A DNA stretch of 64,000 nt from Anabaena sphaerica FACHB-251. GTDB taxonomy: Bacteria; Cyanobacteriota; Cyanobacteriia; Cyanobacteriales; Nostocaceae. A model generated the notes under the pieces. That model saw only the letters and a list, made by a program, of their open reading frames with translations. It was not told the origin of the DNA and searched no databases. Made by a program: the position numbers and the translations under genes. Position 1 is the stretch's first letter, and every line of letters starts with the position of its first letter. Shown here in pieces: positions 1-64,000 of this stretch. The DNA is taken from positions 50,933 to 114,932 of the forward strand of contig NZ_JACJQU010000019.1 in assembly GCF_014696825.1 (NCBI RefSeq), given 5' to 3'.

Positions 1-1
1 G

Positions 2-82
2 CTAGCAATGGGGTATCAGGTAGAAGCATTGTTGAATTGGCTTCAAACGCCCCCATTGCCACAAGTTCCGTACAACCCTTAA
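2..82 (+). CDS. C-terminal fragment of a protein, cut by the window edge
   Basis: An open frame enters from the left edge and ends at TAA 80-82. It encodes about 26 residues ending in LLNWLQTPPLPQVPYNP, a proline-rich tail that reads like a natural protein C-terminus. The family cannot be recognised from so short a piece. Frame 1 is also open here but its composition is less protein-like. Confidence 0.35.
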   Translation, partial: LAMGYQVEALLNWLQTPPLPQVPYNP

Positions 83-303
83 CTATAAATTTAACTATAG
101 GTAAGAAAGATTTATGTTTACTTTAATGAAAGTATCAGTAAATTTTCGGATTTCATGGTAAAGTGTGAAAAGCAAATAATTCCCTAGAAATATGGAGAGT
201 AAGATTTGATCAAGCCTTGCTAAAACCGTGTAAATTCGGTTGACGCGTACATATATATGTAAGAAAAATGACTTATAACTCTGTTTGTAAACGGTAATCA
301 AAG

Positions 304-1665
304 GTGAAAAATTGGACGAGTTCTGAATCTGAAAAAACTGTGCAACAAACACCCTTAGCGAAAGTTCATGGTGGTAGACGAGAATATCTACACAACTACC
401 ACGACTGTTATCAAGAAGAGCAGTTGATATATCAGCATTTTCTTCATTTGGTACAAATGGAATCTCCCGACCAAATGATTGAACGTTTTCGCGCTCTTTT
501 TGTTGAGCGTGCGAATTATCCTGAGCCGGAAATTATTCTAATTTTAGACAAAATTACAGCCTCTAAGACAGCAACAGAAGATTTTAAATTTTTTCTCAAC
601 CGTTGTTGTCATATTTTGATTAACCGCTGGTATATGCAACCCCAATTGCATCATGCTATTACGGAGTTAATCAGCTTGTTTGATTTACCACCTAATAGGT
701 TGGTAGTGAATTCTTTCCGTCTGCGAGAAATTAGGCGCTTGCGGGAACTGTTGCAGATTTTTACTGAAAGTGATCAGTATGTAATCTTGCGTCGGTTTCT
801 TCAATTAGTGAATCAAACACCTAAGTTGAATACCCGTAAAGATAATCAACCTTTGATAAATTTGATCAGTCGCTATCCTTATTTATATGAACATTGTTTA
901 ATTAGTGAAGATTCTACTTTTGAGCAACAAGAAACCGTCAGAAACTTTCAGGCACAGGTACAAAAAAAATTTGAAATTGACCTGTCACAATATATAACTT
1001 ATAAAGTCCGTCGGATTCAGGTTTTAAGAAAAGTTTCCCCAGCGGAAGCGAATCGGATTTTACGGCCTATTAATAATCCTACATTGTTGAGCGATAGCGA
1101 TCTCTACAGTACCGTAAAACAATTTATTGGAAAAACAGAAGGTAATTATACTTACCAAGAAAGAGCGCAGCAGTTCTTAAAATATAGTAGTCAAACTGCT
1201 AAATTCCAGGATTTTAAGGATGATTTATATGAATATCTAATATCCTCCATTGACGGACAATATGGCAAACGCCAATTTAATCAACGTTTATACACTCATT
1301 TACAGAATACATTACCGGATGCTGATGATCAAAGGCTCAATGACTTCTTAATGGTGAGAACTTGTAGTCAGTTACTAAACTTTTTAGTTGTCAGCAGTCA
1401 AGCATCGCCACAACACTCAACTTTTTTAGATTTAATTAGTAATCAAGGTTCGCTACCAACTATTGGCTTATTGCTGAAAGTGGTTTTAATCTGTCATAAA
1501 GTTAAACCATATTTGGAAAAAAGATTTGCAATTTTGTTTAATCACTATGAAACGGCGACTACTAATGCTATTGATTGGTTAGTGGCAACTTTAGAACAAT
1601 TAAATATTGCCATGAGTATTAACTTTGGTGAGCTTGATTTATCGTTTTTTAAGAGATTTTGTTGA
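304..1665 (+). CDS. conserved hypothetical cyanobacterial protein, 453 aa
   Basis: The frame opens with GTG at 304, preceded by AAAG; no ATG nearby gives a better start. The product is soluble, mostly helical and rich in Gln and Arg/Lys, with no signal peptide, membrane segment or catalytic motif that I can see. It has RRLRELLQIF-type helices near residues 140-150 and a leucine-rich C-terminus. It stands alone, followed by GGAGGCA repeats and a convergent nuclease gene. I do not recognise the family. It looks like a real gene because of its length, codon use and continuous open frame, but no function can be assigned. Confidence 0.7.
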   Translation: MKNWTSSESEKTVQQTPLAKVHGGRREYLHNYHDCYQEEQLIYQHFLHLVQMESPDQMIERFRALFVERANYPEPEIILILDKITASKTATEDFKFFLNRCCHILINRWYMQPQLHHAITELISLFDLPPNRLVVNSFRLREIRRLRELLQIFTESDQYVILRRFLQLVNQTPKLNTRKDNQPLINLISRYPYLYEHCLISEDSTFEQQETVRNFQAQVQKKFEIDLSQYITYKVRRIQVLRKVSPAEANRILRPINNPTLLSDSDLYSTVKQFIGKTEGNYTYQERAQQFLKYSSQTAKFQDFKDDLYEYLISSIDGQYGKRQFNQRLYTHLQNTLPDADDQRLNDFLMVRTCSQLLNFLVVSSQASPQHSTFLDLISNQGSLPTIGLLLKVVLICHKVKPYLEKRFAILFNHYETATTNAIDWLVATLEQLNIAMSINFGELDLSFFKRFC

Positions 1666-1684
1666 AGGCAGGAGGCAGGAGGCA
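1666..1684. repeat. GGAGGCA short tandem repeat
   Basis: Immediately after the upstream stop codon, the 7-bp unit GGAGGCA is repeated about 2.5 times. This is the type of heptanucleotide tandem repeat common between genes in filamentous cyanobacteria. No function is visible. Confidence 0.6.
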
Positions 1685-1715
1685 CAAGAAAAATAACTAT
1701 TCTCTATTTCCTTAC

Positions 1716-2567
1716 TTACGAATTACGAATTATTGGCATTGAGTGTGATTTTGCAGGATTATAAGTAGAAAATTCACAGATTGAATTAAAGGGACAAAAT
1801 CGGCAGTGATTGCCGGGATTGGGTGGAAAGATTTGACTAAAGTTACTGCTTCTCGCTGCATATTTCTGTAAATCAAGTTGGTGTTTATTCGCTACATTAG
1901 CCAACTCAAATTCTAGAGATGCTAATTCATGATTATTAATAGTAATTAACTCAGATTTTTGACAAACTTCTAAATTATAAAATGAAGCTACAGCAGATTT
2001 TCCAGGATAAAGATAACGCGCTGCTAATAAATAAACTAATGCTTGTCGTTTATCAAAAGCAGACTTACCAGTTTTAAAATCTAAAATATGCAAAGTGCTA
2101 TCAGACTCGATAAACACACAATCCATAGCTGCATATAACCGAAAACAATAATTAGCTTGTTCAATCAAAATTGGTTTGGGAAATCCTTCATCACCGGGTG
2201 TTAACTGAATAATGCTTTTACCCAAAAGTAAAGGTGATTTTTGATATTTTTGTAAAATTTGTATTACCCGTTGCTTAACCTGAAAAGTGAAGTTACTGAG
2301 TTTCAGTGACTGCGCGACTTTTTCCACTCCATCCGACTGAGTTAACCACTGCAAATGATGATGAAACTCATACACACCTTTTTGAGCTAAGATACCGATA
2401 CGCTGCGGTGGTGTAGCTTGGGCTAATAAAGCTTTTACCTCTGGTTCGTGTTGTCGAGCTTTAATAAATCCCCTTCTCATTTGACAATGCCAATGTTCTT
2501 GCCCTCTAGCGGGGGCAACCAAGGACCAAAGGTGGTAACTAACAAAGGGTCTAGCGGGGGTTGACAT
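1716..2567 (-). CDS. PD-(D/E)XK nuclease family protein with Cys cluster (Cas4/RecB-like)
   Basis: The 283-aa product carries the core nuclease signature LHILDFKTGK (acidic residue, then D-x-K) near residue 165. Close to the C-terminus is CRFCPFNSIC, with a single Cys upstream missing or not obvious, resembling the iron-sulfur-binding end of Cas4/AddB-type RecB nucleases. Such proteins cut or process DNA ends. The start ATG at 2567 is the only sensible one. The gene is convergent with the unknown gene on the left and divergent from the phosphohexomutase. No cas genes or repeats are nearby, so I do not call it Cas4. The family is confident; the substrate is unknown. Confidence 0.75.
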   Translation of the reverse strand: MSTPARPFVSYHLWSLVAPARGQEHWHCQMRRGFIKARQHEPEVKALLAQATPPQRIGILAQKGVYEFHHHLQWLTQSDGVEKVAQSLKLSNFTFQVKQRVIQILQKYQKSPLLLGKSIIQLTPGDEGFPKPILIEQANYCFRLYAAMDCVFIESDSTLHILDFKTGKSAFDKRQALVYLLAARYLYPGKSAVASFYNLEVCQKSELITINNHELASLEFELANVANKHQLDLQKYAARSSNFSQIFPPNPGNHCRFCPFNSICEFSTYNPAKSHSMPIIRNS

Positions 2568-2682
2568 TGCTCAGGTACAGTGAGAGAAATTACCTTGGGG
2601 ATACTTGCGGCACAGTGGCTATACAGTTGCTTTGCGGGATGCTTCCTAATGGTAATGATGATGCACGGGAGAGAGTGGCAAA

Positions 2683-4110
2683 ATGAGTAACCCTGACAAT
2701 TCTGGTAAAATAAAATTTGGTACTGATGGCTGGCGCGGAATAATTGCCGATGATTTTACTTTTCCCAATGTGCGGAAAGTAACCAGGGCAATAGCTAGTT
2801 ATCTGGAAACTGCCTATAGTAAAGACAGACCAGTTTTAATCGCCTACGATACAAGGTTTTTAGCTGATGAGTTTGCACGGACATCGGCTGCGGTTTTGGC
2901 TGATTTAGGGTGGAATGTGAAAATTACTGATCGGGATTGCCCGACTCCTGTAATTGCCTACAATGCGAGACACTTGAATTCCGCAGGGGCTTTGATGTTT
3001 ACTGCTAGTCATAATCCTGCACCTTATTGTGGGATTAAATATATCCCAGACTATGCTGGGCCTGCCACTCCTGAAATTACTGATACTATTGTGGCAAATA
3101 TAGAAACGGCATCGGATGAGTTACCGGGAAGTAACCCATCTGGGACTATTTCTACTTTTGATCCGAAGCCTGATTATTTGCATTTTATCTACACCTTGCT
3201 GGATGTGGAAAAAATTAAGAGTGCGAATTTAAAGGTTAAGTACGATGCTCTCTATTCTACATCTCGTGGCTATTTAGATGAGGTGCTGCAACATTGCGGA
3301 ACTCAGTTAGAAAGTTTCCACACTTGGAGGGATGTACTTTTTGGCGGTGGTATGCCAGAACCCAAGGGAGAACAGTTGGTTGAGTTGGTGGAAGCTGTTA
3401 AAGCTGATAAAGCTGATTTGGGTTTAGCAACTGATGGAGATAGCGATCGCTTTGGTATTGTGGATGAACAAGGTAATGTTCTCACTCCCAATACAGTGCT
3501 GTTAGTTTTAGCAAGACATTTAATCAAAAACAAGGGTAAAACAGGCGCAATTGTGAGAACTGTAGCGACTACCCATTTGTTAGATAATTTTGCGGCTAAA
3601 AATGGTCTGCAAATTTATGAAACCGCTGTTGGCTTTAAATACATTGGTGAGAAAATGCGGGAAACCGCTGTTTTGATTGGTGGTGAAGAATCGGGTGGTT
3701 TGAGTATTATTGGCCATATTCCTGAAAAGGATGGGGTTTTAGCTGATATGCTGGTGGCTGAGGCGATCGCATACGAGGGTAAACCTTTAAGTGTGTTGGT
3801 GCAAGAAGCTATTGCAGAAGCTGATGGTCCTTTGTATAACAACCGCTTGGATTTACACCTAACTGAATCTCACAAAAACGCTGTAATTGATTCCTATACA
3901 AAAAATCCTCCTTCCGAAGTAGCTGGAATTAAAGTCAAGGAAGTGGGAAGAAAGGATGGGATCAAACTGTATTTAGAAGAAGGTAGTTGGGTTTTATTGC
4001 GTCCTTCGGGTACAGAACCTTTGGTGAGGGTGTACATGGAAACTAACTCACCCGATAAACTTAGTCAAATTGCAGCAACAATGGAAGCTGAAATTGTTAA
4101 GTTAGGATAG
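2683..4110 (+). CDS. phosphoglucomutase/phosphomannomutase family protein
   Basis: This 475-aa alpha-D-phosphohexomutase interconverts hexose 1- and 6-phosphates in the cytosol. All four family motifs are present in order: the phosphoserine loop TASHNP (Ser about 109), the Mg-binding loop DGDSDR (about 250), the sugar-specificity loop EESGG (about 337) and the phosphate-binding RPSGTEP (about 441). The N-terminal KFGTDGWRG is also typical. The length fits the bacterial family. The sequence alone does not distinguish glucose from mannose or glucosamine phosphate as substrate, so no symbol is given. ATG at 2683 is supported by the conserved N-terminus. It is divergent from the nuclease gene across 115 bp. 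Confidence 0.93.
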   Translation: MSNPDNSGKIKFGTDGWRGIIADDFTFPNVRKVTRAIASYLETAYSKDRPVLIAYDTRFLADEFARTSAAVLADLGWNVKITDRDCPTPVIAYNARHLNSAGALMFTASHNPAPYCGIKYIPDYAGPATPEITDTIVANIETASDELPGSNPSGTISTFDPKPDYLHFIYTLLDVEKIKSANLKVKYDALYSTSRGYLDEVLQHCGTQLESFHTWRDVLFGGGMPEPKGEQLVELVEAVKADKADLGLATDGDSDRFGIVDEQGNVLTPNTVLLVLARHLIKNKGKTGAIVRTVATTHLLDNFAAKNGLQIYETAVGFKYIGEKMRETAVLIGGEESGGLSIIGHIPEKDGVLADMLVAEAIAYEGKPLSVLVQEAIAEADGPLYNNRLDLHLTESHKNAVIDSYTKNPPSEVAGIKVKEVGRKDGIKLYLEEGSWVLLRPSGTEPLVRVYMETNSPDKLSQIAATMEAEIVKLG

Positions 4111-4180
4111 GTGATAGGTGACAGGTGACAGTGAAGAGGGGAAAGAATTAAAAATTAAACATTCTTTCTCCTGACTCCTG

Positions 4181-4252
4181 TACGGGCGAAGCATTCGGGT
4201 GATAAATTATCAGTTTTTGCCAAAGGATATTTTCCGAATGCTTCGCCCCTAC
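4181..4252. repeat. palindromic element, GGGCGAAGCATTCGG arms
   Basis: The 15-bp arm GGGCGAAGCATTCGG (4184-4198) is matched by its reverse complement at 4234-4248, and the similarity extends outward to GTAC/GTAG. The element could fold as a hairpin in the mRNA downstream of the phosphohexomutase gene. It belongs to the small mobile palindromes of cyanobacterial intergenic DNA and may also act as a transcription end. Confidence 0.75.
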
Positions 4253-4276
4253 TCCTGAATTTTTATATTTAAAGTT

Positions 4277-4546
4277 ATGAAAATGTTTGTGAATTTATTT
4301 ATATCTATAGTTATAGCTGGTTGGGTGTTAGCGATCGCTCTGATTTCGGTGCAGAATGCTACGCCTGTATCTTTACGGTTTTTGGTTTTTCAATCAATAC
4401 AAATTCCTTTTGGTTTGGTGTTGGCTTTTTGGGTGGCTGTGGGTTTGGTTAGTGTGGCGGTTTTACAGCCTCTTTGGGGGTTGGGTGTGTCGAAATCTAG
4501 GGTTGATGAGGAAGCGGAGTTTTTTATTGATGATGAGGATTTTTAG
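4277..4546 (+). CDS. LapA/DUF1049-domain small membrane protein
   Basis: This 89-aa protein has two hydrophobic helices (about residues 5-25 and 40-62) separated by the signature QNATPVSLRFL...IPFGLVLAFWVAVG and followed by an acidic tail. That is the layout of the lipopolysaccharide-assembly LapA (DUF1049) domain, a small inner-membrane protein. The start ATG at 4277 opens directly into the first helix. In cyanobacteria its exact role is not established. A second overlapping frame (4356-4628) is a shadow. Confidence 0.82.
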   Translation: MKMFVNLFISIVIAGWVLAIALISVQNATPVSLRFLVFQSIQIPFGLVLAFWVAVGLVSVAVLQPLWGLGVSKSRVDEEAEFFIDDEDF

Positions 4547-4551
4547 GGTTT

Positions 4552-4580
4552 TCTCACGCAGAGGCGCAGAGACGCAGAGA
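4552..4580. repeat. CGCAGAGGCGCAGAGACGCAGAG-type repeat fragment
   Basis: A short stretch of CGCAGAG-like units follows the LapA-like gene. A related copy lies at 26107-26190 after ndhF. It is a common dispersed cyanobacterial repeat of no known function. Confidence 0.55.
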
Positions 4581-4661
4581 GGAAAAGAGGTTTTTGGCGA
4601 GTCGGTTTTAACCGACTTTTGCTTTTAGACTCTTAATTGATTCCCTGAATATCTTTTTTTG

Positions 4662-5198
4662 TTAATTTTTGGTGGGATTGTTGATTTCGCGTATAAAATC
4701 AAGCAACCTTCTTCTATCCCATAATTCTACTTGACTAGCTTTTGCCAAATTATGAGCATTGCTTGAAAAATCATTATTAGTAATTACTATTGCTTTATTG
4801 GCTTGATAATAATTAATAGCACCTACAACTTCCTGCACAGCCCTTACACCCACTGGCTTATTTGATCTTTTTGCCTGTACCACAATTTTTATATTATCTT
4901 TGTATAATATTAAGTCTGCACCGTAATCCTGGCTATATCCAGTTTGAGTTACTAGATAACCGTATTCACTCAGGAGTTCTGCCAGAAATTCTTCAAATTC
5001 TACTCCACTCATCGAGTCAAATTCATATATGGGACGATATCTATATTTAACTTTTTTCTGTTTGTAATTCCTTTTATAAGAACTATATGTTTGGTGCTTT
5101 AGCTGGGATTCTTTTTCTGAAAAAACAGATGGATGGTAATAATCAACGAACAAACAATATAAGAAAATACAAATCAATATAATATCAATTATTGTCAT
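4662..5198 (-). CDS. membrane-anchored Mrr-type restriction endonuclease
   Basis: Residues 1-20 form an N-terminal hydrophobic anchor (IIDIILICIFLYCLFV), followed by a basic linker and a C-terminal Mrr_cat domain. The motifs are GVEFEEFLAELL, then D-Y-G-A-D-L-I and V-V-Q-A-K-R, the D...QxK catalytic pattern, and AIVITNNDFS in the last strand. Such nucleases cleave foreign or modified DNA. A membrane anchor suggests it acts at entry or on DNA near the membrane. ATG at 5198 follows AAGG; the track GTG just upstream is less likely. No methylase is adjacent, consistent with a solitary type IV-like enzyme or a domesticated nuclease. Confidence 0.83.
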   Translation of the reverse strand: MTIIDIILICIFLYCLFVDYYHPSVFSEKESQLKHQTYSSYKRNYKQKKVKYRYRPIYEFDSMSGVEFEEFLAELLSEYGYLVTQTGYSQDYGADLILYKDNIKIVVQAKRSNKPVGVRAVQEVVGAINYYQANKAIVITNNDFSSNAHNLAKASQVELWDRRRLLDFIREINNPTKN

Positions 5199-5608
5199 CA
5201 CGTAAACCTTAAAAAATTATATATATCAGTAAAAAGGCAGATAAAAATCTCAGATAGACAGATAAAACCTAACTACTTGGGTTTAATGCAAATTGGATTT
5301 GCTCACATCTTGTACCAATAAAAATTGATGTAATTTAATCACACCGTATAATTCCAAAACCCTTGATTTGGCGATAAAAACCCATAAAAATAAGGTATCC
5401 TTATCGCGCACCTTTTTGGGTTATCTGGGTTGGTACGGAGAGGTGCAAGATATGAGTTTGGGCGATATTTCCCGTTTCCATAAGCATCTTTATCTATTAA
5501 TATTTCAATTGTGATTAAAAAATAAAATAAATAAACAAAAAACGTAACCGTGAAAATACTGTCTTATTACAAGAATAAATAACAGATAAATAATTAAAAA
5601 CATCCTGA
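5199..5608. other. AT-rich non-coding stretch, no gene seen
   Basis: About 400 bp upstream of the Mrr-type gene hold no frame with protein-like composition. There are ATCCTGATA repeat units at its right end (about 5600-5618). The region appears to be the left part of a decayed accessory segment. Confidence 0.5.
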
Positions 5609-5740
5609 TATCCTGATACAGAACAGCCTTTAAAAGCATGGTTTGATGATGCTTCCCGTTATTTAGAAAGTCGTAATCAAGGAATTTCTAGTTTTATTGA
5701 AAATTTAAAACATCATGGAGTTAGTGAAGAAATAATATAG
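5609..5740 (+). pseudogene. gene relic, C-terminal fragment of unknown protein
   Basis: After an in-frame TGA, 43 codons run open to TAG 5738-5740 with no usable start codon. The peptide contains AWFDDASRYLESRNQG and ends HHGVSEEII, which has clear protein-like composition. Repeat DNA (ATCCTGATA units) abuts its left end, as if the 5' part of the gene had been replaced. The family is not recognised. Confidence 0.4.
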
Positions 5741-5870
5741 CTTTAAATGAAATGAGTCACTGATTATTGATTTTGCGTCTTTGCACGAAACAAAAAAGCG
5801 ATTCCTGCGGTAAAAATTCGATTCTATTAAAATAGAAAAACTAACCAACCCTTAAATAATATGCAAACTA

Positions 5871-6098
5871 TCACCTGCATTTTATACAAAGACCTGATTC
5901 CAGATCATTAGTTTTCGCTAAACAAGAATCACATAATTGAAAAAATTCTGTGTGTCATTCTAAAATTTCTCCCGAATTACAATCATATTGATAACCAGCT
6001 AAATGTACAATTTCCTCAAAAATATTTTGCTTCTTTTCCTTATCCAAATGATCAAAACAATGCTCACGTCTCAAGATTGTAATTACTTCATTTAACAT
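5871..6098 (-). pseudogene. small zinc-ribbon-like gene interrupted by one in-frame TGA
   Basis: From ATG at 6098 (GGAAG a few bases upstream) 47 codons are open to TGA at 5957-5955. The same frame then continues without any other stop for 27 codons to TGA at 5871. The second part contains C-D-S-C and C-I-K-C separated by 11 residues, a zinc-ribbon-like tetracysteine arrangement. The part before the stop also has protein-like composition (HCFDHLDKEKKQ). TGG (Trp) to TGA is a single base change, so the simplest reading is a recent nonsense mutation in a 75-aa gene. A truncated 47-aa product is the alternative. Confidence 0.5.
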
Positions 6099-6298
6099 AT
6101 AACTTCCACTATGATTAACCTTAAAAGGATGCCTTCAACGGGCGTTGCCAGTGGTAAATTCTGGAATTGTTACCAAGAAAAGCTGATCGTCCTCTGACTG
6201 CTGTAAAGCTGTAGGTATAGCTGCGCTGACCGCGTTGCTTTGGTGTAGCCATTAGCTGCTGTAAATTTTTCCTGCTGCTATATATTAATTAAGAAACG

Positions 6299-6428
6299 TA
6301 AGTAAGTTGGCAGGAAAAAATCAAGGTATGTTACAAGATGTAAGATCGCTAAAAGTCTTTCCCCTCTTGCCTTTTGCCTCTTGCCTTTTGCCTTGCCACA
6401 AGGATAAATTTCAACGCCTACTTACTTA
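6299..6428. repeat. MITE-like element with TAAGTAAGTTGGC ends
   Basis: TAAGTAAGTTGGC (from 6299) is inverted at the other end as CAACGCCTACTTACTTA (to 6428). Inside are CTTTTGCCTCTTGCC tandem repeats. The ends match those of the elements at 44308, 51591 and 51493-52478. The right end lies 22 bp before the start codon of the hydrolase gene, so this element forms most of that gene's upstream DNA. Confidence 0.6.
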
Positions 6429-6450
6429 ATCAAAGTATAAATTGAGGAAT

Positions 6451-7947
6451 ATGTACAAAGCTCCTTTAAATTTTCCCACAGCAAGATCATTGTGTCGAAG
6501 TCTGTTTGCTGTTTTGTTTAGCAGCAGTATGTTGATGCCTAACTTTGGTACTCAACCAGCAGCGGCACAAGTAATGGAGTTTTGTCAGTTATCACCAAAA
6601 GCAGTTAAGGACAAAGAACAGCTACGTTTATCAGCATTTAAAGGCAATAAAGATGCTCAGAGACGCTACCAAAAACTAGTAAAAGAACACATACAGAAAT
6701 TACAAGATTGTCGCAGTCGAAATTGGCCTAAAACTCAAGCCATCTGGTTGCGCTTATATCCCTGTGACTCTCAGCCGGGAGCTATTGATCAGATTATGGA
6801 TCAGATAGTCAACAGTGGCTATAACCAAGTTTATTTAGAAGCATTTTATGATGGTCAGGTATTGTTACCAGCAGCAAATAATCCTACAGTTTGGCCTGCT
6901 GTAGTTCGCACTCCGGGAAAAGAAAAAGTAGATTTATTAGCTGAAGGAATTAAAAAAGGACAAGAAAGAGGTTTAAAGGTTTATGCTTGGATGTTTACGA
7001 TGAATTTTGGCTATACTTACGGCCAGATTGCTAGTAGAAAAGAGGCGATCGCTCGTAATGGTAAAGGTCAAAATAGCATAGAAGTTGTAGATAACCGTTC
7101 CCAAGTATTTGTAGACCCCTACAACCAGCAAGCGAAAGATGACTATTACCGCATGGTGCAAGAAATAATGCGTCGTCGTCCTGATGGTTTGTTATTGGAC
7201 TATGTACGCTATCCCCGACAAGCAGGAAGTGATTCCATCGCTACTAAAGTGTCGGATTTATGGGTATTTACTCCCGCAACTCAAGAAGCTTTTCTGCGTC
7301 GGGCCAAAAATAATAAGGGCTTAGAATTAATCCGCCGCTTTTTAAGTAAAGGATTCGTCACCGCTGGAGATATAGGTGAAGTAGATAAACTCTATCCCCA
7401 AGAAGATGAACCGATGTGGGAAGGACGTAATCTTCCAGTCGCACAAAAATCACTGCTGACACCAAACCAGAAACAACCAATTTTACAATCAGAGTTATGG
7501 TTGTTAGCAGTTGCTCACGCGATGCAGGGTATATTAGATTTTGTCGCCTTAGCTAGTTATCCAGCCACACAAAATAATATTCCCGCTGGAGTAGTATTTT
7601 TCCCCGATGGTAATCAAACCGTAGGCAAAGGTTATGATTCCCGTTTGCAACCTTGGGATAGATTTCCTAATTCTCTAGAATGGCATCCTATGTCTTATGC
7701 TACTTGTGGTAATGCCAGTTGTATTATGGATCAAGTGCAACGGGTTTTGAGTATGGCACAACCAAGAACACAGGTAATTCCCGCTTTAGCTGGTAAGTGG
7801 GGAGAACCAATCACTGGCCGTCCACCTCTAGAAGTGCAGATGGCAGCTTTACGACGATTTTCACCCCAAATCAATGCAGTCAGTCATTTTGCTTATTCTT
7901 GGCAACATCCAGAACATGATGGCGATCGTAAATTTTGCCGGAATTAA
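6451..7947 (+). CDS. exported GH10-like (GHL10-type) family glycosylhydrolase
   Basis: The product of about 498 aa starts with a signal peptide (basic start, hydrophobic stretch, then QPAAAQVM as a plausible cleavage region). It continues with a TIM-barrel domain of the family 10-like hydrolases: GYNQVYLEAFYDG, GLKVYAWMFTMNFGY and GLLLDYVRYPR are the typical barrel strands. Homologues act on extracytoplasmic polysaccharide or peptidoglycan-like material, but the substrate is not known. ATG at 6451 is preferred over the TTG at 6442; GAGG lies at 6444-6447. The upstream DNA is a MITE-like repeat. Confidence 0.82.
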   Translation: MYKAPLNFPTARSLCRSLFAVLFSSSMLMPNFGTQPAAAQVMEFCQLSPKAVKDKEQLRLSAFKGNKDAQRRYQKLVKEHIQKLQDCRSRNWPKTQAIWLRLYPCDSQPGAIDQIMDQIVNSGYNQVYLEAFYDGQVLLPAANNPTVWPAVVRTPGKEKVDLLAEGIKKGQERGLKVYAWMFTMNFGYTYGQIASRKEAIARNGKGQNSIEVVDNRSQVFVDPYNQQAKDDYYRMVQEIMRRRPDGLLLDYVRYPRQAGSDSIATKVSDLWVFTPATQEAFLRRAKNNKGLELIRRFLSKGFVTAGDIGEVDKLYPQEDEPMWEGRNLPVAQKSLLTPNQKQPILQSELWLLAVAHAMQGILDFVALASYPATQNNIPAGVVFFPDGNQTVGKGYDSRLQPWDRFPNSLEWHPMSYATCGNASCIMDQVQRVLSMAQPRTQVIPALAGKWGEPITGRPPLEVQMAALRRFSPQINAVSHFAYSWQHPEHDGDRKFCRN

Positions 7948-7964
7948 TACAGCAGAATTCAGGA

Positions 7965-7993
7965 GTAGAGACGTTCCGGCGGAACGTCTCTAC
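7965..7993. repeat. 29-bp palindrome between convergent genes
   Basis: The near-perfect palindrome with arms GTAGAGACGTTCC/GGAACGTCTCTAC is repeated at 42513-42541 and 51390-51418. Here it sits between two convergent genes and could serve as a bidirectional terminator hairpin. No flanking MITE sequence is shared with the other two copies. Confidence 0.8.
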
Positions 7994-8011
7994 AGGAGTC
8001 TTTTGACTTGT

Positions 8012-8974
8012 TTACCAATCTCCTAACTGCGTAGCCAAAAAATAACGGACATGATCAGTGAATTTTAGCCCAAAGTTGCTGTTTCCATGTCCTAAACCTG
8101 GAACTACATAACAATCACCATCAGGGAAACATCGAGCGCAAGCTTGAGCATTTTTAAAATTCACAATTGGGTCATCAGCACCTACTAAAAATCTCACCCG
8201 TCGCGGTAACTGAACTTGTTCAATATAGGTCATCGGGTCACACAATTGAGCATATTTATCAGAATATTTCAAATTGTTAGCCAACGTGAGCATCTGCACG
8301 ACTGGTTTTATTTGTGGTTGCACTTTTGCCAAAATAATTTCTGCTAAAGTTCCCAAAGGTGAAGCTGCTAAATCTGGCAAAAACCCACGCCCCCAACTAT
8401 TAGCAAAAGCTGAAATATCAGCATGGCCAATTGTACCTAATAACCTTTCCCCAATTCCATGAGCAGTAAAAGTGTATGCGCTAAATAAAACCCCCATACT
8501 CACACCAAACAAACCTAAACGATGACTAATACCGTATTTTTCACAGCAAAATTGATGAATTCTTGTAATATCTAACGCAGTTTGCTGAAATACTGTTAAT
8601 AAAAGTTGCGTATCAAAGGAAATACCCCGATCAATTAAAGGCTTAATTTCATTTTCTACCACAGCTTTAAATGTTCTTACCAAACTTCTTTCTCCCGCAA
8701 ATGGCGTATCAAATAAAGCCACAGCAATACCCATCTGTGTTAACGTGGGGATAATAAAATTATTCCACTGATAGGGCGCACACATCCCTTGTAAACCAAT
8801 GACTAAAGGTGTATCTTGTAGAGGTCGATGACTGGGAAGAAACACCGCTACAGGAAAACCGCTCAGTCTTTCATCAATATCAGTTATTCCTGTGTAAGAA
8901 AATGGTTCATGACACCAATAGCGATGACCATTTACACCCTCATAATTAATCGGATCAGCATCGTAGATAGGCAT
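8012..8974 (-). CDS. alpha/beta hydrolase fold protein
   Basis: The 320-aa product shows the nucleophile elbow GLFGVSMGVLFSA (G-x-S-x-G, Ser about 169). A late acidic strand RVRFLVGADDPIV carries the catalytic Asp, and GLGHGNSNFG carries the terminal His. An oxyanion strand LVIGLQGMCAPY lies near residue 80. There is no signal peptide, so it is cytosolic. Substrate cannot be inferred: esterase, lipase or thioesterase are all possible. It follows the cyclase gene on the same strand after 27 bp, so the two may be cotranscribed with the cyclase upstream. Confidence 0.8.
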   Translation of the reverse strand: MPIYDADPINYEGVNGHRYWCHEPFSYTGITDIDERLSGFPVAVFLPSHRPLQDTPLVIGLQGMCAPYQWNNFIIPTLTQMGIAVALFDTPFAGERSLVRTFKAVVENEIKPLIDRGISFDTQLLLTVFQQTALDITRIHQFCCEKYGISHRLGLFGVSMGVLFSAYTFTAHGIGERLLGTIGHADISAFANSWGRGFLPDLAASPLGTLAEIILAKVQPQIKPVVQMLTLANNLKYSDKYAQLCDPMTYIEQVQLPRRVRFLVGADDPIVNFKNAQACARCFPDGDCYVVPGLGHGNSNFGLKFTDHVRYFLATQLGDW

Positions 8975-9001
8975 CTTAGAGAAAGAGTAAATACTAAATA
9001 A

Positions 9002-10135
9002 CTAAATTTTATACCCCTTTTTATTTTTCTTAGCACGTTTTTGTTGATACATCAATTCATCTGCCAAAGTAATTAAATGATCTAAAGAAACTGGTTGGTT
9101 ATAATCATAACTCACTACCCCTATACTCATTGACATATCAAACGGCTTATTTCCAGATTTATTATACTCATCAATAGACGATTGTAGTCGCCCTATCATT
9201 ACTTCTAAACTAGGGTCATTACCTTGCAGTAATACCACAAATTCATCACCCCCCAATCTCCCCAAAGTATCGGATTGACGAAAAGTTTGTTTGATTAAGT
9301 TAGCAGCTGCAACTATAGCCGCATCACCTATTTCATGTCCTAATTGATCATTGATTTGTTTGAGTCCATCCAAATCAATAAACATTAAATAAGTAGGAAT
9401 TTGAGTCCGTTGGGCTGACTTGAATTGTTGTTCTGCAACTACAAAAAATCCTCGTCGATTGTATAAATCTGTCAACTCATCAGTTAGAGAAAGACGACGC
9501 ACCTCAGCCTCAGCAGCTTTTCGTTCTTCAATTTCCTTTTCTAAAGCAACAGTACGATCTTTTACTCGCTGTTCTAATTCTGAATAAACTTCTACATTTT
9601 CCATTGCTACAGAAGTAACATCTGCCAATGCCTGCAACACCTTGACTTCTTCTAAGGTAGGTTGATGGTGAATGGCCCAGTAAGTGCCAATAGCTCCTAT
9701 GGGTTGTTGTGTGCGAATAGGAACCATCACCATACTTTTTATAAATGTAGGTTTATAGGCAACATGGGGAACGCGCTCATCAACACTTACATCTTCAATA
9801 ATCGCAGGTTGATGGTTAAACATCGCCCAACCACCAATACAAATATTCATCGGAAATCTTTGACCTTTCCAAAGTGGGGCAATAGCATCCTCGTCAGCAT
9901 AGTAACAGCAACCATTATCCTGTAGTACAAAACTAGCTCCATCTGATGCCGTCAAATCTCGTGCAGCTACCCGCACAATTTCCATAATTCTGTCTAAACT
10001 ACGGGCTAGAGAAAGGTCTTGAACTACTAATAATAAACGTTCCATTGCCTGTAAGTATTGCCTAGTTGCATTACTTTCTGTTTTAAATCGAATTCGACAA
10101 GACAATGGTACGGAAATATCTTCTGTATTTTTCAT
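9002..10135 (-). CDS. GAF domain diguanylate cyclase (GGDEF)
   Basis: An N-terminal GAF sensor domain (about residues 35-195) is followed by a coiled linker (EQRVKDRTVALEKEIEER) and a GGDEF domain with intact LGRLGGDEFVVLL near residue 294. The product-inhibition I-site R-Q-S-D stands five residues before GGDEF. It therefore should make cyclic di-GMP from two GTP and be feedback-inhibited. No EAL domain is present. GAF lacks the Cys-His of a cyanobacteriochrome, so the signal is unknown. ATG at 10135 (MKNTEDIS) is chosen; the longer frame would need TTG. The alpha/beta hydrolase follows closely. Confidence 0.9.
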   Translation of the reverse strand: MKNTEDISVPLSCRIRFKTESNATRQYLQAMERLLLVVQDLSLARSLDRIMEIVRVAARDLTASDGASFVLQDNGCCYYADEDAIAPLWKGQRFPMNICIGGWAMFNHQPAIIEDVSVDERVPHVAYKPTFIKSMVMVPIRTQQPIGAIGTYWAIHHQPTLEEVKVLQALADVTSVAMENVEVYSELEQRVKDRTVALEKEIEERKAAEAEVRRLSLTDELTDLYNRRGFFVVAEQQFKSAQRTQIPTYLMFIDLDGLKQINDQLGHEIGDAAIVAAANLIKQTFRQSDTLGRLGGDEFVVLLQGNDPSLEVMIGRLQSSIDEYNKSGNKPFDMSMSIGVVSYDYNQPVSLDHLITLADELMYQQKRAKKNKKGYKI

Positions 10136-10531
10136 ATACCTATCTATGAGTTTCAAACACTCTTTAATGTTGATATAGTAGCTAGGTTGTGTTGGAAGAA
10201 ACTATTTTTACTGAAATAGGACTTACGCAAGATTGAACTCAAAACCTAATTCTTGCGTAGGGGTAATTCATGAATTACCCCTACTTCCGTTCTGTTTTGC
10301 GTAAGTCCTGTGAAATATTCCCCGAATGATAAATTAACAAACAGCTTCTTTGATTACTATTAATCACCTACATTTATAATGCCAGTTCCAAGTAAATTAT
10401 TAAAATTTTGTTAACAATATGTATTTTTTTTGTTATTGTACTTTTCATAACAATTAAAAATAAATTCATACGCATCAAAAATCGCTGCTACTCATAAATT
10501 TATTGCTAGGTTAGATGATTACGCGATTGCA
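10136..10531. other. intergenic region between polA and cyclase gene
   Basis: About 400 bp hold the 92-bp palindromic element at 10218-10309 and an AT-rich stretch to 10510. No gene is visible. It contains the upstream region of the cyclase gene and the end of polA; no clear promoter was identified. Confidence 0.5.
10218..10309. repeat. nested MITE-like palindrome
   Basis: The terminal inverted repeat AGGACTTACGCAA (10218-10230) is matched by its complement ending at 10309. In the middle, a perfect 28-bp palindrome at 10257-10284 has arms GTAGGGGTAATTCA/TGAATTACCCCTAC. The inner palindrome is closely related to the one inside the STAND gene at 62219-62248. Confidence 0.85.
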
Positions 10532-13486
10532 TTATTTCGTCTCCATCCAATTATCACCCGCACGCACATCAACAACTAAAGGAACACTTAAACTCACAGC
10601 ATTTTCCATCACCGACTTAATTTGTATTTGCAATTCTTCCCATTCTGGCGGAGGAACTTCAAATACTAATTCATCATGCACCTGTAACAACAACCGCGCT
10701 TGATAATTCTTTAAAACCTCATGTAATTGCACCATCGCAATTTTAATAATATCTGCACTCGAACCTTGAATTGGTGCATTCGCAGCAGAACGTAATAACC
10801 CCGCATCATAAGCACCCAAATTTTTTAACTTACTCAAATTAATATCTTCTAAATCTCTACCTCTTAACTCTTGTAAGCTTTTACTAGTAAAATCTAAATA
10901 ACGTCTTCTTCCCAAAATTGTTTCTACATAACCTTGAGAAATTGCTTGTTTTTTCACACCCTCCAAATATTTAAATACTAGGGGATATCGTTCATTAAAT
11001 CGCTTAATAAATTCATTCGCATTAGCTTTATCTACACCTGTAGAACGTGCAAACTTAAGCGAACCCATCCCATAAATCACACCAAAGTTAATTGTCTTAG
11101 CAAAACGTCTTTCTTCTGATGTCACTTCTTCTTTTTCAAAGACTAACTTTGCTGTAACTGTGTGAATATCTTCATTTTGCTGATATGCTTTTAGTAATAT
11201 AGGTTCTTGACTCAAATGAGCCAAAATTCTTAACTCAATTTGTGAATAGTCAGCAGCTACCATCAACCAACCAGATTCAGGTAAAAATGCTTTTCTAATT
11301 TGTCTGCTAAAAGCAGTACGGATAGGAATATTTTGTAAATTGGGATTAGAAGAAGATAACCTACCTGTAGAAGTTGCAGTTTGGTTAAAATCAGTATGTA
11401 ACCGTTGACTTTGGGGATGTACCAACGCTGGTAAAGCATCTACATAGGTAGACTTTAATTTTGATAAAGTCCGATATTCAATAATCGCATCCACAAAACC
11501 AGTATCATCAATTTCTTGGAGTTTTTCTAAAGTTGCTGCGTCGGTAGAATAACCTGTTTGAATTTTGCGGGAATGTTTGGTACTTAAACCGAGTTTTTCA
11601 AACAAAATATAACTCAGTTGTTTAGGAGAACCTAAATTAAATGTTTCTCCAGCAATTTCAGTTGCTTGTATTTCTAATTTAGCTAATTCAGTTTCTAACT
11701 GCTGAGATAATTCTTGCAAATAACCGGAGTTAATTCTCACCCCTGTGTATTCCATTTCCGCTAACACTGCTTCTAGTGGTTGTTCTACTTCCACCAATAA
11801 TTTCGCTAAATCTGGTGCTTTTTCTAATTCTGCACGCAATTTATCAACTAATTGAAATGTCGCATAAACTTGAGTACCACAATAATACGCTACTAAATTA
11901 ATTCCAATATCAGCAATAGTTTTTTGTGGTTCTTTTTTACCTGTTTTGGGAACAATATCATTATATTCTGTTAACTGTAAACCCAAATGTCTTAAAGATA
12001 AATCACTTAAATTATGAGTAGTATCTGGATTAATCAAATAACTTGCTAACATCGGATCAAATACCACACCTGCTAAATTAATTCCCTGACATTTGAAAAT
12101 TAATCTATCAAATTTAGCATTTTGAAAAGTTTTCGGATAATCAGCACTTTCCAAAATTGAACGTAATGCTGATAGCACTAAATTTAATTGTAAATTATTC
12201 CCTATTTTATGACCAACAGGAATATAAGCAACTTCATTTTCTCCTATTCCCCAACAACAACCAATTCCTACTAAATCAGCATCTCTAGGTTCTAAAGCTG
12301 TAGTTTCTGTATCCCAAGCGACGGGTTTTTCTGTGTTAGTGCATTTTTGGAGAATGCTAACTAATTCTTGTAATTTATCTTCTGTGTCAATGATACGTAT
12401 CTGAATTGATGACTCAGGTAATTTTTCAGCCTTAGCTGTATCTTCAGCACTAAAAAACCATAAATCATCATTTTCTTCTGGTTCAATCTTATTAATTTCT
12501 TCTACTTTGGTTTCTAGAACCTTACCCCCAAATTTCTCTTGTAGTTGGTTGATTTGTTCTAAGAATTTCTTAAATTCTAATTTCTCTAAAATAGGAATTA
12601 AATTGTTAGTATCAAAACCTGTTAATTGACAATCTTCTAAATTGACTTCTATAGGTACATCGACAACTATCTGCGCTAAATATTGAGAATGCAGAGCATC
12701 TTCTTTACCTGCAATCAATTTTTCATGAGTTGAACCTGTGATTTCATCTAACTTTGCATAAATTTCAGCCAGAGAATTATAAGTATTGAGCAGTTTAACC
12801 GCTGTCTTTTCACCAATTCCTCTGACTCCAGGAATATTATCTGATTTATCACCGCAAAGAGCTTTAAAATCTACAATTTGTGTAGGTAATACGCCTAATT
12901 TTTCCTTAACTTGTTCTGCTTGAAATTCCGTGATGCTATTCGCAGAACGTTTTAAAGCTTCAGGACTAAAATTTAAAACTGTAATACCTTTTCTTTCATC
13001 AATTAGTTGGAATAAATCTCTATCTCCAGATAAAATCTTAACTCGATAACCAGCCGCAGACGCTTTTTGTGCTAAAGTTCCTAAAACATCATCCGCTTCA
13101 TAACCTGGTGCTGTAAAAATTGGTAAATTTAAACCTCTCAATAATTCATTCAGGTTTTCTAAATCGGGAATAAAATCTTCTGGTGTTTCTACACGATCCG
13201 CTTTATAAGTATCATCTGCTTCATGGCGGAAAGTTGGCAATCCTAAATCAAATGCTACAGCTATAGCTTGCGGTTGTTGGGTTGTCATTACCTCCAATAA
13301 GCACTTAATAAAGCCAAAACAAACGCTAGTAGGAATACCCGCTTTTGTTCGTAGTCCTCCGTTTTTACCTTTAGCAAATGCAAAATAGGAACGAAACGCT
13401 AAAGAATGTCCGTCTACAAGGATGATGGTGGGACTGGTTGTGGTTGGAGAATTAGAAATCACCTGATTAGCCAAAGTTGGGAACAT
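10532..13486 (-). CDS. polA: DNA polymerase I
   Basis: The 984-aa product has three modules. The 5' nuclease at the N-terminus has TIILVDGHSLAFRSYFAF, GYEADDVLGT and CGDKSDNIPGVRGIG. The 3'-5' exonuclease-like middle part has Exo I AWDTETTALE and Exo II NAKFDR. The family A polymerase has ADYSQIELRILAHLS, RRFAKTINFGVIYGM and QVHDELVFE. It fills gaps in repair and removes Okazaki primers. In Exo III the family pattern Y-x3-D reads Y-C-G-T-Q (DNA near 11870-11885), so a metal-binding Asp appears to be Gln. Proofreading may be lost, while 5' nuclease and polymerase motifs look intact. It is divergent from the HAD gene across 78 bp. Confidence 0.96.
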   Translation of the reverse strand: MFPTLANQVISNSPTTTSPTIILVDGHSLAFRSYFAFAKGKNGGLRTKAGIPTSVCFGFIKCLLEVMTTQQPQAIAVAFDLGLPTFRHEADDTYKADRVETPEDFIPDLENLNELLRGLNLPIFTAPGYEADDVLGTLAQKASAAGYRVKILSGDRDLFQLIDERKGITVLNFSPEALKRSANSITEFQAEQVKEKLGVLPTQIVDFKALCGDKSDNIPGVRGIGEKTAVKLLNTYNSLAEIYAKLDEITGSTHEKLIAGKEDALHSQYLAQIVVDVPIEVNLEDCQLTGFDTNNLIPILEKLEFKKFLEQINQLQEKFGGKVLETKVEEINKIEPEENDDLWFFSAEDTAKAEKLPESSIQIRIIDTEDKLQELVSILQKCTNTEKPVAWDTETTALEPRDADLVGIGCCWGIGENEVAYIPVGHKIGNNLQLNLVLSALRSILESADYPKTFQNAKFDRLIFKCQGINLAGVVFDPMLASYLINPDTTHNLSDLSLRHLGLQLTEYNDIVPKTGKKEPQKTIADIGINLVAYYCGTQVYATFQLVDKLRAELEKAPDLAKLLVEVEQPLEAVLAEMEYTGVRINSGYLQELSQQLETELAKLEIQATEIAGETFNLGSPKQLSYILFEKLGLSTKHSRKIQTGYSTDAATLEKLQEIDDTGFVDAIIEYRTLSKLKSTYVDALPALVHPQSQRLHTDFNQTATSTGRLSSSNPNLQNIPIRTAFSRQIRKAFLPESGWLMVAADYSQIELRILAHLSQEPILLKAYQQNEDIHTVTAKLVFEKEEVTSEERRFAKTINFGVIYGMGSLKFARSTGVDKANANEFIKRFNERYPLVFKYLEGVKKQAISQGYVETILGRRRYLDFTSKSLQELRGRDLEDINLSKLKNLGAYDAGLLRSAANAPIQGSSADIIKIAMVQLHEVLKNYQARLLLQVHDELVFEVPPPEWEELQIQIKSVMENAVSLSVPLVVDVRAGDNWMETK

Positions 13487-13564
13487 AACGCTATTTTAAC
13501 TAGTGCCTAGAGACTGTTAATCTCTTACTGGAACGATTACTAGAACCACGTACCTGCTAATCTT

Positions 13565-14413
13565 ATGGCATCTATCAACAATCAGGCTCAAGATAGAAGA
13601 GATATTAAGCTACTGGTATTAGATATAGATGGTACTATTGCCGGACATGACAACCAAGTGAGTGCAACTGTCAAGCAAGCCATTCAAGCAGTCCAAGCAA
13701 AAGGCGTTAAGGTGGCTATAGCCACGGGTAGAATGTATTGTTCAGCTTTGCGGTTTCATCAAGACATTAAATCAACTCTACCATTGGTAGCTTATCAAGG
13801 AGCTTGGATTCAAGATCCAAGTAACCAAACAATTCATCGTCATTTATCTGTAACTAGGGAAATTGCCCATCAACTACTGGACTATTTTGAACAGCCAGAG
13901 TTGCGATCGCTCCTCTCTGTTCATTTTTACATCAATGACCAACTTTACGTGCGGGAAATCACGACAGAAACAGAAAGTTATGCAGTACGCTGTGGTGTCA
14001 CTCCCTTTCCCGTTGGTGATTTGCGTCAAGTTTTAACTAATGAACCTACCAAAGTTTTAGCTTTGTGCGACGACGCGAATTTAATTAGGGAACTCTTGGG
14101 GAATTTACGCCTTCAATACACGCCAGCAGAACTATATATGACAACTTCCGTTGCTACCTTTTTTGAAGCAACTAACCCCTTTGTCAACAAAGGAACTGCT
14201 GTCCGCTATCTTGCAGAAGAACTGCTGGGATTAGAAAGCAATCAAGTTATGACTATTGGGGATAACTTCAATGATGTGGAAATGCTAGAGTATGCGGGTA
14301 TTGGTGTGGCTATGGGTAGCGCCCCAGAACAAGTACAAGCGATCGCTAATTGGGTAGCTCCTATTGTAGAAAATGATGGGGCAGCGATCGCTATAGAAAA
14401 ATTTTTGCTTTAA
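13565..14413 (+). CDS. HAD superfamily phosphatase, Cof type
   Basis: The 282-aa product begins its HAD core with LLVLDIDGTIAG (nucleophile Asp, D-x-D). Motif II is VAIATGR and the acidic motif is MTIGDNFNDVEMLEYAG. A large C2-type cap lies between motifs II and III, as in Cof/YbjI sugar-phosphate phosphatases. The likely role is removal of phosphate from a sugar phosphate or cofactor intermediate in the cytosol; the substrate is not predictable. Length and motif order are normal. Two HIP1-type GATCGC sites fall in the last 80 bp. Confidence 0.9.
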   Translation: MASINNQAQDRRDIKLLVLDIDGTIAGHDNQVSATVKQAIQAVQAKGVKVAIATGRMYCSALRFHQDIKSTLPLVAYQGAWIQDPSNQTIHRHLSVTREIAHQLLDYFEQPELRSLLSVHFYINDQLYVREITTETESYAVRCGVTPFPVGDLRQVLTNEPTKVLALCDDANLIRELLGNLRLQYTPAELYMTTSVATFFEATNPFVNKGTAVRYLAEELLGLESNQVMTIGDNFNDVEMLEYAGIGVAMGSAPEQVQAIANWVAPIVENDGAAIAIEKFLL

Positions 14414-14432
14414 ACATACTCTAAACATCAGA

Positions 14433-14497
14433 AAGGACACCGACGACTGGCCGTGTTTCGTCTCGGTGTCCTTGCTGGTTCGCTCCTCACACACCAG
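14433..14497 (+). ncRNA. two-hairpin RNA candidate with a Yfr1-like loop
   Basis: The first hairpin has an 11-bp perfect stem AAGGACACCGA (14433-14443) with TCGGTGTCCTT (14463-14473). The second has stem CTGGT (14475-14479) with ACCAG (14493-14497), and its 13-nt loop contains CTCCTCACAC. That matches 10 of the 11 bases of the Yfr1 core ACUCCUCACAC. The loop is complementary to Shine-Dalgarno sequences. There is no T-run after the second stem, so it may instead be a structured 3' end of the HAD mRNA. The strand is chosen because of the loop sequence. Confidence 0.4.
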
Positions 14498-14574
14498 ACA
14501 ATATATCCCAGTAGATTGATCGCGTCAATAGCTGTAATCACAATTTTGAGTTTTTGTCAGTGAAATAGGCTCAA

Positions 14575-15417
14575 TCACAACTCCAGAGGCGCAAAAACCC
14601 CCAATTTCGTTTCTAAGACAGACCTTAAAACCAACTGCGTAGCTATCAGCAATCCCAACCTAGCCTGAGCTAACTCTGGTGAATTAGTTTTCACTTCTCC
14701 CCAAATCCGACAGTTACACCAGAAACTGTCAAAAGCCTTGCTTAATTTCACTGCTGCTGTTTCCCAGTAAACTGAACTGCTAGAATCAGGAAATACCAAA
14801 TCGTCTACCATTTTTACCAACTGGTGAATCAGACGAACTTCATCCGGTTGATGGAAACGTAGTTTTTGCTCACAGTCCAGCCAAGGTATAGGTTGCGCGG
14901 GAATGAAACTTTCATCATCGGAAATTGATTTTTTCAGTTTAATCAACCCCTCGCGATCAGCCAGTTGTATTAATGAGCAGCAGCGTGCATGAGTATATTG
15001 AATATCAAATAATAATTGGTTTTTATTTTCCCGTTCCCAGGAGGCAGGAGGCAGAAGGCAGGAGTTAAGGAATTCTTCCCCTCTTCCCAGTCCCCAGTCC
15101 CCCATTTTCTCTAAGCTGGCAACTCCGCCTGTCAGATTATCTAACCAAGCTGCTAAGGTAGGATCAGTTAGTTCTATATGAATCAAAGCAGGAGGAACTA
15201 TTTTAACGTTGAAAATTTCGCCGCAAGTTGTTGATAGGTGAGCAGCGATTCCGCTAACAATTGGCATCACTTTTGAATTGTCAGCAGCGGAAATTTGCAA
15301 AGCTACGCTAGAAATATATAAAATTTTTTTGCCATCTGTACCTTGATATAGAGGCACTTTTCCCTTTTTTATCCATAGAATTTTCTCATCCTTGGTATAA
15401 ACACTTAGAAAATTCAT
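14575..15417 (-). CDS. orphan DALR anticodon-binding domain protein
   Basis: The C-terminal 110 residues (HQPDEVRLIHQLVKMVDD, then a helical bundle ending QLVLRSVLETKLGVFAPLEL) resemble the DALR anticodon-binding domain of arginyl-tRNA synthetase. No HIGH or KMSKS catalytic module is present. The N-terminal half has LTDPTLAAWLDNL, a pattern seen in cyanobacterial orphan DALR proteins. Function is unknown; tRNA binding is an inference. In the middle, DWGLGRGEEFLNSCLLPPAS is encoded by heptamer repeat DNA (15033-15110). ATG at 15417 is preferred; the frame extends to GTG at 15480 without a better signal. Confidence 0.72.
   Translation of the reverse strand: MNFLSVYTKDEKILWIKKGKVPLYQGTDGKKILYISSVALQISAADNSKVMPIVSGIAAHLSTTCGEIFNVKIVPPALIHIELTDPTLAAWLDNLTGGVASLEKMGDWGLGRGEEFLNSCLLPPASWERENKNQLLFDIQYTHARCCSLIQLADREGLIKLKKSISDDESFIPAQPIPWLDCEQKLRFHQPDEVRLIHQLVKMVDDLVFPDSSSSVYWETAAVKLSKAFDSFWCNCRIWGEVKTNSPELAQARLGLLIATQLVLRSVLETKLGVFAPLEL
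15033..15110. repeat. heptamer repeat DNA inserted in frame in the DALR gene
   Basis: On the plus strand the region reads GGAGGCAGGAGGCAGAAGGC followed by CCCAGTCCCCAGTCCCCCA, exactly the GGCAGAA and CAGTCCC units found between genes elsewhere in this window. Here it is translated in frame as about 26 extra residues and introduces no stop. It therefore looks like an insertion tolerated at a surface loop. Confidence 0.75.
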
Positions 15418-15790
15418 GAAATGGATATATACTAAAAGTTTAATTGAGGTATACTTCTTAAACAGTAGCCAATGATGCACGTAGTTATTTAGAAAACTTT
15501 TACGGTTATCACGATTTTATCCTGTTCCATCCACCTTTAGATAGAAGTTTAGTCTAAGTAAAGAAAAATGAGAGTAGGATAAAATTTCATGAATAATCGA
15601 TGAATAATTAGTAAACTTTACTACCCTCATTGTACAGTAAGAAGTATAACAAAAGAGTAGAGGGCAAATTTGCTTTCTACACTTTGGATGGCTGACGCTG
15701 TTAGGCGTTAAGCCTACCCTGTTAACACAAAGACACTCCTTGCACCTTTTTATTTAGTCTTTGTCTTCAGCCTAACGCTCTTTGTTACCT
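15418..15790. other. divergent intergenic region, DALR gene and Crp regulator
   Basis: About 370 bp separate the two divergent genes. GTTAGGCGTTAAGCCTA and the CCTAACGC near 15773 form loose inverted repeats. No additional gene and no clear promoter consensus was identified. Confidence 0.4.
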
Positions 15791-16510
15791 ATGCAATCTC
15801 AATCCTCCTTTTCCGAGGCATCACGGCCTTTCTTAACTTGGCAACGAATTCTTGATTGGGCTCAAGAACACTACCGCTGCCGCACCTTCAGCAAAGATGA
15901 GCGCATTCCCGCCAGACCCGGATTGCTATATTTAGTGCAGAGAGGTGCAATTCGCATGGTAGGAACTGCCCAAGTAAGTGCTACTGCCAGCCAGCTAACA
16001 TCACGACGCATCAACAGAACCCCAGAAGAAGCCTTTTTGGGTTTCGTGGGAGCAGGACAACCATTTGAAATCGTTGCTCAGTCACCCTTTACACTCCAAG
16101 CTTACGCTCACGTTGACCAAACTGCGGTGCTATGGATGTACTGGCATGATTTGGATAACTGGCCTCACTTCCGTCGTGAAGTAATGGATGCCTTTAGATA
16201 TCAACACCAGCGCAAGCTTTTGTGGCTAAGTGCTTTGGGACAACGACGCACAATTGACCGACTTCTAGGATTTCTCACCTTGTTGATTGAGGAATATGGA
16301 GAGCCATCAATGAGCGAAACCGATCCTGATGTAATTCGCGGCTATTGCCTTCCCTTCCCCCTCACCCATGCCCAAATTGGCAGCGCCATTGGTTCTACTC
16401 GCGTCACCGTTACCCGCTTGATGGGTAAATTGCGTCAGCGTGGACTAATCCTCACCCAAGGGGATAATTTGATTTGCTTGCCAGCAGAGTCAATTAACAG
16501 AGCCAGCTAA
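15791..16510 (+). CDS. Crp/Fnr family transcription regulator
   Basis: The 239-aa product has an N-terminal cyclic-nucleotide-binding-like beta barrel (LLYLVQRGAIRMVG...FLGFVGAGQPFEIV). A C-terminal winged helix-turn-helix follows (LTHAQIGSAIGSTRVTVTRLMGKLRQRGLI), typical of Crp/Fnr proteins that dimerise and bind palindromic DNA. It lacks the Cys cluster of Fnr. The cAMP-binding residues R-S/T of true Crp are not evident, so the effector is unknown. ATG at 15791 is chosen over the upstream TTG; no strong ribosome site is seen. It is not NtcA as judged by the divergent barrel sequence. Confidence 0.87.
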   Translation: MQSQSSFSEASRPFLTWQRILDWAQEHYRCRTFSKDERIPARPGLLYLVQRGAIRMVGTAQVSATASQLTSRRINRTPEEAFLGFVGAGQPFEIVAQSPFTLQAYAHVDQTAVLWMYWHDLDNWPHFRREVMDAFRYQHQRKLLWLSALGQRRTIDRLLGFLTLLIEEYGEPSMSETDPDVIRGYCLPFPLTHAQIGSAIGSTRVTVTRLMGKLRQRGLILTQGDNLICLPAESINRAS

Positions 16511-16582
16511 AGCAAACTCACAAAGCCAATGTGAAGCCTACAAGTTGGTTATTGATATATTCCAAGCTATGACTAGCAGGTG

Positions 16583-17644
16583 TCAGCGGATTTTAACAAA
16601 CCCAGCCTGGGTAATTAGTTCCTGTCCCTGCTCTGTTAGCAGTAAGTTAGCATAAGCAACACCGGCTTGCTCCTCAGTTTGACCATTCTGTTTGACCACC
16701 ACAAACAGATTACGGGTAATCGGGTATTTTCCTGATTGAAAAGCCTTAATGTTCAATTGGTTCCGTTGATCAGGACATTGATTAGGGAGAATAAATGGTT
16801 CTTGATAAGGAGCAATGTATTGCCCTGCCGCTCGTCCCAAAGGTAAGGGTTTAATGGAACATTGAGGAACAACCTCTGGGGCAGAAGCGTAATAGATGCC
16901 ACCAGGACTATCAGCCACCTTTTTTAAGGCTTGGGTGGTCGTAGAGACAAACTCGACTTGGGAACTGAAAGCTTGACCACCCAAAATGTCTTGGACAAAA
17001 AGTTCAACTGTGCCGCCATCACTAATACGGCGCGAATATGCCTTGATCGGCAGATTCGGTCCACCCACTTGCTGCCAATTATTAATCTTGCCTGTGTAGA
17101 TGGATTTTAGCTGGTCTATTGTCAATCCGGGGATATTCAGGTCGGGATTTACGGCTACAGCTAACCCATCAATTGCTACAGGAATTTGATTGAGTTTGAA
17201 CCCACGCTGCTGGGATCGGCTTAACTCTTCATCTAAAACTGGTCGGGAAGACTGGGCAAAAGTTAGTTGACCGTCTATTAATGACTGTATGCCAGTGCCA
17301 GAACCAGGAGCAGCATTACTGGGTTGTACATAACGTAGCCGAAATTCTGGACGTGCTGCTTGAATTGCTGGATCAATTGCCAACCGCATCGGGGCCCAAG
17401 ATGTACTGCCTCCATAGTTAAATAATCCTGTGGGGACATTCTGCACAGTGGCAAAGGTTGTACCTTGAGCTTGTACTGATTGCTGATTTTGATTGCTGGA
17501 GCTAGAACTGTTGGACTGGGAATTAACAATTGTATTCAGGTCAACGGTTGATTTTTTAGTAAACCACCAAAAGCCTCCACCTATTAGTAATAACGTTGTG
17601 AATAGAGATAGGACGAGAACTAGTGTTTCATTTTTTTGAGACAT
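16583..17644 (-). CDS. PstS-like substrate-binding protein, membrane anchored (copy 1)
   Basis: The 353-aa product has an N-terminal membrane helix (about 9-27), a low-complexity Ser/Asn/Gln linker, and a periplasmic-binding domain of the PstS type. Its motifs are FNYGGSTSWAP, APGSGTGIQSLIDGQLTFAQSSRP, IYTGKINNWQQVGG and SDGGTVELFV. These are the phosphate-binding loops of the family. It is about 60 percent alike by eye to the protein encoded at 18428-19501, so the two arose by duplication. There is no permease or ATPase gene nearby. A binding or sensing role next to a Ser/Thr kinase is plausible rather than transport. Confidence 0.87.
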   Translation of the reverse strand: MSQKNETLVLVLSLFTTLLLIGGGFWWFTKKSTVDLNTIVNSQSNSSSSSNQNQQSVQAQGTTFATVQNVPTGLFNYGGSTSWAPMRLAIDPAIQAARPEFRLRYVQPSNAAPGSGTGIQSLIDGQLTFAQSSRPVLDEELSRSQQRGFKLNQIPVAIDGLAVAVNPDLNIPGLTIDQLKSIYTGKINNWQQVGGPNLPIKAYSRRISDGGTVELFVQDILGGQAFSSQVEFVSTTTQALKKVADSPGGIYYASAPEVVPQCSIKPLPLGRAAGQYIAPYQEPFILPNQCPDQRNQLNIKAFQSGKYPITRNLFVVVKQNGQTEEQAGVAYANLLLTEQGQELITQAGFVKIR

Positions 17645-17808
17645 AGTGAATTACCACTCTTGTTGTACAGAGTAAGATTTAGTATTTGGAAGTATTAATT
17701 TTTTTTGCAAACATTCTCATAAAAGGAGTCAGGAGTTATGGGAGGCAAAAGGCAAAAGTCAGGAAAAGAAATTTCCTCTCTGCACCCCTGCACCCCCTGC
17801 TTCTCCGT

Positions 17809-18396
17809 TTAACTTTCTCCCCAAGTGCCGGTAAATACAAATGTATGTTGTGGTTTGCGTTGACGTGGTGCAAACTCACGTTGTTGGTATTGTTCAGGTA
17901 AGGTTTGGGGATCGCCTGGATAACCAACTGCGATCGCTGCTATTGGTTCATAGTTCTCTGGAATGTTGTACAGTTCTTGCGCCTTAGCTAGATCAAATCC
18001 TCCCATCTGATGAACAAATAAACCCAAGGAGGTAGCCTGAGTGGTGAGACTGCAAACCGCTGCTCCGGCATCATAAAAAGCATGACGGTTTGGGTTGCCA
18101 TTCTTCTCAAAATTAAGCTTGGCTACCGATATCATCAGCACCGGCGCATTTTTTGCCCATACTTGATTTGCTTCTACCAGACAACTTAGCAACTTGCTAA
18201 ATTCTTGGGGATTTTCCTGAGTGGCAACAATAAAATACCAGGGTTGCTCATTGTAACAAGATGCTGTCCAACGAGCAGCTTCTAACAAACTGCAAAGTGT
18301 TTCTGCTGTAATGGATTTGTTGGAAAATGCTAAAGGACTCCAACGTTGTTGCAATAAGGGATGGATTGGATATTGAGAATTAGCTGGTTTTTCCAT
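17809..18396 (-). CDS. nitroreductase family flavoprotein
   Basis: The product of about 196 aa has the FMN-binding nitroreductase pattern: RWSPLAFSNKSI at the start, AARWTASCYNEQPWYFIVAT, then AGAAVCSLTTQATSLGLFVHQMGGFD and AIAVGYPGD. Enzymes of this family reduce nitro compounds, quinones or flavins with NAD(P)H. ATG at 18396 (MEKPANSQYP) is the likely start. A longer frame begins with TTG inside the upstream PstS-like gene and is unlikely. It is sandwiched between the two PstS-like paralogues on the same strand, 31 bp after the second one, so it probably shares their transcript. Confidence 0.88.
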   Translation of the reverse strand: MEKPANSQYPIHPLLQQRWSPLAFSNKSITAETLCSLLEAARWTASCYNEQPWYFIVATQENPQEFSKLLSCLVEANQVWAKNAPVLMISVAKLNFEKNGNPNRHAFYDAGAAVCSLTTQATSLGLFVHQMGGFDLAKAQELYNIPENYEPIAAIAVGYPGDPQTLPEQYQQREFAPRQRKPQHTFVFTGTWGES

Positions 18397-18427
18397 GATT
18401 GTTTTGAGTGAGGTGTGATTAACTAAA

Positions 18428-19501
18428 CTATTTAATTCTAATAAATCCTGCTTTTTCAATTAATTCTTGACCTTGAGATGTTAATAACCAATTTGCATAA
18501 GCTTCTCCTGCTTGTTGATCTGTTTGACTATTTTGTTTAACAATCACAAATAAATTGCGAGTGATGGGATAATTACCATTGCGTAAATCTTCGACATTCA
18601 ACTGATTAAGCTTGATGGGACATTCAGATGTCGGTACATAAGGTTGTTGATATGGTGCTATAAATTCTCCTTTTTTACGCCCTACTGGTAAGGATTTAAT
18701 AGTACATTGGGGGACGATTTCTGGGGCAGAAGCGTAATAAATTCCTCCTGGTGTTGTGGCTATTTTTCTGATGGCTTCTGTTGTTGTCCCCATGTAAATA
18801 ACGTTCTTGCCAAAGTTTTCTTTATTGAGGACGTTTTCTACAAAGAATTCTACTGTACCACCAGATTCTTGAGTACGAGATAGGGCTTGAATTGGCAAAT
18901 CTACACCACCTACATCTTTCCAGTTGGTAATTTTCCCTGTGTAAATATCTTTGACTTGAGCAACAGTTAAGCCTGGGATATTGAGTTGAGGGTTAACAGC
19001 GATCGCTATGCCATCAATTGCTACAGGAATTTCTTTGAGACTAAATCCTTTTTGTTGAGCTTTTACATTTTCTTCGGCTTTAATTGAGCGAGAAGATTGA
19101 GAAAAAGCTAGTTGATTATTTATCAACATCTTAATTCCTGTTCCTGAACCTGGTTTGTCATTGATGGGTTGAGTGTAACGTAAACCAAACTGAGGGCAAA
19201 TGTTTAATAATACTGAATCGACATCTTTTCTAATTGGTGCCCAGGTTGTGCTGCCACCATAACTAAAGATTCCCTGTGGTAAATTGGGTACGTTACAATT
19301 ATTGTTTGGGGAATTGTTGGAATTGATTAAGTTATTACTGGGATTGCCAGCATTAGAATTACTAGAAGTAGGTGTATTACTAACTTGACTTTTATTAATG
19401 TTTGCCCAACGTTCCATTAAAAACCATAGTCCTCCAAAAATTAAAGTAATAGTAGTTATCAGAGACAAAAAAATTACCAGAGTTTCTTTTTTTTGAGACA
19501 T
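18428..19501 (-). CDS. PstS-like substrate-binding protein, membrane anchored (copy 2)
   Basis: The 357-aa paralogue of the protein encoded at 16583-17644 has the same architecture. An N-terminal helix is followed by an Asn/Ser-rich linker (about 40-65) and a PstS-type domain with FSYGGSTTWAP, GSGTGIKMLINNQLAFSQSSR, IYTGKITNWKDVGG and SGGTVEFFV. Its gene lies 31 bp downstream of the Ser/Thr kinase gene, suggesting one transcript. Conservation of both copies on either side of a nitroreductase suggests a local duplication that later received or retained that gene. Confidence 0.87.
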   Translation of the reverse strand: MSQKKETLVIFLSLITTITLIFGGLWFLMERWANINKSQVSNTPTSSNSNAGNPSNNLINSNNSPNNNCNVPNLPQGIFSYGGSTTWAPIRKDVDSVLLNICPQFGLRYTQPINDKPGSGTGIKMLINNQLAFSQSSRSIKAEENVKAQQKGFSLKEIPVAIDGIAIAVNPQLNIPGLTVAQVKDIYTGKITNWKDVGGVDLPIQALSRTQESGGTVEFFVENVLNKENFGKNVIYMGTTTEAIRKIATTPGGIYYASAPEIVPQCTIKSLPVGRKKGEFIAPYQQPYVPTSECPIKLNQLNVEDLRNGNYPITRNLFVIVKQNSQTDQQAGEAYANWLLTSQGQELIEKAGFIRIK

Positions 19502-19532
19502 AAATTAATTTTTCACTTTTACTGAATGCTTG

Positions 19533-20930
19533 TTAAATAATTGAAGATATCAATTTATAAATCAGACGAAATATAGTTGTTACTGCAATGGCAATTAAGG
19601 CAGAAGTAACTGCAAAAATAAGCACTTGCTGCATGACAATACCACTTCGTAAAAAGGGGATTATAAATATAATTGCAAAACTAATTGTGGGGATAATTAA
19701 TAAGTCAAATTTTTCTAACCAGCGTTTGGTTTGAGCAAAAATTAAACCACTCAAAATCACAACAGAAATAGCCAAAGTGATGATGGGATTTTTGACTAAG
19801 CTCAAAAGAGCGATCGCTATTAATGCCCCTTCAAACCCACTAAAAGCAGCCCCAGCTAGTAATTCCCATGTAGCAAACGCTGATTGTATTGGAATTGGTT
19901 TTTGTGGTGGTTTTTGTCCTTGTGGTTTTGGTGGATGTGCTTGTTTTTGTGGTGGTAATGCTGTGGGAAGAATTGTGGGAGGTGGTGGAGAAAGGGCTTC
20001 TAGAACTTCTGCGGCTGACTGAAAGCGTTGACTAGCAGCAGGTAGCAGCATTTTGTCTAAAATATCAGCTAGTCTGTCGTTGATAGTGGCTTGTGTTCGC
20101 CATTGCCACTGATTGCTATAAGCATCAAATAGTTTATTTGCTTCTTTTCCTGTTATTAAAGTAATTAGAGTAACAGCTAAAGCGTATAAATCAGTAGATG
20201 GAAATACTTGACCTCCTGACATTTGTTCTGGGGGTGCAAATCCCATAGAATAAATTCCCGTGGAAGCAGTAGAACCACCAGGGGCATTAGTCACTTGTTT
20301 GACTGCACCAAAATCTAAAAGGAATAGTCTACCATCCCGACGACGCATGATATTAGAAGGTTTAATATCTCTGTGAATAATGCCTCTGTCGTGGATAAAA
20401 GTGAGAACTGGCAGAATTTCTGTGAGTATTTGTGTTACTCCGACTTCCGAAAATTTGCCCTCTTGGACTAATTCTTCTTCTAAATTCTGTCCATCAATAT
20501 ATTCTTGGACAAGATAAAAAAATTGCTCTTTTTCTCCTAGTTGTAAACTTTGAACCGTGACAGGGAAGAAAGCAAATAAGTCAGGAATTTGCTCATGTTC
20601 ATTACCTATCTGAGCTAAAACTTCTGCTTCTCGTTCAAATAGGTTTTGTGCTAATTGAAGTTGATCTGCGGTGAGATTTCCTGCTGGTTGAAATTGCTTA
20701 ACTACACATTTTCGCATTCCGGGTATGCGGCGATCGCTTGCCAAAAATGCAGCACCAAAGCCTCCTCTACCCAGGAGTTTAGTGGGTACATATCGACCAT
20801 CTAATAGTAACGGCATACCGCAACTAGTGCAGTATTTTTGCTGAGTTGTTTTTAACGTTGTAACGTCATCTAAATCTGCAAAATGGTTTTTTGGACGAGC
20901 GCAACGTGGACGAGTGCAGTAAACTTCCAT
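19533..20930 (-). CDS. Ser/Thr protein kinase with N-terminal Cys motif and C-terminal membrane helices
   Basis: The 465-aa product begins with a CTRPRC...CTSCG four-cysteine segment (residues 5-37) seen in cyanobacterial Hanks-type kinases, probably metal binding. The kinase domain is complete: GRGGFGAAF, VVKQF (Lys 78), HRDIKPSN (Asp 188) and LLDFGAVK (Asp 206). A proline/glutamine-rich linker follows near residue 320. About four hydrophobic helices then fill the last 120 residues, so the kinase domain should face the cytosol from the inner membrane. It is first in a likely operon with two PstS-like proteins and a nitroreductase. Confidence 0.92.
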   Translation of the reverse strand: MEVYCTRPRCARPKNHFADLDDVTTLKTTQQKYCTSCGMPLLLDGRYVPTKLLGRGGFGAAFLASDRRIPGMRKCVVKQFQPAGNLTADQLQLAQNLFEREAEVLAQIGNEHEQIPDLFAFFPVTVQSLQLGEKEQFFYLVQEYIDGQNLEEELVQEGKFSEVGVTQILTEILPVLTFIHDRGIIHRDIKPSNIMRRRDGRLFLLDFGAVKQVTNAPGGSTASTGIYSMGFAPPEQMSGGQVFPSTDLYALAVTLITLITGKEANKLFDAYSNQWQWRTQATINDRLADILDKMLLPAASQRFQSAAEVLEALSPPPPTILPTALPPQKQAHPPKPQGQKPPQKPIPIQSAFATWELLAGAAFSGFEGALIAIALLSLVKNPIITLAISVVILSGLIFAQTKRWLEKFDLLIIPTISFAIIFIIPFLRSGIVMQQVLIFAVTSALIAIAVTTIFRLIYKLISSII

Positions 20931-20938
20931 GTTAGTTA

Positions 20939-20980
20939 TTGGTCATTAGTCATCAGTCATTAGTCATTAGTCATTAGCTA
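20939..20980. repeat. AGTCATT heptamer tandem repeat
   Basis: About five near-perfect copies of the 7-bp unit AGTCATT lie directly upstream of the kinase start. They occupy the place where its promoter or leader would be expected. This belongs to the cyanobacterial short tandem heptamer type. Confidence 0.7.
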
Positions 20981-21020
20981 TCTACTTTTGACTAATGACG
21001 CTTGACTACTGACAAAATGT

Positions 21021-22040
21021 TTAGTTTGGGTCAGATGAGTTGGCCGTTGCTGTATCTATATCTAATGTAGTTACCACTAGATTCTTTTGTGATAATTTTA
21101 ACGTGTCTCCATCCCATCCAGGGGTAGCAAACTGGGGTAAAATTTCCTGACTAAAGGCTTCTGCGGCTTTGGATCTATAGCGATTGGGATTAACAATCAG
21201 CCAAAGAGTTCGCTTGACGACTACACCTTCAATGGGGGTACAGTGCAGCACACCCATTTGTAATTCTTTAGCGATCGCTGAGGTGGAGACAAAAGCAGCC
21301 CCCAAACCAGATTGCACAGCATTTTTAATTGCTTCAATGGAATTTAGTTCCATTTCAAATTTAAAACGTCTAGTATCAATTTCACAGCGTGCTAGTACTT
21401 GATCAATGACTTTGCGGATAGTAGATTGGGAGTCAAGAGCAATGAATTGTAATTTATATAGGTCTTCTTTTTGAATGGTGTCGAGTTTGGCAAACGGATG
21501 GAATGTAGGTAAAATCAGAGCCAGTTCATCTTCAGCGTAAGGAACAATTTCCAAAGATTCTGCCAATTCACCGGGAATTTCACCACCAATAATAGCTAAA
21601 TCAACTTGTCCGTTAGCCACACTCCAAGCCGTGCGACGGGTAGAGTGGACGTGTAATTGTACTGCCACATCGGGATATTTTTGTCGAAACATCCCAATCA
21701 TGCGCGGTAAAAGATAAGTGCCGGTAGTTTGAGAAGCTCCGACAATTAAAGTACCACCTTGAAGATTTTGTAAATCCTCAATAGCGCGGCAGGTTTCTTG
21801 ACACAGACTGAGAATTTTTTCACCGTAGCTCAGGAGTAGATGCCCTGCTTCGGTTAATTGAGCGCGTCGTCCTCCCCTGTCAAATAAGGGGACATCCAGC
21901 TGGCGTTCTAGGTTTTGGACTTGTAAACTTACAGCTGGTTGGGAGACGTAAAGACTATCAGCGGCGCGTTTGAAGCTCCCTTCTGCGGCGATCGCTTTGA
22001 GAATGCGTAACTGATCTAAAGTGAAAGGAAGGTCAGACAT
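21021..22040 (-). CDS. rbcR: LysR-type regulator, RbcR-like
   Basis: The product of about 339 aa has an N-terminal helix-turn-helix ([40 protein letters not shown]) and a LysR effector domain ([23 protein letters not shown]...). The closest match I recognise is RbcR (Ycf30), the regulator of carbon-fixation genes in cyanobacteria and red plastids. The location next to the NnrU-like, thioredoxin-like and ndhF genes supports this. ATG at 22040 is used; the frame extends to TTG. Distinction from NdhR or CmpR is not certain without alignment. It is divergent from the NnrU-like gene. Confidence 0.85.
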
Positions 22041-22282
22041 AAGGCTCAAACCACAAACTTTGAAAGGAGCGGATTTGGCAATAAATCAGAGTGGATAGCT
22101 TTGTAGCTAGGCATGATTTATGACATTGTTAACATTTTGAAGGCTTGATACGAAAAAGACATTACCACAACATCTTGACAAAAATCCTCTTGTGTATAAT
22201 CTGTTAAAGGTCAAGATGCTTACCAATAGTACCTTCTTTCATTGGGAATTTTGAATTTTTAATCTGGAATTGAGTTGTGTCT

Positions 22283-22999
22283 ATGATGACAAATCCTTGG
22301 TTTACCTCCAGTCATTTTGTGATCCTGGGGTTACAATTAGCTTTTGCGATTGCCCACAGCGGAGGCGCTGCTTTGCGTCCTTGGGCAGAAAAATTCATCG
22401 GACCAAGGCTTTATCGCATTCTGTTTGCATTAGTTAGCTTACCCTTAGCGGTGATATTAATTACTTACTTTTTTAACCACCGCTATGATGGCTGGCAACT
22501 TTGGCAGGTGCAAGGCATACCGGGAGTAAAACCAGTAGTTTGGGTACTATCAGCGATTTCGTTTTTATTTTTATATCCTGCTACCTTCAATCTACTAGAA
22601 ATTGCGGCTATTCAAAAGCCCCAAGTCCATCTTTATGAGACAGGAATTATGCGTATAACCCGCCATCCGCAAATGGTGGGGCAAGTGATTTGGTGTGTTG
22701 CCCATACCCTATGGCTAGGTACTACCTTTACTTTTGTCACATCAATGGGTTTAATACTACACCACTTATTTGGGGTTTGGCATGGCGATCGCCGTTTAAG
22801 CAATCGCTATGGAGAAGCTTTTGCAGCCGTCAAACAGCGAACTTCAATTATTCCCTTTAAAGCAATTCTTGATGGTCGTCAATCTATCCAATGGCAGGAA
22901 TTTTTTCGTCCTGCTTACTTAGGAGTTGCCATTTTTGTAGCCTTGCTTTGGTGGTCTCACCCCCTGTTAATCGTAGCAACTAGTAGGATAATATGGTAG
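22283..22999 (+). CDS. NnrU family membrane protein, Z-ISO-like
   Basis: The product of about 238 aa has roughly five to six membrane helices and the NnrU signature (GIMRITRHPQMVGQVIWCVAH, with H-L-L-F-G-V-W-H-G-D further on). The family includes the plant 15-cis-zeta-carotene isomerase Z-ISO, a haem-dependent enzyme of carotenoid synthesis, and bacterial NnrU. In cyanobacteria a carotenoid or haem-linked role is inferred, not shown. Conserved His residues sit in the two motifs. ATG at 22283 or 22286 is the start; the track GTG is less likely. It is divergent from rbcR. Confidence 0.83.
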   Translation: MMTNPWFTSSHFVILGLQLAFAIAHSGGAALRPWAEKFIGPRLYRILFALVSLPLAVILITYFFNHRYDGWQLWQVQGIPGVKPVVWVLSAISFLFLYPATFNLLEIAAIQKPQVHLYETGIMRITRHPQMVGQVIWCVAHTLWLGTTFTFVTSMGLILHHLFGVWHGDRRLSNRYGEAFAAVKQRTSIIPFKAILDGRQSIQWQEFFRPAYLGVAIFVALLWWSHPLLIVATSRIIW

Positions 23000-23089
23000 T
23001 TTTAAGTGATCCCCAAGATAAACATAAAATATCAATCTCATCAAAATTGCCACTTATCAATTACCACCAAATCAAGGTAGGATGAATTC

Positions 23090-23237
23090 AAATAGCTGTC
23101 AGTGAGGGTTTCCTCAGTCGGTTTGAGATTTAGTATTGGTATTTGCTGATCGATTGACTTTCTTGGGGAGGAAACGGCAATCAGAAGTTGAACATTAAAA
23201 AAAAGCTACCGTGAATTTTATCACGCTGGCTTTTTTG
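23090..23237 (+). ncRNA. candidate small RNA ending in an intrinsic terminator
   Basis: The 320-bp gap between the NnrU-like and thioredoxin-like genes has a hairpin with stem GATTG/CAATC around a GGGGAGGAAACGG loop (about 23150-23183). A strong terminator follows (AAAAAGCTACCGTGA paired with TCACGCTGGCTTTTTT, about 23200-23237). The terminator is 200 bp past the upstream stop and 86 bp before the next start, which fits a separate short transcript better than a plain mRNA end. No clear promoter was found. Confidence 0.4.
23200..23237 (+). terminator. intrinsic terminator before thioredoxin-like gene
   Basis: The inverted repeat AAAAAGC-TA-CCGTGA and TCACG-CTG-GCTTTTTT closes a short AT loop and ends in six T residues on the plus strand. 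This is the canonical form of a rho-independent terminator. Confidence 0.65.
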
Positions 23238-23322
23238 TCAGAGACACCATAAGAAACTGACTTGCCAATCCCTGCTACTGGTAGTTACTTTGATATAAAA
23301 ACCTTATAATTCAAGAGGCGTC

Positions 23323-23709
23323 ATGGTGTTGTCGGTAAGTGAGCGGACATTTACTCAAGAAGTTTTAGAATCTCCAATTCCTGTATTAGTTAATTTTGAG
23401 GCTCCTTGGTGTGGCTTGTGTCGCATCATCCACCCGCTGTTGCTGCAATTTCAAGCTCAATGCGGTGACGAAATTAAACTTGTGGGGGTTAACGCCGACC
23501 AAAATTTCAAGCTATCTACCACCTATAGACTTAAATCACTACCGACTTTACTGTTGATTGAAAAAGGACTGGTTCGACAGCGCCTGGAATGTTTTCGCAG
23601 TAGAGACGATTTACGTCTGGCCTTAGAAGAAATTAAACTCAGCTACATTAGCAGCCCTAAAACCTACAATATACCAACAACAGCCGACTTGGAGTGTCAA
23701 TCAGCGTAA
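23323..23709 (+). CDS. thioredoxin-like protein with CGLC active site
   Basis: The 128-aa product has the thioredoxin fold: VLVNFEAPWCGLCRIIHPLL, then VGVNADQNFKLSTTYRLKSLPTLLLIEKG with the cis-Pro. Active-site cysteines are 30 and 33. The classic CGPC reads CGLC, which should change the redox potential and partner choice. A C-terminal extension of about 25 residues follows the normal domain end. ATG at 23323 has GAGG close upstream (GAGGCGTCATG). It lies between the NnrU-like gene and ndhF on the same strand and is followed by its own terminator, so it is probably transcribed separately from ndhF. Confidence 0.87.
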   Translation: MVLSVSERTFTQEVLESPIPVLVNFEAPWCGLCRIIHPLLLQFQAQCGDEIKLVGVNADQNFKLSTTYRLKSLPTLLLIEKGLVRQRLECFRSRDDLRLALEEIKLSYISSPKTYNIPTTADLECQSA

Positions 23710-23711
23710 TT

Positions 23712-23815
23712 GGAGGCAGGGGGCAGCGAGCAGGGGAGGAAAGGCAAGCAGGGGAGGCACGAGATTATGTTCCTCCGCTTCCCCCATCTCCCCAGTCCCC
23801 AGTCCCCAAATATAA
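23712..23815. repeat. GGCAGGG / CCCCAGT low-complexity repeat
   Basis: Degenerate heptamer DNA (GGAGGCAGGGGGCAGC on the left, CCCCAGTCCCCAGTCCCC on the right) fills the start of the gap between the thioredoxin-like gene and ndhF. The two ends are complementary enough to form a long imperfect hairpin. Confidence 0.6.
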
Positions 23816-23828
23816 AACCATGCTTAAC

Positions 23829-23861
23829 ACCCCACCCAAAGCTGATTGAGTGGGGTATTTT
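23829..23861 (+). terminator. hairpin terminator after thioredoxin-like gene
   Basis: ACCCCAC (23829-23835) pairs with GTGGGGT (23850-23856), followed by ATTTT. It lies between the thioredoxin-like gene and ndhF and is consistent with transcription ending there. Confidence 0.65.
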
Positions 23862-23978
23862 ATCCTCAAGGGTGTGTGTCACAATTATTAACAGTTCCGA
23901 CCTGGACAGTTAGCTGTGGAAGAATTTACTACAGCACTGTCCTCAATTTGTCAAGAATTTTAAAAGTAGGCGTCAGTG

Positions 23979-26066
23979 ATGGAAGTAATCTATCAGTATG
24001 CCTGGCTGATTCCAGTGTTACCTCTTTTAGGAGCAATGCTGGTCGGTCTAGGGCTAATCTCGATAAATCAGGTGACAAACCGCCTGCGACAGCTTAACGC
24101 TGTGGTAATTATCTCCCTGATGGGAGCAGCTATGGGGCTGTCGTTGGCCTTGCTGTGGAGTCAATATCAAGGCCATGCGCCTTATCTCCGTACCTTAGAA
24201 TGGGCATCAGCAGGTAATTTTCATCTGACGATGGGCTACACTATCGACCACCTAACAGCCCTGATGTTGGTGATTGTGACAACGGTAGCCTTCCTAGTCA
24301 TGATTTACACTGATGGCTACATGGCGCATGACCCTGGTTACGTGCGGTTTTACGCCTATCTCAGCTTATTCGGCTCTTCAATGTTAGGTTTGGTGGTCAG
24401 TCCCAACCTGGTACAAATTTATATCTTCTGGGAATTAGTAGGGATGTGTTCCTACCTCCTAGTGGGCTTTTGGTACGATCGCAAAGCAGCAGCAGATGCT
24501 TGTCAAAAGGCATTTGTAACTAACCGGGTGGGTGACTTTGGTCTACTCCTGGGCATTCTGGGGCTATTTTGGGCAACAGGCAGCTTTGATTTCATGATTA
24601 TGGGCGATCGCTTATCTGAACTCGTAGAATCAGGTTCTATTAGCAATTTCCTCGCCATCGTCTTAGCAATTTTAGTTTTCCTCGGTCCAGTTGCCAAATC
24701 TGCCCAATTTCCCCTCCACGTCTGGCTACCAGATGCAATGGAAGGTCCTACCCCCATTTCTGCCCTCATCCATGCGGCAACAATGGTGGCAGCGGGTGTA
24801 TTCCTAATTGCGCGGATGTACCCAGTGTTTGAACACGTTCCCGCAGCTATGAACGTGATCGCCTTCACAGGGGCATTTACAGCATTTTTGGGCGCGACTA
24901 TCGCTATTACCCAAAACGACATCAAAAAGGGCTTGGCTTACTCCACCATTTCCCAACTCGGTTACATGGTGATGGCTATGGGAGTAGGCGCTTACAGTGC
25001 GGGATTATTCCACCTGATGACCCACGCCTATTTTAAGGCGATGCTATTCCTGGGTTCAGGCTCGGTAATTCACGGTATGGAAGGCGTGGTTGGCCATGAT
25101 GCTGTATTAGCACAGGATATGCGCTTAATGGGTGGACTGCGGAAATATATGCCTGCCACCGGTATCACTTTCTTAATTGGTTGTTTGGCAATTTCCGGAA
25201 TTCCTCCCTTTGCTGGTTTTTGGTCAAAAGATGAAATTCTCGGTGCGGCTTTTGCAGCTAACCCCCTGCTGTGGTTCATTGGTTGGGTGACTGCTGGGAT
25301 TACCGCTTTTTATATGTTTAGAATGTATTTCTCGACATTTGAAGGCAAATTCCGGGGTAATGATGAGAAAATCAAAACCCAACTCAAGAATGCTGCGGCT
25401 GCTGCGGCTGAAAAATTAGGTGCTGTGGAATTAGCGCCTAACTTTGGTCCTGGGGCGATGAAAAAAGGCGAACTGGATAGTCACTCTCACGACTCCCACG
25501 GACATCACAGCACTTCTCCTCATGAGTCTCCTTGGACAATGACTCTACCGTTGTTGGTGTTGGCTATCCCTTCGATGTTAATTGGTTTGATAGGTACTCC
25601 CTACGCCAATTATTTTGAGCAGTTCATCTTTTCTCCTAACGAAAATTTGGCTGAAGTAATGGAAAAGGCTGCGGAATTTGACCCCCATGAGTTTTACATT
25701 ATGGCGGGTAGTTCTATTGCTATTTCTGTTGTGGGTATTACTTTGGCGGTGCTGATGTATTTAGCCCGGAAAATTGACCCCGCTGCGATCGCATCCAAAA
25801 TCAAACCACTGTATGAATTATCGTTGAACAAGTGGTATTTTGACGATATTTATCATCGTGTGTTTGTGCTTGGTTTGCGTCGTGTGGCTAGACAAGTGAT
25901 GGAAGTTGATTTCCGTGTTGTTGACGGTGCGGTTAATTTAACTGGTTTCTTTACTTTGGTTAGTGGTGAAGGTCTGAAATACCTGGAAAGCGGTCGGGTT
26001 CAATTCTATGCTCTGATCGTTTTTGGGGCTGTTTTGGGCTTGGTGATCGTTTTTGGTGTTACCTGA
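23979..26066 (+). CDS. ndhF: NAD(P)H-quinone oxidoreductase subunit 5 (NdhF)
   Basis: The product of about 695 aa is a proton-pumping antiporter-like subunit of thylakoid NDH-1. It is the NdhF1 type used in respiration and cyclic electron flow. Sequence features are many membrane helices, YSTISQLGYMVMAMGVG, HAATMVAAGVFLIARMYP, WLPDAMEGPTPISALIHA (conserved Lys/His proton channel region), LIGCLAISGIPPFAGFWSKDE and a C-terminal long amphipathic helix. A His-rich loop (SHSHDSHGHH, about residues 495-507) lies before the last helices. ATG at 23979 is chosen over the GTG one codon upstream. ndhD normally lies next; here it is 3 kb away. Confidence 0.95.
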   Translation: MEVIYQYAWLIPVLPLLGAMLVGLGLISINQVTNRLRQLNAVVIISLMGAAMGLSLALLWSQYQGHAPYLRTLEWASAGNFHLTMGYTIDHLTALMLVIVTTVAFLVMIYTDGYMAHDPGYVRFYAYLSLFGSSMLGLVVSPNLVQIYIFWELVGMCSYLLVGFWYDRKAAADACQKAFVTNRVGDFGLLLGILGLFWATGSFDFMIMGDRLSELVESGSISNFLAIVLAILVFLGPVAKSAQFPLHVWLPDAMEGPTPISALIHAATMVAAGVFLIARMYPVFEHVPAAMNVIAFTGAFTAFLGATIAITQNDIKKGLAYSTISQLGYMVMAMGVGAYSAGLFHLMTHAYFKAMLFLGSGSVIHGMEGVVGHDAVLAQDMRLMGGLRKYMPATGITFLIGCLAISGIPPFAGFWSKDEILGAAFAANPLLWFIGWVTAGITAFYMFRMYFSTFEGKFRGNDEKIKTQLKNAAAAAAEKLGAVELAPNFGPGAMKKGELDSHSHDSHGHHSTSPHESPWTMTLPLLVLAIPSMLIGLIGTPYANYFEQFIFSPNENLAEVMEKAAEFDPHEFYIMAGSSIAISVVGITLAVLMYLARKIDPAAIASKIKPLYELSLNKWYFDDIYHRVFVLGLRRVARQVMEVDFRVVDGAVNLTGFFTLVSGEGLKYLESGRVQFYALIVFGAVLGLVIVFGVT

Positions 26067-26106
26067 TTTTAATGGGGGCGGTTTGTCCGCCCCTGGATTG
26101 TTTTTT

Positions 26107-26220
26107 TGCACGCAGAGGCGCAGAGTCGCGGAGAGGATTTTTGTTTCGCGCAAAGGCGCAAAGTTATTGAACCACGAAGACGCGAAGGACACGAAGGAAG
26201 AAAGAAAGAAAGAAAGAAGA
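26107..26220. repeat. CGCAGAGG repeat and GAAA microsatellite
   Basis: CGCAGAGGCGCAGAGTCGCG, CGCAAAGGCGCAAAG and CGAAGACGCGAAGGACACGA units are followed by GAAA repeated four to five times (about 26200-26219). It marks the left junction of the DNA lying between ndhF and ndhD. A related fragment is at 4552. Confidence 0.65.
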
Positions 26221-26330
26221 TAGGATAGGTAATTTTGTATAGAGGTTGATTTGAGCTAGGATTTTTAGGTAAGGTATAAAAATATTTATTATTGCATCTA
26301 CTGTGTAGACACCCAATCCATCTATTATTG

Positions 26331-27695
26331 ATGACAACTAAACCACCTCTCAATAAACTACGTGAAGCAATAGCTGATGCTTTAGCTGAAGAAAAATCTT
26401 ACAATTTGCCAAAAGTTTGTGAAGAATTTGGTCTATCTCCTGGTACTAATGAAGAGGCACACTCTAGCAAAAGAGTTTATGTTAAACAACGTCTTATCGG
26501 AAAATCAGAGGAGATTTTAATTAAATTATCACAGAGAGTATTAAAGGATTATTCTTCAGAAGAACTTCGCAAAATACTTACCCAATTTATATCAGGTAAT
26601 TTTAAAATATCTTTAATTAACCGAAAAAATATATTAGATGAGTTAATTATAAAATCTGAAGAATTAACTATACATGGAAAGTTAGATTTAATTGACTTTC
26701 TCAAACGCATCTGGTCATTAGATACAATGCCACCTACTGACAAATATTTTAAATCGGCAGCACAAGAAATTACACAGCGCATGGTTAAGACCCATGAATG
26801 GAACTACCATTACTTGTTCAATAGTTATTTAGGCTTAACAGATAGTTCCGACGAAATGTTATTTCGATTTATGGAGGAAGTTACTCATCCATTGGTACAA
26901 GAACCAGAGATTCAAAAATTTTTAGTTAATCTCATAAATAATCATTTAGTTAAAGATAGTTATCGCTTAGAAGCAAAAGAAGAGATATCAGGACTTCCAC
27001 TTTACCAAGTAATTAAGATTGGGTCAGGTGTTAGTGGTAACATAAAGAACTTAATATTTGCAGCAAATGGACCAAAACCAGAATTAATACTCGAAGACTC
27101 TATCAACAATGATATTCGTATTGTTAAAAATGGAGAGTTTTGTCTTATTTATGATCAACCTATTCCTAGTTCTGGATTATTTTGGAAGAATTTAGTTTCT
27201 TGGTGGGCGAAAAAATTAAATACTGAATGTCCTACTAGAGAAACAGAGGAATCCCTTTACAAGCGTCTAGTAAGTTCTTTAGCTTCCCCACCTGAAAAGT
27301 TATTATTTTCTACATATTATACAAAATTGCGGGATACTCCCGGTGAATTTTTACCCGCCTTGATCCCTCAAGTTTATTTACACTATGATCCATACACTTT
27401 AAGGGAATTAAAGGAAAAAAGAATACCAAGACAAAGAATGGACTTTTTAATCCTCTTTTCTCATCAGGAAAGAGTAGTAATAGAGGTTGATGGTAAACAA
27501 CATTATGCTGATGATAATATTGCCAGTCCTAAAAAATATGCTGACATGGTTGCTGAAGATCGAAAGCTCAAACTAGCTGGTTATGAAATTTATAGGTTTG
27601 GGGGATATGAATTAGAGGGAGAGTCTGGAAAGTATTTGGTCGAGAATTTCTTTGATGAACTTATTAAAAAATATATTAAGGGAGCTAAGTTGTAG
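26331..27695 (+). CDS. AbiJ-like N-terminal domain protein with C-terminal DUF559-type nuclease domain
   Basis: The product of about 454 aa starts with LNKLREAIADALAEEKSYNLPKVCEEFGL...SSKRVYVKQRL, resembling the AbiJ N-terminal (NTD3-type) domain of abortive-infection proteins. The C-terminal 100 residues contain RMDFLILF, VVIEVDGKQHY and DRKLKLAGYEIYRFGGYEL. These fit a DUF559/Vsr-like PD-(D/E)XK nuclease with the acidic pattern D...E-x-D-G-x-x-H. The protein is thus a candidate phage-defence nuclease. ATG at 26331 (MTTKPPLN) is preferred over the longer frame. Its TAG stop is contributed by the terminal repeat of the following MITE, so the original C-terminus may have been altered. Domain naming is from memory and moderately sure. 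Confidence 0.7.
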   Translation: MTTKPPLNKLREAIADALAEEKSYNLPKVCEEFGLSPGTNEEAHSSKRVYVKQRLIGKSEEILIKLSQRVLKDYSSEELRKILTQFISGNFKISLINRKNILDELIIKSEELTIHGKLDLIDFLKRIWSLDTMPPTDKYFKSAAQEITQRMVKTHEWNYHYLFNSYLGLTDSSDEMLFRFMEEVTHPLVQEPEIQKFLVNLINNHLVKDSYRLEAKEEISGLPLYQVIKIGSGVSGNIKNLIFAANGPKPELILEDSINNDIRIVKNGEFCLIYDQPIPSSGLFWKNLVSWWAKKLNTECPTRETEESLYKRLVSSLASPPEKLLFSTYYTKLRDTPGEFLPALIPQVYLHYDPYTLRELKEKRIPRQRMDFLILFSHQERVVIEVDGKQHYADDNIASPKKYADMVAEDRKLKLAGYEIYRFGGYELEGESGKYLVENFFDELIKKYIKGAKL

Positions 27696-27830
27696 GGTGC
27701 GTTATGATCTGGAAAATATTATAAAACATACATTAAATTATCAACGCGACGTAACGTAGATTGATTAACAATATTAAATTTAATCAATTTAATCAATTTT
27801 GGTGCGTTACGCTTCGCTAACACACCCTAC
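27692..27830. repeat. MITE with GTAGGGTGCGTTA ends
   Basis: GTAGGGTGCGTTA (27692-27704) is inverted as TAACACACCCTAC at 27818-27830. The interior carries ATTAAATTTAATCAATTTAA-type sequence and CGTTACGCTTCGCTAAC. The first bases overlap the TAG stop of the AbiJ-like gene. Confidence 0.75.
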
Positions 27831-27831
27831 T

Positions 27832-27968
27832 GTCTGAATCAGGATAACCAGGATTTAAGGATGTACAGGATGTAGAAAAAAACTCATCTTTAAAATCTGA
27901 AATATTCCCATATAAATATTCATACAAAATCCTGTGAATCCTCTAATCCTGGACATCCTGATTCAGAC
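27832..27968. repeat. MITE with GTCTGAATCAGGAT ends
   Basis: The perfect 14-bp terminal inverted repeat GTCTGAATCAGGAT (27832-27845) / ATCCTGATTCAGAC (27955-27968) bounds 137 bp containing further ATCCTG units. It is placed tail to head with the previous MITE, one base apart. Confidence 0.85.
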
Positions 27969-28012
27969 ATTTTAAGTTAAAATAAACATAAAATCATTAT
28001 TTACTTAAAATC

Positions 28013-28336
28013 ATGCTAAACCAACCAATTTCAACAGTTTTAAGTCAGGTAAGCAAAAACTTAAAACAACTATATGGAGAACAATTAGAGAAACTAATTC
28101 TATTTGGTTCACAAGCCAGAGGAACAGCACAATCAGATTCAGATATAGATGTTTTAATTGTGTTAAAAGACGTTTTTAACTATTCTCAAGAAAGCGAAAA
28201 AATAAGTCAAGTTATTGCTGATTTATGTTTAGAATACAACGTTTTGATCAGTTGTGCTTTTGCTACTTGTGAACAACTAGAAAATCATAATAGTGGTTTT
28301 TTTCGTAATGTCAGACAAGATGGGTTAGTAATATGA
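28013..28336 (+). CDS. MNT-type minimal nucleotidyltransferase (antitoxin partner)
   Basis: The 107-aa product has the polymerase-beta-like signature LILFGSQARGTAQSDSDIDVLIVL (G-S-x13-D-x-D). This is the minimal nucleotidyltransferase domain. In MntA-HepT type systems the MNT protein inactivates its HEPN partner by adding AMP groups. The gene overlaps the HEPN gene by ATGA, so translation is coupled. The stand-alone domain and small size are normal. Whether this pair acts as a toxin-antitoxin or as an antiphage module is inferred from the family. Confidence 0.9.
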   Translation: MLNQPISTVLSQVSKNLKQLYGEQLEKLILFGSQARGTAQSDSDIDVLIVLKDVFNYSQESEKISQVIADLCLEYNVLISCAFATCEQLENHNSGFFRNVRQDGLVI

Positions 28337-28719
28337 ACACTGAACAAGAAAAACTTCTGGAAAAAGCCGAGAGAAGTTTGCAAGCAGCAGCAGAACTCAA
28401 TCAAAACGGTTTTGCTGAATTTGCAGCATCTCGTGGTTATTATGCGATGTTTTATATTGCTACCGCTTTTTTAGAAGGAGAAGGACTAGCTTATTCTAAA
28501 CATTCAGCTGTAATTGCTGCTTTTGGAGAAAAGTTTGCACGTCCACAAAGAGTTCCTCGTGAATTTCATCGTTATTTAATTGATGCGGAAAGAACTCGTT
28601 TACGCGGTGACTATAATACTGATCCTAACATTACACAAGCTGATGCCGATCAGATTATTCAAAGAACTATCGAAATGCTAGATTTTGCCAAAGCAAATAT
28701 TGACTCTCTACCCCCTTGA
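28333..28719 (+). CDS. HEPN domain protein (toxin partner)
   Basis: The 128-aa helical product has the HEPN signature AASRGYYAMFYIATAFLEGEG...YSKHSAVIAAFGEKF, of the COG1895 type. A basic helix EFHRYLIDAERTRLRGDYN follows. Canonical HEPN RNases use R-x4-6-H; here that spacing is not clearly present, so RNase activity is uncertain. It starts within the last codon of the MNT gene (ATGA overlap). Together they form a two-gene module inserted between ndhF and ndhD. Confidence 0.88.
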   Translation: MNTEQEKLLEKAERSLQAAAELNQNGFAEFAASRGYYAMFYIATAFLEGEGLAYSKHSAVIAAFGEKFARPQRVPREFHRYLIDAERTRLRGDYNTDPNITQADADQIIQRTIEMLDFAKANIDSLPP

Positions 28720-29075
28720 AAAATCACAAACGTTGTACAATTTGTTACCCTCCAAAAATATAATCCTGTAAATCCTGATATGGCTTGCGCCACGCTACCC
28801 TATCAGACATTTGAAAATTGTAAAGAATTTAATATTTTTTAGTAAATTTGCCATTTAATGTCGTACAGATGCCATAATTGCTCAATTTGAGCCAATTGGC
28901 GGGCAGTTTACCTGCCAGATGCACAACAAGAAGTGGTCTATTGCTGCATCTGGGAGGGTGGGGTATTGCCAATTTAATTAAATCAACCTAACAATGAAGG
29001 CAAAATTGCCAAAAAGCTGTTAGTTATTAACTGTGACTTTTTGCCAAACATGATTTTAATTGCTGACTGATTGTG
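28720..29075. other. upstream region of ndhD
   Basis: The 356 bp contain no gene. GGCGGGCAGTTTACCTGCC (28897-28915) is a short inverted repeat that could form a hairpin in the ndhD leader. The segment probably holds the ndhD promoter, because the insertion has cut ndhD off from ndhF; no confident -10/-35 pair was seen. Confidence 0.4.
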
Positions 29076-30650
29076 ATGAATATAGCTAATTTTCCGTGGT
29101 TGACGACGATTATTTTATTTCCCATAGCCGCGTCGCTACTGCTTCCCATCATCCCAGATAAAGACGGCAAAACAGTGCGCTGGTATTCCCTCGCTGTAGG
29201 GTTGATAGATTTCGCACTAATTGTTTACGCTTTTTGTACTGGTTATGATTTCTCCAATCCCGATTTGCAATTGGTGGAGAGTTACCCCTGGGTTCCCCAA
29301 TTGGGTTTAAATTGGTCAGTGGGCGCTGATGGCTTGTCTATGCCCCTGATTTTGCTAACAGGATTCATTACCACCTTGGCGATTTTAGCAGCTTGGCCTG
29401 TAACGCTAAAGCCGAAATTATTTTTCTTCTTGATTTTGGCGATGTATGGCGGTCAAATCGCTGTGTTCGCTGTCCAGGATATGCTGTTATTCTTCCTGGT
29501 GTGGGAATTGGAACTTGTACCAATTTACTTCCTATTGTCGATTTGGGGCGGTAAAAAACGCCAATATGCAGCGACCAAGTTTATTTTATACACTGCTGGC
29601 GGTTCGCTATTTATTTTGTTGTCTGCCTTGACGATGGGATTTTATGGCGATACAGTTACCTTTGATATGCGATCGCTCGCATTGAAAGATTTCGGACTAA
29701 ATTTACAACTTTTACTGTACGCTGGCTTCCTCATTGCCTACGCTGTGAAGTTGCCCATCATTCCTTTGCACACTTGGCTACCAGATGCCCACGGTGAAGC
29801 TACAGCGCCTGTGCATATGTTACTAGCAGGTATTTTGCTGAAAATGGGTGGTTATGCCTTAATTCGCATGAATGCCCAAATGCTCCCCGATGCCCATGCT
29901 TATGTTGCACCAGTATTGGTAGTGTTGGGGGTAGTAAATATCATCTACGCTGCCTTAACATCTTTTGCCCAGAGGAACCTCAAACGGAAAATTGCCTACT
30001 CTTCAATTTCTCACATGGGCTTTGTTCTGATTGGTATTGCCTCCTTCACCGATTTGGGTTTAAGTGGGGCAATGTTACAAATGGTTTCTCATGGTTTAAT
30101 TGGGGCAAGTTTGTTCTTTTTAGTCGGTGCAACTTATGACCGGACACACACCCTGATGTTAGATGAAATGGGTGGTGTTGGTAAGAAGATGCGGAAAATT
30201 TTCGCTATGTTTACAACTTGTTCGATGGCATCTTTAGCATTGCCTGGAATGAGTGGTTTTGTAGCGGAATTAATGGTATTTGTTGGCTTTGCTACTAGCG
30301 ATGCTTATAACCCAACATTCAAAGTAATTGTCATTTTCTTAATGGCAGTTGGTGTGATTTTAACGCCAATTTATCTACTTTCAATGTTGCGAGAAATTTT
30401 CTATGGTCAAGAAAACGAAGAGTTAGTTTCTCACCAAGCTTTGATTGATGCTGAACCCCGTGAAGTGTTTATCATTGCTTGTTTGTTGATTCCCATTATC
30501 GGCATTGGTTTTTATCCCAAGTTGCTAACACAAATGTACGACGCTACAACTGTACAATTGACAGCAAGGTTGCGTGATTCTGTACCGACTTTGACGGCTG
30601 ATAAAGCGGTGGAAACTGTTTCTTTAAGTGCGCCAATAATTGGTAATTAA
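29076..30650 (+). CDS. ndhD: NAD(P)H-quinone oxidoreductase subunit 4 (NdhD)
   Basis: The 524-aa antiporter-like membrane subunit of NDH-1 has about 14 helices. Diagnostic stretches are [17 protein letters not shown] (conserved Glu), [34 protein letters not shown] (Lys/His), [19 protein letters not shown] and [18 protein letters not shown]. It partners NdhF in proton pumping and is the NdhD1 type by its normal pairing with NdhF1. ATG at 29076 is used rather than the GTG before it. A terminator follows at 30684. Confidence 0.95.
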
Positions 30651-30683
30651 TTAATTCGTAATTACAACTACGATGTATAATGA

Positions 30684-30710
30684 GGGTGGGTTTGAGACCT
30701 GCCCTTTTTT
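30684..30710 (+). terminator. ndhD terminator
   Basis: GGGTGGGT (30684-30691) pairs with ACCTGCCC (30697-30704) over a five-base loop and is followed by six T residues. It stands 33 bp after the ndhD stop. Confidence 0.8.
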
Positions 30711-30800
30711 ATTCTGGTAGCCAGTCTTCATCTAAAACTAATTCTCAAGCATAAAAACATTATTCTGGAAATACTGTGGAATTTCATATAAATAGGACTT

Positions 30801-30926
30801 ATACCAATTTTATGTGAGGCTGTACAGAATGATGACATCAATTCAATTATCCGTCTTTATCTGCGTTTATCTGCGGTCAATTATTCTTGATATCTTATTC
30901 TCTGCAACTTCATATCAATTTGGTAT
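30801..30926. repeat. MITE-like element with ATACCAATTT ends
   Basis: ATACCAATTTTATGTGA on the left is approximately inverted as TCATATCAATTTGGTAT on the right. The interior carries CCGTCTTTATCTGCGTTTATC, a recurrent cyanobacterial repeat motif. It lies between the ndhD terminator and the IS607-type element. Confidence 0.6.
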
Positions 30927-30992
30927 TTAGTTTAAATAACAAAAATATAGTCAAATATAGTCAAACATAATCATTTGTGTTATAGTTGGAGA

Positions 30993-31556
30993 ATGAAACT
31001 ATCTGACTATGCAAAATCAAAAGGAATAAGCTATCAGACTGCTTGGAGAATGTGGAAACGTGGTGAACTTAAAGCTACGCAACTACCTACAGGTACAGTC
31101 ATCGTTGATGTACAAAAAACAACCGAAGGAGTCGTTATTTACGCGAGAGTTTCAAGCTCTGAAAATAAAGCGAATTTAGATAATCAAGCCCAAAGACTTG
31201 TGCGTTACTGCGAAGCTAAGGGCTACCAAATAAAAAAAGTAATTAAAGAAATAGGAAGTGGGGTTAATGATAATCGTAAAAAATTAGTTGAATTACTAAA
31301 TGAAGATGATTACAAAATCATTGTTGTGGAACATAAAGACCGATTAACCAGAATTGGTTTTAATTATTTGAAGGTTCTGCTTAACAAACAAGGCAAGGAT
31401 ATTGAAGTAGTAAATCTGGCAGAAGAAGAAACAGAAGATATTATGCAGGATTTTATTTCGATAATAAATAGCTTTTGTGCCAGAATCTATGGATTAAGAA
31501 GAAGAAAGAGAAAAACAGAGTGTATTGTTAAGTGCCTGGAGTCAGAATGCGATTAG
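30993..31556 (+). CDS. tnpA: IS607 family serine recombinase TnpA
   Basis: The product of about 187 aa begins with a MerR-like helix-turn-helix (MKLSDYAKSKGISYQTAWRMWKRGEL). A serine recombinase catalytic domain follows (VVIYARVSSSENKANLDNQ with the nucleophile Ser, then VVEHKDRLTRIGFNYL). Such enzymes cut and join DNA through a phosphoserine link and insert IS607 with little target preference. ATG at 30993 gives the typical HTH start; the longer frame begins with TTG-type codons. It overlaps tnpB by 10 bp. All key residues appear present, so the element may be active unless TnpB damage matters. Confidence 0.93.
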   Translation: MKLSDYAKSKGISYQTAWRMWKRGELKATQLPTGTVIVDVQKTTEGVVIYARVSSSENKANLDNQAQRLVRYCEAKGYQIKKVIKEIGSGVNDNRKKLVELLNEDDYKIIVVEHKDRLTRIGFNYLKVLLNKQGKDIEVVNLAEEETEDIMQDFISIINSFCARIYGLRRRKRKTECIVKCLESECD

Positions 31557-32797
31557 TTGAGCGACATATAATTAAACAGAATCACATCAGGTTTAGAAAA
31601 ATTGATAAAATGTCTTTTTTATCAAAAAATCTGTTTAACTGTGCTGTTTATTTATGTCGTCAAGCTGTTTTTAGAGGTCAACCAATACCAACATTCAATC
31701 AAATATATCATTCACTCAAGAAGAGTTATGATTACAAGGCTTTACCGAGCAAAGTCGCTCAACTGGTATTTAAACAAGTTGATAAATGCTTTAAATCTTA
31801 CCAAGAAGCTAAGAAAGAATATAAGTTAAATCCAGGTAAGTTTTTAGGTGAACCAAAATTACCTAAATATAAACATAAACAAAAAGGGAGAAATGTTCTA
31901 ACTTTTAATAATCAGGCTGTTTCTAAGAAAGCCTTAAAAAAAGGTTTAATATCACCTTCTGGATTGTCAATTTTAATTAAAACTAAACTTGTTCAAATTG
32001 AAGAAGTGAGGATTATTCCTAAAAATAATGTCTACATTATTGAGGCAGTTTATGAAAGAGAAGAAACCACCCTACGGGTTCAGCAGTCCCCCATCGACGG
32101 AAACCGCCAAGATGGGGGCTGCTTCACCATAGAGAGCAATAATAGAATAGCGGCGATTGACATAGGTTTAAATAATTTAGCTACTGTTAGTAGTAATTGT
32201 TTAGATTTTCAACCTTTTATTGTTTGTGGCAAGGCAATTAAATCTTGTAACCAGTTTTACAACAAAGTTAAAGCTAGTCTCCAATCTCAGCTACCTAAAA
32301 ATCAAAAAACTTCTCGAAAAATAGAAGCATTAACACTCAAGCGTAACAATAAAGTGGATTACTACCTCCACACAGCTAGTAGATTTATTATTAATCAGCT
32401 AGTTAGTCAAAATATCACACATTTGATTATAGGTAAAAATGAAAACTGGAAACAGAACATTAACTTAGGAAGTAAAACTAACCAAAACTTTACCAATATT
32501 CCTCATGCGCGATTTATACAGCAGTTAGAATATAAAGCTAAACTTGTGGGCATCAAGGTACAAATTACAGAGGAAAGCTACACATCAAAATGTAGTTTTC
32601 TGGATTTTGAACCAATCAAAAAGCATGAGCAATATTTAGGTAAAAGAGTTAAAAGAGGTTTATTTAAGTCCCGGTCGGGTAAACCTTATTCAGCAGATTT
32701 AAACGGTTCTCTGAATATATTAAGAAAGGTAGCTGGGGAGTCTATCTTTGATAGAAACTCAGTAGAGAGGCTTGTAGTGAGCATCGGTAAGGTGTAG
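31547..32797 (+). CDS. tnpB: TnpB RNA-guided nuclease of IS607 element
   Basis: The product of about 416 aa has the TnpB architecture. The N-terminal region is RLVERHIIKQNHIRFRKIDKMSFLSKNLFN. The split RuvC domain has Asp in AAIDIGLNNLATV, Glu in LIIGKNENWK and Asp in SADLNGSLNILRK. TSKCSFLDFE represents half of the zinc knuckle; the second CxxC is absent, as in many members with KRVKRGLF. TnpB cuts DNA guided by omega RNA from the element's right end. A 40-bp palindrome (32083-32122) is translated in frame just before RuvC-I, adding a stretch not expected in the family. Activity is therefore uncertain. Confidence 0.92.
   Translation: MRLVERHIIKQNHIRFRKIDKMSFLSKNLFNCAVYLCRQAVFRGQPIPTFNQIYHSLKKSYDYKALPSKVAQLVFKQVDKCFKSYQEAKKEYKLNPGKFLGEPKLPKYKHKQKGRNVLTFNNQAVSKKALKKGLISPSGLSILIKTKLVQIEEVRIIPKNNVYIIEAVYEREETTLRVQQSPIDGNRQDGGCFTIESNNRIAAIDIGLNNLATVSSNCLDFQPFIVCGKAIKSCNQFYNKVKASLQSQLPKNQKTSRKIEALTLKRNNKVDYYLHTASRFIINQLVSQNITHLIIGKNENWKQNINLGSKTNQNFTNIPHARFIQQLEYKAKLVGIKVQITEESYTSKCSFLDFEPIKKHEQYLGKRVKRGLFKSRSGKPYSADLNGSLNILRKVAGESIFDRNSVERLVVSIGKV
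32083..32122. repeat. palindromic insertion inside tnpB
   Basis: GCAGTCCCCCATC (32083-32095) and GATGGGGGCTGC (32111-32122) form a stem with one bulged T and a 15-base loop. It is translated in frame as SPIDGNRQDGG and lies in the linker before the first RuvC motif. Confidence 0.7.
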
Positions 32798-32930
32798 GTT
32801 CCTTACCAAGCTAGAAATATGTGATTATATTTTTAGTAACTATAAGTCCTGATCAATAAAGATCCAGAATTATGTAATTATGTGCAAACTCACATCTGCT
32901 TATTTTCTGAATCCTGACAAATTTTTGAAT

Positions 32931-32951
32931 AAAAAGCAGGACAAGCCTGCT
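32931..32951 (-). terminator. psb27 terminator
   Basis: On the minus strand AGCAGGC and GCCTGCT-type arms pair around a short loop and are followed by TTTTT (plus-strand AAAAAGCAGGACAAGCCTGCT). It sits about 60 bp after the psb27 stop. Confidence 0.75.
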
Positions 32952-33009
32952 ATTAAGGATATTTGAAAATGATCAACTTTTGCCTGTTGAAGATGAGGAT
33001 AGCCAATAA

Positions 33010-33414
33010 TTAACCACCACGCTTCAGGGCTGCTTCGACACGAGCAAACTCTTGTTCTAGGCGATTTTTCAGCTTTTCAGGTATGGGACGGTTAGGGTAA
33101 GAACTATAGTGTCCAGCTAAAGCGTTGAGTGCTGTTCGCATAGTTGTAAAGGAACTCAAGCCAGAAACAGAATTAGCTCTTTGATAACGTGCTGAAAAGT
33201 CATTAATTTTTTGACGTGCTACGGCTTGAAGTGCTGCTTTATTTGGATCATCTGGTGATACTTCTATGGCTTGTTTTAAGGTGTTGACTACAGCCAAGGT
33301 GTCTTGACGATAATCTCCAGTTAAGCCATCAGGACTACCAGAACAACCCATTAAGCCGACGGTGATAACTAAAACCAGTGCCAGCAGACGCGACCAATAA
33401 TGTTTCATATCCAT
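33010..33414 (-). CDS. psb27: photosystem II assembly lipoprotein Psb27
   Basis: The 134-aa product has a lipoprotein signal peptide with lipobox LMGCSG (modified Cys about 24). The four-helix Psb27 domain follows, from LTGDYRQDTLAVVNTLKQAIEV to ALAGHYSSYPNRPIPEKLKNRLEQEFARVEAALKRG. Psb27 binds CP43 on the lumenal side of photosystem II intermediates and aids assembly and repair of the manganese cluster. Start is ATG at 33414 or, two codons in, 33408. It is followed by an intrinsic terminator. It is monocistronic here. Confidence 0.96.
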   Translation of the reverse strand: MDMKHYWSRLLALVLVITVGLMGCSGSPDGLTGDYRQDTLAVVNTLKQAIEVSPDDPNKAALQAVARQKINDFSARYQRANSVSGLSSFTTMRTALNALAGHYSSYPNRPIPEKLKNRLEQEFARVEAALKRGG

Positions 33415-33454
33415 TAATTAAATACGTAAATCATCGTCCATCCTATCTTGGATT

Positions 33455-33530
33455 GGTATGCGGGGGATAGGGGACTGGGGACTGGAGAGGTGGGGAGGTT
33501 AATAACCCTATTACCCATTACCCATTACCT
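33455..33530. repeat. GGGGACT and ATTACCC heptamer repeats
   Basis: Units GGGGACT (GGGGATAGGGGACTGGGGAC) and ATTACCC (ATTACCCATTACCCATTACC) are arrayed in tandem between psb27 and cofH, running into the last codons of cofH. They are of the same heptamer type as elsewhere in the window. Confidence 0.6.
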
Positions 33531-34669
33531 ATTCCCTCATACAAAGTATTACGTTGTTGATAAGGTCGGTTGAGGGAAGCGATCGCACTTTGCAAGGTTT
33601 CTACTTCCATACAAGTACCACCGATAGCCCCGGCCATTGTGGTAATGTGTTCTTCCATCAATGTGCCACCAATATCGTTACAACCCCAAGTTAAGGCTTC
33701 TGTCGCACCAGCAAGCCCTAATTTTACCCAACTTGGTTGATGGTTAGGTATGCAGTTTCCTAAGAATAACCGTGCTACCGCAGTTAGTAAAAGTGCATCT
33801 GCTAAGACTGGTTGATCTCTTCCTACCCGACGACGTAAGGATTTAGGCGCTTCTTGACCAACGAAGGGCAATAAAATAAATTCAGTAATTCTGGCGGGGT
33901 ATCCTTGTTCAAGGGCTGTTTGTTGGAGCGATCGCAATTTTTCTAAATGTCTAATTTGCTGTTCTGGGGTTTCAATATGCCCAGATAACATTGTACTGGT
34001 GGTAGGTACACCTAATTTATGTGCCGTACTGACAATTTCTAACCAAGTTCCAGTATCAATCTTTTCTGGACACAATACCCGTCTGACTTCATCATCTAAC
34101 ACTTCTGCTGCTGTTCCTGGCATGGAACCCACACCAGCATCACGCAAAGCTGCAATAACCTCAGTATAAGAAATTCCGTCTAATCGGGCAATAAACTGAA
34201 CTTCCTGGGGAGAAAAAGCGTGTAAATGTAGCTGGGGAAACTCCTGTTTAATGGTTTCCACCAACTTAATGTAATAAGGTAAGGATTTTCCGTTGATTTG
34301 CGCTTGTGGGTTTAGTCCCCCTTGCATACAAATCTCAGTTGCACCCCGACGCACCGCATCTGTAGATTTTTCCAAAATCTGCGCCCAATCTAACCAGTAA
34401 GCATCCGTATCACCATCATCCCGCCGGAAAGCACAAAAACTACAGTGTTGTTCACAGATGTTAGTAAAATTAATATTACGGTTTATTACGTAAGTAACAG
34501 TCTCACCAGCTTGTTTTTGCCGCATTTGGTCAGCTGCTTCCCGAATAGCATTTACAGCATCTGGGTCAGTTTGTTTTAATAATACTACTGCCTCAGATGG
34601 TGATATATTAAACCCTAGTAAGGAACGCTCAAGAGTTGTATCCAAGGTTATATTAGTCACAGTTGTCAA
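33518..34669 (-). CDS. cofH: FO synthase subunit 2 CofH (radical SAM)
   Basis: The 383-aa product contains the radical SAM cluster motif [10 protein letters not shown] (C-x3-C-x2-C). Family stretches [35 protein letters not shown] and GGTLMEEHI also match CofH. With CofG it makes the deazaflavin FO from tyrosine and a pyrimidine, used in cyanobacteria mainly as a photolyase antenna. No cofG lies in this window. The start is unusual: no ATG is available, and TTG at 34669 or GTG at 34660 must be used. Only 14 bp separate it from the divergent gene at 34684. Confidence 0.93.
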
Positions 34670-34683
34670 ATTTTTATTAGCGT

Positions 34684-36279
34684 ATGAATAAATTAAAAGC
34701 TAATTTACCATTACTGATTATTTTATCAGGTGTGATTTTTTCTTTATATTTACTGTCACAGGTTGCAGATGATATTTACTTTAGTGGTGATGGTGGACTC
34801 AAAGCATTGTTAGCTAAACAACTTGGCTCTGGTAACTTACGCTTTGATTTAAACCTACAAGTACCCCCATGGGTACAGAATACTTGGAATAGCGGATTAT
34901 ATCCTTTTGAACCTCCATTTAGTTATAAAATTAATAACCTTTATTATATCACATTTCCTTTTACATTTCCCCTAGTAACCGCACCATTTTACGCCATTTT
35001 CGGTTATAGAGGATTTTATATAATACCTTTAATTTCTACATGGATTATCTGGTTTAATTTTTATCGTTTCTGTCAGGCTTTCAATCTCGATAAGTTCATA
35101 ATTTCCATAGGTTTGATTACCTTAATTTTCGCTTCTCCACTGACTATGTATAGTTCCATGTATTGGGAACATACACTGGCGGTATGTTTGGCATTTAGTG
35201 GCTTAGTGATTATCTTTTCTAACAGAGAAAACGACTTTACCAACAAACAAGCCATACTCAGTGGTATATTAATTGGTTTATCAGTTTGGTTTAGACCAGA
35301 GTTTCTAGCATTAGTAGCTATTTTGATAATGCTAGTAATTGTATCATATCTACTTAAACTAGATTTAATTACCATTATCAAAGATAAAAAAATAATATTT
35401 CTAGCTAGTTTAATACTCACTATCTTGTGTTTCTTTGCTTTGAACAAAATGATTTATAATCATCCTTTGGGCGCTCATGCGTTCCAAGTGGTAGAAAATT
35501 TTTCACTGCAAGAAAGACTATTGAAATCATTTAAGTTTTTTAATGAACTCAAAGACAGCTTGCTGAAACATTTTCCTATCATATACTTTGCCGTAGGAAT
35601 TTCTGTTATTTCTATATTTCAAATTAACTTGAGATTAAAAATTGCAATCGCCCAAATATTATTAATATCAGCTTTATTTCTGTTAATAGTACCTATACTT
35701 ATTCCTAGTGATGGTGGTAAACAGTGGGGATCGCGCTTTTTATTAATTCTCATCCCCTTATTTAATGTCATCGCCATATCTGGTTTAGAGAAAACTTGGA
35801 AAATTAAACAGTTCGGTATCAGATATATTAGCACGGGAATTTTAGCGATGCTGTTTGTTGTGGGATTTAATCTCAACATAATTGAAGGTACAGAAACTGC
35901 TTATCAAAAAGGTAAAAATGAAAATATTGAAGTCCTTGATTTTTTACGGAAAGATAGTAACAAAATTGTAGCTGTCGCTAATCAATATGTTGGACAAAGT
36001 TTTGAAGCCACCTTCAAACAAAAAATATTTTTTCTCACTAAGCAACCTGATGATGTTAGTAAATTAGGTTTGGCATTGGATGAACAAGGATATAAAAAAT
36101 TTCTGTATATATGTCCTTTTTACGATAAATGCTTTTCCTCCCCCAACATACCTAATAAATTAGAAGTAGCTGCAAAGCCGAAGAATTTAATTATTCAGCT
36201 AAAAAAAATCAAAGAAAATAAAAGATACAGAATAGAAGAAGCTACCATTATTCAAAAGCCAGAGAAAACAAATTCATAA
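34684..36279 (+). CDS. GT-C type membrane glycosyltransferase-like protein
   Basis: The 531-aa product has about 10-11 membrane helices, an N-terminal lumenal loop with [14 protein letters not shown], and a soluble C-terminal domain of about 110 residues. An acidic residue after helix 1 and the general layout match GT-C enzymes that take sugars from polyprenyl phosphate. The family is less clear than for the next gene. Motif SVWFRPEFL follows helix 7. It begins 14 bp from divergent cofH and ends 13 bp before the next glycosyltransferase gene, so those two form an operon whose promoter must lie in or overlap cofH's 5' end. Confidence 0.72.
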
Positions 36280-36292
36280 AAATTGTAAAAAT

Positions 36293-37975
36293 ATGAAAAC
36301 GAACTTCCCAAAAAATAACTTCAAACAACTGCTGTCTATAGAAAAATTAGCATTAATAACTATAGCCGTAGCAGTCATCCTCAGAATTATCAATTTAGGA
36401 ACTAGAGAATTTTGGTATGACGAAGTTTTATCATTACTACTTTCTACGAGTCAAAACGGTGTCTACAAAAGTCCTGGAGATGCACCAGTAGTATTAGCAA
36501 AATATACATCCCTATTAAGCTTACCCACCGAAGCAAGTTTACGGGATTTTTTTCAAACTATCATAGTTTTAATCAAAAGTCTCTTAGGAGGGGAACCTCA
36601 TCCACCAATATTCTTTTTAAGTCAGCATTTTTGGTTGCGTCTTTTTGGCAATAGCGAAGCTGCAATGCGAAGTTTAAACACATTATTTAGTATAGCCGCG
36701 ATGGGTGGGGCTTATGGTTTAGGAAAGTTTATCTTAGGACATCGGGGCGGACTTTTTTTTGCAGCACTTTTGGCTATTAGTCCATTTTATTTATTTCATT
36801 CTCTCAATGTCAGGATGTATGCGCCTCTGGTATTATGGGTAATTATCAGTACATGGGCGTTACTATATCTTATTGAACAACAAAATTCTGACATTGCCCA
36901 AAGTCATCGCAGTCAGTTGTTATGGAATGGACTTTTAATTATTTCCATTGCTGCCGGGTTGATGACTTTTTATTTATATGCCTATTGGCTAATAATTTTA
37001 GGAGTATTGGTACTGTATTTAGATAGACGAAATTGGTTGAAATATGGCTTACGCTTAGGTGCTGGCGTTTTATTAACCATACCTTGGGTGTTGTGGGGAA
37101 CTCTTAAACAACTTAGGAATGCTGACTTAAACCGCTTTGGTAATAACCGTTCTAACTTACCTCCCTTTTTAAGACATTTACAGGATTTTGCTAACACTTT
37201 GGGTACTGACGTATTGATAGGAGACTGGGCAACTAGTTTAGATCCCATCGTCGTTACAGTAGCTGGTAGTTTAGTAATATTGATATTTGTTGGGTTTAGT
37301 ATTCATCTGTGGCAACAAAATGAACAGAAAAACTTAGGTACGGTTTTAATATTAGGTATTTTGCCGATCTTACTAGGATTGATAGTAGATATTGCCACCA
37401 AAAAATTTACCTTGGGTTTTGGCTTTGGCAGAACAATGATCATTATTGTGCCTGGGTGTTTATTATTAATAGCTTTGTGGGTAGAAAAGGCAGTTAATAA
37501 ACAATGGCGTACTCTCATAGCTGGTGGTATATTGCTAATATATCTAACTATTAGTATTAGTGATTTGAGTCTGCGACATCGTTCTGTTTTTCGCTCAGTT
37601 GCCGAATTAATTGCCAAAGATGTAAATCAGCCAACTTTAATTGCTATGAACTCGAAAGCTTGGGGTCACGTAAATCGTGTGGCTTATTATATTCCTGCGG
37701 AGTATCCTGTTATGCTTCTATCTCACCACCCCGCAGATTTAGCAACTCATTTAGAAAAAGTTCTCAAAGAAGAAGCAAATAAATATTCTCGGATTATTTG
37801 GTTAAATAGTGGTAATCCTCTATGGTCACGTTTGAAAACAGAAGCGGAAATAAAAAGGGAAGAAGAGAAAATTCAACAAGTTTTGTCATCCCAGTTTCAA
37901 TTAAAAGAAACTCGCAATCTGTTAGGGACAATGCCCCTTGATCAATTTACTGCTAATCTTTACATTCGTTCTTAA
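36293..37975 (+). CDS. glycosyltransferase family 39 (GT-C) protein
   Basis: The 560-aa multi-pass protein carries the GT39/ArnT signature of an acidic residue in the first loop (LGTREFWYDEVLSLLL). The second loop motif is GGEPHPPIFFLSQHFWLRLFGNSEAAMRSLN. About 11 membrane helices precede a C-terminal soluble domain. Such enzymes transfer a sugar from polyprenyl-phosphate to protein, lipid or glycan on the outer face of the membrane. It is translated 13 bp after the preceding GT-C gene. Acceptor and sugar are unknown. Confidence 0.86.
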   Translation: MKTNFPKNNFKQLLSIEKLALITIAVAVILRIINLGTREFWYDEVLSLLLSTSQNGVYKSPGDAPVVLAKYTSLLSLPTEASLRDFFQTIIVLIKSLLGGEPHPPIFFLSQHFWLRLFGNSEAAMRSLNTLFSIAAMGGAYGLGKFILGHRGGLFFAALLAISPFYLFHSLNVRMYAPLVLWVIISTWALLYLIEQQNSDIAQSHRSQLLWNGLLIISIAAGLMTFYLYAYWLIILGVLVLYLDRRNWLKYGLRLGAGVLLTIPWVLWGTLKQLRNADLNRFGNNRSNLPPFLRHLQDFANTLGTDVLIGDWATSLDPIVVTVAGSLVILIFVGFSIHLWQQNEQKNLGTVLILGILPILLGLIVDIATKKFTLGFGFGRTMIIIVPGCLLLIALWVEKAVNKQWRTLIAGGILLIYLTISISDLSLRHRSVFRSVAELIAKDVNQPTLIAMNSKAWGHVNRVAYYIPAEYPVMLLSHHPADLATHLEKVLKEEANKYSRIIWLNSGNPLWSRLKTEAEIKREEEKIQQVLSSQFQLKETRNLLGTMPLDQFTANLYIRS

Positions 37976-38490
37976 AAGGTGTCCTGTGTGGGGGTATAGG
38001 CAAAAGTGTTTTGCTTATAGCGTTTCCCAGTCTAATGAAGTACACACCAATTTATTCCCTGTTCCCTGTTAGAGGTTGTTTGAAAAGTATTAGATGAAAC
38101 CAATAATCTTCAGCAACCTAACCCCCCTTCCCCCCTTCCCTACGAGGGAATTGGGGTTTCAAAGCCTCTCCCCGCGTCGGGGAGAGGTTTGGAGAGGGGT
38201 TTATTTATACATTCAAAACTTTTCAAACATCCTCTTAAGAGTTCCCTGTTCCCTAAAACTAAAAAACTTTGTACCTCACGAGCATGGGAACTGCTATATT
38301 ACCTTATACTTACCCAATGCTTCCGAGTATGTGGGTTTTCAATCCATATCTAATTTTTTCCTTATACCAGTTCTCTGTCACATTGCACTAAATCTTTAAC
38401 AAATTAATTTATTATCTTCCTTTGTGTACTTTGCGTACTTTGCGGTTAGTTAAAAAAATTAAGTGCCACGTCATAGAAAATTGGTATTAC
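37976..38490. other. intergenic region with a MITE, no gene
   Basis: The 515 bp between two convergent glycosyltransferase genes hold the element at 38071-38237 and heptamer fragments (TTCCCTGTTCCCTG). TGTGTACTTTGCGTACTTTG is a further common repeat. The frame of about 100 codons at 38094 is translated repeat DNA and is not a gene. Confidence 0.6.
38071..38237. repeat. MITE with AGAGGTTGTTTGAAAAGT ends
   Basis: AGAGGTTGTTTGAAAAGT (38071-38088) is inverted as ACTTTTCAAACATCCTCTT near 38218-38236. The centre carries a CCCTTCCC...GGGGAGAGGTTTGGAGAGG core related to the 143-bp MITE at 44308 and to the in-frame insert at 61449. Confidence 0.8.
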
Positions 38491-40146
38491 TCATTGTGTA
38501 TTGTGAGTTAATCGCCATAATTGTGGACTTAAAAACTCAATTTTGTATTGAGAATCTTGACTGAGTTGATTCATTAATTCTGGAGATGGGACAAATAAAA
38601 ATACATCGAAATTATTAGGAATTGGTAACAGATTTTTGGTAATTAATTCAGGAGGTAGAGAACGGCAAGTATGACAGTAAGGTTTTAATCTTAGCTGTAC
38701 TTGAGGATTAAGTTGATGGCTCAAAGCTAAATTTGTTCCCATACTACCATCACTAACTATTAGTGGTTGTTGAGATTGATTAATGATTTTAGCGGCTTTG
38801 TAAGTAATATCACTATGGCTTTTAGTCCACCAGGAGGTAGCTTGAGAAGTTAATACACTAGAAAATAATGCTCCAGAGAATAACAGACAGATGGTAAAAT
38901 ACCAAAATTTATTCTGTGCTTTTCTAGTTGTAATACCAGCAGCAAGGAGATAGGAAACAGATATATGAATACCCAAGTAAGCGGGGGTGAGATAGCGCAG
39001 AATGATTGATCTATTATCTCCAGACAATAAATCTTTTCCCATGATGGGGACAGATGTTAACAGGATTAATGTTAACAGAAATATCCAAGTTTTGGCATGG
39101 GTACGACGACACACAAAATAAATAGAATACCCAGATAACATTACTAGCAAGAATACTAATGTTATTTGCAGGAGATAAGTAAATATATTTTCAAATCCAA
39201 AATTTATAACTGCCCTTTCATGGTTAGTATCAACAAAGATGCGGCTCAGGTTAAAAGCCCAGGTTTTGACTAATGATAAAGTTGGCATTCCTCCCTTGCC
39301 ACCTACTATATTATTGATATGTTTTAAATTGTTGATGATTACTAATAACCAGGGAATAAAAGCTATGACAGCGACAAAAGATGCTAGTAGGTAAGCAATT
39401 ATTCTTTTTGTAAATCTAAATTTATCTAAGGCTATTACATAACTACCATGAGCTAATGCAACTAATACAGAGAAGGGAAAAGTATAAAAATTAAGTGCTA
39501 AAGATGCGGCATAAATTACCCAATCAAAGATTCTCATTTTGCGGCTTGCATACAGCAGTGATGCACTGGAAAATAAAATCATTGCCGTCCATAAACTATA
39601 TTGCCTTGCTTCTTGTGCGTATAGGATATGAAATGGTGATATAGCTATAAAAGTTACGGCTATCCTAGAGGGTAAAGATGAAGCAAATAATTCCTGGCAT
39701 AACCAATACATACTAGGTAATGCGAGCAAACTAGCCAATGCTGCAACAGTTCTAAAAGCGACAATTGAACTACCAAATAATCTCACCCACAACCAATTGA
39801 TAACGTAGTATGCTGGTGGATGTTGTGGGTCTTCCAATGCCAGAGATTGAATAGTATCAAATAAACTTTTGCTAGAACTCAGAGTCTGATAATTTTGAAG
39901 TTCTTTAGCACTAATATTATCAACGCTAGAAACCTTTTGAACTACTTCATACTCTGTGTACCCGGCTACGCGTAAAGATGTAAATGCTTCGTCATCCCAG
40001 TATGATTTATTGTCAATGTTGATAAATCTGAAAAGAATTCCTAAAACCAATAGTGATATAAGTATAAAATTCAAATTAATTGTTTTTTTGTTTGAAGAAA
40101 AAAGCTTTTTGGGTACTTGATTAAATGGCGAAAGTTTAATGGTCAT
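38491..40146 (-). CDS. glycosyltransferase family 39 (GT-C) protein
   Basis: The 551-aa multi-pass protein starts with a hydrophobic helix and the loop motif INIDNKSYWDDEAFTSLRVAGY (W-x-D-E acid pair). DPQHPPAYYVINWLWVRLFGSSIVAFRTVAAL follows, both typical of GT39. About 10 further helices and a Cys-containing C-terminal tail (YCHTCRSLPP) follow. It should use a polyprenyl-phosphate-linked sugar outside the cytosol. The gene points away from the GT2-GtrA gene to its right, sharing a 318-bp divergent upstream region with it. This suggests joint regulation. Confidence 0.85.
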   Translation of the reverse strand: MTIKLSPFNQVPKKLFSSNKKTINLNFILISLLVLGILFRFINIDNKSYWDDEAFTSLRVAGYTEYEVVQKVSSVDNISAKELQNYQTLSSSKSLFDTIQSLALEDPQHPPAYYVINWLWVRLFGSSIVAFRTVAALASLLALPSMYWLCQELFASSLPSRIAVTFIAISPFHILYAQEARQYSLWTAMILFSSASLLYASRKMRIFDWVIYAASLALNFYTFPFSVLVALAHGSYVIALDKFRFTKRIIAYLLASFVAVIAFIPWLLVIINNLKHINNIVGGKGGMPTLSLVKTWAFNLSRIFVDTNHERAVINFGFENIFTYLLQITLVFLLVMLSGYSIYFVCRRTHAKTWIFLLTLILLTSVPIMGKDLLSGDNRSIILRYLTPAYLGIHISVSYLLAAGITTRKAQNKFWYFTICLLFSGALFSSVLTSQATSWWTKSHSDITYKAAKIINQSQQPLIVSDGSMGTNLALSHQLNPQVQLRLKPYCHTCRSLPPELITKNLLPIPNNFDVFLFVPSPELMNQLSQDSQYKIEFLSPQLWRLTHNTQ

Positions 40147-40464
40147 ACTTATTTATACCTCAAATTTTTAATGGAAGTAAAAATTTGACACTAGCTGCAT
40201 CTATTTACAAACATTATTGAAATAAGACTATAACAGACTAATTATTGATTTATTTGAATTTTTCATAAAGTTAAAGTAAAAATCTGACATTAAAAATTTA
40301 ATTAGGTAAAATTATCAAAATAGAATTGGTTGCTGTAATTAAAAATAAAAGTAGGCTTAACTTTGGGGTGCTAGTGAAAATGCCAAAATTTGGATAACAA
40401 ATCATTGTTTTTCTCTGTTTCGTGGGAAAATCTTAAATATTTACTAAACTTTGCAACAAGGCAC
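40147..40464. other. divergent upstream region of two glycosyltransferase genes
   Basis: This AT-rich stretch contains no gene; a frame on the plus strand from TTG 40390 is a 5' extension of the GT2 gene and not convincing. No clear promoter pair was picked, but both flanking genes must be transcribed from it. Confidence 0.4.
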
Positions 40465-41706
40465 ATGAACAATAACTCTTCAGAGATACTATTAACCGTT
40501 CCCACTGGTCCATTAAAGATTGCTGAATATCCACCAGGTGATCTAGCTGGAGACAATGATATTCTGCTATCTCTGGTGATTCCTACTTACAAAGAGCGTG
40601 ATAATATCGAGAATATTGTCAAGATCCTGACTGGATTACTGGATGAAGCTATTCCTGGTAATTATGAACTAATTGTAGTCGATGATGATAGCCCAGACCT
40701 CACTTGGCAAGTAGCACAATCACTGATCCCAGATTATCCCCAGTTGCGGGTGATGCGACGACAAGAGGAACGGGGGTTGTCTTCTGCGGTGATTCGTGGC
40801 TGGCAAGCTGCGACAGGGAGCATATTGGGTGTGATTGATGGTGATTTGCAGCATCCTCCAGAAGTATTATTACAACTGTTAAATAAGATAAAACACGGAG
40901 CAGATTTGGCTTTAGCCAGTCGTCACGTAGACGGTGGTGGTGTGAGTAGTTGGAGCGTGATTAGACGCTTTTTGTCTCGTGGAGCGCAAGTTTTAGGGTT
41001 AATTATTTTACCAGGAGTCTTGGGAAGAGTTACTGACCCAATGAGTGGTTATTTTATGGTGCGACGCAGTGCGATCGCTGGTGCAACCATGAATCCGGTA
41101 GGGTATAAAATTCTCTTAGAGGTGATTGGCAGAGGCAAAGTAGGGGAAATTGCAGAAGCTGGTTATGTCTTCCGTGAACGCACTGAAGGCGAAAGTAAGG
41201 TAACATGGAAGCAATATGTAGAGTATATTCAACATCTAATTCGTTTACGGGTATCTACTGGTAGGTTAGGTAAAATTAGTCGGAAGATTGATTTTCCCCT
41301 TGGCAAATTTATCCGCTTTGGTTTAGTAGGATTCAGTGGGGTGTTTGTAGATATGGCAGTGCTTTATTTACTCAGTGATCCTTCTACTTTAGGTTGGAAT
41401 TTAACTCGCAGTAAAATTATTGCTGGTGAAGTGGCCATTTTCAATAATTTCCTGTGGAATGATGCTTGGACATTTGCAGATGTTTCCATGCAGCAAAAAG
41501 GATGGAAACAACGCATTAAGAGATTTTTCAAGTTTAATGTGGTTTGTTTAGCAGGATTGGTAATTAATGTCTTGGTTTTGAATATTGTTTATAATTTCTT
41601 GGTTCGTAATCAGTATATTGCTAACTTGATTGCGATCGCAGTTGCCACAATTTGGAATTTCTGGGTTAACCTCAAACTAAGTTGGCGGGTAACTGATGTG
41701 AAATAA
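40465..41706 (+). CDS. GT2 polyprenyl-phosphate sugar transferase fused to GtrA domain
   Basis: The product of about 413 aa has two parts. The first is a family 2 glycosyltransferase like dolichol-phosphate mannose synthase (LSLVIPTYKERDNIENIV, ELIVVDDDSPDLTW, GVIDGDLQHPPE, DPMSGYFMVRR). The second is a C-terminal GtrA membrane domain of four helices (FIRFGLVGFSGVFVDMAVLYLL...FNNFLWNDAWTF). It should load a sugar from NDP-sugar onto polyprenyl phosphate, and GtrA may flip the product. That would provide donor for the GT39 enzymes around it. ATG at 40465 with AAGG upstream is used instead of the TTG at 40390. Confidence 0.92.
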   Translation: MNNNSSEILLTVPTGPLKIAEYPPGDLAGDNDILLSLVIPTYKERDNIENIVKILTGLLDEAIPGNYELIVVDDDSPDLTWQVAQSLIPDYPQLRVMRRQEERGLSSAVIRGWQAATGSILGVIDGDLQHPPEVLLQLLNKIKHGADLALASRHVDGGGVSSWSVIRRFLSRGAQVLGLIILPGVLGRVTDPMSGYFMVRRSAIAGATMNPVGYKILLEVIGRGKVGEIAEAGYVFRERTEGESKVTWKQYVEYIQHLIRLRVSTGRLGKISRKIDFPLGKFIRFGLVGFSGVFVDMAVLYLLSDPSTLGWNLTRSKIIAGEVAIFNNFLWNDAWTFADVSMQQKGWKQRIKRFFKFNVVCLAGLVINVLVLNIVYNFLVRNQYIANLIAIAVATIWNFWVNLKLSWRVTDVK

Positions 41707-41752
41707 TCAAGTTTTGTAATTACAGCAACCGTCAAGGTGGTGAGGAGATTTG

Positions 41753-42340
41753 TTACCTGTCACCTGTTATCTGTATTGGTAAAATAGGTTGAAATTCAGC
41801 TTTCTTGAGAGTCGCTAAATAAAGCTCAACTTCAATATCAGGATAGCGGTTGCGAATTAACCAATAAGCCCGACTTAAATAATCTGTATGTACTTGCAAT
41901 TCTCGCTCTGGATCTTTGCTTAAATTAGAGTCTATCATCATTGCATAAGCACCACAATCTTGATGATCAATCACAATCACTTTGTGAATATGATGTAGTC
42001 GATAGGATATATCTAATTGATCCCAAAATGCTTCAGCATCAGATGGATGGGGAAAACCTGTTATAGCCAGGGAAGCACCTGCTAAAGCTGTCCAATCATA
42101 CTCACCCCATAAATTTTTCCTGTTTAAAAAATAGCGTTCTGCTGTCAAAAACCGAAAATCAATACAACTAAGAACTAAAGCTTTTGTTTGATGAGTTTCG
42201 GCTCTAGCGGGTGCTGCTGATTGTAAAATAGTAAATGCTGCTGCTCCGGGAAGGAGAGTTTGGAGAAAATGACGACGACTAGCCAAGGAATGGCAACAAA
42301 GACATTGATTTATTTTTGCTAGATTAATATTGTGCTTCAT
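41753..42340 (-). CDS. Tat-exported beta-carbonic-anhydrase-like protein
   Basis: The 195-aa product has a twin-arginine signal (SRRHFLQTLLPGAAAFTILQ, cleavage near APARA about 47). The domain keeps the beta-carbonic anhydrase zinc and dyad residues: Cys 59, Asp 61 and Arg 63 in SCIDFRF, then His 126 and Cys 129 in DHQDCGAY. A zinc enzyme folded before export to the periplasm or thylakoid lumen is implied. It is shorter than classical beta enzymes and the rest is divergent, so CO2 hydration is possible but unproven. An upstream CLCC segment precedes the signal. Confidence 0.78.
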   Translation of the reverse strand: MKHNINLAKINQCLCCHSLASRRHFLQTLLPGAAAFTILQSAAPARAETHQTKALVLSCIDFRFLTAERYFLNRKNLWGEYDWTALAGASLAITGFPHPSDAEAFWDQLDISYRLHHIHKVIVIDHQDCGAYAMMIDSNLSKDPERELQVHTDYLSRAYWLIRNRYPDIEVELYLATLKKAEFQPILPIQITGDR

Positions 42341-42748
42341 TTAAACCAAGAAAGCAAAGTATAGTGGGGGGTGATTTGGGGATATATAGCAGTTCCCATG
42401 CTCATGAGGTACAAAGTTTTTTAGTTTTAGGGAACAGGGATTCAACTCTCATACAAAATTTCTCACTCAATAGACATCTCCGGTAATTAAATGTGCGTGG
42501 TTTGAAACCCTTGTAGAGACGTTCCGGCGGAACGTCTCTACCATATTTCCGGAGAGGTCTAATGATTATTTGAGATAGCGATCGCACATATAGGAATCCG
42601 TTTGATTACGGAAATTACTTGTGTAGGCAGGCAAAAGGATTATAGAAGATTAATGGGTACTGAATTTACACGTTGGCAATTATTTCTTGTGAAAGTTAGT
42701 TGTATTTCAACATTGAAAGCTGATGGCTAACGGCTGAATGCTTACTTA
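42341..42748. other. intergenic region with MITE, no gene
   Basis: The 408 bp contain the element 42468-42564. Nothing else protein-like is seen: the frame at 42402-42587 is translated MITE sequence. A short GGCAGGCAAAAGG remnant lies near 42626. Confidence 0.55.
42468..42564 (-). repeat. 97-bp MITE, copy 1 (palindromic core)
   Basis: This element reads on the minus strand the same as 51367-51464. The shared parts are CATTAGACCTCTCCGG, the 29-bp palindrome, AAGGGTTTCAAACCACGCAC and AGATGTCTATTG. The ends are roughly inverted (CATTAGACCTCTCCGG versus CCGGAGATGTCTATTG). Confidence 0.85.
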
Positions 42749-43300
42749 TTAACTTCTTTTTGTAGTTTGCATATAACGGTAAATTGCGGCAATATTCCGG
42801 GCATCATCAATTCCTCTGTGATGTATGCCTTTTAATTCCATTCCCAAATGTTGTAGTGCCTGTGACATACCAAATTTATGAGATACACCCAAATATTCTG
42901 AAAATTCTTCTTTAATATTTCTGTGTTCTGCACCAAAAGGATAGGGGACATGATGAAATTTGCAATCTTGTAAAAATTGCGTTTTATCGTAATTACCCCA
43001 AGAACAAAATATATAATGAGGATATGAATTCATCCAGACTGTTAATTTTGACATCGCTTCTGCAAAATGCGGTGCTACGTCAACTTGTGCTTGGGAAATA
43101 CTCGTTAAATTTGTACAAAAATCTGTCAGGAGAGGATTTGTTACGGGTTTAATAAATTGCTGAAACTCAGCATCAATTTCCCAGGTTTGGCGATTTAGCA
43201 TCACTGCACCAATTTCGATAATTTCCATTTCATGACGGGGAATACTACGTTGATTACAACAGGTAGCTTCAAGATCGATGATCAAAAAGTAGTGATTCAT
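42749..43300 (-). CDS. DEDDh 3'-5' exonuclease (ERI1/KapD-like)
   Basis: The 183-aa product starts with FLIIDLEATCC (Exo I D-x-E). It has WGNYDKTQF (Exo II, D) and ends with HHRGIDDARNIAAIYRYM (Exo III H-x4-D). This is a complete DEDDh active site. Insertion PRHEMEIIEIGAVML after Exo I is typical of the ERI1/KapD branch that trims RNA. It is cytosolic and may process small or structured RNA 3' ends. It follows the gene at 43348-43800 on the same strand by 47 bp. Confidence 0.9.
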   Translation of the reverse strand: MNHYFLIIDLEATCCNQRSIPRHEMEIIEIGAVMLNRQTWEIDAEFQQFIKPVTNPLLTDFCTNLTSISQAQVDVAPHFAEAMSKLTVWMNSYPHYIFCSWGNYDKTQFLQDCKFHHVPYPFGAEHRNIKEEFSEYLGVSHKFGMSQALQHLGMELKGIHHRGIDDARNIAAIYRYMQTTKRS

Positions 43301-43347
43301 TGGTAATTGGTAAGTCTAAATAATTAATTGGCAAGAAAATATCTTGA

Positions 43348-43800
43348 CTATTTATAAATTGATGAAAACGGTTTCAGCCAACCAAGTAAAATAGCAGTAT
43401 CCAGAATAATAGCCGCTAAAGCAAACCAGAAAATACTTTCTCCTGCTAAAATCAAGAAAGGTAAAAGTGTATTATTTACATTCCAGCCTACTTCTATTTG
43501 AGTTAATCCTCGCACCAAACCAAAAGCCCAGATACCACCAGTTTTGAGGTGAGGATTTGTATCTACGCGGATGATATAACGGTAGGTGACACCAAATAGA
43601 AACCCAGAAAAACCTGCTATTATACCACTTAGCAACATCTGTAAATTTAAAAACTCAACTTTCTGATATGTAAGCAGGGGAAAATACTTAGCCAGCCACA
43701 AAACATTGATCAAGCTGGTGAAAAGGAAAGCTAAACCCAAAGATATACTGCCAATAATCCCCGATTTTAGGGATTCTAACCGTTCTGCCATTAGTTCCAT
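43348..43800 (-). CDS. conserved cyanobacterial four-helix membrane protein
   Basis: The product of about 150 aa is strongly hydrophobic with four predicted helices (about 14-36, 50-72, 92-108, 118-140). The motif WAFGLVRGLTQIEVGWN lies between helices 3 and 4. Start ATG at 43800 is supported by GAGG seven bases upstream. It is divergent from petN over 100 bp and may share an operon with the exonuclease gene. I do not know a function for it. Confidence 0.75.
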   Translation of the reverse strand: MELMAERLESLKSGIIGSISLGLAFLFTSLINVLWLAKYFPLLTYQKVEFLNLQMLLSGIIAGFSGFLFGVTYRYIIRVDTNPHLKTGGIWAFGLVRGLTQIEVGWNVNNTLLPFLILAGESIFWFALAAIILDTAILLGWLKPFSSIYK

Positions 43801-43900
43801 AATTTTCCTCACTTTCTATCAACACAGTTAACGAATCAACCGCCTTTTCCCAGTATGATAAGTATTAGAGACGTTTTGCAATTATTTGAAAAGTAGAACT

Positions 43901-43987
43901 ATGATTTTGACACTGGGTTGGGTATCACTTTTGGTTGTGTTCACTTGGTCGATTTCTATGGTAGTTTGGGGACGCAACGGACTATAG
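43901..43987 (+). CDS. petN: cytochrome b6f complex subunit 8 (PetN)
   Basis: The 28-aa protein consists of one membrane helix: [20 protein letters not shown] followed by VWGRNGL. This matches PetN, the small essential subunit that stabilises the cytochrome b6f dimer in thylakoids. ATG at 43901 and TAG at 43985-43987 give the usual length (28-30 residues). It was found by direct reading because of its size. The next small gene starts 7 bp after its stop, so they are cotranscribed. Confidence 0.95.
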
Positions 43988-43994
43988 AAAAATC

Positions 43995-44156
43995 GTGGAA
44001 AGTCCATTACTGAGTATTTTGGCTCTGGTTGCCCTAGTGCTGCTAGTAGGAGTTACAGGTGGTGTAGTTTATTTAACCTTGGCAGATTGGCGCGATCGCC
44101 GTCGTCGAGAAGACGAAACCCGTGAACTCAAACGCAGCACTGCCAAACGACGCTGA
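43995..44156 (+). CDS. small single-helix membrane protein, petN-linked
   Basis: GTG at 43995 opens 53 codons to TGA 44154-44156. Residues 4-28 form one membrane helix (LLSILALVALVLLVGVTGGV). A highly charged tail of about 24 residues follows (DWRDRRRREDETRELKRST), so the tail faces the cytosol. It begins 7 bp after petN. The reading frame has coding character and contains a HIP1-like site. A degenerate copy of its 3' half and downstream flank lies at 46708-46980. Function is unknown; linkage suggests an accessory of b6f or translation coupling. Confidence 0.75.
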   Translation: MESPLLSILALVALVLLVGVTGGVVYLTLADWRDRRRREDETRELKRSTAKRR

Positions 44157-45060
44157 TTCTATTGCAGCATATATCAGCCTGTTTTCTGGCTTAAAAAACC
44201 TGTGTGTGGAGATGGGATTTATATCCTATCCCCACATATTTATATTAGTACAAGCACTATACATAGATCAATGAAGCACCAAGCCCAGGTGATTAGAAAG
44301 ATACTGCTAAGTAACTTGGCACAATTAAATATAAAACCTCTCTCCAAACCTCTCCCCTACCAGGAGAGAGGCTTTGACTCCCCCTTCCCTAGCAGGGAAG
44401 GGGGTTGGGGGGTTAGGTTTATATTATATTTTTTAACGCCCACTTACTTATACAAACTAAGTCCGTCTGCACGGACTCACGGAAAATCAAGGGTTTGAAA
44501 CCCACGCAGGTGGGTTTTGTATGTATAGCCGTGACTTCAAGTCGCCTGGTGCAAGATGTGAGATATATAGTGATCCGATACAAAAAAGCTAACTAATGCT
44601 AACAAGAGGCAGCTTTTTCTTCCTGCTTCATCCTAGAAGTGTCGGCACTGTCTGGTCCACAGGCTTTAAGATTGGGTGTATCTCACCCTACTATTGGTGT
44701 ATTTAGGCTTGGTTATCACCTAAAATACCTATCAATAATAGCACTTTCCTGTCTGCCGACAGGCTCTTTAGGGTTCTCAAGTCTCAAGTTTTTCTGTCAA
44801 TGAGTAGACATAAATCTTGATCAAATGTAAGCATCTGTTTGCATTTGTTAGTAAAACACTAACTAGCTGTTAACCCTATCACTCTTGAAAACAATAATGA
44901 AGTGAAATGTTTTAGAGCGTAAATGATCGTTATTTCCTGTGGCCATAGTATAATGTCCAACAATGGTTTTTGTGGCTTTTGAGTTGTCGTTACGGAAAAC
45001 CATTAATCTACTGAATTAGCTCTATCTCTTGATCCTTTTTGGGAAAGGTATTGATTTGCT
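44157..45060. other. 900-bp gap: MITE and structured non-coding DNA
   Basis: Besides the MITE at 44308-44450, the segment holds GTCCGTCTGCACGGAC and CCCACGCAGGTGGG hairpins (44460-44517). A terminator-like AAAAAAGCT...AGCTTTTT lies at about 44581-44621. Several hairpins follow from 44640 to 44790 (GGGTGTATCTCACCC, CCTGTCTGCCGACAGG). A TATAAT at 44949-44954 may be the -10 box of the following glycosyltransferase gene, though its -35 (ATCGTT) is weak. No protein gene was recognised. Confidence 0.5.
44308..44450 (+). repeat. 143-bp MITE, copy A
   Basis: From TAAGTAACTTGGCACAATTA to AACGCCCACTTACTTA, this is the same element, in opposite orientation and with identical length, as 51591-51733. The ends are imperfect inverted repeats and the core is CTCTCCAAACCTCTC...GAGAGAGG plus CCTTCCCTAGCAGGGAAGG. 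The nearly identical sequence implies recent transposition. Confidence 0.9.
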
Positions 45061-46635
45061 ATGTCACAATCAAAGCGAGTGATTCCGGGAGAGGTTATAT
45101 CCCTCTCAATCATTTTATTAGTTGCTGCCTTACTAAGAATCCTATTTTTAGGCACGATTCCAAATGGTTTCTTTTGTGATGAAGCTTCTAATGGATATGA
45201 TTCTTATTCAATTCTTCAAACATTACGCGATCAACATGGTAATTTTTTACCTTTGTTTGCCAGAGCGTTAGATGATTATCGCCCTTCCATGTATATATAT
45301 TTAACAGTTCCTTTTATAAAAATTTTTGGGCTTAATGAGTTTGCTACCCGATTACCTGCTGCTGTTATAGGAACATTAACTGTTTTAGCTTTATATTATC
45401 TAGCCAAAGAAATTTTTAATAATAAAGTTGCTTTAATTTGTGCTTTTTTATTAGCAATAAGTCCTTGGCATATACAGTTTAGTCGAATAGCTTTTGAGGC
45501 GATTCTTATTCCTTTACTTTTTACTTTAGGAATTTTGTTTTTTGTCAAAAGCTTTAAACAATCAAACTACATAATTCTAAGTTTTTTATTCTTTGCGTTA
45601 AGTCTTCATACTTATCAAGCAGCCAGGGTTTTTGTTCCTTTGTTCTTACTGGGAATAGTAGTAATATACAGAAAACATTTGTGGAAAATTAGAAAGCAAA
45701 CACTAATTGCTGGTATATTATTTTTATTGATTTTTATCCCACTTTTTAGCTTTTGGATATCACCTGAAGGAATGGCAAGGGCTAAAGGAACAGGAGTAGA
45801 AACTAATCCATTGATTATTTTTCAATACTACTTATCTTACTTCAATCCGAAATTTCTTTTCTTCAAGGGAGATCCAATTGATCGCCATAGTCCGGCTGGA
45901 ATTGGTGAACTTTACTATTTTGAAGTAATTACAGTTCTAGTTGGCTTATTTTACATAGTAAAAGAAAACAGACCTGAAAAATTTATCCTCCTATTTTGGC
46001 TATTTTTGTATCCTATACCCGCTGCCCTGACAACACAAGAACACGCGCTGCGGGCAATAGTAGGTGTCACTATATTTGCTATCCTTTCTGGTTATGGTGT
46101 TTCCAAATTAATCGATTTATTAGATTCAAAACGCAAAATATTGTTAGTGACTAGTATATTGATTCTAGTAGCCAGTTTAGGTATTTTGGGAAAACGATAT
46201 TTTTTAGATTATCCAAAGTATACTACCCGTGAATGGGAATATGGCATGAGAGAAGCTATCACTTATGCAGACAAAAGTAATTATGATTGTATCGTTGTCA
46301 GCAATCAAATTTACCTGAAAAAATGTGGTTCAATTCACGTATTTATTCCTTTTTATACTCAATATCCTCCTCAAGAATATCAACAGTCACCGATTGATCC
46401 TGTAAGGAGAAAACAACTTTTTCTAGGAGAAGGCAATTACACAATTGGTAAGTATAATATCCTTTCCATACCTGAACAGAAACAGCTAAATAAAAAATGC
46501 TTGTTTATCCTTCAATCAGACGAAGTAAAAGCAACAACAGCACGAGGTTATCAATGGAAAGAAGTTCATACGGTTAAAGATATTCGTGGTATCGAATATA
46601 TTAAGCTCCTTGAAGTTAAGAATGGAAGCATTTAA
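45061..46635 (+). CDS. glycosyltransferase family 39 (GT-C) protein
   Basis: The 524-aa product has about 11 membrane helices. The first loop is RILFLGTIPNGFFCDEASNGYDSY, with the acid pair D-E of the GT39 active site. The second loop is LPLFARALDDYRPSMYIYLTVPFIKIFGLNEFATRLPAAVIG, and DAL/DDYRP replaces the usual PHPP. A soluble C-terminal domain has four Cys. ATG at 45061 is the start. The gene is flanked by the petN-linked small gene and a damaged copy of it, suggesting that it arrived after or with a duplication. Sugar and acceptor are unknown. Confidence 0.85.
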   Translation: MSQSKRVIPGEVISLSIILLVAALLRILFLGTIPNGFFCDEASNGYDSYSILQTLRDQHGNFLPLFARALDDYRPSMYIYLTVPFIKIFGLNEFATRLPAAVIGTLTVLALYYLAKEIFNNKVALICAFLLAISPWHIQFSRIAFEAILIPLLFTLGILFFVKSFKQSNYIILSFLFFALSLHTYQAARVFVPLFLLGIVVIYRKHLWKIRKQTLIAGILFLLIFIPLFSFWISPEGMARAKGTGVETNPLIIFQYYLSYFNPKFLFFKGDPIDRHSPAGIGELYYFEVITVLVGLFYIVKENRPEKFILLFWLFLYPIPAALTTQEHALRAIVGVTIFAILSGYGVSKLIDLLDSKRKILLVTSILILVASLGILGKRYFLDYPKYTTREWEYGMREAITYADKSNYDCIVVSNQIYLKKCGSIHVFIPFYTQYPPQEYQQSPIDPVRRKQLFLGEGNYTIGKYNILSIPEQKQLNKKCLFILQSDEVKATTARGYQWKEVHTVKDIRGIEYIKLLEVKNGSI

Positions 46636-46707
46636 AAATCTAAAATTTGCTTTTTATTATGCTTTTAAAGCATCAATATGTTTGAGTTTCACGAGATTCA
46701 AGAATTG

Positions 46708-46980
46708 AGGGTAGTGTAGTTTATTTAACTTGGGCAGGTTAGTATAGCTGTAGCCAGGATCATTAGGACATGATTAGTCCTTGAAACCAAAGAATAACAA
46801 GGGTTTTACTCTTGCCTTCTGCTATATCATGCCTTCTCTGCGAGACGTTACGCTTTAGCGCGGCTATCGCCGTCGTCGAGAAGATGAAATTCGCGAACTT
46901 AAACACAGCACTAGCACTGCCAAACAACGCTGATGCTATTGCAGCATATATCTGCCTGATTTCTGGCTGAAAAACCTTTT
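46708..46980 (+). pseudogene. degenerate, interrupted copy of the petN-linked small gene
   Basis: GTAGTGTAGTTTATTTAAC at about 46711 matches the helix part of the gene at 43995-44156. About 115 bp of unrelated repeat DNA follow. Then CGCCGTCGTCGAGAAGATGA onward (46870-46980) matches its charged tail, stop codon and 50 bp of downstream sequence with scattered substitutions. The frame is broken. The pair brackets the glycosyltransferase gene at 45061. Confidence 0.75.
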
Positions 46981-47110
46981 AATAACTTTTTTCCGATTGC
47001 CTATTCCCTAGTGCCTATTTTCTATTCCCTATTGCCTATGCCTATTCCCTATTCCCTGCCCTAACAGGTATAATAAGTATTCCACCTAACAGGATATAAC
47101 AGATACCAAT
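46981..47110. repeat. CCTATTCCCTATTCCCT-type heptamer repeat
   Basis: Degenerate 7-bp units (CTATTCC/CTATTGC) fill much of 46995-47060 upstream of the histidine kinase gene. No gene is seen between 46636 and 47160 apart from the pseudogene. Confidence 0.55.
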
Positions 47111-47115
47111 ATTTA

Positions 47116-47144
47116 TTGTTACCTTATAGAAGAATGACTATAAT
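47116..47144 (+). promoter_or_regulatory. sigma-70 type promoter for the GAF histidine kinase
   Basis: TTGTTA (47116-47121) and TATAAT (47139-47144) are 17 bp apart, an ideal group 1/2 sigma promoter. Transcription would begin near 47151, only about 10 bases before ATG 47161. Either the leader is very short or translation starts at ATG 47179. Confidence 0.55.
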
Positions 47145-47160
47145 GAAAATCTAATTGGGA

Positions 47161-50100
47161 ATGGAAAATTCTTTGATCATGAAACTGATACCATCGACTT
47201 CCCAAACACAATATCAACCAGATATGGTATTTTCCCTGGATCAAAGTGAGAAACAAAAAGCTTTATCTAGAGTGATTGCTCATATTCGTGAATCTCTAGA
47301 TATAGATACCATCTTCAAAATTACAGTTACAGAAGTGCGTCAATTACTGAATATTGACAGGGTTGGTGTATTTCGTTTTGATCCAGAGACGGAATGGGAA
47401 GGGGAATTTATCTATGAGGATGTAGGAACAGAATCGATCTCCATATTAGAAACTAAACGGTATGATCACTGCTGTAGTGAGGAGTTTGCCAAATTCCATC
47501 AAGAAGGAAGAATTAATGTAGGATGGGATACCTATCACGAAATAGACAGTGATTGCCAGGTTCAGATGTTGGAAAAGTTTCAAGTACGTGCCAACATAGC
47601 TGTACCTCTGAGAAAATGCAAAGATTTATGGGGATTTTTGTCTATTCATCAGTGTAGTAAACCCCGGCAATGGGAAGCATCAGAAATTGAATTTGTGCAA
47701 TTGATAGCCGAACATCTGGGAGTTGCTTTACAACAAGCAGATTATATAGAAAAAATGAAACTACAATCTGCCCAACTAGCACAAGCAAAAGCCAGAGAAA
47801 AAGCCGCAGAATGGCAAAAAACCATAGCGAGAACTATTGAGAAAATCCGTCAGTCCTTAGATTTAGAAAGCATTTTTCGCACTACTACTGAAGAACTCAG
47901 ACAATTACTCAATAGCGATCGCGTCGCTATTTATCGCTTCAATCCTGACTGGAGTGGTGAATTTGTATTTGAATCTGTAACCCAGGGTTGGGTTACACTC
48001 ATGCAAGAACAGCTACAACGACCAGAATTAGCTAATAACATCAGCGACTGTAACTTAAAAGAATTAGTTGAACCCACAACAGATACCTACCTACAAGATA
48101 CAGGCGGTGGTAGGTTTGCCAAAGGTGAAATCTACCGGATTTGTAATGATATTTATAATGCTGGCTTTAACGACTGTTATATCAAAGTTTTAGAAAGCTA
48201 TCAAGCTAGAGCTTATGTAATAGTTGCGATTCTTTATAACCACAAAATTTGGGGTTTGTTAGCAGTTTACCAAAATACAGGAACTCGCGATTGGCAAGAA
48301 GATGAAGTTTACTTACTCACCCAAGTTAGTTCTCAATTGGGTGTAGCTTTACAACAAGCCGAATACTTACAACAGATGCAGAAACAAGCCGCAGAAATTA
48401 GCAAAGCTGCGGAACGACAAAGAGCATTAGTCAACACCGTTGATAAAATTCGTCAGTCTCTGGATATTGACACCATCTTTAAAACCACAACTCAAGAAGT
48501 TCGCGGACTATTAGAAGTGGAAAGAGTCGCAATTTATCGCTTCTATCCTGACTGGAGTGGTGAATTTGTAGCTGATTCAATTATAGATGGTTGGACACCA
48601 GTAGTTAAACCTAAACCTGTTACAGAACGCTTACTTTTACAAGGAACCAATGCTGGGAAGTATGCCCGTAATGAAGTATTTGTTCCCATTTCCCAAGGTG
48701 ACAAACTGTGGGGATTGTTAGTAGCTTATCAAAACTCCCAACCCCGTTATTGGCAAGATGAAGAAATCAACTTGTTAGCACAAGTAGGTGTGCAATTGGG
48801 TGTGGCATTACAGCAAGCTGAATCCTTACAACAGGTGCAAATTCAAGCCGAAAAATTGGCCAAAGCAGCCGAACGAGAACGGAAAGCAGCGGAAAGGGAA
48901 AAAGCTTTAGCTGCAACTGTAGAGAAAATTCGCCAATCTCTTGATATAAATACTATTTTTGCTACCAGCACTCAAGAAGTTTTGCGGTTATTGGAAGTTG
49001 ATCGAGTCACAATTTATCGCTTTCAACCAGATTGGAGTGGGGAATTTGTAGCCGAATCCTTAGCTTATGGTTGGAAACCTGTTCAGGAACTTACACCTGT
49101 GATTGCAGATGATTATTTACAAGCAACCCAAGGGGGAGATTATGCCAACGGAAAAGTTATTGTTGTTAACGATACATTGACTACAAATACTTCCATTCCC
49201 CATCTGGCCTTGATTACTCCTACAGAAACAAGGGCATATATGATTGTACCTATTTTTCAAGGTGAAAAACTTTGGGGATTATTGGCAGCGTATCAACATA
49301 CTCAACCCCGTAATTGGCAAGAAGATGAGATAGATTTGTTAGTACAGATTGGCTCTCAATTGGGGGTAGGAATCCAGCAAGCAGAATTATTGGAACGAAC
49401 CCAACTTCAAAAAGAAGAGATCACCCAAACTCTCAAGGAATTACAGGCAACTCAAAGCCAGTTAATTCAAAGTGAAAAAATGGCTGGTTTAGGACAGTTA
49501 GTTGCTGGGGTAGCTCATGAAATTAATAATCCAATTAGTTTTATTTACGGTAATATCCCTTACGTGACTAACCACACTGAAGATTTATTGAATTTAGTGC
49601 GCCTTTACCAGAAAAACTATCCTCAAGCAACAGAGGAAATTCAACAGCAAGCAGCATCTCTAGATTTAGATTTCATTGCTGATGATTTGCCAAAAATACT
49701 CAATTCCATGAGGAGTGGAGCTAACCGGATTCGGGAATTAGTTATTTCGTTACGAACTTTTGCTCGCCTTGATGAAGCTGACAAAAAACCTATTGATTTA
49801 CATGAAGGCATTGATAGCACACTTTTAATTCTCCAAAATCGCCTTCAACCACAGACACAGATTAATTTCCCAGCTATTGAAGTTGTTAAGGAATATGGGA
49901 ATTTACCCCCAGTATTCTGCTATGCAGCCCAAATGAATCAGGTGTTTATGAACATTATCAATAATGCTATTTGGGCGCTAGAAACATCATTAGCATATGG
50001 CAAATTAACTGACATTCCTAAAATCTGGATTCGTACAAAAGTTACAGACAAGAATTCTATTTTGATTCGCATTGCTGATAATGGTTGTGGTATTCCGGAA

Positions 50101-50280
50101 GGCATGGAATCGCGTATTTTTGAACCTTTCTTTACTACTAAAGAGCCAGGACAAGGTACTGGGTTAGGATTATCTGTTTGCTATCAAATAATTGTCGGCA
50201 AACATGGTGGTAAAATTAATTGTGTTTCTGAACCTGGTCAGGGTTGTGAGTTTTGGATTGAAATTCCCAGTAAACTTTAG
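47161..50280 (+). CDS. multi-GAF sensor histidine kinase
   Basis: The product of about 1039 aa contains four GAF domains in tandem joined by coiled segments (repeats such as [11 protein letters not shown]...QEVRxLLEVxRVAIYRFxPDWSGEF). A histidine kinase core follows: H-box [12 protein letters not shown] (His 786), N-box [13 protein letters not shown]1 [12 protein letters not shown]-box and G2 [10 protein letters not shown]. It autophosphorylates and passes phosphate to an unlinked response regulator. No PAS, receiver or membrane part is seen, so it is a soluble sensor. The GAFs lack the Cys-His chromophore site. Repeats between GAF 2, 3 and 4 suggest internal duplication. Confidence 0.93.
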
Positions 50281-50309
50281 AGGCAGAAGGCAGAAGGCAG
50301 AAGGCAGAA
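50281..50309. repeat. GGCAGAA heptamer tandem repeat
   Basis: Four perfect copies of GGCAGAA start one base after the kinase stop codon. The same unit is embedded in the DALR gene at 15050. Confidence 0.8.
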
Positions 50310-50369
50310 AGTAATTATTATTCTACCCATCTCCCCATCTTCCCTGTCACCTGCTATGACTGATAACTG

Positions 50370-50732
50370 TTAACTGTTAATATCCCCTTCCCCTGGTAGA
50401 TCCAAAGCGATTAACAACGCTTGTGCTAGATGTGCCATTACCACTTCAGAAAGTACACCTCGTAACCGCAAAAAGCGGGTTTTTGACAACACCCGCACCT
50501 GATCTGCCATTGCGATCGAGTCTTTCCTGAGTCCGCCATCTGGTGCTAAAATTAAAACTTGAGTGGGGTAAACCCGCTTCCCGGTTTGATAAGTCGTACA
50601 GGGTACTGCCAAAACAACTGGGCTAGATAGATTAATCACGTCACGACTGACAATAATTACGGGGCGAGTTCCTCCTTGTTCTGAACCTTCAGTCATTTCT
50701 AGACGCGCATCATACACTTCACCCCTTCTCAT
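50370..50732 (-). CDS. PemK/MazF family mRNA interferase toxin
   Basis: The product of about 120 aa begins MRRGEVYDARL and has GTRPVIIVSRDVINLSSPVVLAVPCTT and DSIAMADQVRVLSKTRF. These are the typical strands and RNA-cleavage site surroundings of MazF/PemK endoribonucleases. ATG at 50732 overlaps the antitoxin stop by ATGA, so translation is coupled. The longer frame start is inside the antitoxin gene and is rejected. Inactive until freed from the antitoxin; cleavage specificity unknown. Confidence 0.92.
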   Translation of the reverse strand: MRRGEVYDARLEMTEGSEQGGTRPVIIVSRDVINLSSPVVLAVPCTTYQTGKRVYPTQVLILAPDGGLRKDSIAMADQVRVLSKTRFLRLRGVLSEVVMAHLAQALLIALDLPGEGDINS

Positions 50733-51004
50733 CTTGGAGATTCCCCTAGCTGCAACGCCTCCCATTGAGCCGTAGCAAATTCTGTCTCGATTTTTAAAAC
50801 TTCTGCCTGATAGTCTGGATCTCTGGCCATTTCCGCCAAGGCGGCATCAATTTCGGCTCGTTTTTGTGCTGCTAATTCTCGCTTCAAAGCCTGCACCATA
50901 AAATCATTCCGATTCTTGGCTTTTCCCTCTAGCACTGCTTTATCAGTCGCTTCCAACAATTCTTTCGGGATCGTTAACGTCGTGCGAATAGTTTCTACTT
51001 TCAT
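50729..51004 (-). CDS. ribbon-helix-helix antitoxin (MazE/CopG-like)
   Basis: The product of about 91 aa starts MKVETIRTTLTIPKELLEATDKAVLEGKAKNRNDFMVQALKREL, a ribbon-helix-helix DNA-binding domain. A C-terminal acidic tail, which would wrap the toxin, follows. ATG at 51004 is preferred over the frame start at 51064. It should bind the shared promoter upstream (51005-51100) and repress it with the toxin. The ATGA overlap with the toxin gene sets their ratio. Confidence 0.9.
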   Translation of the reverse strand: MKVETIRTTLTIPKELLEATDKAVLEGKAKNRNDFMVQALKRELAAQKRAEIDAALAEMARDPDYQAEVLKIETEFATAQWEALQLGESPR

Positions 51005-51366
51005 GGCGCGTTCAGTCTTTGATGTCTGAAGTGATGCCTTATATGATATCGTTTTAGGCATCAACTAGTAACTGTAACTTTGTCATTCATGATTGGCCAT
51101 TAATCATGGGTATAATCAAACAGTCAAATTTACTACGCCAAAAATAGTAGGATCTGAATCATTGTTTATGCCTATTTTTCCAGCAGTGATGGTAATATCT
51201 GCATAAGGTATAGAGGTGTAGCGATCGCGAAATGCCTTGCTCACTGGAAATGAACTGTTTTCAAACCCAAATTCCGCAAAAGTTAAACCCCCCAAATCGA
51301 GAATGTCAGGGGAGCTAGTAACGGTTTATAGGTTGAAAAACACAGGAGCTATATTCATGAATTATT
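51005..51366. other. intergenic region upstream of the antitoxin gene
   Basis: No protein gene is evident. ATGATATCGTTTTAGGCATCA (about 51040-51062) may contain the antitoxin operator and promoter. The frame at 51237-51497 is a chance ORF running into a MITE. Confidence 0.4.
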
Positions 51367-51464
51367 CATTAGACCTCTCCGGAAATATGGTAGAGACGTT
51401 CCGCCGGAACGTCTCTACAAGGGTTTCAAACCACGCACATTTAATTCTTACCAGATGTCTATTG
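51367..51464 (+). repeat. 98-bp MITE, copy 2 (palindromic core)
   Basis: This is a direct counterpart of the element at 42468-42564, in inverse orientation. It contains the 29-bp palindrome (51390-51418) with a GCC centre instead of GGC, so the two copies differ by a flip of the symmetric centre. Confidence 0.85.
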
Positions 51465-51590
51465 GGCAAAACAACTTTGCAGAAACATATGAAGTAGGTT
51501 GGCGTTAAAAATTGTCGTTATGACAAGGCACTCATGTACTCATTCACTCATGCAAGAAGGAAGAGGTTTTTGAGCTACTTTACCTATTGT

Positions 51591-51733
51591 TAAGTAAGTG
51601 GGCGTTAAAAAATATAATATAAACCTAACCCCCCAACCCCCTTCCCTGCTAGGGAAGGGGGAGTCAAAGCCTCTCTCCTGGTAGGGGAGAGGTTTGGAGA
51701 GAGGTTTTATATTTAATTGTGCCAAGTTACTTA
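51591..51733 (-). repeat. 143-bp MITE, copy B
   Basis: This is an inverted copy, equal in length, of the element at 44308-44450, running from TAAGTAAGTGGGCGTTAAAA to GCCAAGTTACTTA. It is nested within the inverted-repeat-bounded segment 51493-52478. Confidence 0.9.
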
Positions 51734-51800
51734 TATACTTTGATTTTTTCAAGTCATTCTACTTATCATCGGTACTTGAATCCTCATGTCTGATTTTGAT

Positions 51801-51935
51801 TCAACCATTACCACGTTTAAACGAACCATCAGCATACAGTTCTAGGGGTACTAATTCAGTTTTGCCATTAACTTTTACTTGGGAGTAAACTACTTTAAGC
51901 AAAGGAGCGTGGTTTTCGTTGTAACGTAAAGACAT
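51801..51935 (-). CDS. small hypothetical protein, 44 aa
   Basis: ATG at 51935 is preceded by a strong ribosome site (GAGAGGA six to seven bases upstream), and 44 codons run to TGA at 51801. The peptide contains SLRYNENHAPLLKVVY and ends ELYADGSFKRGNG. It is soluble, with beta-like alternation. It lies in the 986-bp inverted-repeat segment upstream of the GH15 gene. The strong Shine-Dalgarno and natural composition make it likely real. The family is not recognised. Confidence 0.6.
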   Translation of the reverse strand: MSLRYNENHAPLLKVVYSQVKVNGKTELVPLELYADGSFKRGNG

Positions 51936-52482
51936 AACATATCCTCTCTTGTCTGTTACAAATTGTTCTTGTTTTTAAAGATGTTTATTTATATAATGTG
52001 AAAATATTTTTGTCAGTGTGTCGTCTTTGGTGAGTTGTGTTTTCTTTTTCTCTATTAATAGAATAACAGAAAAAAGCTTAAATTAGGGTAAAATAGGCGA
52101 ACCTATGATGAAGATTAGAACAAATAACTCAGCTGCTATTTATGTGAAATTTATTAGATATAATTACTGAAACCCATTTTTCATCAACAGAAACAATACA
52201 TAAAGCAACACTAACCTTTATCTGTAATTTCCTCAAAATTTACCAGTTAATTTCCTGCTTGAGAAGAGACGTTTAGCTGACAACTACAGGGTTGAATTTC
52301 CCCAAACCTTTTTAACTCAGTAAGTCAGTGGGAAAAAACCGTAGACGCGTAGCGGCTTCTCGAAGAGTAGTATGTAATAAAAAGTAAATTCACCAGAACC
52401 CTCTTCCCCGTTCCCCGTTCCCCGTTCCTCGTTCCTCGTTCCCTTGTCATAACGACAATTTTTAACGCCCACTTACTTAACT
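51936..52482. other. upstream region of the GH15 gene, no gene
   Basis: The 547 bp contain an AT-rich segment with AATTTATTAGATATAATTAC near 52150 (TATAAT-like). A GTTCCCC/GTTCCTC heptamer array lies at about 52402-52441, and the right inverted repeat of the segment follows. The GH15 ATG is 4 bp past that repeat and has no ribosome site of its own. Confidence 0.5.
52402..52442. repeat. GTTCCCC heptamer tandem repeat
   Basis: Five to six near-perfect copies of CCCCGTT/CCTCGTT run in tandem immediately inside the right inverted repeat. Confidence 0.75.
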
Positions 52483-55400
52483 ATGAAAACACCTACAACA
52501 CTGCCAACTCGCTTAGATTCTTACTACCAGCAAATCAAGACAATTATTCTAGCTCGTCAAAATCCCATTACTGGTTTGCTGCCTGCGAGTACAGCAATTA
52601 CCGCTCATGGTGATTATACTGACGCTTGGGTAAGAGACAACGTTTATAGTATTTTGGCAGTTTGGGGTTTAGCACTGGCATACCGGAAAATAGACAATGA
52701 TCAAGGGCGTGCCTACGAACTTGAATATAGTGTTGTTAAACTTATGCGTGGCTTGCTGTTTGCTATGATGCGACAGGCGCATAAAGTAGAAAAATTTAAA
52801 CACACACAATCTTTACTTGATGGACTGCACGCTAAATACAACACAGCAACGGGCGATATTGTCGTTGGGGATGATGAATGGGGGCATTTACAAGTGGATG
52901 CCACATCTATATATTTGCTGATGTTGGCACAAATGACGGCAGCAGGGGTATCAATTATTTTTACCTTGGATGAGGTGAACTTTGTCCAAAATTTGGTTTA
53001 TTACATTGGTAGGGCTTACCGCACCCCTGATTTTGGGATTTGGGAGAGAGGTAACAAAATTAATCATGGTAATGCAGAATTAAACGCCAGTTCTCTAGGT
53101 ATGGCAAAAGCCGCACTAGAAGCAATGAACGGACTGAATCTATTTGGTGTACATGGTTGTCAAGCATCAGTAATTCATGTTTTACCAGATGAAATTGCTA
53201 GAGCGAGAATTACCCTAGAATCTTTATTACCAAGAGAGTCTGCTTCTAAAGAAGTTGATGCAGCATTATTGAGTATTATTAGTTATCCTGCCTTTGCAGT
53301 GGAAGATGTGCAGTTGCAGCAACGCACATTTAATGAAATTATCAATAAATTAGCAGGTAAATATGGCTGTAAACGCTTTCTCAGAGATGGACACCAAACT
53401 GTTTTAGAAGACTCACACCGTTTACATTACGAGCCTTGGGAACTAAAACAATTTGAGCATATTGAATGTGAATGGCCGTTATTTTTCACTTATTTAGTTC
53501 TCGATGGTATTTTCCGCCAAGACAAAGAACAAGTTAAAAAATATCAAGAACTGTTAGGAGCATTACTGGTAGAAAGGGATGGCTTGCAGTTGTTACCAGA
53601 AGTGTATTATGTGCCAGAAGAAAATATCGAAGCTGAGAAATTAAACCCCCACTCACAGACAAGATTACCAAATGAAAATATTCCCTTAGTTTGGGCGCAG
53701 AGTTTATATTTTCTGGGTCAAATGTTGAGTGAAGAGTTAATAGCGGTAGGTGATATTGATCCTTTGGGTAGACATTTGCGTGTGGGTAAAAATCGGGAAG
53801 CAATGGTGCAAATTGCTTTATTAGCAGAAGATGAGGACTTACAAGCGCAATTAGAAGTACATGGAATTGAAAGCCAAACACCCAACCAAGTAGAACCAAT
53901 TCAAGTTAGACAAGCTGGAGAACTATCACAAATTTATACTCAAATTGGGCGGAATGATAAATTAGGTTTAACAGGTCGTCCAGTGCGTAGGTTGCGGAGT
54001 TTAACGACATCACGAATTTACCGGATTCAAGAGCAAACAGTTGCATTTTTACCTGCTTTTTTAGATTCACAACAGTTCTATTTAACCCTGGACTACCATT
54101 TTTTACGGGATCAAATTAGAGGTGAACTGGCTTATATTCAAAAATGTTGGAGTGATTTAGGTCGTCCAACTTTGACTTTTATGATTACCCGCACAATGCT
54201 AGAAACAGGTTCGGAAGCATTATTAGAATTAATGCAAGAACTCAAAGATGGTGTATGTGGTGGTGTGCAAGTAAAATTAGGGCGATTAAATCAATTAATG
54301 TTGACAGCCGCCATTCAAAGAATTGATTTTATCCCAGATATAGAATTATTTTGTCCTCCAGTTAAAAATGCGAGACTACGTTGTTATTACCTGATTTCTC
54401 ATCCTGAGAAAAATTGGCGGTTGGGGCATACTCAAGAATTTCAAATGGAATGTGAAACTAACTTAGATTTGTTACTAAGTTATTTGCGTCCTTCAGAAAA
54501 TATCTATGAACAAATTGAATTACTGCAAACTTTAAGCCGTTTAAAGGGTTTAGAATTTGATACTGGTTATGGTGAAGAAGGTTATCGAGTCACAGTAGGG
54601 GATTTACTGGATGAAGTTTACACCAAAGCAGGTTATTTAGGCTTGTGGGCGGTGGTGCGTCGCGCTGCGGCTTTACGCCAAATGGTGGATATTGGTTTAT
54701 CAGATGCGGTGACAAGTATTTTGGTGCGTGGTAAACAAATTGCGGTGGGTAGGGCTTATAGCGAAGCTTCGCTGATGGTTGTACCCATGTCTCATCATGA
54801 AATTGCGGAGAAGATTAATAATTTCTGTCGGGAGGATATACGCGATCGCGTTTTGACCCAAGAAATTATAATTTATTTAGGTGTGTTAATCAAATCAGAA
54901 CCAGAACTATTTAAAGGACTGTTGACGCTAAGAGTCGGCTATCTAATTTTGTTAATTACTAGCGAATTAGCTCAAGAATTGGGCGTTACTCAAGACGAAG
55001 CTTATGATTATTTAATGCAGCTTTCACCTTATGAAGTGAAAATGCGCTTGGAAAAAGTATTAACCAGCTATAGTGGGGTGACAGGATTATTACGTCAACA
55101 AGAATCACTTCATATCAAACAAAAAGAAAGTGATATTGCTTGGGTAGTTCAACCTACAATTAGCGAAGAGATTGAAGTTGAGCCAGAAAATTGGCGCAGA
55201 TTTCGTCAATCTGAAGGGGCAATAAATCGAGTTCCTAAAGACTTTTTTAAACAAGTTTGGTTATTAATGCACCATTGTAAAGGCTTGGTGATTGGCGATA
55301 AGTTAGAAAGACGCAATCGCTTAGAAGGTGAGTTGATGATTTCGGAAATGACAGCAGGGGAAAGAAACTTTGCTTTGAAAATTGAACATTTACTGAATAA

Positions 55401-55689
55401 AATCGAAGCGCCAGAATATCGCCAAGTTAATGTAGAAGCATTAATGGAATTAGCAGCAATAGCCGCTAATAACCCTAAATTGCAAATTGAAGAATATATA
55501 GTTTTAGATGTGTTAATTGGTCACGCAGTGCGGTTAGCATGGTTAGAAAATCATCCAGAACGGGGCGATCGCTATGATGAAGATAAAGGTTTAGCATGGC
55601 CACATTTTTACAATACTTCACCCAGTGATTGCGCTAGTTATATTTTGAAAGCGTTGAGGTTCTTGACAGAATTTGAGAGAGATTTTTAA
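52483..55689 (+). CDS. glycoside hydrolase family 15 / phosphorylase kinase alpha-beta-like protein
   Basis: The 1068-aa soluble protein has an (alpha/alpha)6-barrel N-terminal half. ARQNPITGLLPASTAIT, YTDAWVRDNVYSILAVWGLA, GDDEWGHLQVDATSIYLLML and HYEPWELKQFEHIECEWPLFF resemble GH15 glucoamylases and the phosphorylase kinase alpha/beta chains. The C-terminal half matches the kinase-regulator part of that family. In cyanobacteria it may bind or cut glycogen-like glucans; catalytic acids are not certain from motif alone. ATG at 52483 follows the inverted-repeat element directly, without a Shine-Dalgarno. Length is normal for the cyanobacterial proteins. Confidence 0.85.
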   Translation: MKTPTTLPTRLDSYYQQIKTIILARQNPITGLLPASTAITAHGDYTDAWVRDNVYSILAVWGLALAYRKIDNDQGRAYELEYSVVKLMRGLLFAMMRQAHKVEKFKHTQSLLDGLHAKYNTATGDIVVGDDEWGHLQVDATSIYLLMLAQMTAAGVSIIFTLDEVNFVQNLVYYIGRAYRTPDFGIWERGNKINHGNAELNASSLGMAKAALEAMNGLNLFGVHGCQASVIHVLPDEIARARITLESLLPRESASKEVDAALLSIISYPAFAVEDVQLQQRTFNEIINKLAGKYGCKRFLRDGHQTVLEDSHRLHYEPWELKQFEHIECEWPLFFTYLVLDGIFRQDKEQVKKYQELLGALLVERDGLQLLPEVYYVPEENIEAEKLNPHSQTRLPNENIPLVWAQSLYFLGQMLSEELIAVGDIDPLGRHLRVGKNREAMVQIALLAEDEDLQAQLEVHGIESQTPNQVEPIQVRQAGELSQIYTQIGRNDKLGLTGRPVRRLRSLTTSRIYRIQEQTVAFLPAFLDSQQFYLTLDYHFLRDQIRGELAYIQKCWSDLGRPTLTFMITRTMLETGSEALLELMQELKDGVCGGVQVKLGRLNQLMLTAAIQRIDFIPDIELFCPPVKNARLRCYYLISHPEKNWRLGHTQEFQMECETNLDLLLSYLRPSENIYEQIELLQTLSRLKGLEFDTGYGEEGYRVTVGDLLDEVYTKAGYLGLWAVVRRAAALRQMVDIGLSDAVTSILVRGKQIAVGRAYSEASLMVVPMSHHEIAEKINNFCREDIRDRVLTQEIIIYLGVLIKSEPELFKGLLTLRVGYLILLITSELAQELGVTQDEAYDYLMQLSPYEVKMRLEKVLTSYSGVTGLLRQQESLHIKQKESDIAWVVQPTISEEIEVEPENWRRFRQSEGAINRVPKDFFKQVWLLMHHCKGLVIGDKLERRNRLEGELMISEMTAGERNFALKIEHLLNKIEAPEYRQVNVEALMELAAIAANNPKLQIEEYIVLDVLIGHAVRLAWLENHPERGDRYDEDKGLAWPHFYNTSPSDCASYILKALRFLTEFERDF

Positions 55690-55775
55690 ACTCAAAATAG
55701 AAGAATTCAGGAGTCAGGAGCAATTAGTAATTAGTAATTGGTAATTGGTGATTGGGAAAAATAAAATTGATTCAC

Positions 55776-55824
55776 CAGTCCCCAGTCCCCAGTCCCCAGT
55801 CCCCAGTCCCCAGTCCCCAGTCCC
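55776..55824. repeat. CAGTCCC heptamer array, seven units
   Basis: Seven consecutive CAGTCCC units in exact register lie upstream of the dmeF start. It is the longest heptamer array in the window and matches the known STRR1 type. The longer reading frame beginning at 55752 translates it as SPVPSPQ repeats and is not credible. Confidence 0.92.
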
Positions 55825-55856
55825 TATTCCCTATTAAAAGGAGTTTAAAAAGTTCT

Positions 55857-56804
55857 GTGCATATACATACCCTTGAACAATGGCAACATTCTCACGACTT
55901 TTCTGTTAACCAAAATCAAGCAGAAAGAAATACCAAAATAGTGATGCTGCTGACGGCATTAACGATGGTTGCAGAAATTGTCGCTGGTGCAATTTTTGGT
56001 TCTATGGCTTTGCTTGCTGATGGTTGGCACATGGCCACCCATGTTGTGGCCTTTGGAATTACGATTTTTGCCTATCAATATGCGCGAAATAATACTAATA
56101 ATCCTAAATATACCTTTGGCACAGGAAAAGTCAGCGTCCTGGGAGGTTTCGCTAGTGCTGTTGCACTTGCTGTCATAGCTTTTGTGATGGGACTTGAATC
56201 ACTAGGGCGTTTTTTTCAACCGCAAACTATTCAATTTAACGAAGCAATTGGTGTGGCTATAATTGGCTTAGTTGTTAATATAGCCAGTGCTTTTTTATTG
56301 CAAGATCATCATCACCATGACGATGCAGATGATCACCATCATCATGATCATCAAGATCATAACCTGCGTGCGGCTTACATTCACGTTTTAGCAGATGCAC
56401 TAACTTCTGTTTTTGCCATTATTGCTTTATTTGCTGGTAAGTTTTTAGGTTGGGTTTGGATGGATGCAGCAATGGGATTTGTTGGTGCTGCTGTAATTGC
56501 CAAATGGTCTTATGGTTTGGTGCGTGATACTGGTTTTATTTTACTAGATGGAACAGTTGATAAACAAACAAAGTTAGCTATTGTTAATACCATTGAAGAA
56601 GACGCTGATAATCGCATTACAGATTTGCATATTTGGTATGTTGGGCAGCATCATTTAGCAGCTACAATTTCCTTGGTTACTCATTACCCGCAAACACCAG
56701 AATATTATAAAAATCTGCTGAAAGATATTCCATCTCTTGCTCATGTATCCATTGAAGTTAATCATTGCCACGGTGAACCTTGTGTAAATATACACGTGGT
56801 CTAA
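55857..56804 (+). CDS. dmeF: cation diffusion facilitator, Co/Ni exporter DmeF-type
   Basis: The product of about 315 aa has six membrane helices with two H/D-x3-D sites (LADGWHMATH and HVLADALTSVFA). A His-rich cytosolic loop (QDHHHHDDADDHHHHDHQDH) lies between helices 4 and 5, and a C-terminal CDF domain ends VNHCHGEPC. This is the DmeF branch that exports cobalt and nickel out of the cytosol. The N-terminal HIHTLEQWQHSHDF is characteristic and supports GTG at 55857 as start. AAGGAG lies about 14 bases upstream, rather far. No regulator gene is adjacent. Confidence 0.88.
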   Translation: MHIHTLEQWQHSHDFSVNQNQAERNTKIVMLLTALTMVAEIVAGAIFGSMALLADGWHMATHVVAFGITIFAYQYARNNTNNPKYTFGTGKVSVLGGFASAVALAVIAFVMGLESLGRFFQPQTIQFNEAIGVAIIGLVVNIASAFLLQDHHHHDDADDHHHHDHQDHNLRAAYIHVLADALTSVFAIIALFAGKFLGWVWMDAAMGFVGAAVIAKWSYGLVRDTGFILLDGTVDKQTKLAIVNTIEEDADNRITDLHIWYVGQHHLAATISLVTHYPQTPEYYKNLLKDIPSLAHVSIEVNHCHGEPCVNIHVV

Positions 56805-56865
56805 AATGCTGACTGCTGCTGTAAGTTATAATAGTTTCCGGTCTAATTATTTAGGAGGTGAGATG

Positions 56866-57483
56866 ATGCTTATTGCTAATACCAACCCGCCGATTATTAC
56901 TCCAGAAATGACAAAAACTCACTTTACTCCAGATGAGTATAGAGAGATGGAGGAAACTGCCGAAGAACGTCACGAATACCGCAACGGAGAGATTATTATT
57001 ATGCCTGGAGGGTCAGAAATTCATAGTGCGATCGCTAGTAATATTTTAATTTATTTAGGATTTTCACTCAGAGATACTAATTTTCGTTTTTATGGTGGTG
57101 ATTTGCGGGTTTGGATTCCTAATTTTAATCATGGAACTTATGCTGATGTGCTGGTGATTAATGGTGAACCGGAATTTAATAATAATCGCACGGATGAAAT
57201 TCTCAATCCTCTCCTAATTATTGAAGTTCTGTCACCTTCAACAGAAGGTTATGATAGAGGAGATAAATTCAGAAAATATCGCTCTCTTCCTAGCTTTTGT
57301 GAATATGTGCTGGTAAGTCAAACTGAATCTTATATTGAGCAGTATTATAAACAGGATGATAAAAATAATAATCTTTGGCAATTGCAAGTTTATGATCAGA
57401 TTGATAAATCAGTTTTTCTACATACTTTAAATGTAGAACTTCCCATGAATGAAATTTATCGACGGGTTAAATTTTCAGGTTGA
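56866..57483 (+). CDS. Uma2 family (DUF820) PD-(D/E)XK protein
   Basis: The product of about 205 aa has Uma2 motifs EEYREMEETAEERHEYRNGEIIIMPGG, ADVLVINGEPEF, LLIIEVLSPSTEGYDRGDKFRKYRSLPS and EYVLVSQTE. The fold is of the restriction-endonuclease type, with catalytic acids in D-V...I-E-V-x-S. These proteins are very abundant in cyanobacteria, with no proven role. AGGAGG at 56853-56858 sits best before ATG 56866; the frame from 56806 is ignored. Confidence 0.9.
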   Translation: MLIANTNPPIITPEMTKTHFTPDEYREMEETAEERHEYRNGEIIIMPGGSEIHSAIASNILIYLGFSLRDTNFRFYGGDLRVWIPNFNHGTYADVLVINGEPEFNNNRTDEILNPLLIIEVLSPSTEGYDRGDKFRKYRSLPSFCEYVLVSQTESYIEQYYKQDDKNNNLWQLQVYDQIDKSVFLHTLNVELPMNEIYRRVKFSG

Positions 57484-57529
57484 TGTTTTCACACACAACA
57501 AATTAATAACCTGGTAATATTGGATGATA

Positions 57530-57563
57530 AAAATAGTGCGTCAAATGCTATTAACGCACCACT
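57530..57563. terminator. hairpin between convergent genes
   Basis: GTGCGT (from about 57536) pairs with ACGCAC over a spacer of about 13 bases containing AAATGCTATT. Located between the convergent Uma2 and serine hydrolase genes, it may end transcription on both strands; T-runs are short. Confidence 0.4.
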
Positions 57564-57573
57564 CATATCATGT

Positions 57574-58512
57574 TTATAAATTGCTAACCGCTTCCGCAAT
57601 TTTTCCCGAAACAAAGGGTAAAATTTCCCGACTCTTAGCTTGCTCTTTCCCTTCCGTAAAAACTACTAACAAATAAGGACGCTGATCTGGTAATTCAATA
57701 TAAGCCGCATCATGGCGCACAGAACTTGTCCAACCGGCTTTTGACCAGATTTGACTATTTTGGGGTAATCCGCTGCCTAAAAAGCCTGTAATCTGGTCTT
57801 CTTCCACATCTTGGGGTAACTCATCAGGGTTAAGACTGCGTTTGAGTAAAGACATCATAGATTGCGATCGCCCACTGGACACCGCCACCCCACCCACGAT
57901 ACTATGCAATAATCTGGCAGTAGCATTGGTAGTTAGCATATTGCGATTTTCAAACATTTCCCCATAAAACGCCCTTTCTCTTCCATAGGGACCATCACCC
58001 CAAGTTTTTTGACAGACGTTAATACTCGTCATTTCTTCCCAACCCAAGGACTGATAATAGCGGTTAATAATATTGCGTTGATATTTCCAAGTTTCAAAAG
58101 GTCCATTGGGTAACTCTGGTCCAGAAGTAGTACCGCTGAGAATATCAACAACTAAACTGGTAGCATCATTACTAGAGTCAACAATCATATCACCCAAGGC
58201 TCTTTCTAATTCCTTGGAAGTGTTAGTCATTCCTTTTTCTAACCATTCATGAACCGCTACTAAATAAACCAACTTGACTACACTAGCGGGATAGATGCGT
58301 TCTCCACCACGATAACTAAATCCTCTCACGGGATGAGTCCAAAAAGCGTCAGGAGTCAATGCACCACCTGTATTTACAGGAACAGGAGGATCATACACAA
58401 TCCATGTTAAAGCAATTTGGTTATGGGCTAAACTTGCAAAGTTAGACCAAGTAGCCTCTAAAATTTCATTACCGAGATTTTCTAGTTGTTCGTCTTTATT
58501 GAAAAAAACCAT
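57574..58512 (-). CDS. serine hydrolase of the class A beta-lactamase fold
   Basis: The 312-aa product shows the penicillin-recognising motifs Y-P-A-S-V-V-K (S-x-x-K), a second S-S-N-D (SDN-like) and W-S-K-A-G-W (K-T-G replaced by K-A-G). These indicate an acyl-serine enzyme. There is no signal peptide, unlike true beta-lactamases, so it should act in the cytosol. The altered third motif and missing Glu166 region argue against antibiotic hydrolysis. Substrate unknown. ATG at 58512 is used. It is monocistronic. Confidence 0.8.
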   Translation of the reverse strand: MVFFNKDEQLENLGNEILEATWSNFASLAHNQIALTWIVYDPPVPVNTGGALTPDAFWTHPVRGFSYRGGERIYPASVVKLVYLVAVHEWLEKGMTNTSKELERALGDMIVDSSNDATSLVVDILSGTTSGPELPNGPFETWKYQRNIINRYYQSLGWEEMTSINVCQKTWGDGPYGRERAFYGEMFENRNMLTTNATARLLHSIVGGVAVSSGRSQSMMSLLKRSLNPDELPQDVEEDQITGFLGSGLPQNSQIWSKAGWTSSVRHDAAYIELPDQRPYLLVVFTEGKEQAKSREILPFVSGKIAEAVSNL

Positions 58513-58592
58513 TTGCTAATAATTTCCTTGAAGATCTCAAAATGTTAATTTCTCTAATTATAATAACATTAATTATATACTAATTATCATAG

Positions 58593-58967
58593 ACAATAAA
58601 TACAAGAACTCAACAAGAAATATCAGCGCCATCAAATCAAGTCATAATAGAAATTATCACCACGATCATCTCCTACAAATTTGAAAACTTAACCCGCAGT
58701 GAGGCTGAAGCTATGTTAGGAATAACCCTCAAAGAAACCCGACTTTATCGAGATATAAAAGAAGAAGGAAGAGAAGAAGGTGCAGAACAAGCAACAGTTA
58801 ATTTAGTGATGCGACAGTTGACTAAGCGGTTTGGAGAATTATCAGCAGAAAGACGCGCTGAAATCTCTACTTTACCGTTACATATATTGGAAGATTTGAG
58901 CGAAGCTTTGTTAGATTTTACCAGTTTAGCTGATTTAGAAAGTTGGTTAGCAGAGGTAAAAAATTAA
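58593..58967 (+). pseudogene. Rpn/DUF2887-DUF4351 family relic, N-terminal half missing
   Basis: An open stretch after TAG 58590-58592 has QQEISAPSNQVIIEIITTII, then RSEAEAMLGI-x-LKETRLYRD, then repeated EEGREEG, and the DUF4351 domain (RQLTKRFGELS...LLDFTSLADLESWLAEV). These are the C-terminal parts of Rpn-type recombination-promoting nucleases common in cyanobacteria. The PD-(D/E)XK nuclease part is absent and no normal start exists upstream. ATG 58713 could still give an 84-aa peptide. It is a truncated relic. Confidence 0.75.
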
Positions 58968-59126
58968 GAGAAATTAAAAGAAGATTTTTCAGAACTACAC
59001 CAATAAATTACACTTCCGTGGAGTCATGCAAAATCAGTCATTTGCTAATCTGCGGGAGTATTATTTATGTTCTTTGGTAAGCTAATAAGTATGTTATATG
59101 TATAAATGAATTAAGCTGATACTATC

Positions 59127-59155
59127 TTGTTTGGTTCTGTTATAAACTGTATAAT
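59127..59155 (+). promoter_or_regulatory. sigma-70 type promoter for the ATPase-STAND operon
   Basis: TTGTTT (59127-59132) and TATAAT (59150-59155) are spaced by 17 bp. The predicted start is near 59162, leaving a leader of about 29 bases before ATG 59191. It is the best promoter match in the right end of the window. Confidence 0.55.
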
Positions 59156-59190
59156 TACGGTCATAACGGTGATTTTCGGGCAAATTTTCT

Positions 59191-60492
59191 ATGAAACTGG
59201 ATTTAACGAGGTTTTATCAAGCTTGTAACCCTAATAAAACTCTTGATCAAAGCAAAGCTGAAGATAGACAATACTATATTGATTTTTCCGACGTGCGGGG
59301 TGCAGAAATAATTAGAGAATTAAAACGAACTATTACTCTGCTTTCTCCAGAATCACCAACTTGTCAATTATTTACAGGACATATTGGTTGCGGTAAGTCT
59401 ACAGAATTGCTAAGATTAAAAGCAGAATTACAAGACCAGGGATTTCATGTAGTTTATTTTGAATCTAGTCAAAGTTTAGATTTAGCTGATATTGATATTA
59501 CAGATATTTTGTTAGCAATAGCTAGAGAAGTTAGTCAAAGTTTAGAAGCAGCAGAAATTAAACTCAAACCAGGATATTTTCAAAATCTATTTACCGAAAT
59601 AGCTGAACTTTTACAAACCCCTCTAGATATTGGTGTGGAAGCGGAATTATCTGTGGGTATTGGCAAAATTACCGCCAAAACTAAAGATAGTCCTAAACTG
59701 CGTAGTCAATTACGACAATATTTAGAACCCCGCACCAATGGCATTTTAGAATCAATTAACAAAGAATTACTCATACCTGCAAAAGAAAGACTGAAAAAAC
59801 AAGGTAAACAAGGTTTAGTAGTTATTATTGATAACCTCGACAGGGTAGATAATGCACTAAAACCAAATGGTCAATATCAACCAGAGTATTTATTTGTAGA
59901 ACGGGGTGAACAGTTAAATAAATTAAACTGTCATGTTGTTTATACAATTCCCCTAGTTCTGATATTTTCTAACGCTTTAGGTAGATTAACAAATCGCTTT
60001 GGAGTAGATCCTAAAGTGTTACCAATGGTAGCGATTAAACAGAGGAATGGTAAAGATTACCAAGCAGGAATTACACTTCTACAACAAATGGTAATGGCCA
60101 GGGCTTTTCCTGGGGTAAGTGATGAAGAAAATCAAAGTTTAATTACCAGAATTTTTGATAGTCCGGAGACATTAGAAAGACTTTGTAAAGTTAGCGGTGG
60201 TCATTTGCGTAACTTGTTAATGTTATTATTTCGCTGTTTGCAAATAGAAGATACACCAATTTCTAAAAAATGTGTAGAAAGCGTTATCAAAAAACGTTGT
60301 AATGAGTTAAGTTTAGCAATTACAGATGATGAATGGGAGTTACTAAAGGAAGTACAGAAAACCAAAACCTATAGAGGTGAAGACAAATATGATATCCTAC
60401 TTCGTAGTATGTTTGTTTTTGAATATCGAGATGATGAAGGTTCTTGGTTTGATATTAATCCCATTTTGATAGAATCAAAGGAATTAATGTAA
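59191..60492 (+). CDS. P-loop ATPase upstream of the STAND gene
   Basis: The 433-aa soluble protein has Walker A GHIGCGKST (residues 63-71) and Walker B VVIIDNLDRVD (210-220). A putative sensor segment is SGGHLRNLLMLLFRCLQ near 345, and a C-terminal winged-helix-like domain follows (LAITDDEWELLKEVQKTK...DILLRSMFVFEYRDDEGSWFDI). The order resembles ORC/Cdc6 or KAP/STAND-type AAA ATPases. A middle insertion VEAELSVGIGKITAKTKDSP could be a partner-binding segment. Its TAA shares one base with the ATG of the next gene (TAATG), so both are translated together. Confidence 0.75.
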   Translation: MKLDLTRFYQACNPNKTLDQSKAEDRQYYIDFSDVRGAEIIRELKRTITLLSPESPTCQLFTGHIGCGKSTELLRLKAELQDQGFHVVYFESSQSLDLADIDITDILLAIAREVSQSLEAAEIKLKPGYFQNLFTEIAELLQTPLDIGVEAELSVGIGKITAKTKDSPKLRSQLRQYLEPRTNGILESINKELLIPAKERLKKQGKQGLVVIIDNLDRVDNALKPNGQYQPEYLFVERGEQLNKLNCHVVYTIPLVLIFSNALGRLTNRFGVDPKVLPMVAIKQRNGKDYQAGITLLQQMVMARAFPGVSDEENQSLITRIFDSPETLERLCKVSGGHLRNLLMLLFRCLQIEDTPISKKCVESVIKKRCNELSLAITDDEWELLKEVQKTKTYRGEDKYDILLRSMFVFEYRDDEGSWFDINPILIESKELM

Positions 60493-63400
60493 TGAATAAT
60501 CAAGAAAATCTTCCTGAAAATAACGATAATTCTCTCAGAACCATATTAAGAGCAATTAATTTTTCTCAAGGTCAATTATCACTGATTTTTCTCCGCTGCA
60601 ATTATGCTAAATTACGTCAGCAGATAGCATCACAACTGCAAGAAATTTCTTCTATACCAATTAGAGAAATTACTTTACCAGAATCAGCTAAAAGTCTCTA
60701 CGATAATATATTTCAAGAATTGGTAAATGAACAACCACAAGCTTTGATGATTTCTGGTTTAGACTCTGTTAAAAATATTGATGCAATATTGAGTTTATCT
60801 AATCAAATTCGAGAGGAATTTAGAAAAAGCTTTCCTTTTCCGATTCTGATTTGGATAGATGACCAAATTCTCAGAAAAATCATCAGAGTTGCACCAGATT
60901 TAGAAAACTGGGGGAGTATTATTGACTTTGAAAATGATACTGACGATTTAATTGATTTACTTCGAGAAACAACAGAAGGAATATTTACTCATGATGTTAC
61001 TCCCACTTCTCAAGTTTACAAAGAAATAGAAGCTGCACGTCAGGATTTACAAAACCGAGGAGAAAATATAGACCCAGAAATTCAAGCTGGTTTAGATTTT
61101 GCTTTTGGTTTACGGGAATATCAACAAGATCATCTAGATGATGCTTTAATTTATTATCGGCGAAGTTGTGAATTTTGGCAAATTCATCATAATTTAGAAC
61201 GTCACGGGATTCTTTTGGTTAAAATATCTTTAGCTTATAGTCGAAAAGCTGAAATTAGTAACACCGAAAATCAAGAAGATTGGCAAAATGCGAGAGATAA
61301 TTTACAGCAAGCTTTAGATATTTTTGAACAAGCAGAAAGATTAGATTTAGTTGTTGAATATATCAATCGTTTGGGTGATATATTACGACATTTAAAAGCA
61401 TGGAATGATTTAGAAACTCTCGCTCAAAAATCGCTTAAATTATATGAAAACCTCTCTCCAAACCTCTCTCCTACGAGGAGAGAGGCTTTTTCTGTTCCCC
61501 ATTCCCTAGCAGGGAAGGGGGTTAGGGGGTTAGGTCAAAATTATGGGTTTCTCGCAGAAGTAGCATTAAAAAATAAAGAATGGACAAAAGCAAACCAGTA
61601 CGCGCAGCAATCATTAGATATTTTAACTAATATTCCTAATATACAATCTCAAGAATTTGGTTTATATCACTTATTTCAGGCACTTTCTCAGATAGGTTTA
61701 GGGGAAATTTCCGCAGCAATTCAAACTTTAGAAACTGCGAAGAACGAAAGTCATCCTCAATATGATCCTAAACTATATATTGATATTTTAGAACAATTAA
61801 ATTTTCTGTATTTTCAAGAAAAACAATATTTAAAAGCTTTTGAAATTAAACAAGAAAGATTACAAATTAAACAACAATATGGATTTGTAGCTTTTGTTGG
61901 TGCATCTTATTTAAATCCCCAACGTAAAGTTATTAATCCCGCAAATTCAGATATTGAAAATACAGGAACAATTGCACAAGAAATTTCTGCTTCTGGAAGA
62001 GAACAAGATGTTAAACGGTTGCGGGGAAGAATTGCTAGTAATGAACATAAATTAACTGTGATTCATGGACAGTCTGGAGTTGGTAAAAGTTCGATTTTAC
62101 AAGGTGGTTTAATTCCTGCACTGCAACAAGAACCTATTGGAGAACGTGACGCTTTACCTATACTTTTACGGGTTTATACAAATTGGGTAGAAATTTTAGG
62201 AGAATCTTTAAAATCAAATGTAGGGACAATTCATGAATTGTCCCTACATTCCACAGAAACAATTATTCAACAACTACGAAAAAATGCCGACAGAAATTTA
62301 TTAACGGTTTTGATATTTGACCAATTTGAAGAATTTTTCTTTGTTTATAAAAACCAAAAACACAGAAAACCATTTTATGACTTTTTGCGAATCTGTTTAG
62401 ATATTCCTTTTGTGAAAATTGTCCTTTCTTTACGAGAAGATTATTTACATTATTTATTAGAATTAGATCGTTTAGTTGATTTGAAAGTTACCAATAATAA
62501 CATTCTTGATAAAAATATTCGTTATTATTTGGGTAATTTCTTGCCCGAAGATGCTAAAGCTGTGATTAAAAGCCTCACCGAAAAAACCCGCCTTTATTTA
62601 CAATCAGAATTAATTGATGAATTAGTCAAAGACTTAGCAGGAGATATTGGGGAAGTTAGACCGATTGAATTACAAATAGTTGGGACACAATTACAAACTG
62701 AACAAATTAAAACTTTAGAAAAATATCGAGAATTTGGTAAAGAAAAATTAGTTGAGGGTTTTTTAGAAAATGTAATTAAAGATTGTGGTACAGAAAATGA
62801 ACAAAAAGCAAGACTGGTTTTGTATTTACTCACAGATGAAAATGGTACAAGACCTTTAAAAACTCGTATTGAATTAGCAGAACAGTTACCAGCAGGAACT
62901 AAAAACCTGGATTTAGTTTTAAATATTTTCGTTGCGTCTGGTTTGGTGTTACTCTTACCAGAATCACCTGCGGATAGATATCAATTAGTGCATGATTATT
63001 TAGTTGAGTTTATTCGTCAACAACAGGGAAATGAGTTACTGGAGAAATTAGCTAAAGCTGAAGCAGATTTAAAACAGGAACAGGAAGCAAGACAAATATT
63101 AGCTAATGCGAAAATTCACGCTGATGAACAAATTAAAGAAGGGCAAAAAAGATTAAAATTAAGTTCTGGTTTAGCTGTGAGTTTAGTAGTAATTGCGGGT
63201 ATGGCTTCTGTTTATGGTATGACTCAGTTGAGCGAAACTACAAAAGCCAAAATCAAACAAAATGAATTACAACAACAAACGCAACTATTAGAAAGTCAAA
63301 CTAAAGATTTAGAACTAAAATCTCAACAAGCAGAGAAAAAAAGTCTAGCAGTAGAAAAGAACTTTAAATTAGCAGAACAAAATACTCAAAAAGCACAAAA

Positions 63401-64000
63401 AAATCTATCAGCAGCTAAAGCTAAAGTAGCCGAAGTAAATAAACAAGCAGACGAACTAAAACAGCAAAATATAGCAGCAGCAGAAAAAATTCAAGCAGCT
63501 AATGATAATATAAAAACTGCGGACGATAAATTAAAAGAAGCAAAGATACAACAACAAGAAGCAGAAAGGAAAGCTAAAGAAGCTCAAAAAACCTTTAAAA
63601 TAGCAAATGCCGCATTAAAAACAACAGAGATAGCTAAACAAGCAGCACTCAAAGCCCAACAAGAAGCATTACTAGTTACCAAACTAGAACAAGGTGGAGT
63701 GAATGTTTTAAGACAATTTCAACTTGAAGAATTGCCAGCTTTAGTATCTGCTTTAAAAAATGGTAAAGCTTTAAAAAAGATAGTTAAAAATAATCCCCTG
63801 GATAAATATCCCACCATTAGCCCTATTTATGCCTTAAATAATATCCTCGACAATATTAGCGAACGTAACCAATTTAAAGGGCATCAGGGTACAGTCTTAA
63901 GTGTGAGTTTCAGCCCCGACGGCAAAACCATCGCTACCGCATCCTCAGACAATACAGCGCGGTTGTGGAACTTGCAGGGGCAACTGATTCAGGAATTGAA
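60492..64000 (+). CDS. large STAND NTPase with TPR, membrane segment, coiled coil and WD40 (cut by window end)
   Basis: From ATG 60492 the frame is open to the right edge, giving 1169+ residues. Domains in order: a degenerate ATPase-like N-terminal domain (about 1-175) and a TPR region (about 195-500) with the repeat insert at 320-349. The nSTAND-type NTPase core has Walker A GQSGVGKSS (526-534) and Walker B LIFDQFEEFFF (about 609-619), and KIVLSLREDYLHYLLEL is a sensor region. Next come a membrane helix (about 892-912), a long Lys/Gln/Ala coiled coil (915-1060) and the first WD40 repeat (GHQGTVLSVSFSPDG...SDNTARLWN, about 1131-1165). More WD40 repeats are expected beyond the edge. Such STAND proteins sense an input and oligomerise; effector unknown. 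Confidence 0.85.
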   Translation, partial: MNNQENLPENNDNSLRTILRAINFSQGQLSLIFLRCNYAKLRQQIASQLQEISSIPIREITLPESAKSLYDNIFQELVNEQPQALMISGLDSVKNIDAILSLSNQIREEFRKSFPFPILIWIDDQILRKIIRVAPDLENWGSIIDFENDTDDLIDLLRETTEGIFTHDVTPTSQVYKEIEAARQDLQNRGENIDPEIQAGLDFAFGLREYQQDHLDDALIYYRRSCEFWQIHHNLERHGILLVKISLAYSRKAEISNTENQEDWQNARDNLQQALDIFEQAERLDLVVEYINRLGDILRHLKAWNDLETLAQKSLKLYENLSPNLSPTRREAFSVPHSLAGKGVRGLGQNYGFLAEVALKNKEWTKANQYAQQSLDILTNIPNIQSQEFGLYHLFQALSQIGLGEISAAIQTLETAKNESHPQYDPKLYIDILEQLNFLYFQEKQYLKAFEIKQERLQIKQQYGFVAFVGASYLNPQRKVINPANSDIENTGTIAQEISASGREQDVKRLRGRIASNEHKLTVIHGQSGVGKSSILQGGLIPALQQEPIGERDALPILLRVYTNWVEILGESLKSNVGTIHELSLHSTETIIQQLRKNADRNLLTVLIFDQFEEFFFVYKNQKHRKPFYDFLRICLDIPFVKIVLSLREDYLHYLLELDRLVDLKVTNNNILDKNIRYYLGNFLPEDAKAVIKSLTEKTRLYLQSELIDELVKDLAGDIGEVRPIELQIVGTQLQTEQIKTLEKYREFGKEKLVEGFLENVIKDCGTENEQKARLVLYLLTDENGTRPLKTRIELAEQLPAGTKNLDLVLNIFVASGLVLLLPESPADRYQLVHDYLVEFIRQQQGNELLEKLAKAEADLKQEQEARQILANAKIHADEQIKEGQKRLKLSSGLAVSLVVIAGMASVYGMTQLSETTKAKIKQNELQQQTQLLESQTKDLELKSQQAEKKSLAVEKNFKLAEQNTQKAQKNLSAAKAKVAEVNKQADELKQQNIAAAEKIQAANDNIKTADDKLKEAKIQQQEAERKAKEAQKTFKIANAALKTTEIAKQAALKAQQEALLVTKLEQGGVNVLRQFQLEELPALVSALKNGKALKKIVKNNPLDKYPTISPIYALNNILDNISERNQFKGHQGTVLSVSFSPDGKTIATASSDNTARLWNLQGQLIQEL
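61449..61537. repeat. MITE core inserted in frame in the STAND gene
   Basis: AACCTCTCTCCAAACCTCTC, then GAGGAGAGAGGC, then CCCTAGCAGGGAAGGGGGTT is the same core as in the MITEs at 44308 and 51591. It is translated in frame as about 30 residues (residues 320-349) in the TPR region and has no stop. Confidence 0.85.
62219..62248. repeat. 30-bp perfect palindrome in frame in the STAND gene
   Basis: TGTAGGGACAATTCA followed by its exact reverse complement encodes VGTIHELSLH. It falls between Walker A and Walker B. The palindrome is related to the intergenic one at 10257-10284. Confidence 0.85.

Follow-up and report, generated by a model that had tools for sequence, protein, structure and literature searches.

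The WRAP operon of Nostoc punctiforme (Npun_R6612 with a TIR–STAND partner) couples two ATPase genes in a cyanobacterium, and its STAND protein carries a WD40 array amplified to some 14 units, as given in the available part of its description (PMC9218822). A two-gene nSTAND2 conflict system, in which one STAND protein is eroded, combines two NTPases per operon with a variable module on one of them and a predicted heteromeric assembly (available part of PMC8195603). MoxR–vWA ternary conflict systems (VMAP, iSTAND), the iSTAND type of which is concentrated in cyanobacteria among others, join a constant NTPase core to variable ends and to TIR and caspase-type domains (excerpt of PMC7159879). In fungal HNWD proteins of the HET-E/HET-D type, a STAND protein bears WD40 repeats with high internal conservation, in which a few surface positions vary, with selection reported at four interaction-surface positions (accessible part of PMC4986451).

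The locus analysed here, taken with its relatives, resembles these systems in the respects named. It lies at the end of a 64,000-nucleotide stretch of Anabaena sphaerica FACHB-251 DNA (the window) and consists of an ATPase gene (gene 1) and a gene for a giant STAND protein with an additional N-terminal domain, NT (gene 2). A published description of such an ATPase–NT/STAND pair was not found in the open-licence literature. Our preferred reading, to which we give an even chance, is that the two gene products form one conserved unit: the ATPase would dock on NT and gate the STAND switch, the WD40 end would be a diversifying recognition surface, and the purpose would be non-self or self recognition.

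Two overlapping genes at a contig end

An earlier note, made from the letters of the window, had described two overlapping genes behind a clear −35/−10 pair. The overlap is present (Table 1), whereas the promoter is weaker than claimed: TATAAT is perfect at 59150–59155, the −35 element at 59127 matches just three of six positions, and the candidate is not among the sites listed by a consensus promoter scan. Upstream neighbours at 56806–58964 comprise a Uma2 nuclease family protein, a Beta-lactamase2-like protein and a DUF4351 protein. Both ORFs of the earlier note could be confirmed, and their domains were placed by Pfam, structure models and simple scores.

Table 1 Features of the two-gene locus in window coordinates
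Feature	Position	Strand	Basis
Possible promoter: TTGTTT, 17 nt, TATAAT, 35 nt 5' of the ATPase start	59127..59155	+	read from sequence
Gene 1, 433-aa AAA+/STAND-type P-loop ATPase	59191..60492	+	ORF list, Pfam, structure model
Gene 1 Walker A, GHIGCGKST, residues 63-71	59377..59403	+	59 aligned rows
Gene 1 Walker B, VVIIDNLD, residues 210-217	59818..59841	+	aligned rows
TAATG, gene 1 stop overlapping gene 2 start	60490..60494	+	sequence
Gene 2, giant STAND protein, cut by contig end	60492..64000	+	ORF list
NT, alpha/beta module lacking a P-loop, about residues 9-165, predicted dock for gene 1	60516..60986	+	profiles, model, alignment
TPR-like helical solenoid, about residues 150-462	61008..61877 (about residues 173-462)	+	structure model
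Dispersed ~100-bp repeat copy, in frame within TPR-coding part	61442..61544	+	genome matches
nSTAND1 NTPase	61977..63041	+	Pfam PF20703, 109.6 bits vs cut-off 27.1
nSTAND1 Walker A, GQSGVGKSS	62067-62093	+	55 aligned rows
nSTAND1 Walker B, VLIFDQFEE	62307-62333	+	55 aligned rows
Putative membrane helix, about residues 890-911	63159..63224	+	hydropathy
Heptad-rich, likely coiled-coil linker, about residues 925-1060	63264..63671	+	simple heptad score
First WD40 unit	63882..63998	+	Pfam

All 59 aligned rows, among them that of the window protein, retain the Walker A motif of gene 1 apart from small changes; in the two TIR-fused ATPase copies it ends in I instead of T; the form of Walker B is kept in the 53 listed of the 59 rows. 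Judged by Pfam score, membership of the KAP P-loop NTPases, which carry transmembrane inserts in the P-loop domain, is borderline: the KAP_NTPase score exceeds the threshold for gene 1 (24.4 bits, cut-off 20) and is 31 for L010 and 16.4 for the paralogue L011. ATPase_2 reaches 32 bits, under its cut-off of 33.2, and Pfam gives no AAA_35 or TIR match at E ≤ 0.1. The structure model (pLDDT 91) has Orc/Cdc6, TnsC, archaeal STAND-like proteins and CED-4 as neighbours. On a Nostoc C057 plasmid (L205, 4207–7131), the C-terminal part of a SAV_2336-type protein adjoining MoxR is distantly related to gene 1 (126 bits). Another gene 1 relative, in a stretch with no NT partner (L147, 489–2606), has about 275 extra N-terminal residues, which exceed no Pfam cut-off.

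Gene 2 is an ORF of 1169 amino acids (60492–63998) that is open at its end, the window edge being the end of contig C19. Its model, covering residues 1–850 (pLDDT 90), places STAND at about 496–850 after the helical solenoid, for which TPR_12 scores 25 bits, under its cut-off of 30.1. Walker A and B of the nSTAND1 core are intact in the window protein, with small changes among the aligned rows listed. By hydropathy, one segment inside the STAND core scores as high as the putative helix at about residues 890–908; a hydrophobic stretch between STAND and WD40 is found in 59 of the 81 WD40-type partners. The WD40 match scores 40.9 bits in Pfam, with one unit inside the window. The dispersed repeat, with more than 30 further copies in the genome (out of 63 matches), lies partly also inside gene 2 of the paralogue L011, and residues 325–336 in the repeat region form the lowest-confidence part of the model. 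The STAND-coding part contains a perfect 34-nt palindrome (62217–62250).

The missing 3' end of gene 2 is probably the open ORF at the end of contig C1 (L126, 6387–8048, minus strand), which holds 13 WD40 units and a tail like those of partner proteins. The join is not proven, as the match to the window's final 101 bases lies 126 bases inward on C1 and not at the tip of that contig. The commonest number of WD40 units in partners is 14 (43 of 96 ORFs).

The ATPase–partner pair and the NT domain

The same genome encodes two paralogous pairs, on contigs C2 and C31, which are 60% and 50% identical to the window copy over gene 1 and 42% and 38% over gene 2, tails included. The C2 partner has a WD40 end (13 Pfam stretches) and the C31 partner a PAS, histidine kinase and receiver end; these two tails are where the modular plan first becomes visible.

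Among named genomes, one scan retained 80 of 557 relatives, all labelled cyanobacteria. Gene 1 occurs in 83 of 386 genomes of the phylum (50 of 142 genera) and the NT profile in 84 of the same genomes: 81 have both, two the ATPase alone, three NT alone and 300 neither; the Fisher test of this co-occurrence, like the binomial test on WD40 positions, ignores relatedness. In both ATPase-only genomes (G011, G027) an ORF adjoining the distant ATPase has a weak NT-like match (16–22 bits). The NT-only genomes are G038, which is 73% complete, G274, in which the match contains stops (E 9.6e-4), and G280.

After duplicates were dropped, 158 of 166 ATPase ORFs were distinct, and five lay too near an end, leaving 153 testable. 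An NT-bearing ORF follows within 1.5 kb downstream in 141 of these, the window's own included, in a set of loci chosen by similarity and pooled from named and unnamed sources that possibly share genomes. The median distance to the NT ORF is 61 bases between stop-to-stop frames. Four further ATPase ORFs have NT farther away (three behind a second ATPase), and eight have none downstream on the same strand, one of them (L048) with a convergent partner. Partner proteins without an adjacent ATPase occur at L180, L181, L182, L186 and in G280. Nearest-paralogue assignments of ATPase and NT agree in 120 of 138 pairs and disagree in 18, against a mean of 64.7 and a maximum of 84 agreements in 10,000 shuffles. 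The adjacency and the genome counts both support a conserved pair. Neither outcome that the earlier note had named as speaking against its proposal, genes apart in related genomes or a match to a well-studied WD40 regulator without an ATPase partner, was found. One locus (L157, 1061–12753) contains two ATPase–STAND pairs in tandem.

The earlier note had paired gene 1 with the first part of the STAND protein, which it took for a degenerate ATPase. The sequence does not support that origin: profile comparison of NT with gene 1 gives a probability of 0.3%, and the corresponding loop contains no GKS or GKT in 55 aligned rows, so we rejected NT as an ATPase recognisable by sequence. No Pfam or NCBIfam family exceeds its cut-off over NT, and the structural-neighbour rows for gene 2 hardly covered it. 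The other half of the proposal, that the first ~165 residues form a module of their own that goes with the ATPase, is borne out by stand-alone NT ORFs and by NT doubling. At five loci (L127, L129, L146, L167, L168) NT is a separate ORF of 164–174 aa straight after the ATPase. At L127 and L129 a giant ORF follows the ATPase and the small NT protein; by eye it is of protein kinase/AAA/GAF/PAS type (L127 read). Further stand-alone NT ORFs of 156–204 aa (L169–L179, L183) have no ATPase in the fetched stretch, and the two scanned (L169, L173) exceed no Pfam cut-off. Among distinct STAND partner ORFs, 104 of 106 have one NT; the two with two NTs (L060, L187) belong to the three tandem-ATPase loci, in which NT is doubled within one protein or, at L040, in neighbouring ORFs. 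Because NT occurs as a small ORF beside the ATPase, and twice where there are two ATPases, it is likely the docking domain of the ATPase. In G027 and G018 the partner consists of NT and TPR without STAND, and for this reason the combination of the ATPase with NT–TPR may be the more ancient core.

An improbable alternative is that the ATPase is a separate, MoxR-like assembly factor or chaperone, which would load or remodel the STAND protein without being a stable subunit. Its AAA+ fold is close to the loader ATPases Orc/Cdc6 and TnsC, and the distant relative on the Nostoc C057 plasmid (126 bits) is the C-terminal part of a SAV_2336 protein encoded next to MoxR. In the counted loci, however, two ATPases go with two NTs and one with one, which fits stoichiometric binding better, and in some relatives a TIR effector is fused to the ATPase itself.

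Variable tails and WD40 variation

Among 95 partner ORFs uncut at the end, 81 have WD40 tails, two CHASE2, one a hybrid histidine kinase and 11 none of these. Four of the 11 (L064, L144, L182, L185) are followed by separate WD40-matching ORFs and look like broken genes, and a fifth (L130) has divergent WD40 by Pfam. At L060, L187 (a plasmid of Calothrix NIES-4101) and L040, the first ATPase is followed by a second with a C-terminal TIR, matched by TIR_2 at E 1e-31 in L060 and 1e-30 in L040 and assigned in L187 by similarity to L060; one of these three loci sits on a mobilizable plasmid. Their gene 2 has no WD40 match. The region behind TIR in L060 and L040 matches no Pfam family and may be 'effector-associated'. 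The earlier note had seen no known effector domain before the window edge and supposed that the architecture might be new. That view has to be modified: relatives carry TIR on a second ATPase, a hybrid histidine kinase or CHASE2, and WRAP has the same plan with other ATPases.

The 12 comparable WD40 units of C1 differ mainly at five positions, and silent changes lie chiefly outside these; positions 18 and 20 carry some. Of 66 arrays with at least seven units, 14 exceed 80% DNA identity between units and 52 do not. In these 14 conserved arrays, 56% of the non-synonymous differences are concentrated at five of 33 positions, and non-synonymous and synonymous differences are 0.552 and 0.022 at the five positions against 0.077 and 0.070 elsewhere; the positions were fixed only after all 14 arrays, partly close relatives, were known. 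They are the top five of the C1 array, and in the other 13 arrays 34 of 39 top-three slots fall there. Constraint on the other residues may account for part of the pattern, but the paucity of silent changes at the variable codons argues for recent, selected change. Selection at similar positions is known from Podospora HNWD repeats. We also compared seven WRAP-like loci (L237–L243), which had been retrieved with a segment of the solved WRAP chain. In five of their seven arrays, four or more of the five positions rank among the top five, and the five positions hold over half of the non-synonymous differences in four of the seven; the pattern is thus not private to the ATPase–NT–STAND family.

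The tails raise the possibility, which we consider real if rather doubtful, of a general environmental or developmental signalling pair, in which one ATPase–NT–TPR–STAND front end would serve different inputs and outputs. The histidine kinase–receiver tail of the C31 partner and the CHASE2 tails would suit such a role, as would the presence of gene 1 in 40 of the 42 listed genomes of the window's family, unlike patchy defence genes, and the lack of a defence neighbourhood and of phage carriage described below. The five-position WD40 pattern speaks against it. So do the three loci with a TIR–ATPase fusion, one of which is borne by a mobilizable plasmid, and an ATPase–partner pair that lies close to TIR and NB-ARC genes on a conjugative plasmid of Acaryochloris.

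Neither defence profiles nor gene neighbourhood nor phage carriage lends support to the defence role considered in the earlier note. A known antiphage system was rejected by PADLOC 2.0.0, the best profile match being 23.9 bits for gene 1 (PDC-S20, residues 63–218) and 10.4 bits for gene 2. A defence-island context was also rejected, as PADLOC matches are not enriched in the flanks relative to arbitrary regions: at E ≤ 1e-15, 14 families were found in 145 of 335 flank ORFs against 166 in 145 of 198 control ORFs (20 arbitrary regions), a crude comparison with at most three members listed per family and a control seemingly raised by genes of type III CRISPR systems and by many PD-T4-6 models (two members each). 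No pair was found in phage records or viral contigs, and phage carriage was dismissed. In favour of immunity as the inferred purpose are TIR, the pair on the Acaryochloris plasmid, the diversifying WD40 tips and an architecture that resembles immune-type STAND receptors and NLR plans.

A possible receptor chassis and its relation to known systems

In our preferred reading of a two-protein recognition unit, the ATPase would dock on its partner's NT and thereby gate the STAND switch. A ligand on the WD40 tail would release the STAND module, which would assemble in an NTP-dependent manner at the membrane through the coiled coil, while the bound ATPase would set the threshold or join the assembly. 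Output would run via the attached module, TIR on the ATPase or a histidine kinase on the tail, and in the window copy via a separate partner. The purpose would be recognition of non-self or self, as in NLR-type receptors.

More broadly, and at somewhat less than an even chance, the family may be an undescribed cyanobacterial receptor chassis, in which each NT would recruit one cognate ATPase and the front end would be mounted on WD40, hybrid-kinase, CHASE2 or TIR modules. The pairs would then be NLR-like receptors of filamentous cyanobacteria with WD40 tips that diversify like those of fungal allorecognition receptors, independently of WRAP. If so, the same bacteria would contain two two-gene systems that are unrelated and yet have reached one plan of an ATPase partner and a membrane-tied STAND protein with WD40 changing at recognition tips. 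Bacterial WD40-receptor allorecognition or antiviral sensing would become directly testable in model Nostocales, and NT would be named as a function-bearing domain that lies under every Pfam and NCBIfam cut-off.

The described systems differ from the pair in several respects. A fungal HNWD receptor is encoded by one gene and in some cases has an N-terminal HET domain, and the accessible part of the source mentions no ATPase partner; the similarity is one of plan alone (PMC4986451). As to MoxR–vWA systems, no MoxR or vWA was found in the three scanned upstream neighbours, downstream lying past the contig end. In contrast to the nSTAND2 system, gene 2 is an nSTAND1 protein with intact motifs and NT–TPR as an extra module; nSTAND2 effectors are mostly GT4 or HEPN in the available part of PMC8195603. 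The window proteins gave no nSTAND2 match in Pfam, a library that may lack an nSTAND2 model.

The gene plan of the WRAP-like loci is the same: an ATPase gene overlaps the gene for a protein with STAND, membrane helix, coiled coil and WD40 parts. One WRAP-like protein, read by eye, has a hydrophobic and heptad-rich linker as in gene 2, and WRAP-like arrays vary at much the same blade positions as the gene 2 family. The counterpart of the WRAP array would be the one unit in the window with the 13 more on C1, provided that the unproven join holds. Membership of the WRAP (Npun_R6612) operon family, for which the shared gene plan and the agreement of variable positions in five of seven arrays could be adduced, nevertheless appears extremely improbable and was rejected. 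None of the seven WRAP-like loci matches the gene 1, NT, TPR or nSTAND1-part profiles, the partner is a TIR–AAA_35 protein in the two scanned (L237, L238), and a BLAST comparison of gene 1 with the L238 partner gives E 0.10; the plan alone is shared. TIR also sits differently, at the N-terminus of the partner in WRAP and at the C-terminus of a second ATPase in the ATPase–NT family. By these sequence comparisons, WRAP is the closest known system, with the same plan built on apparently unrelated ATPases.
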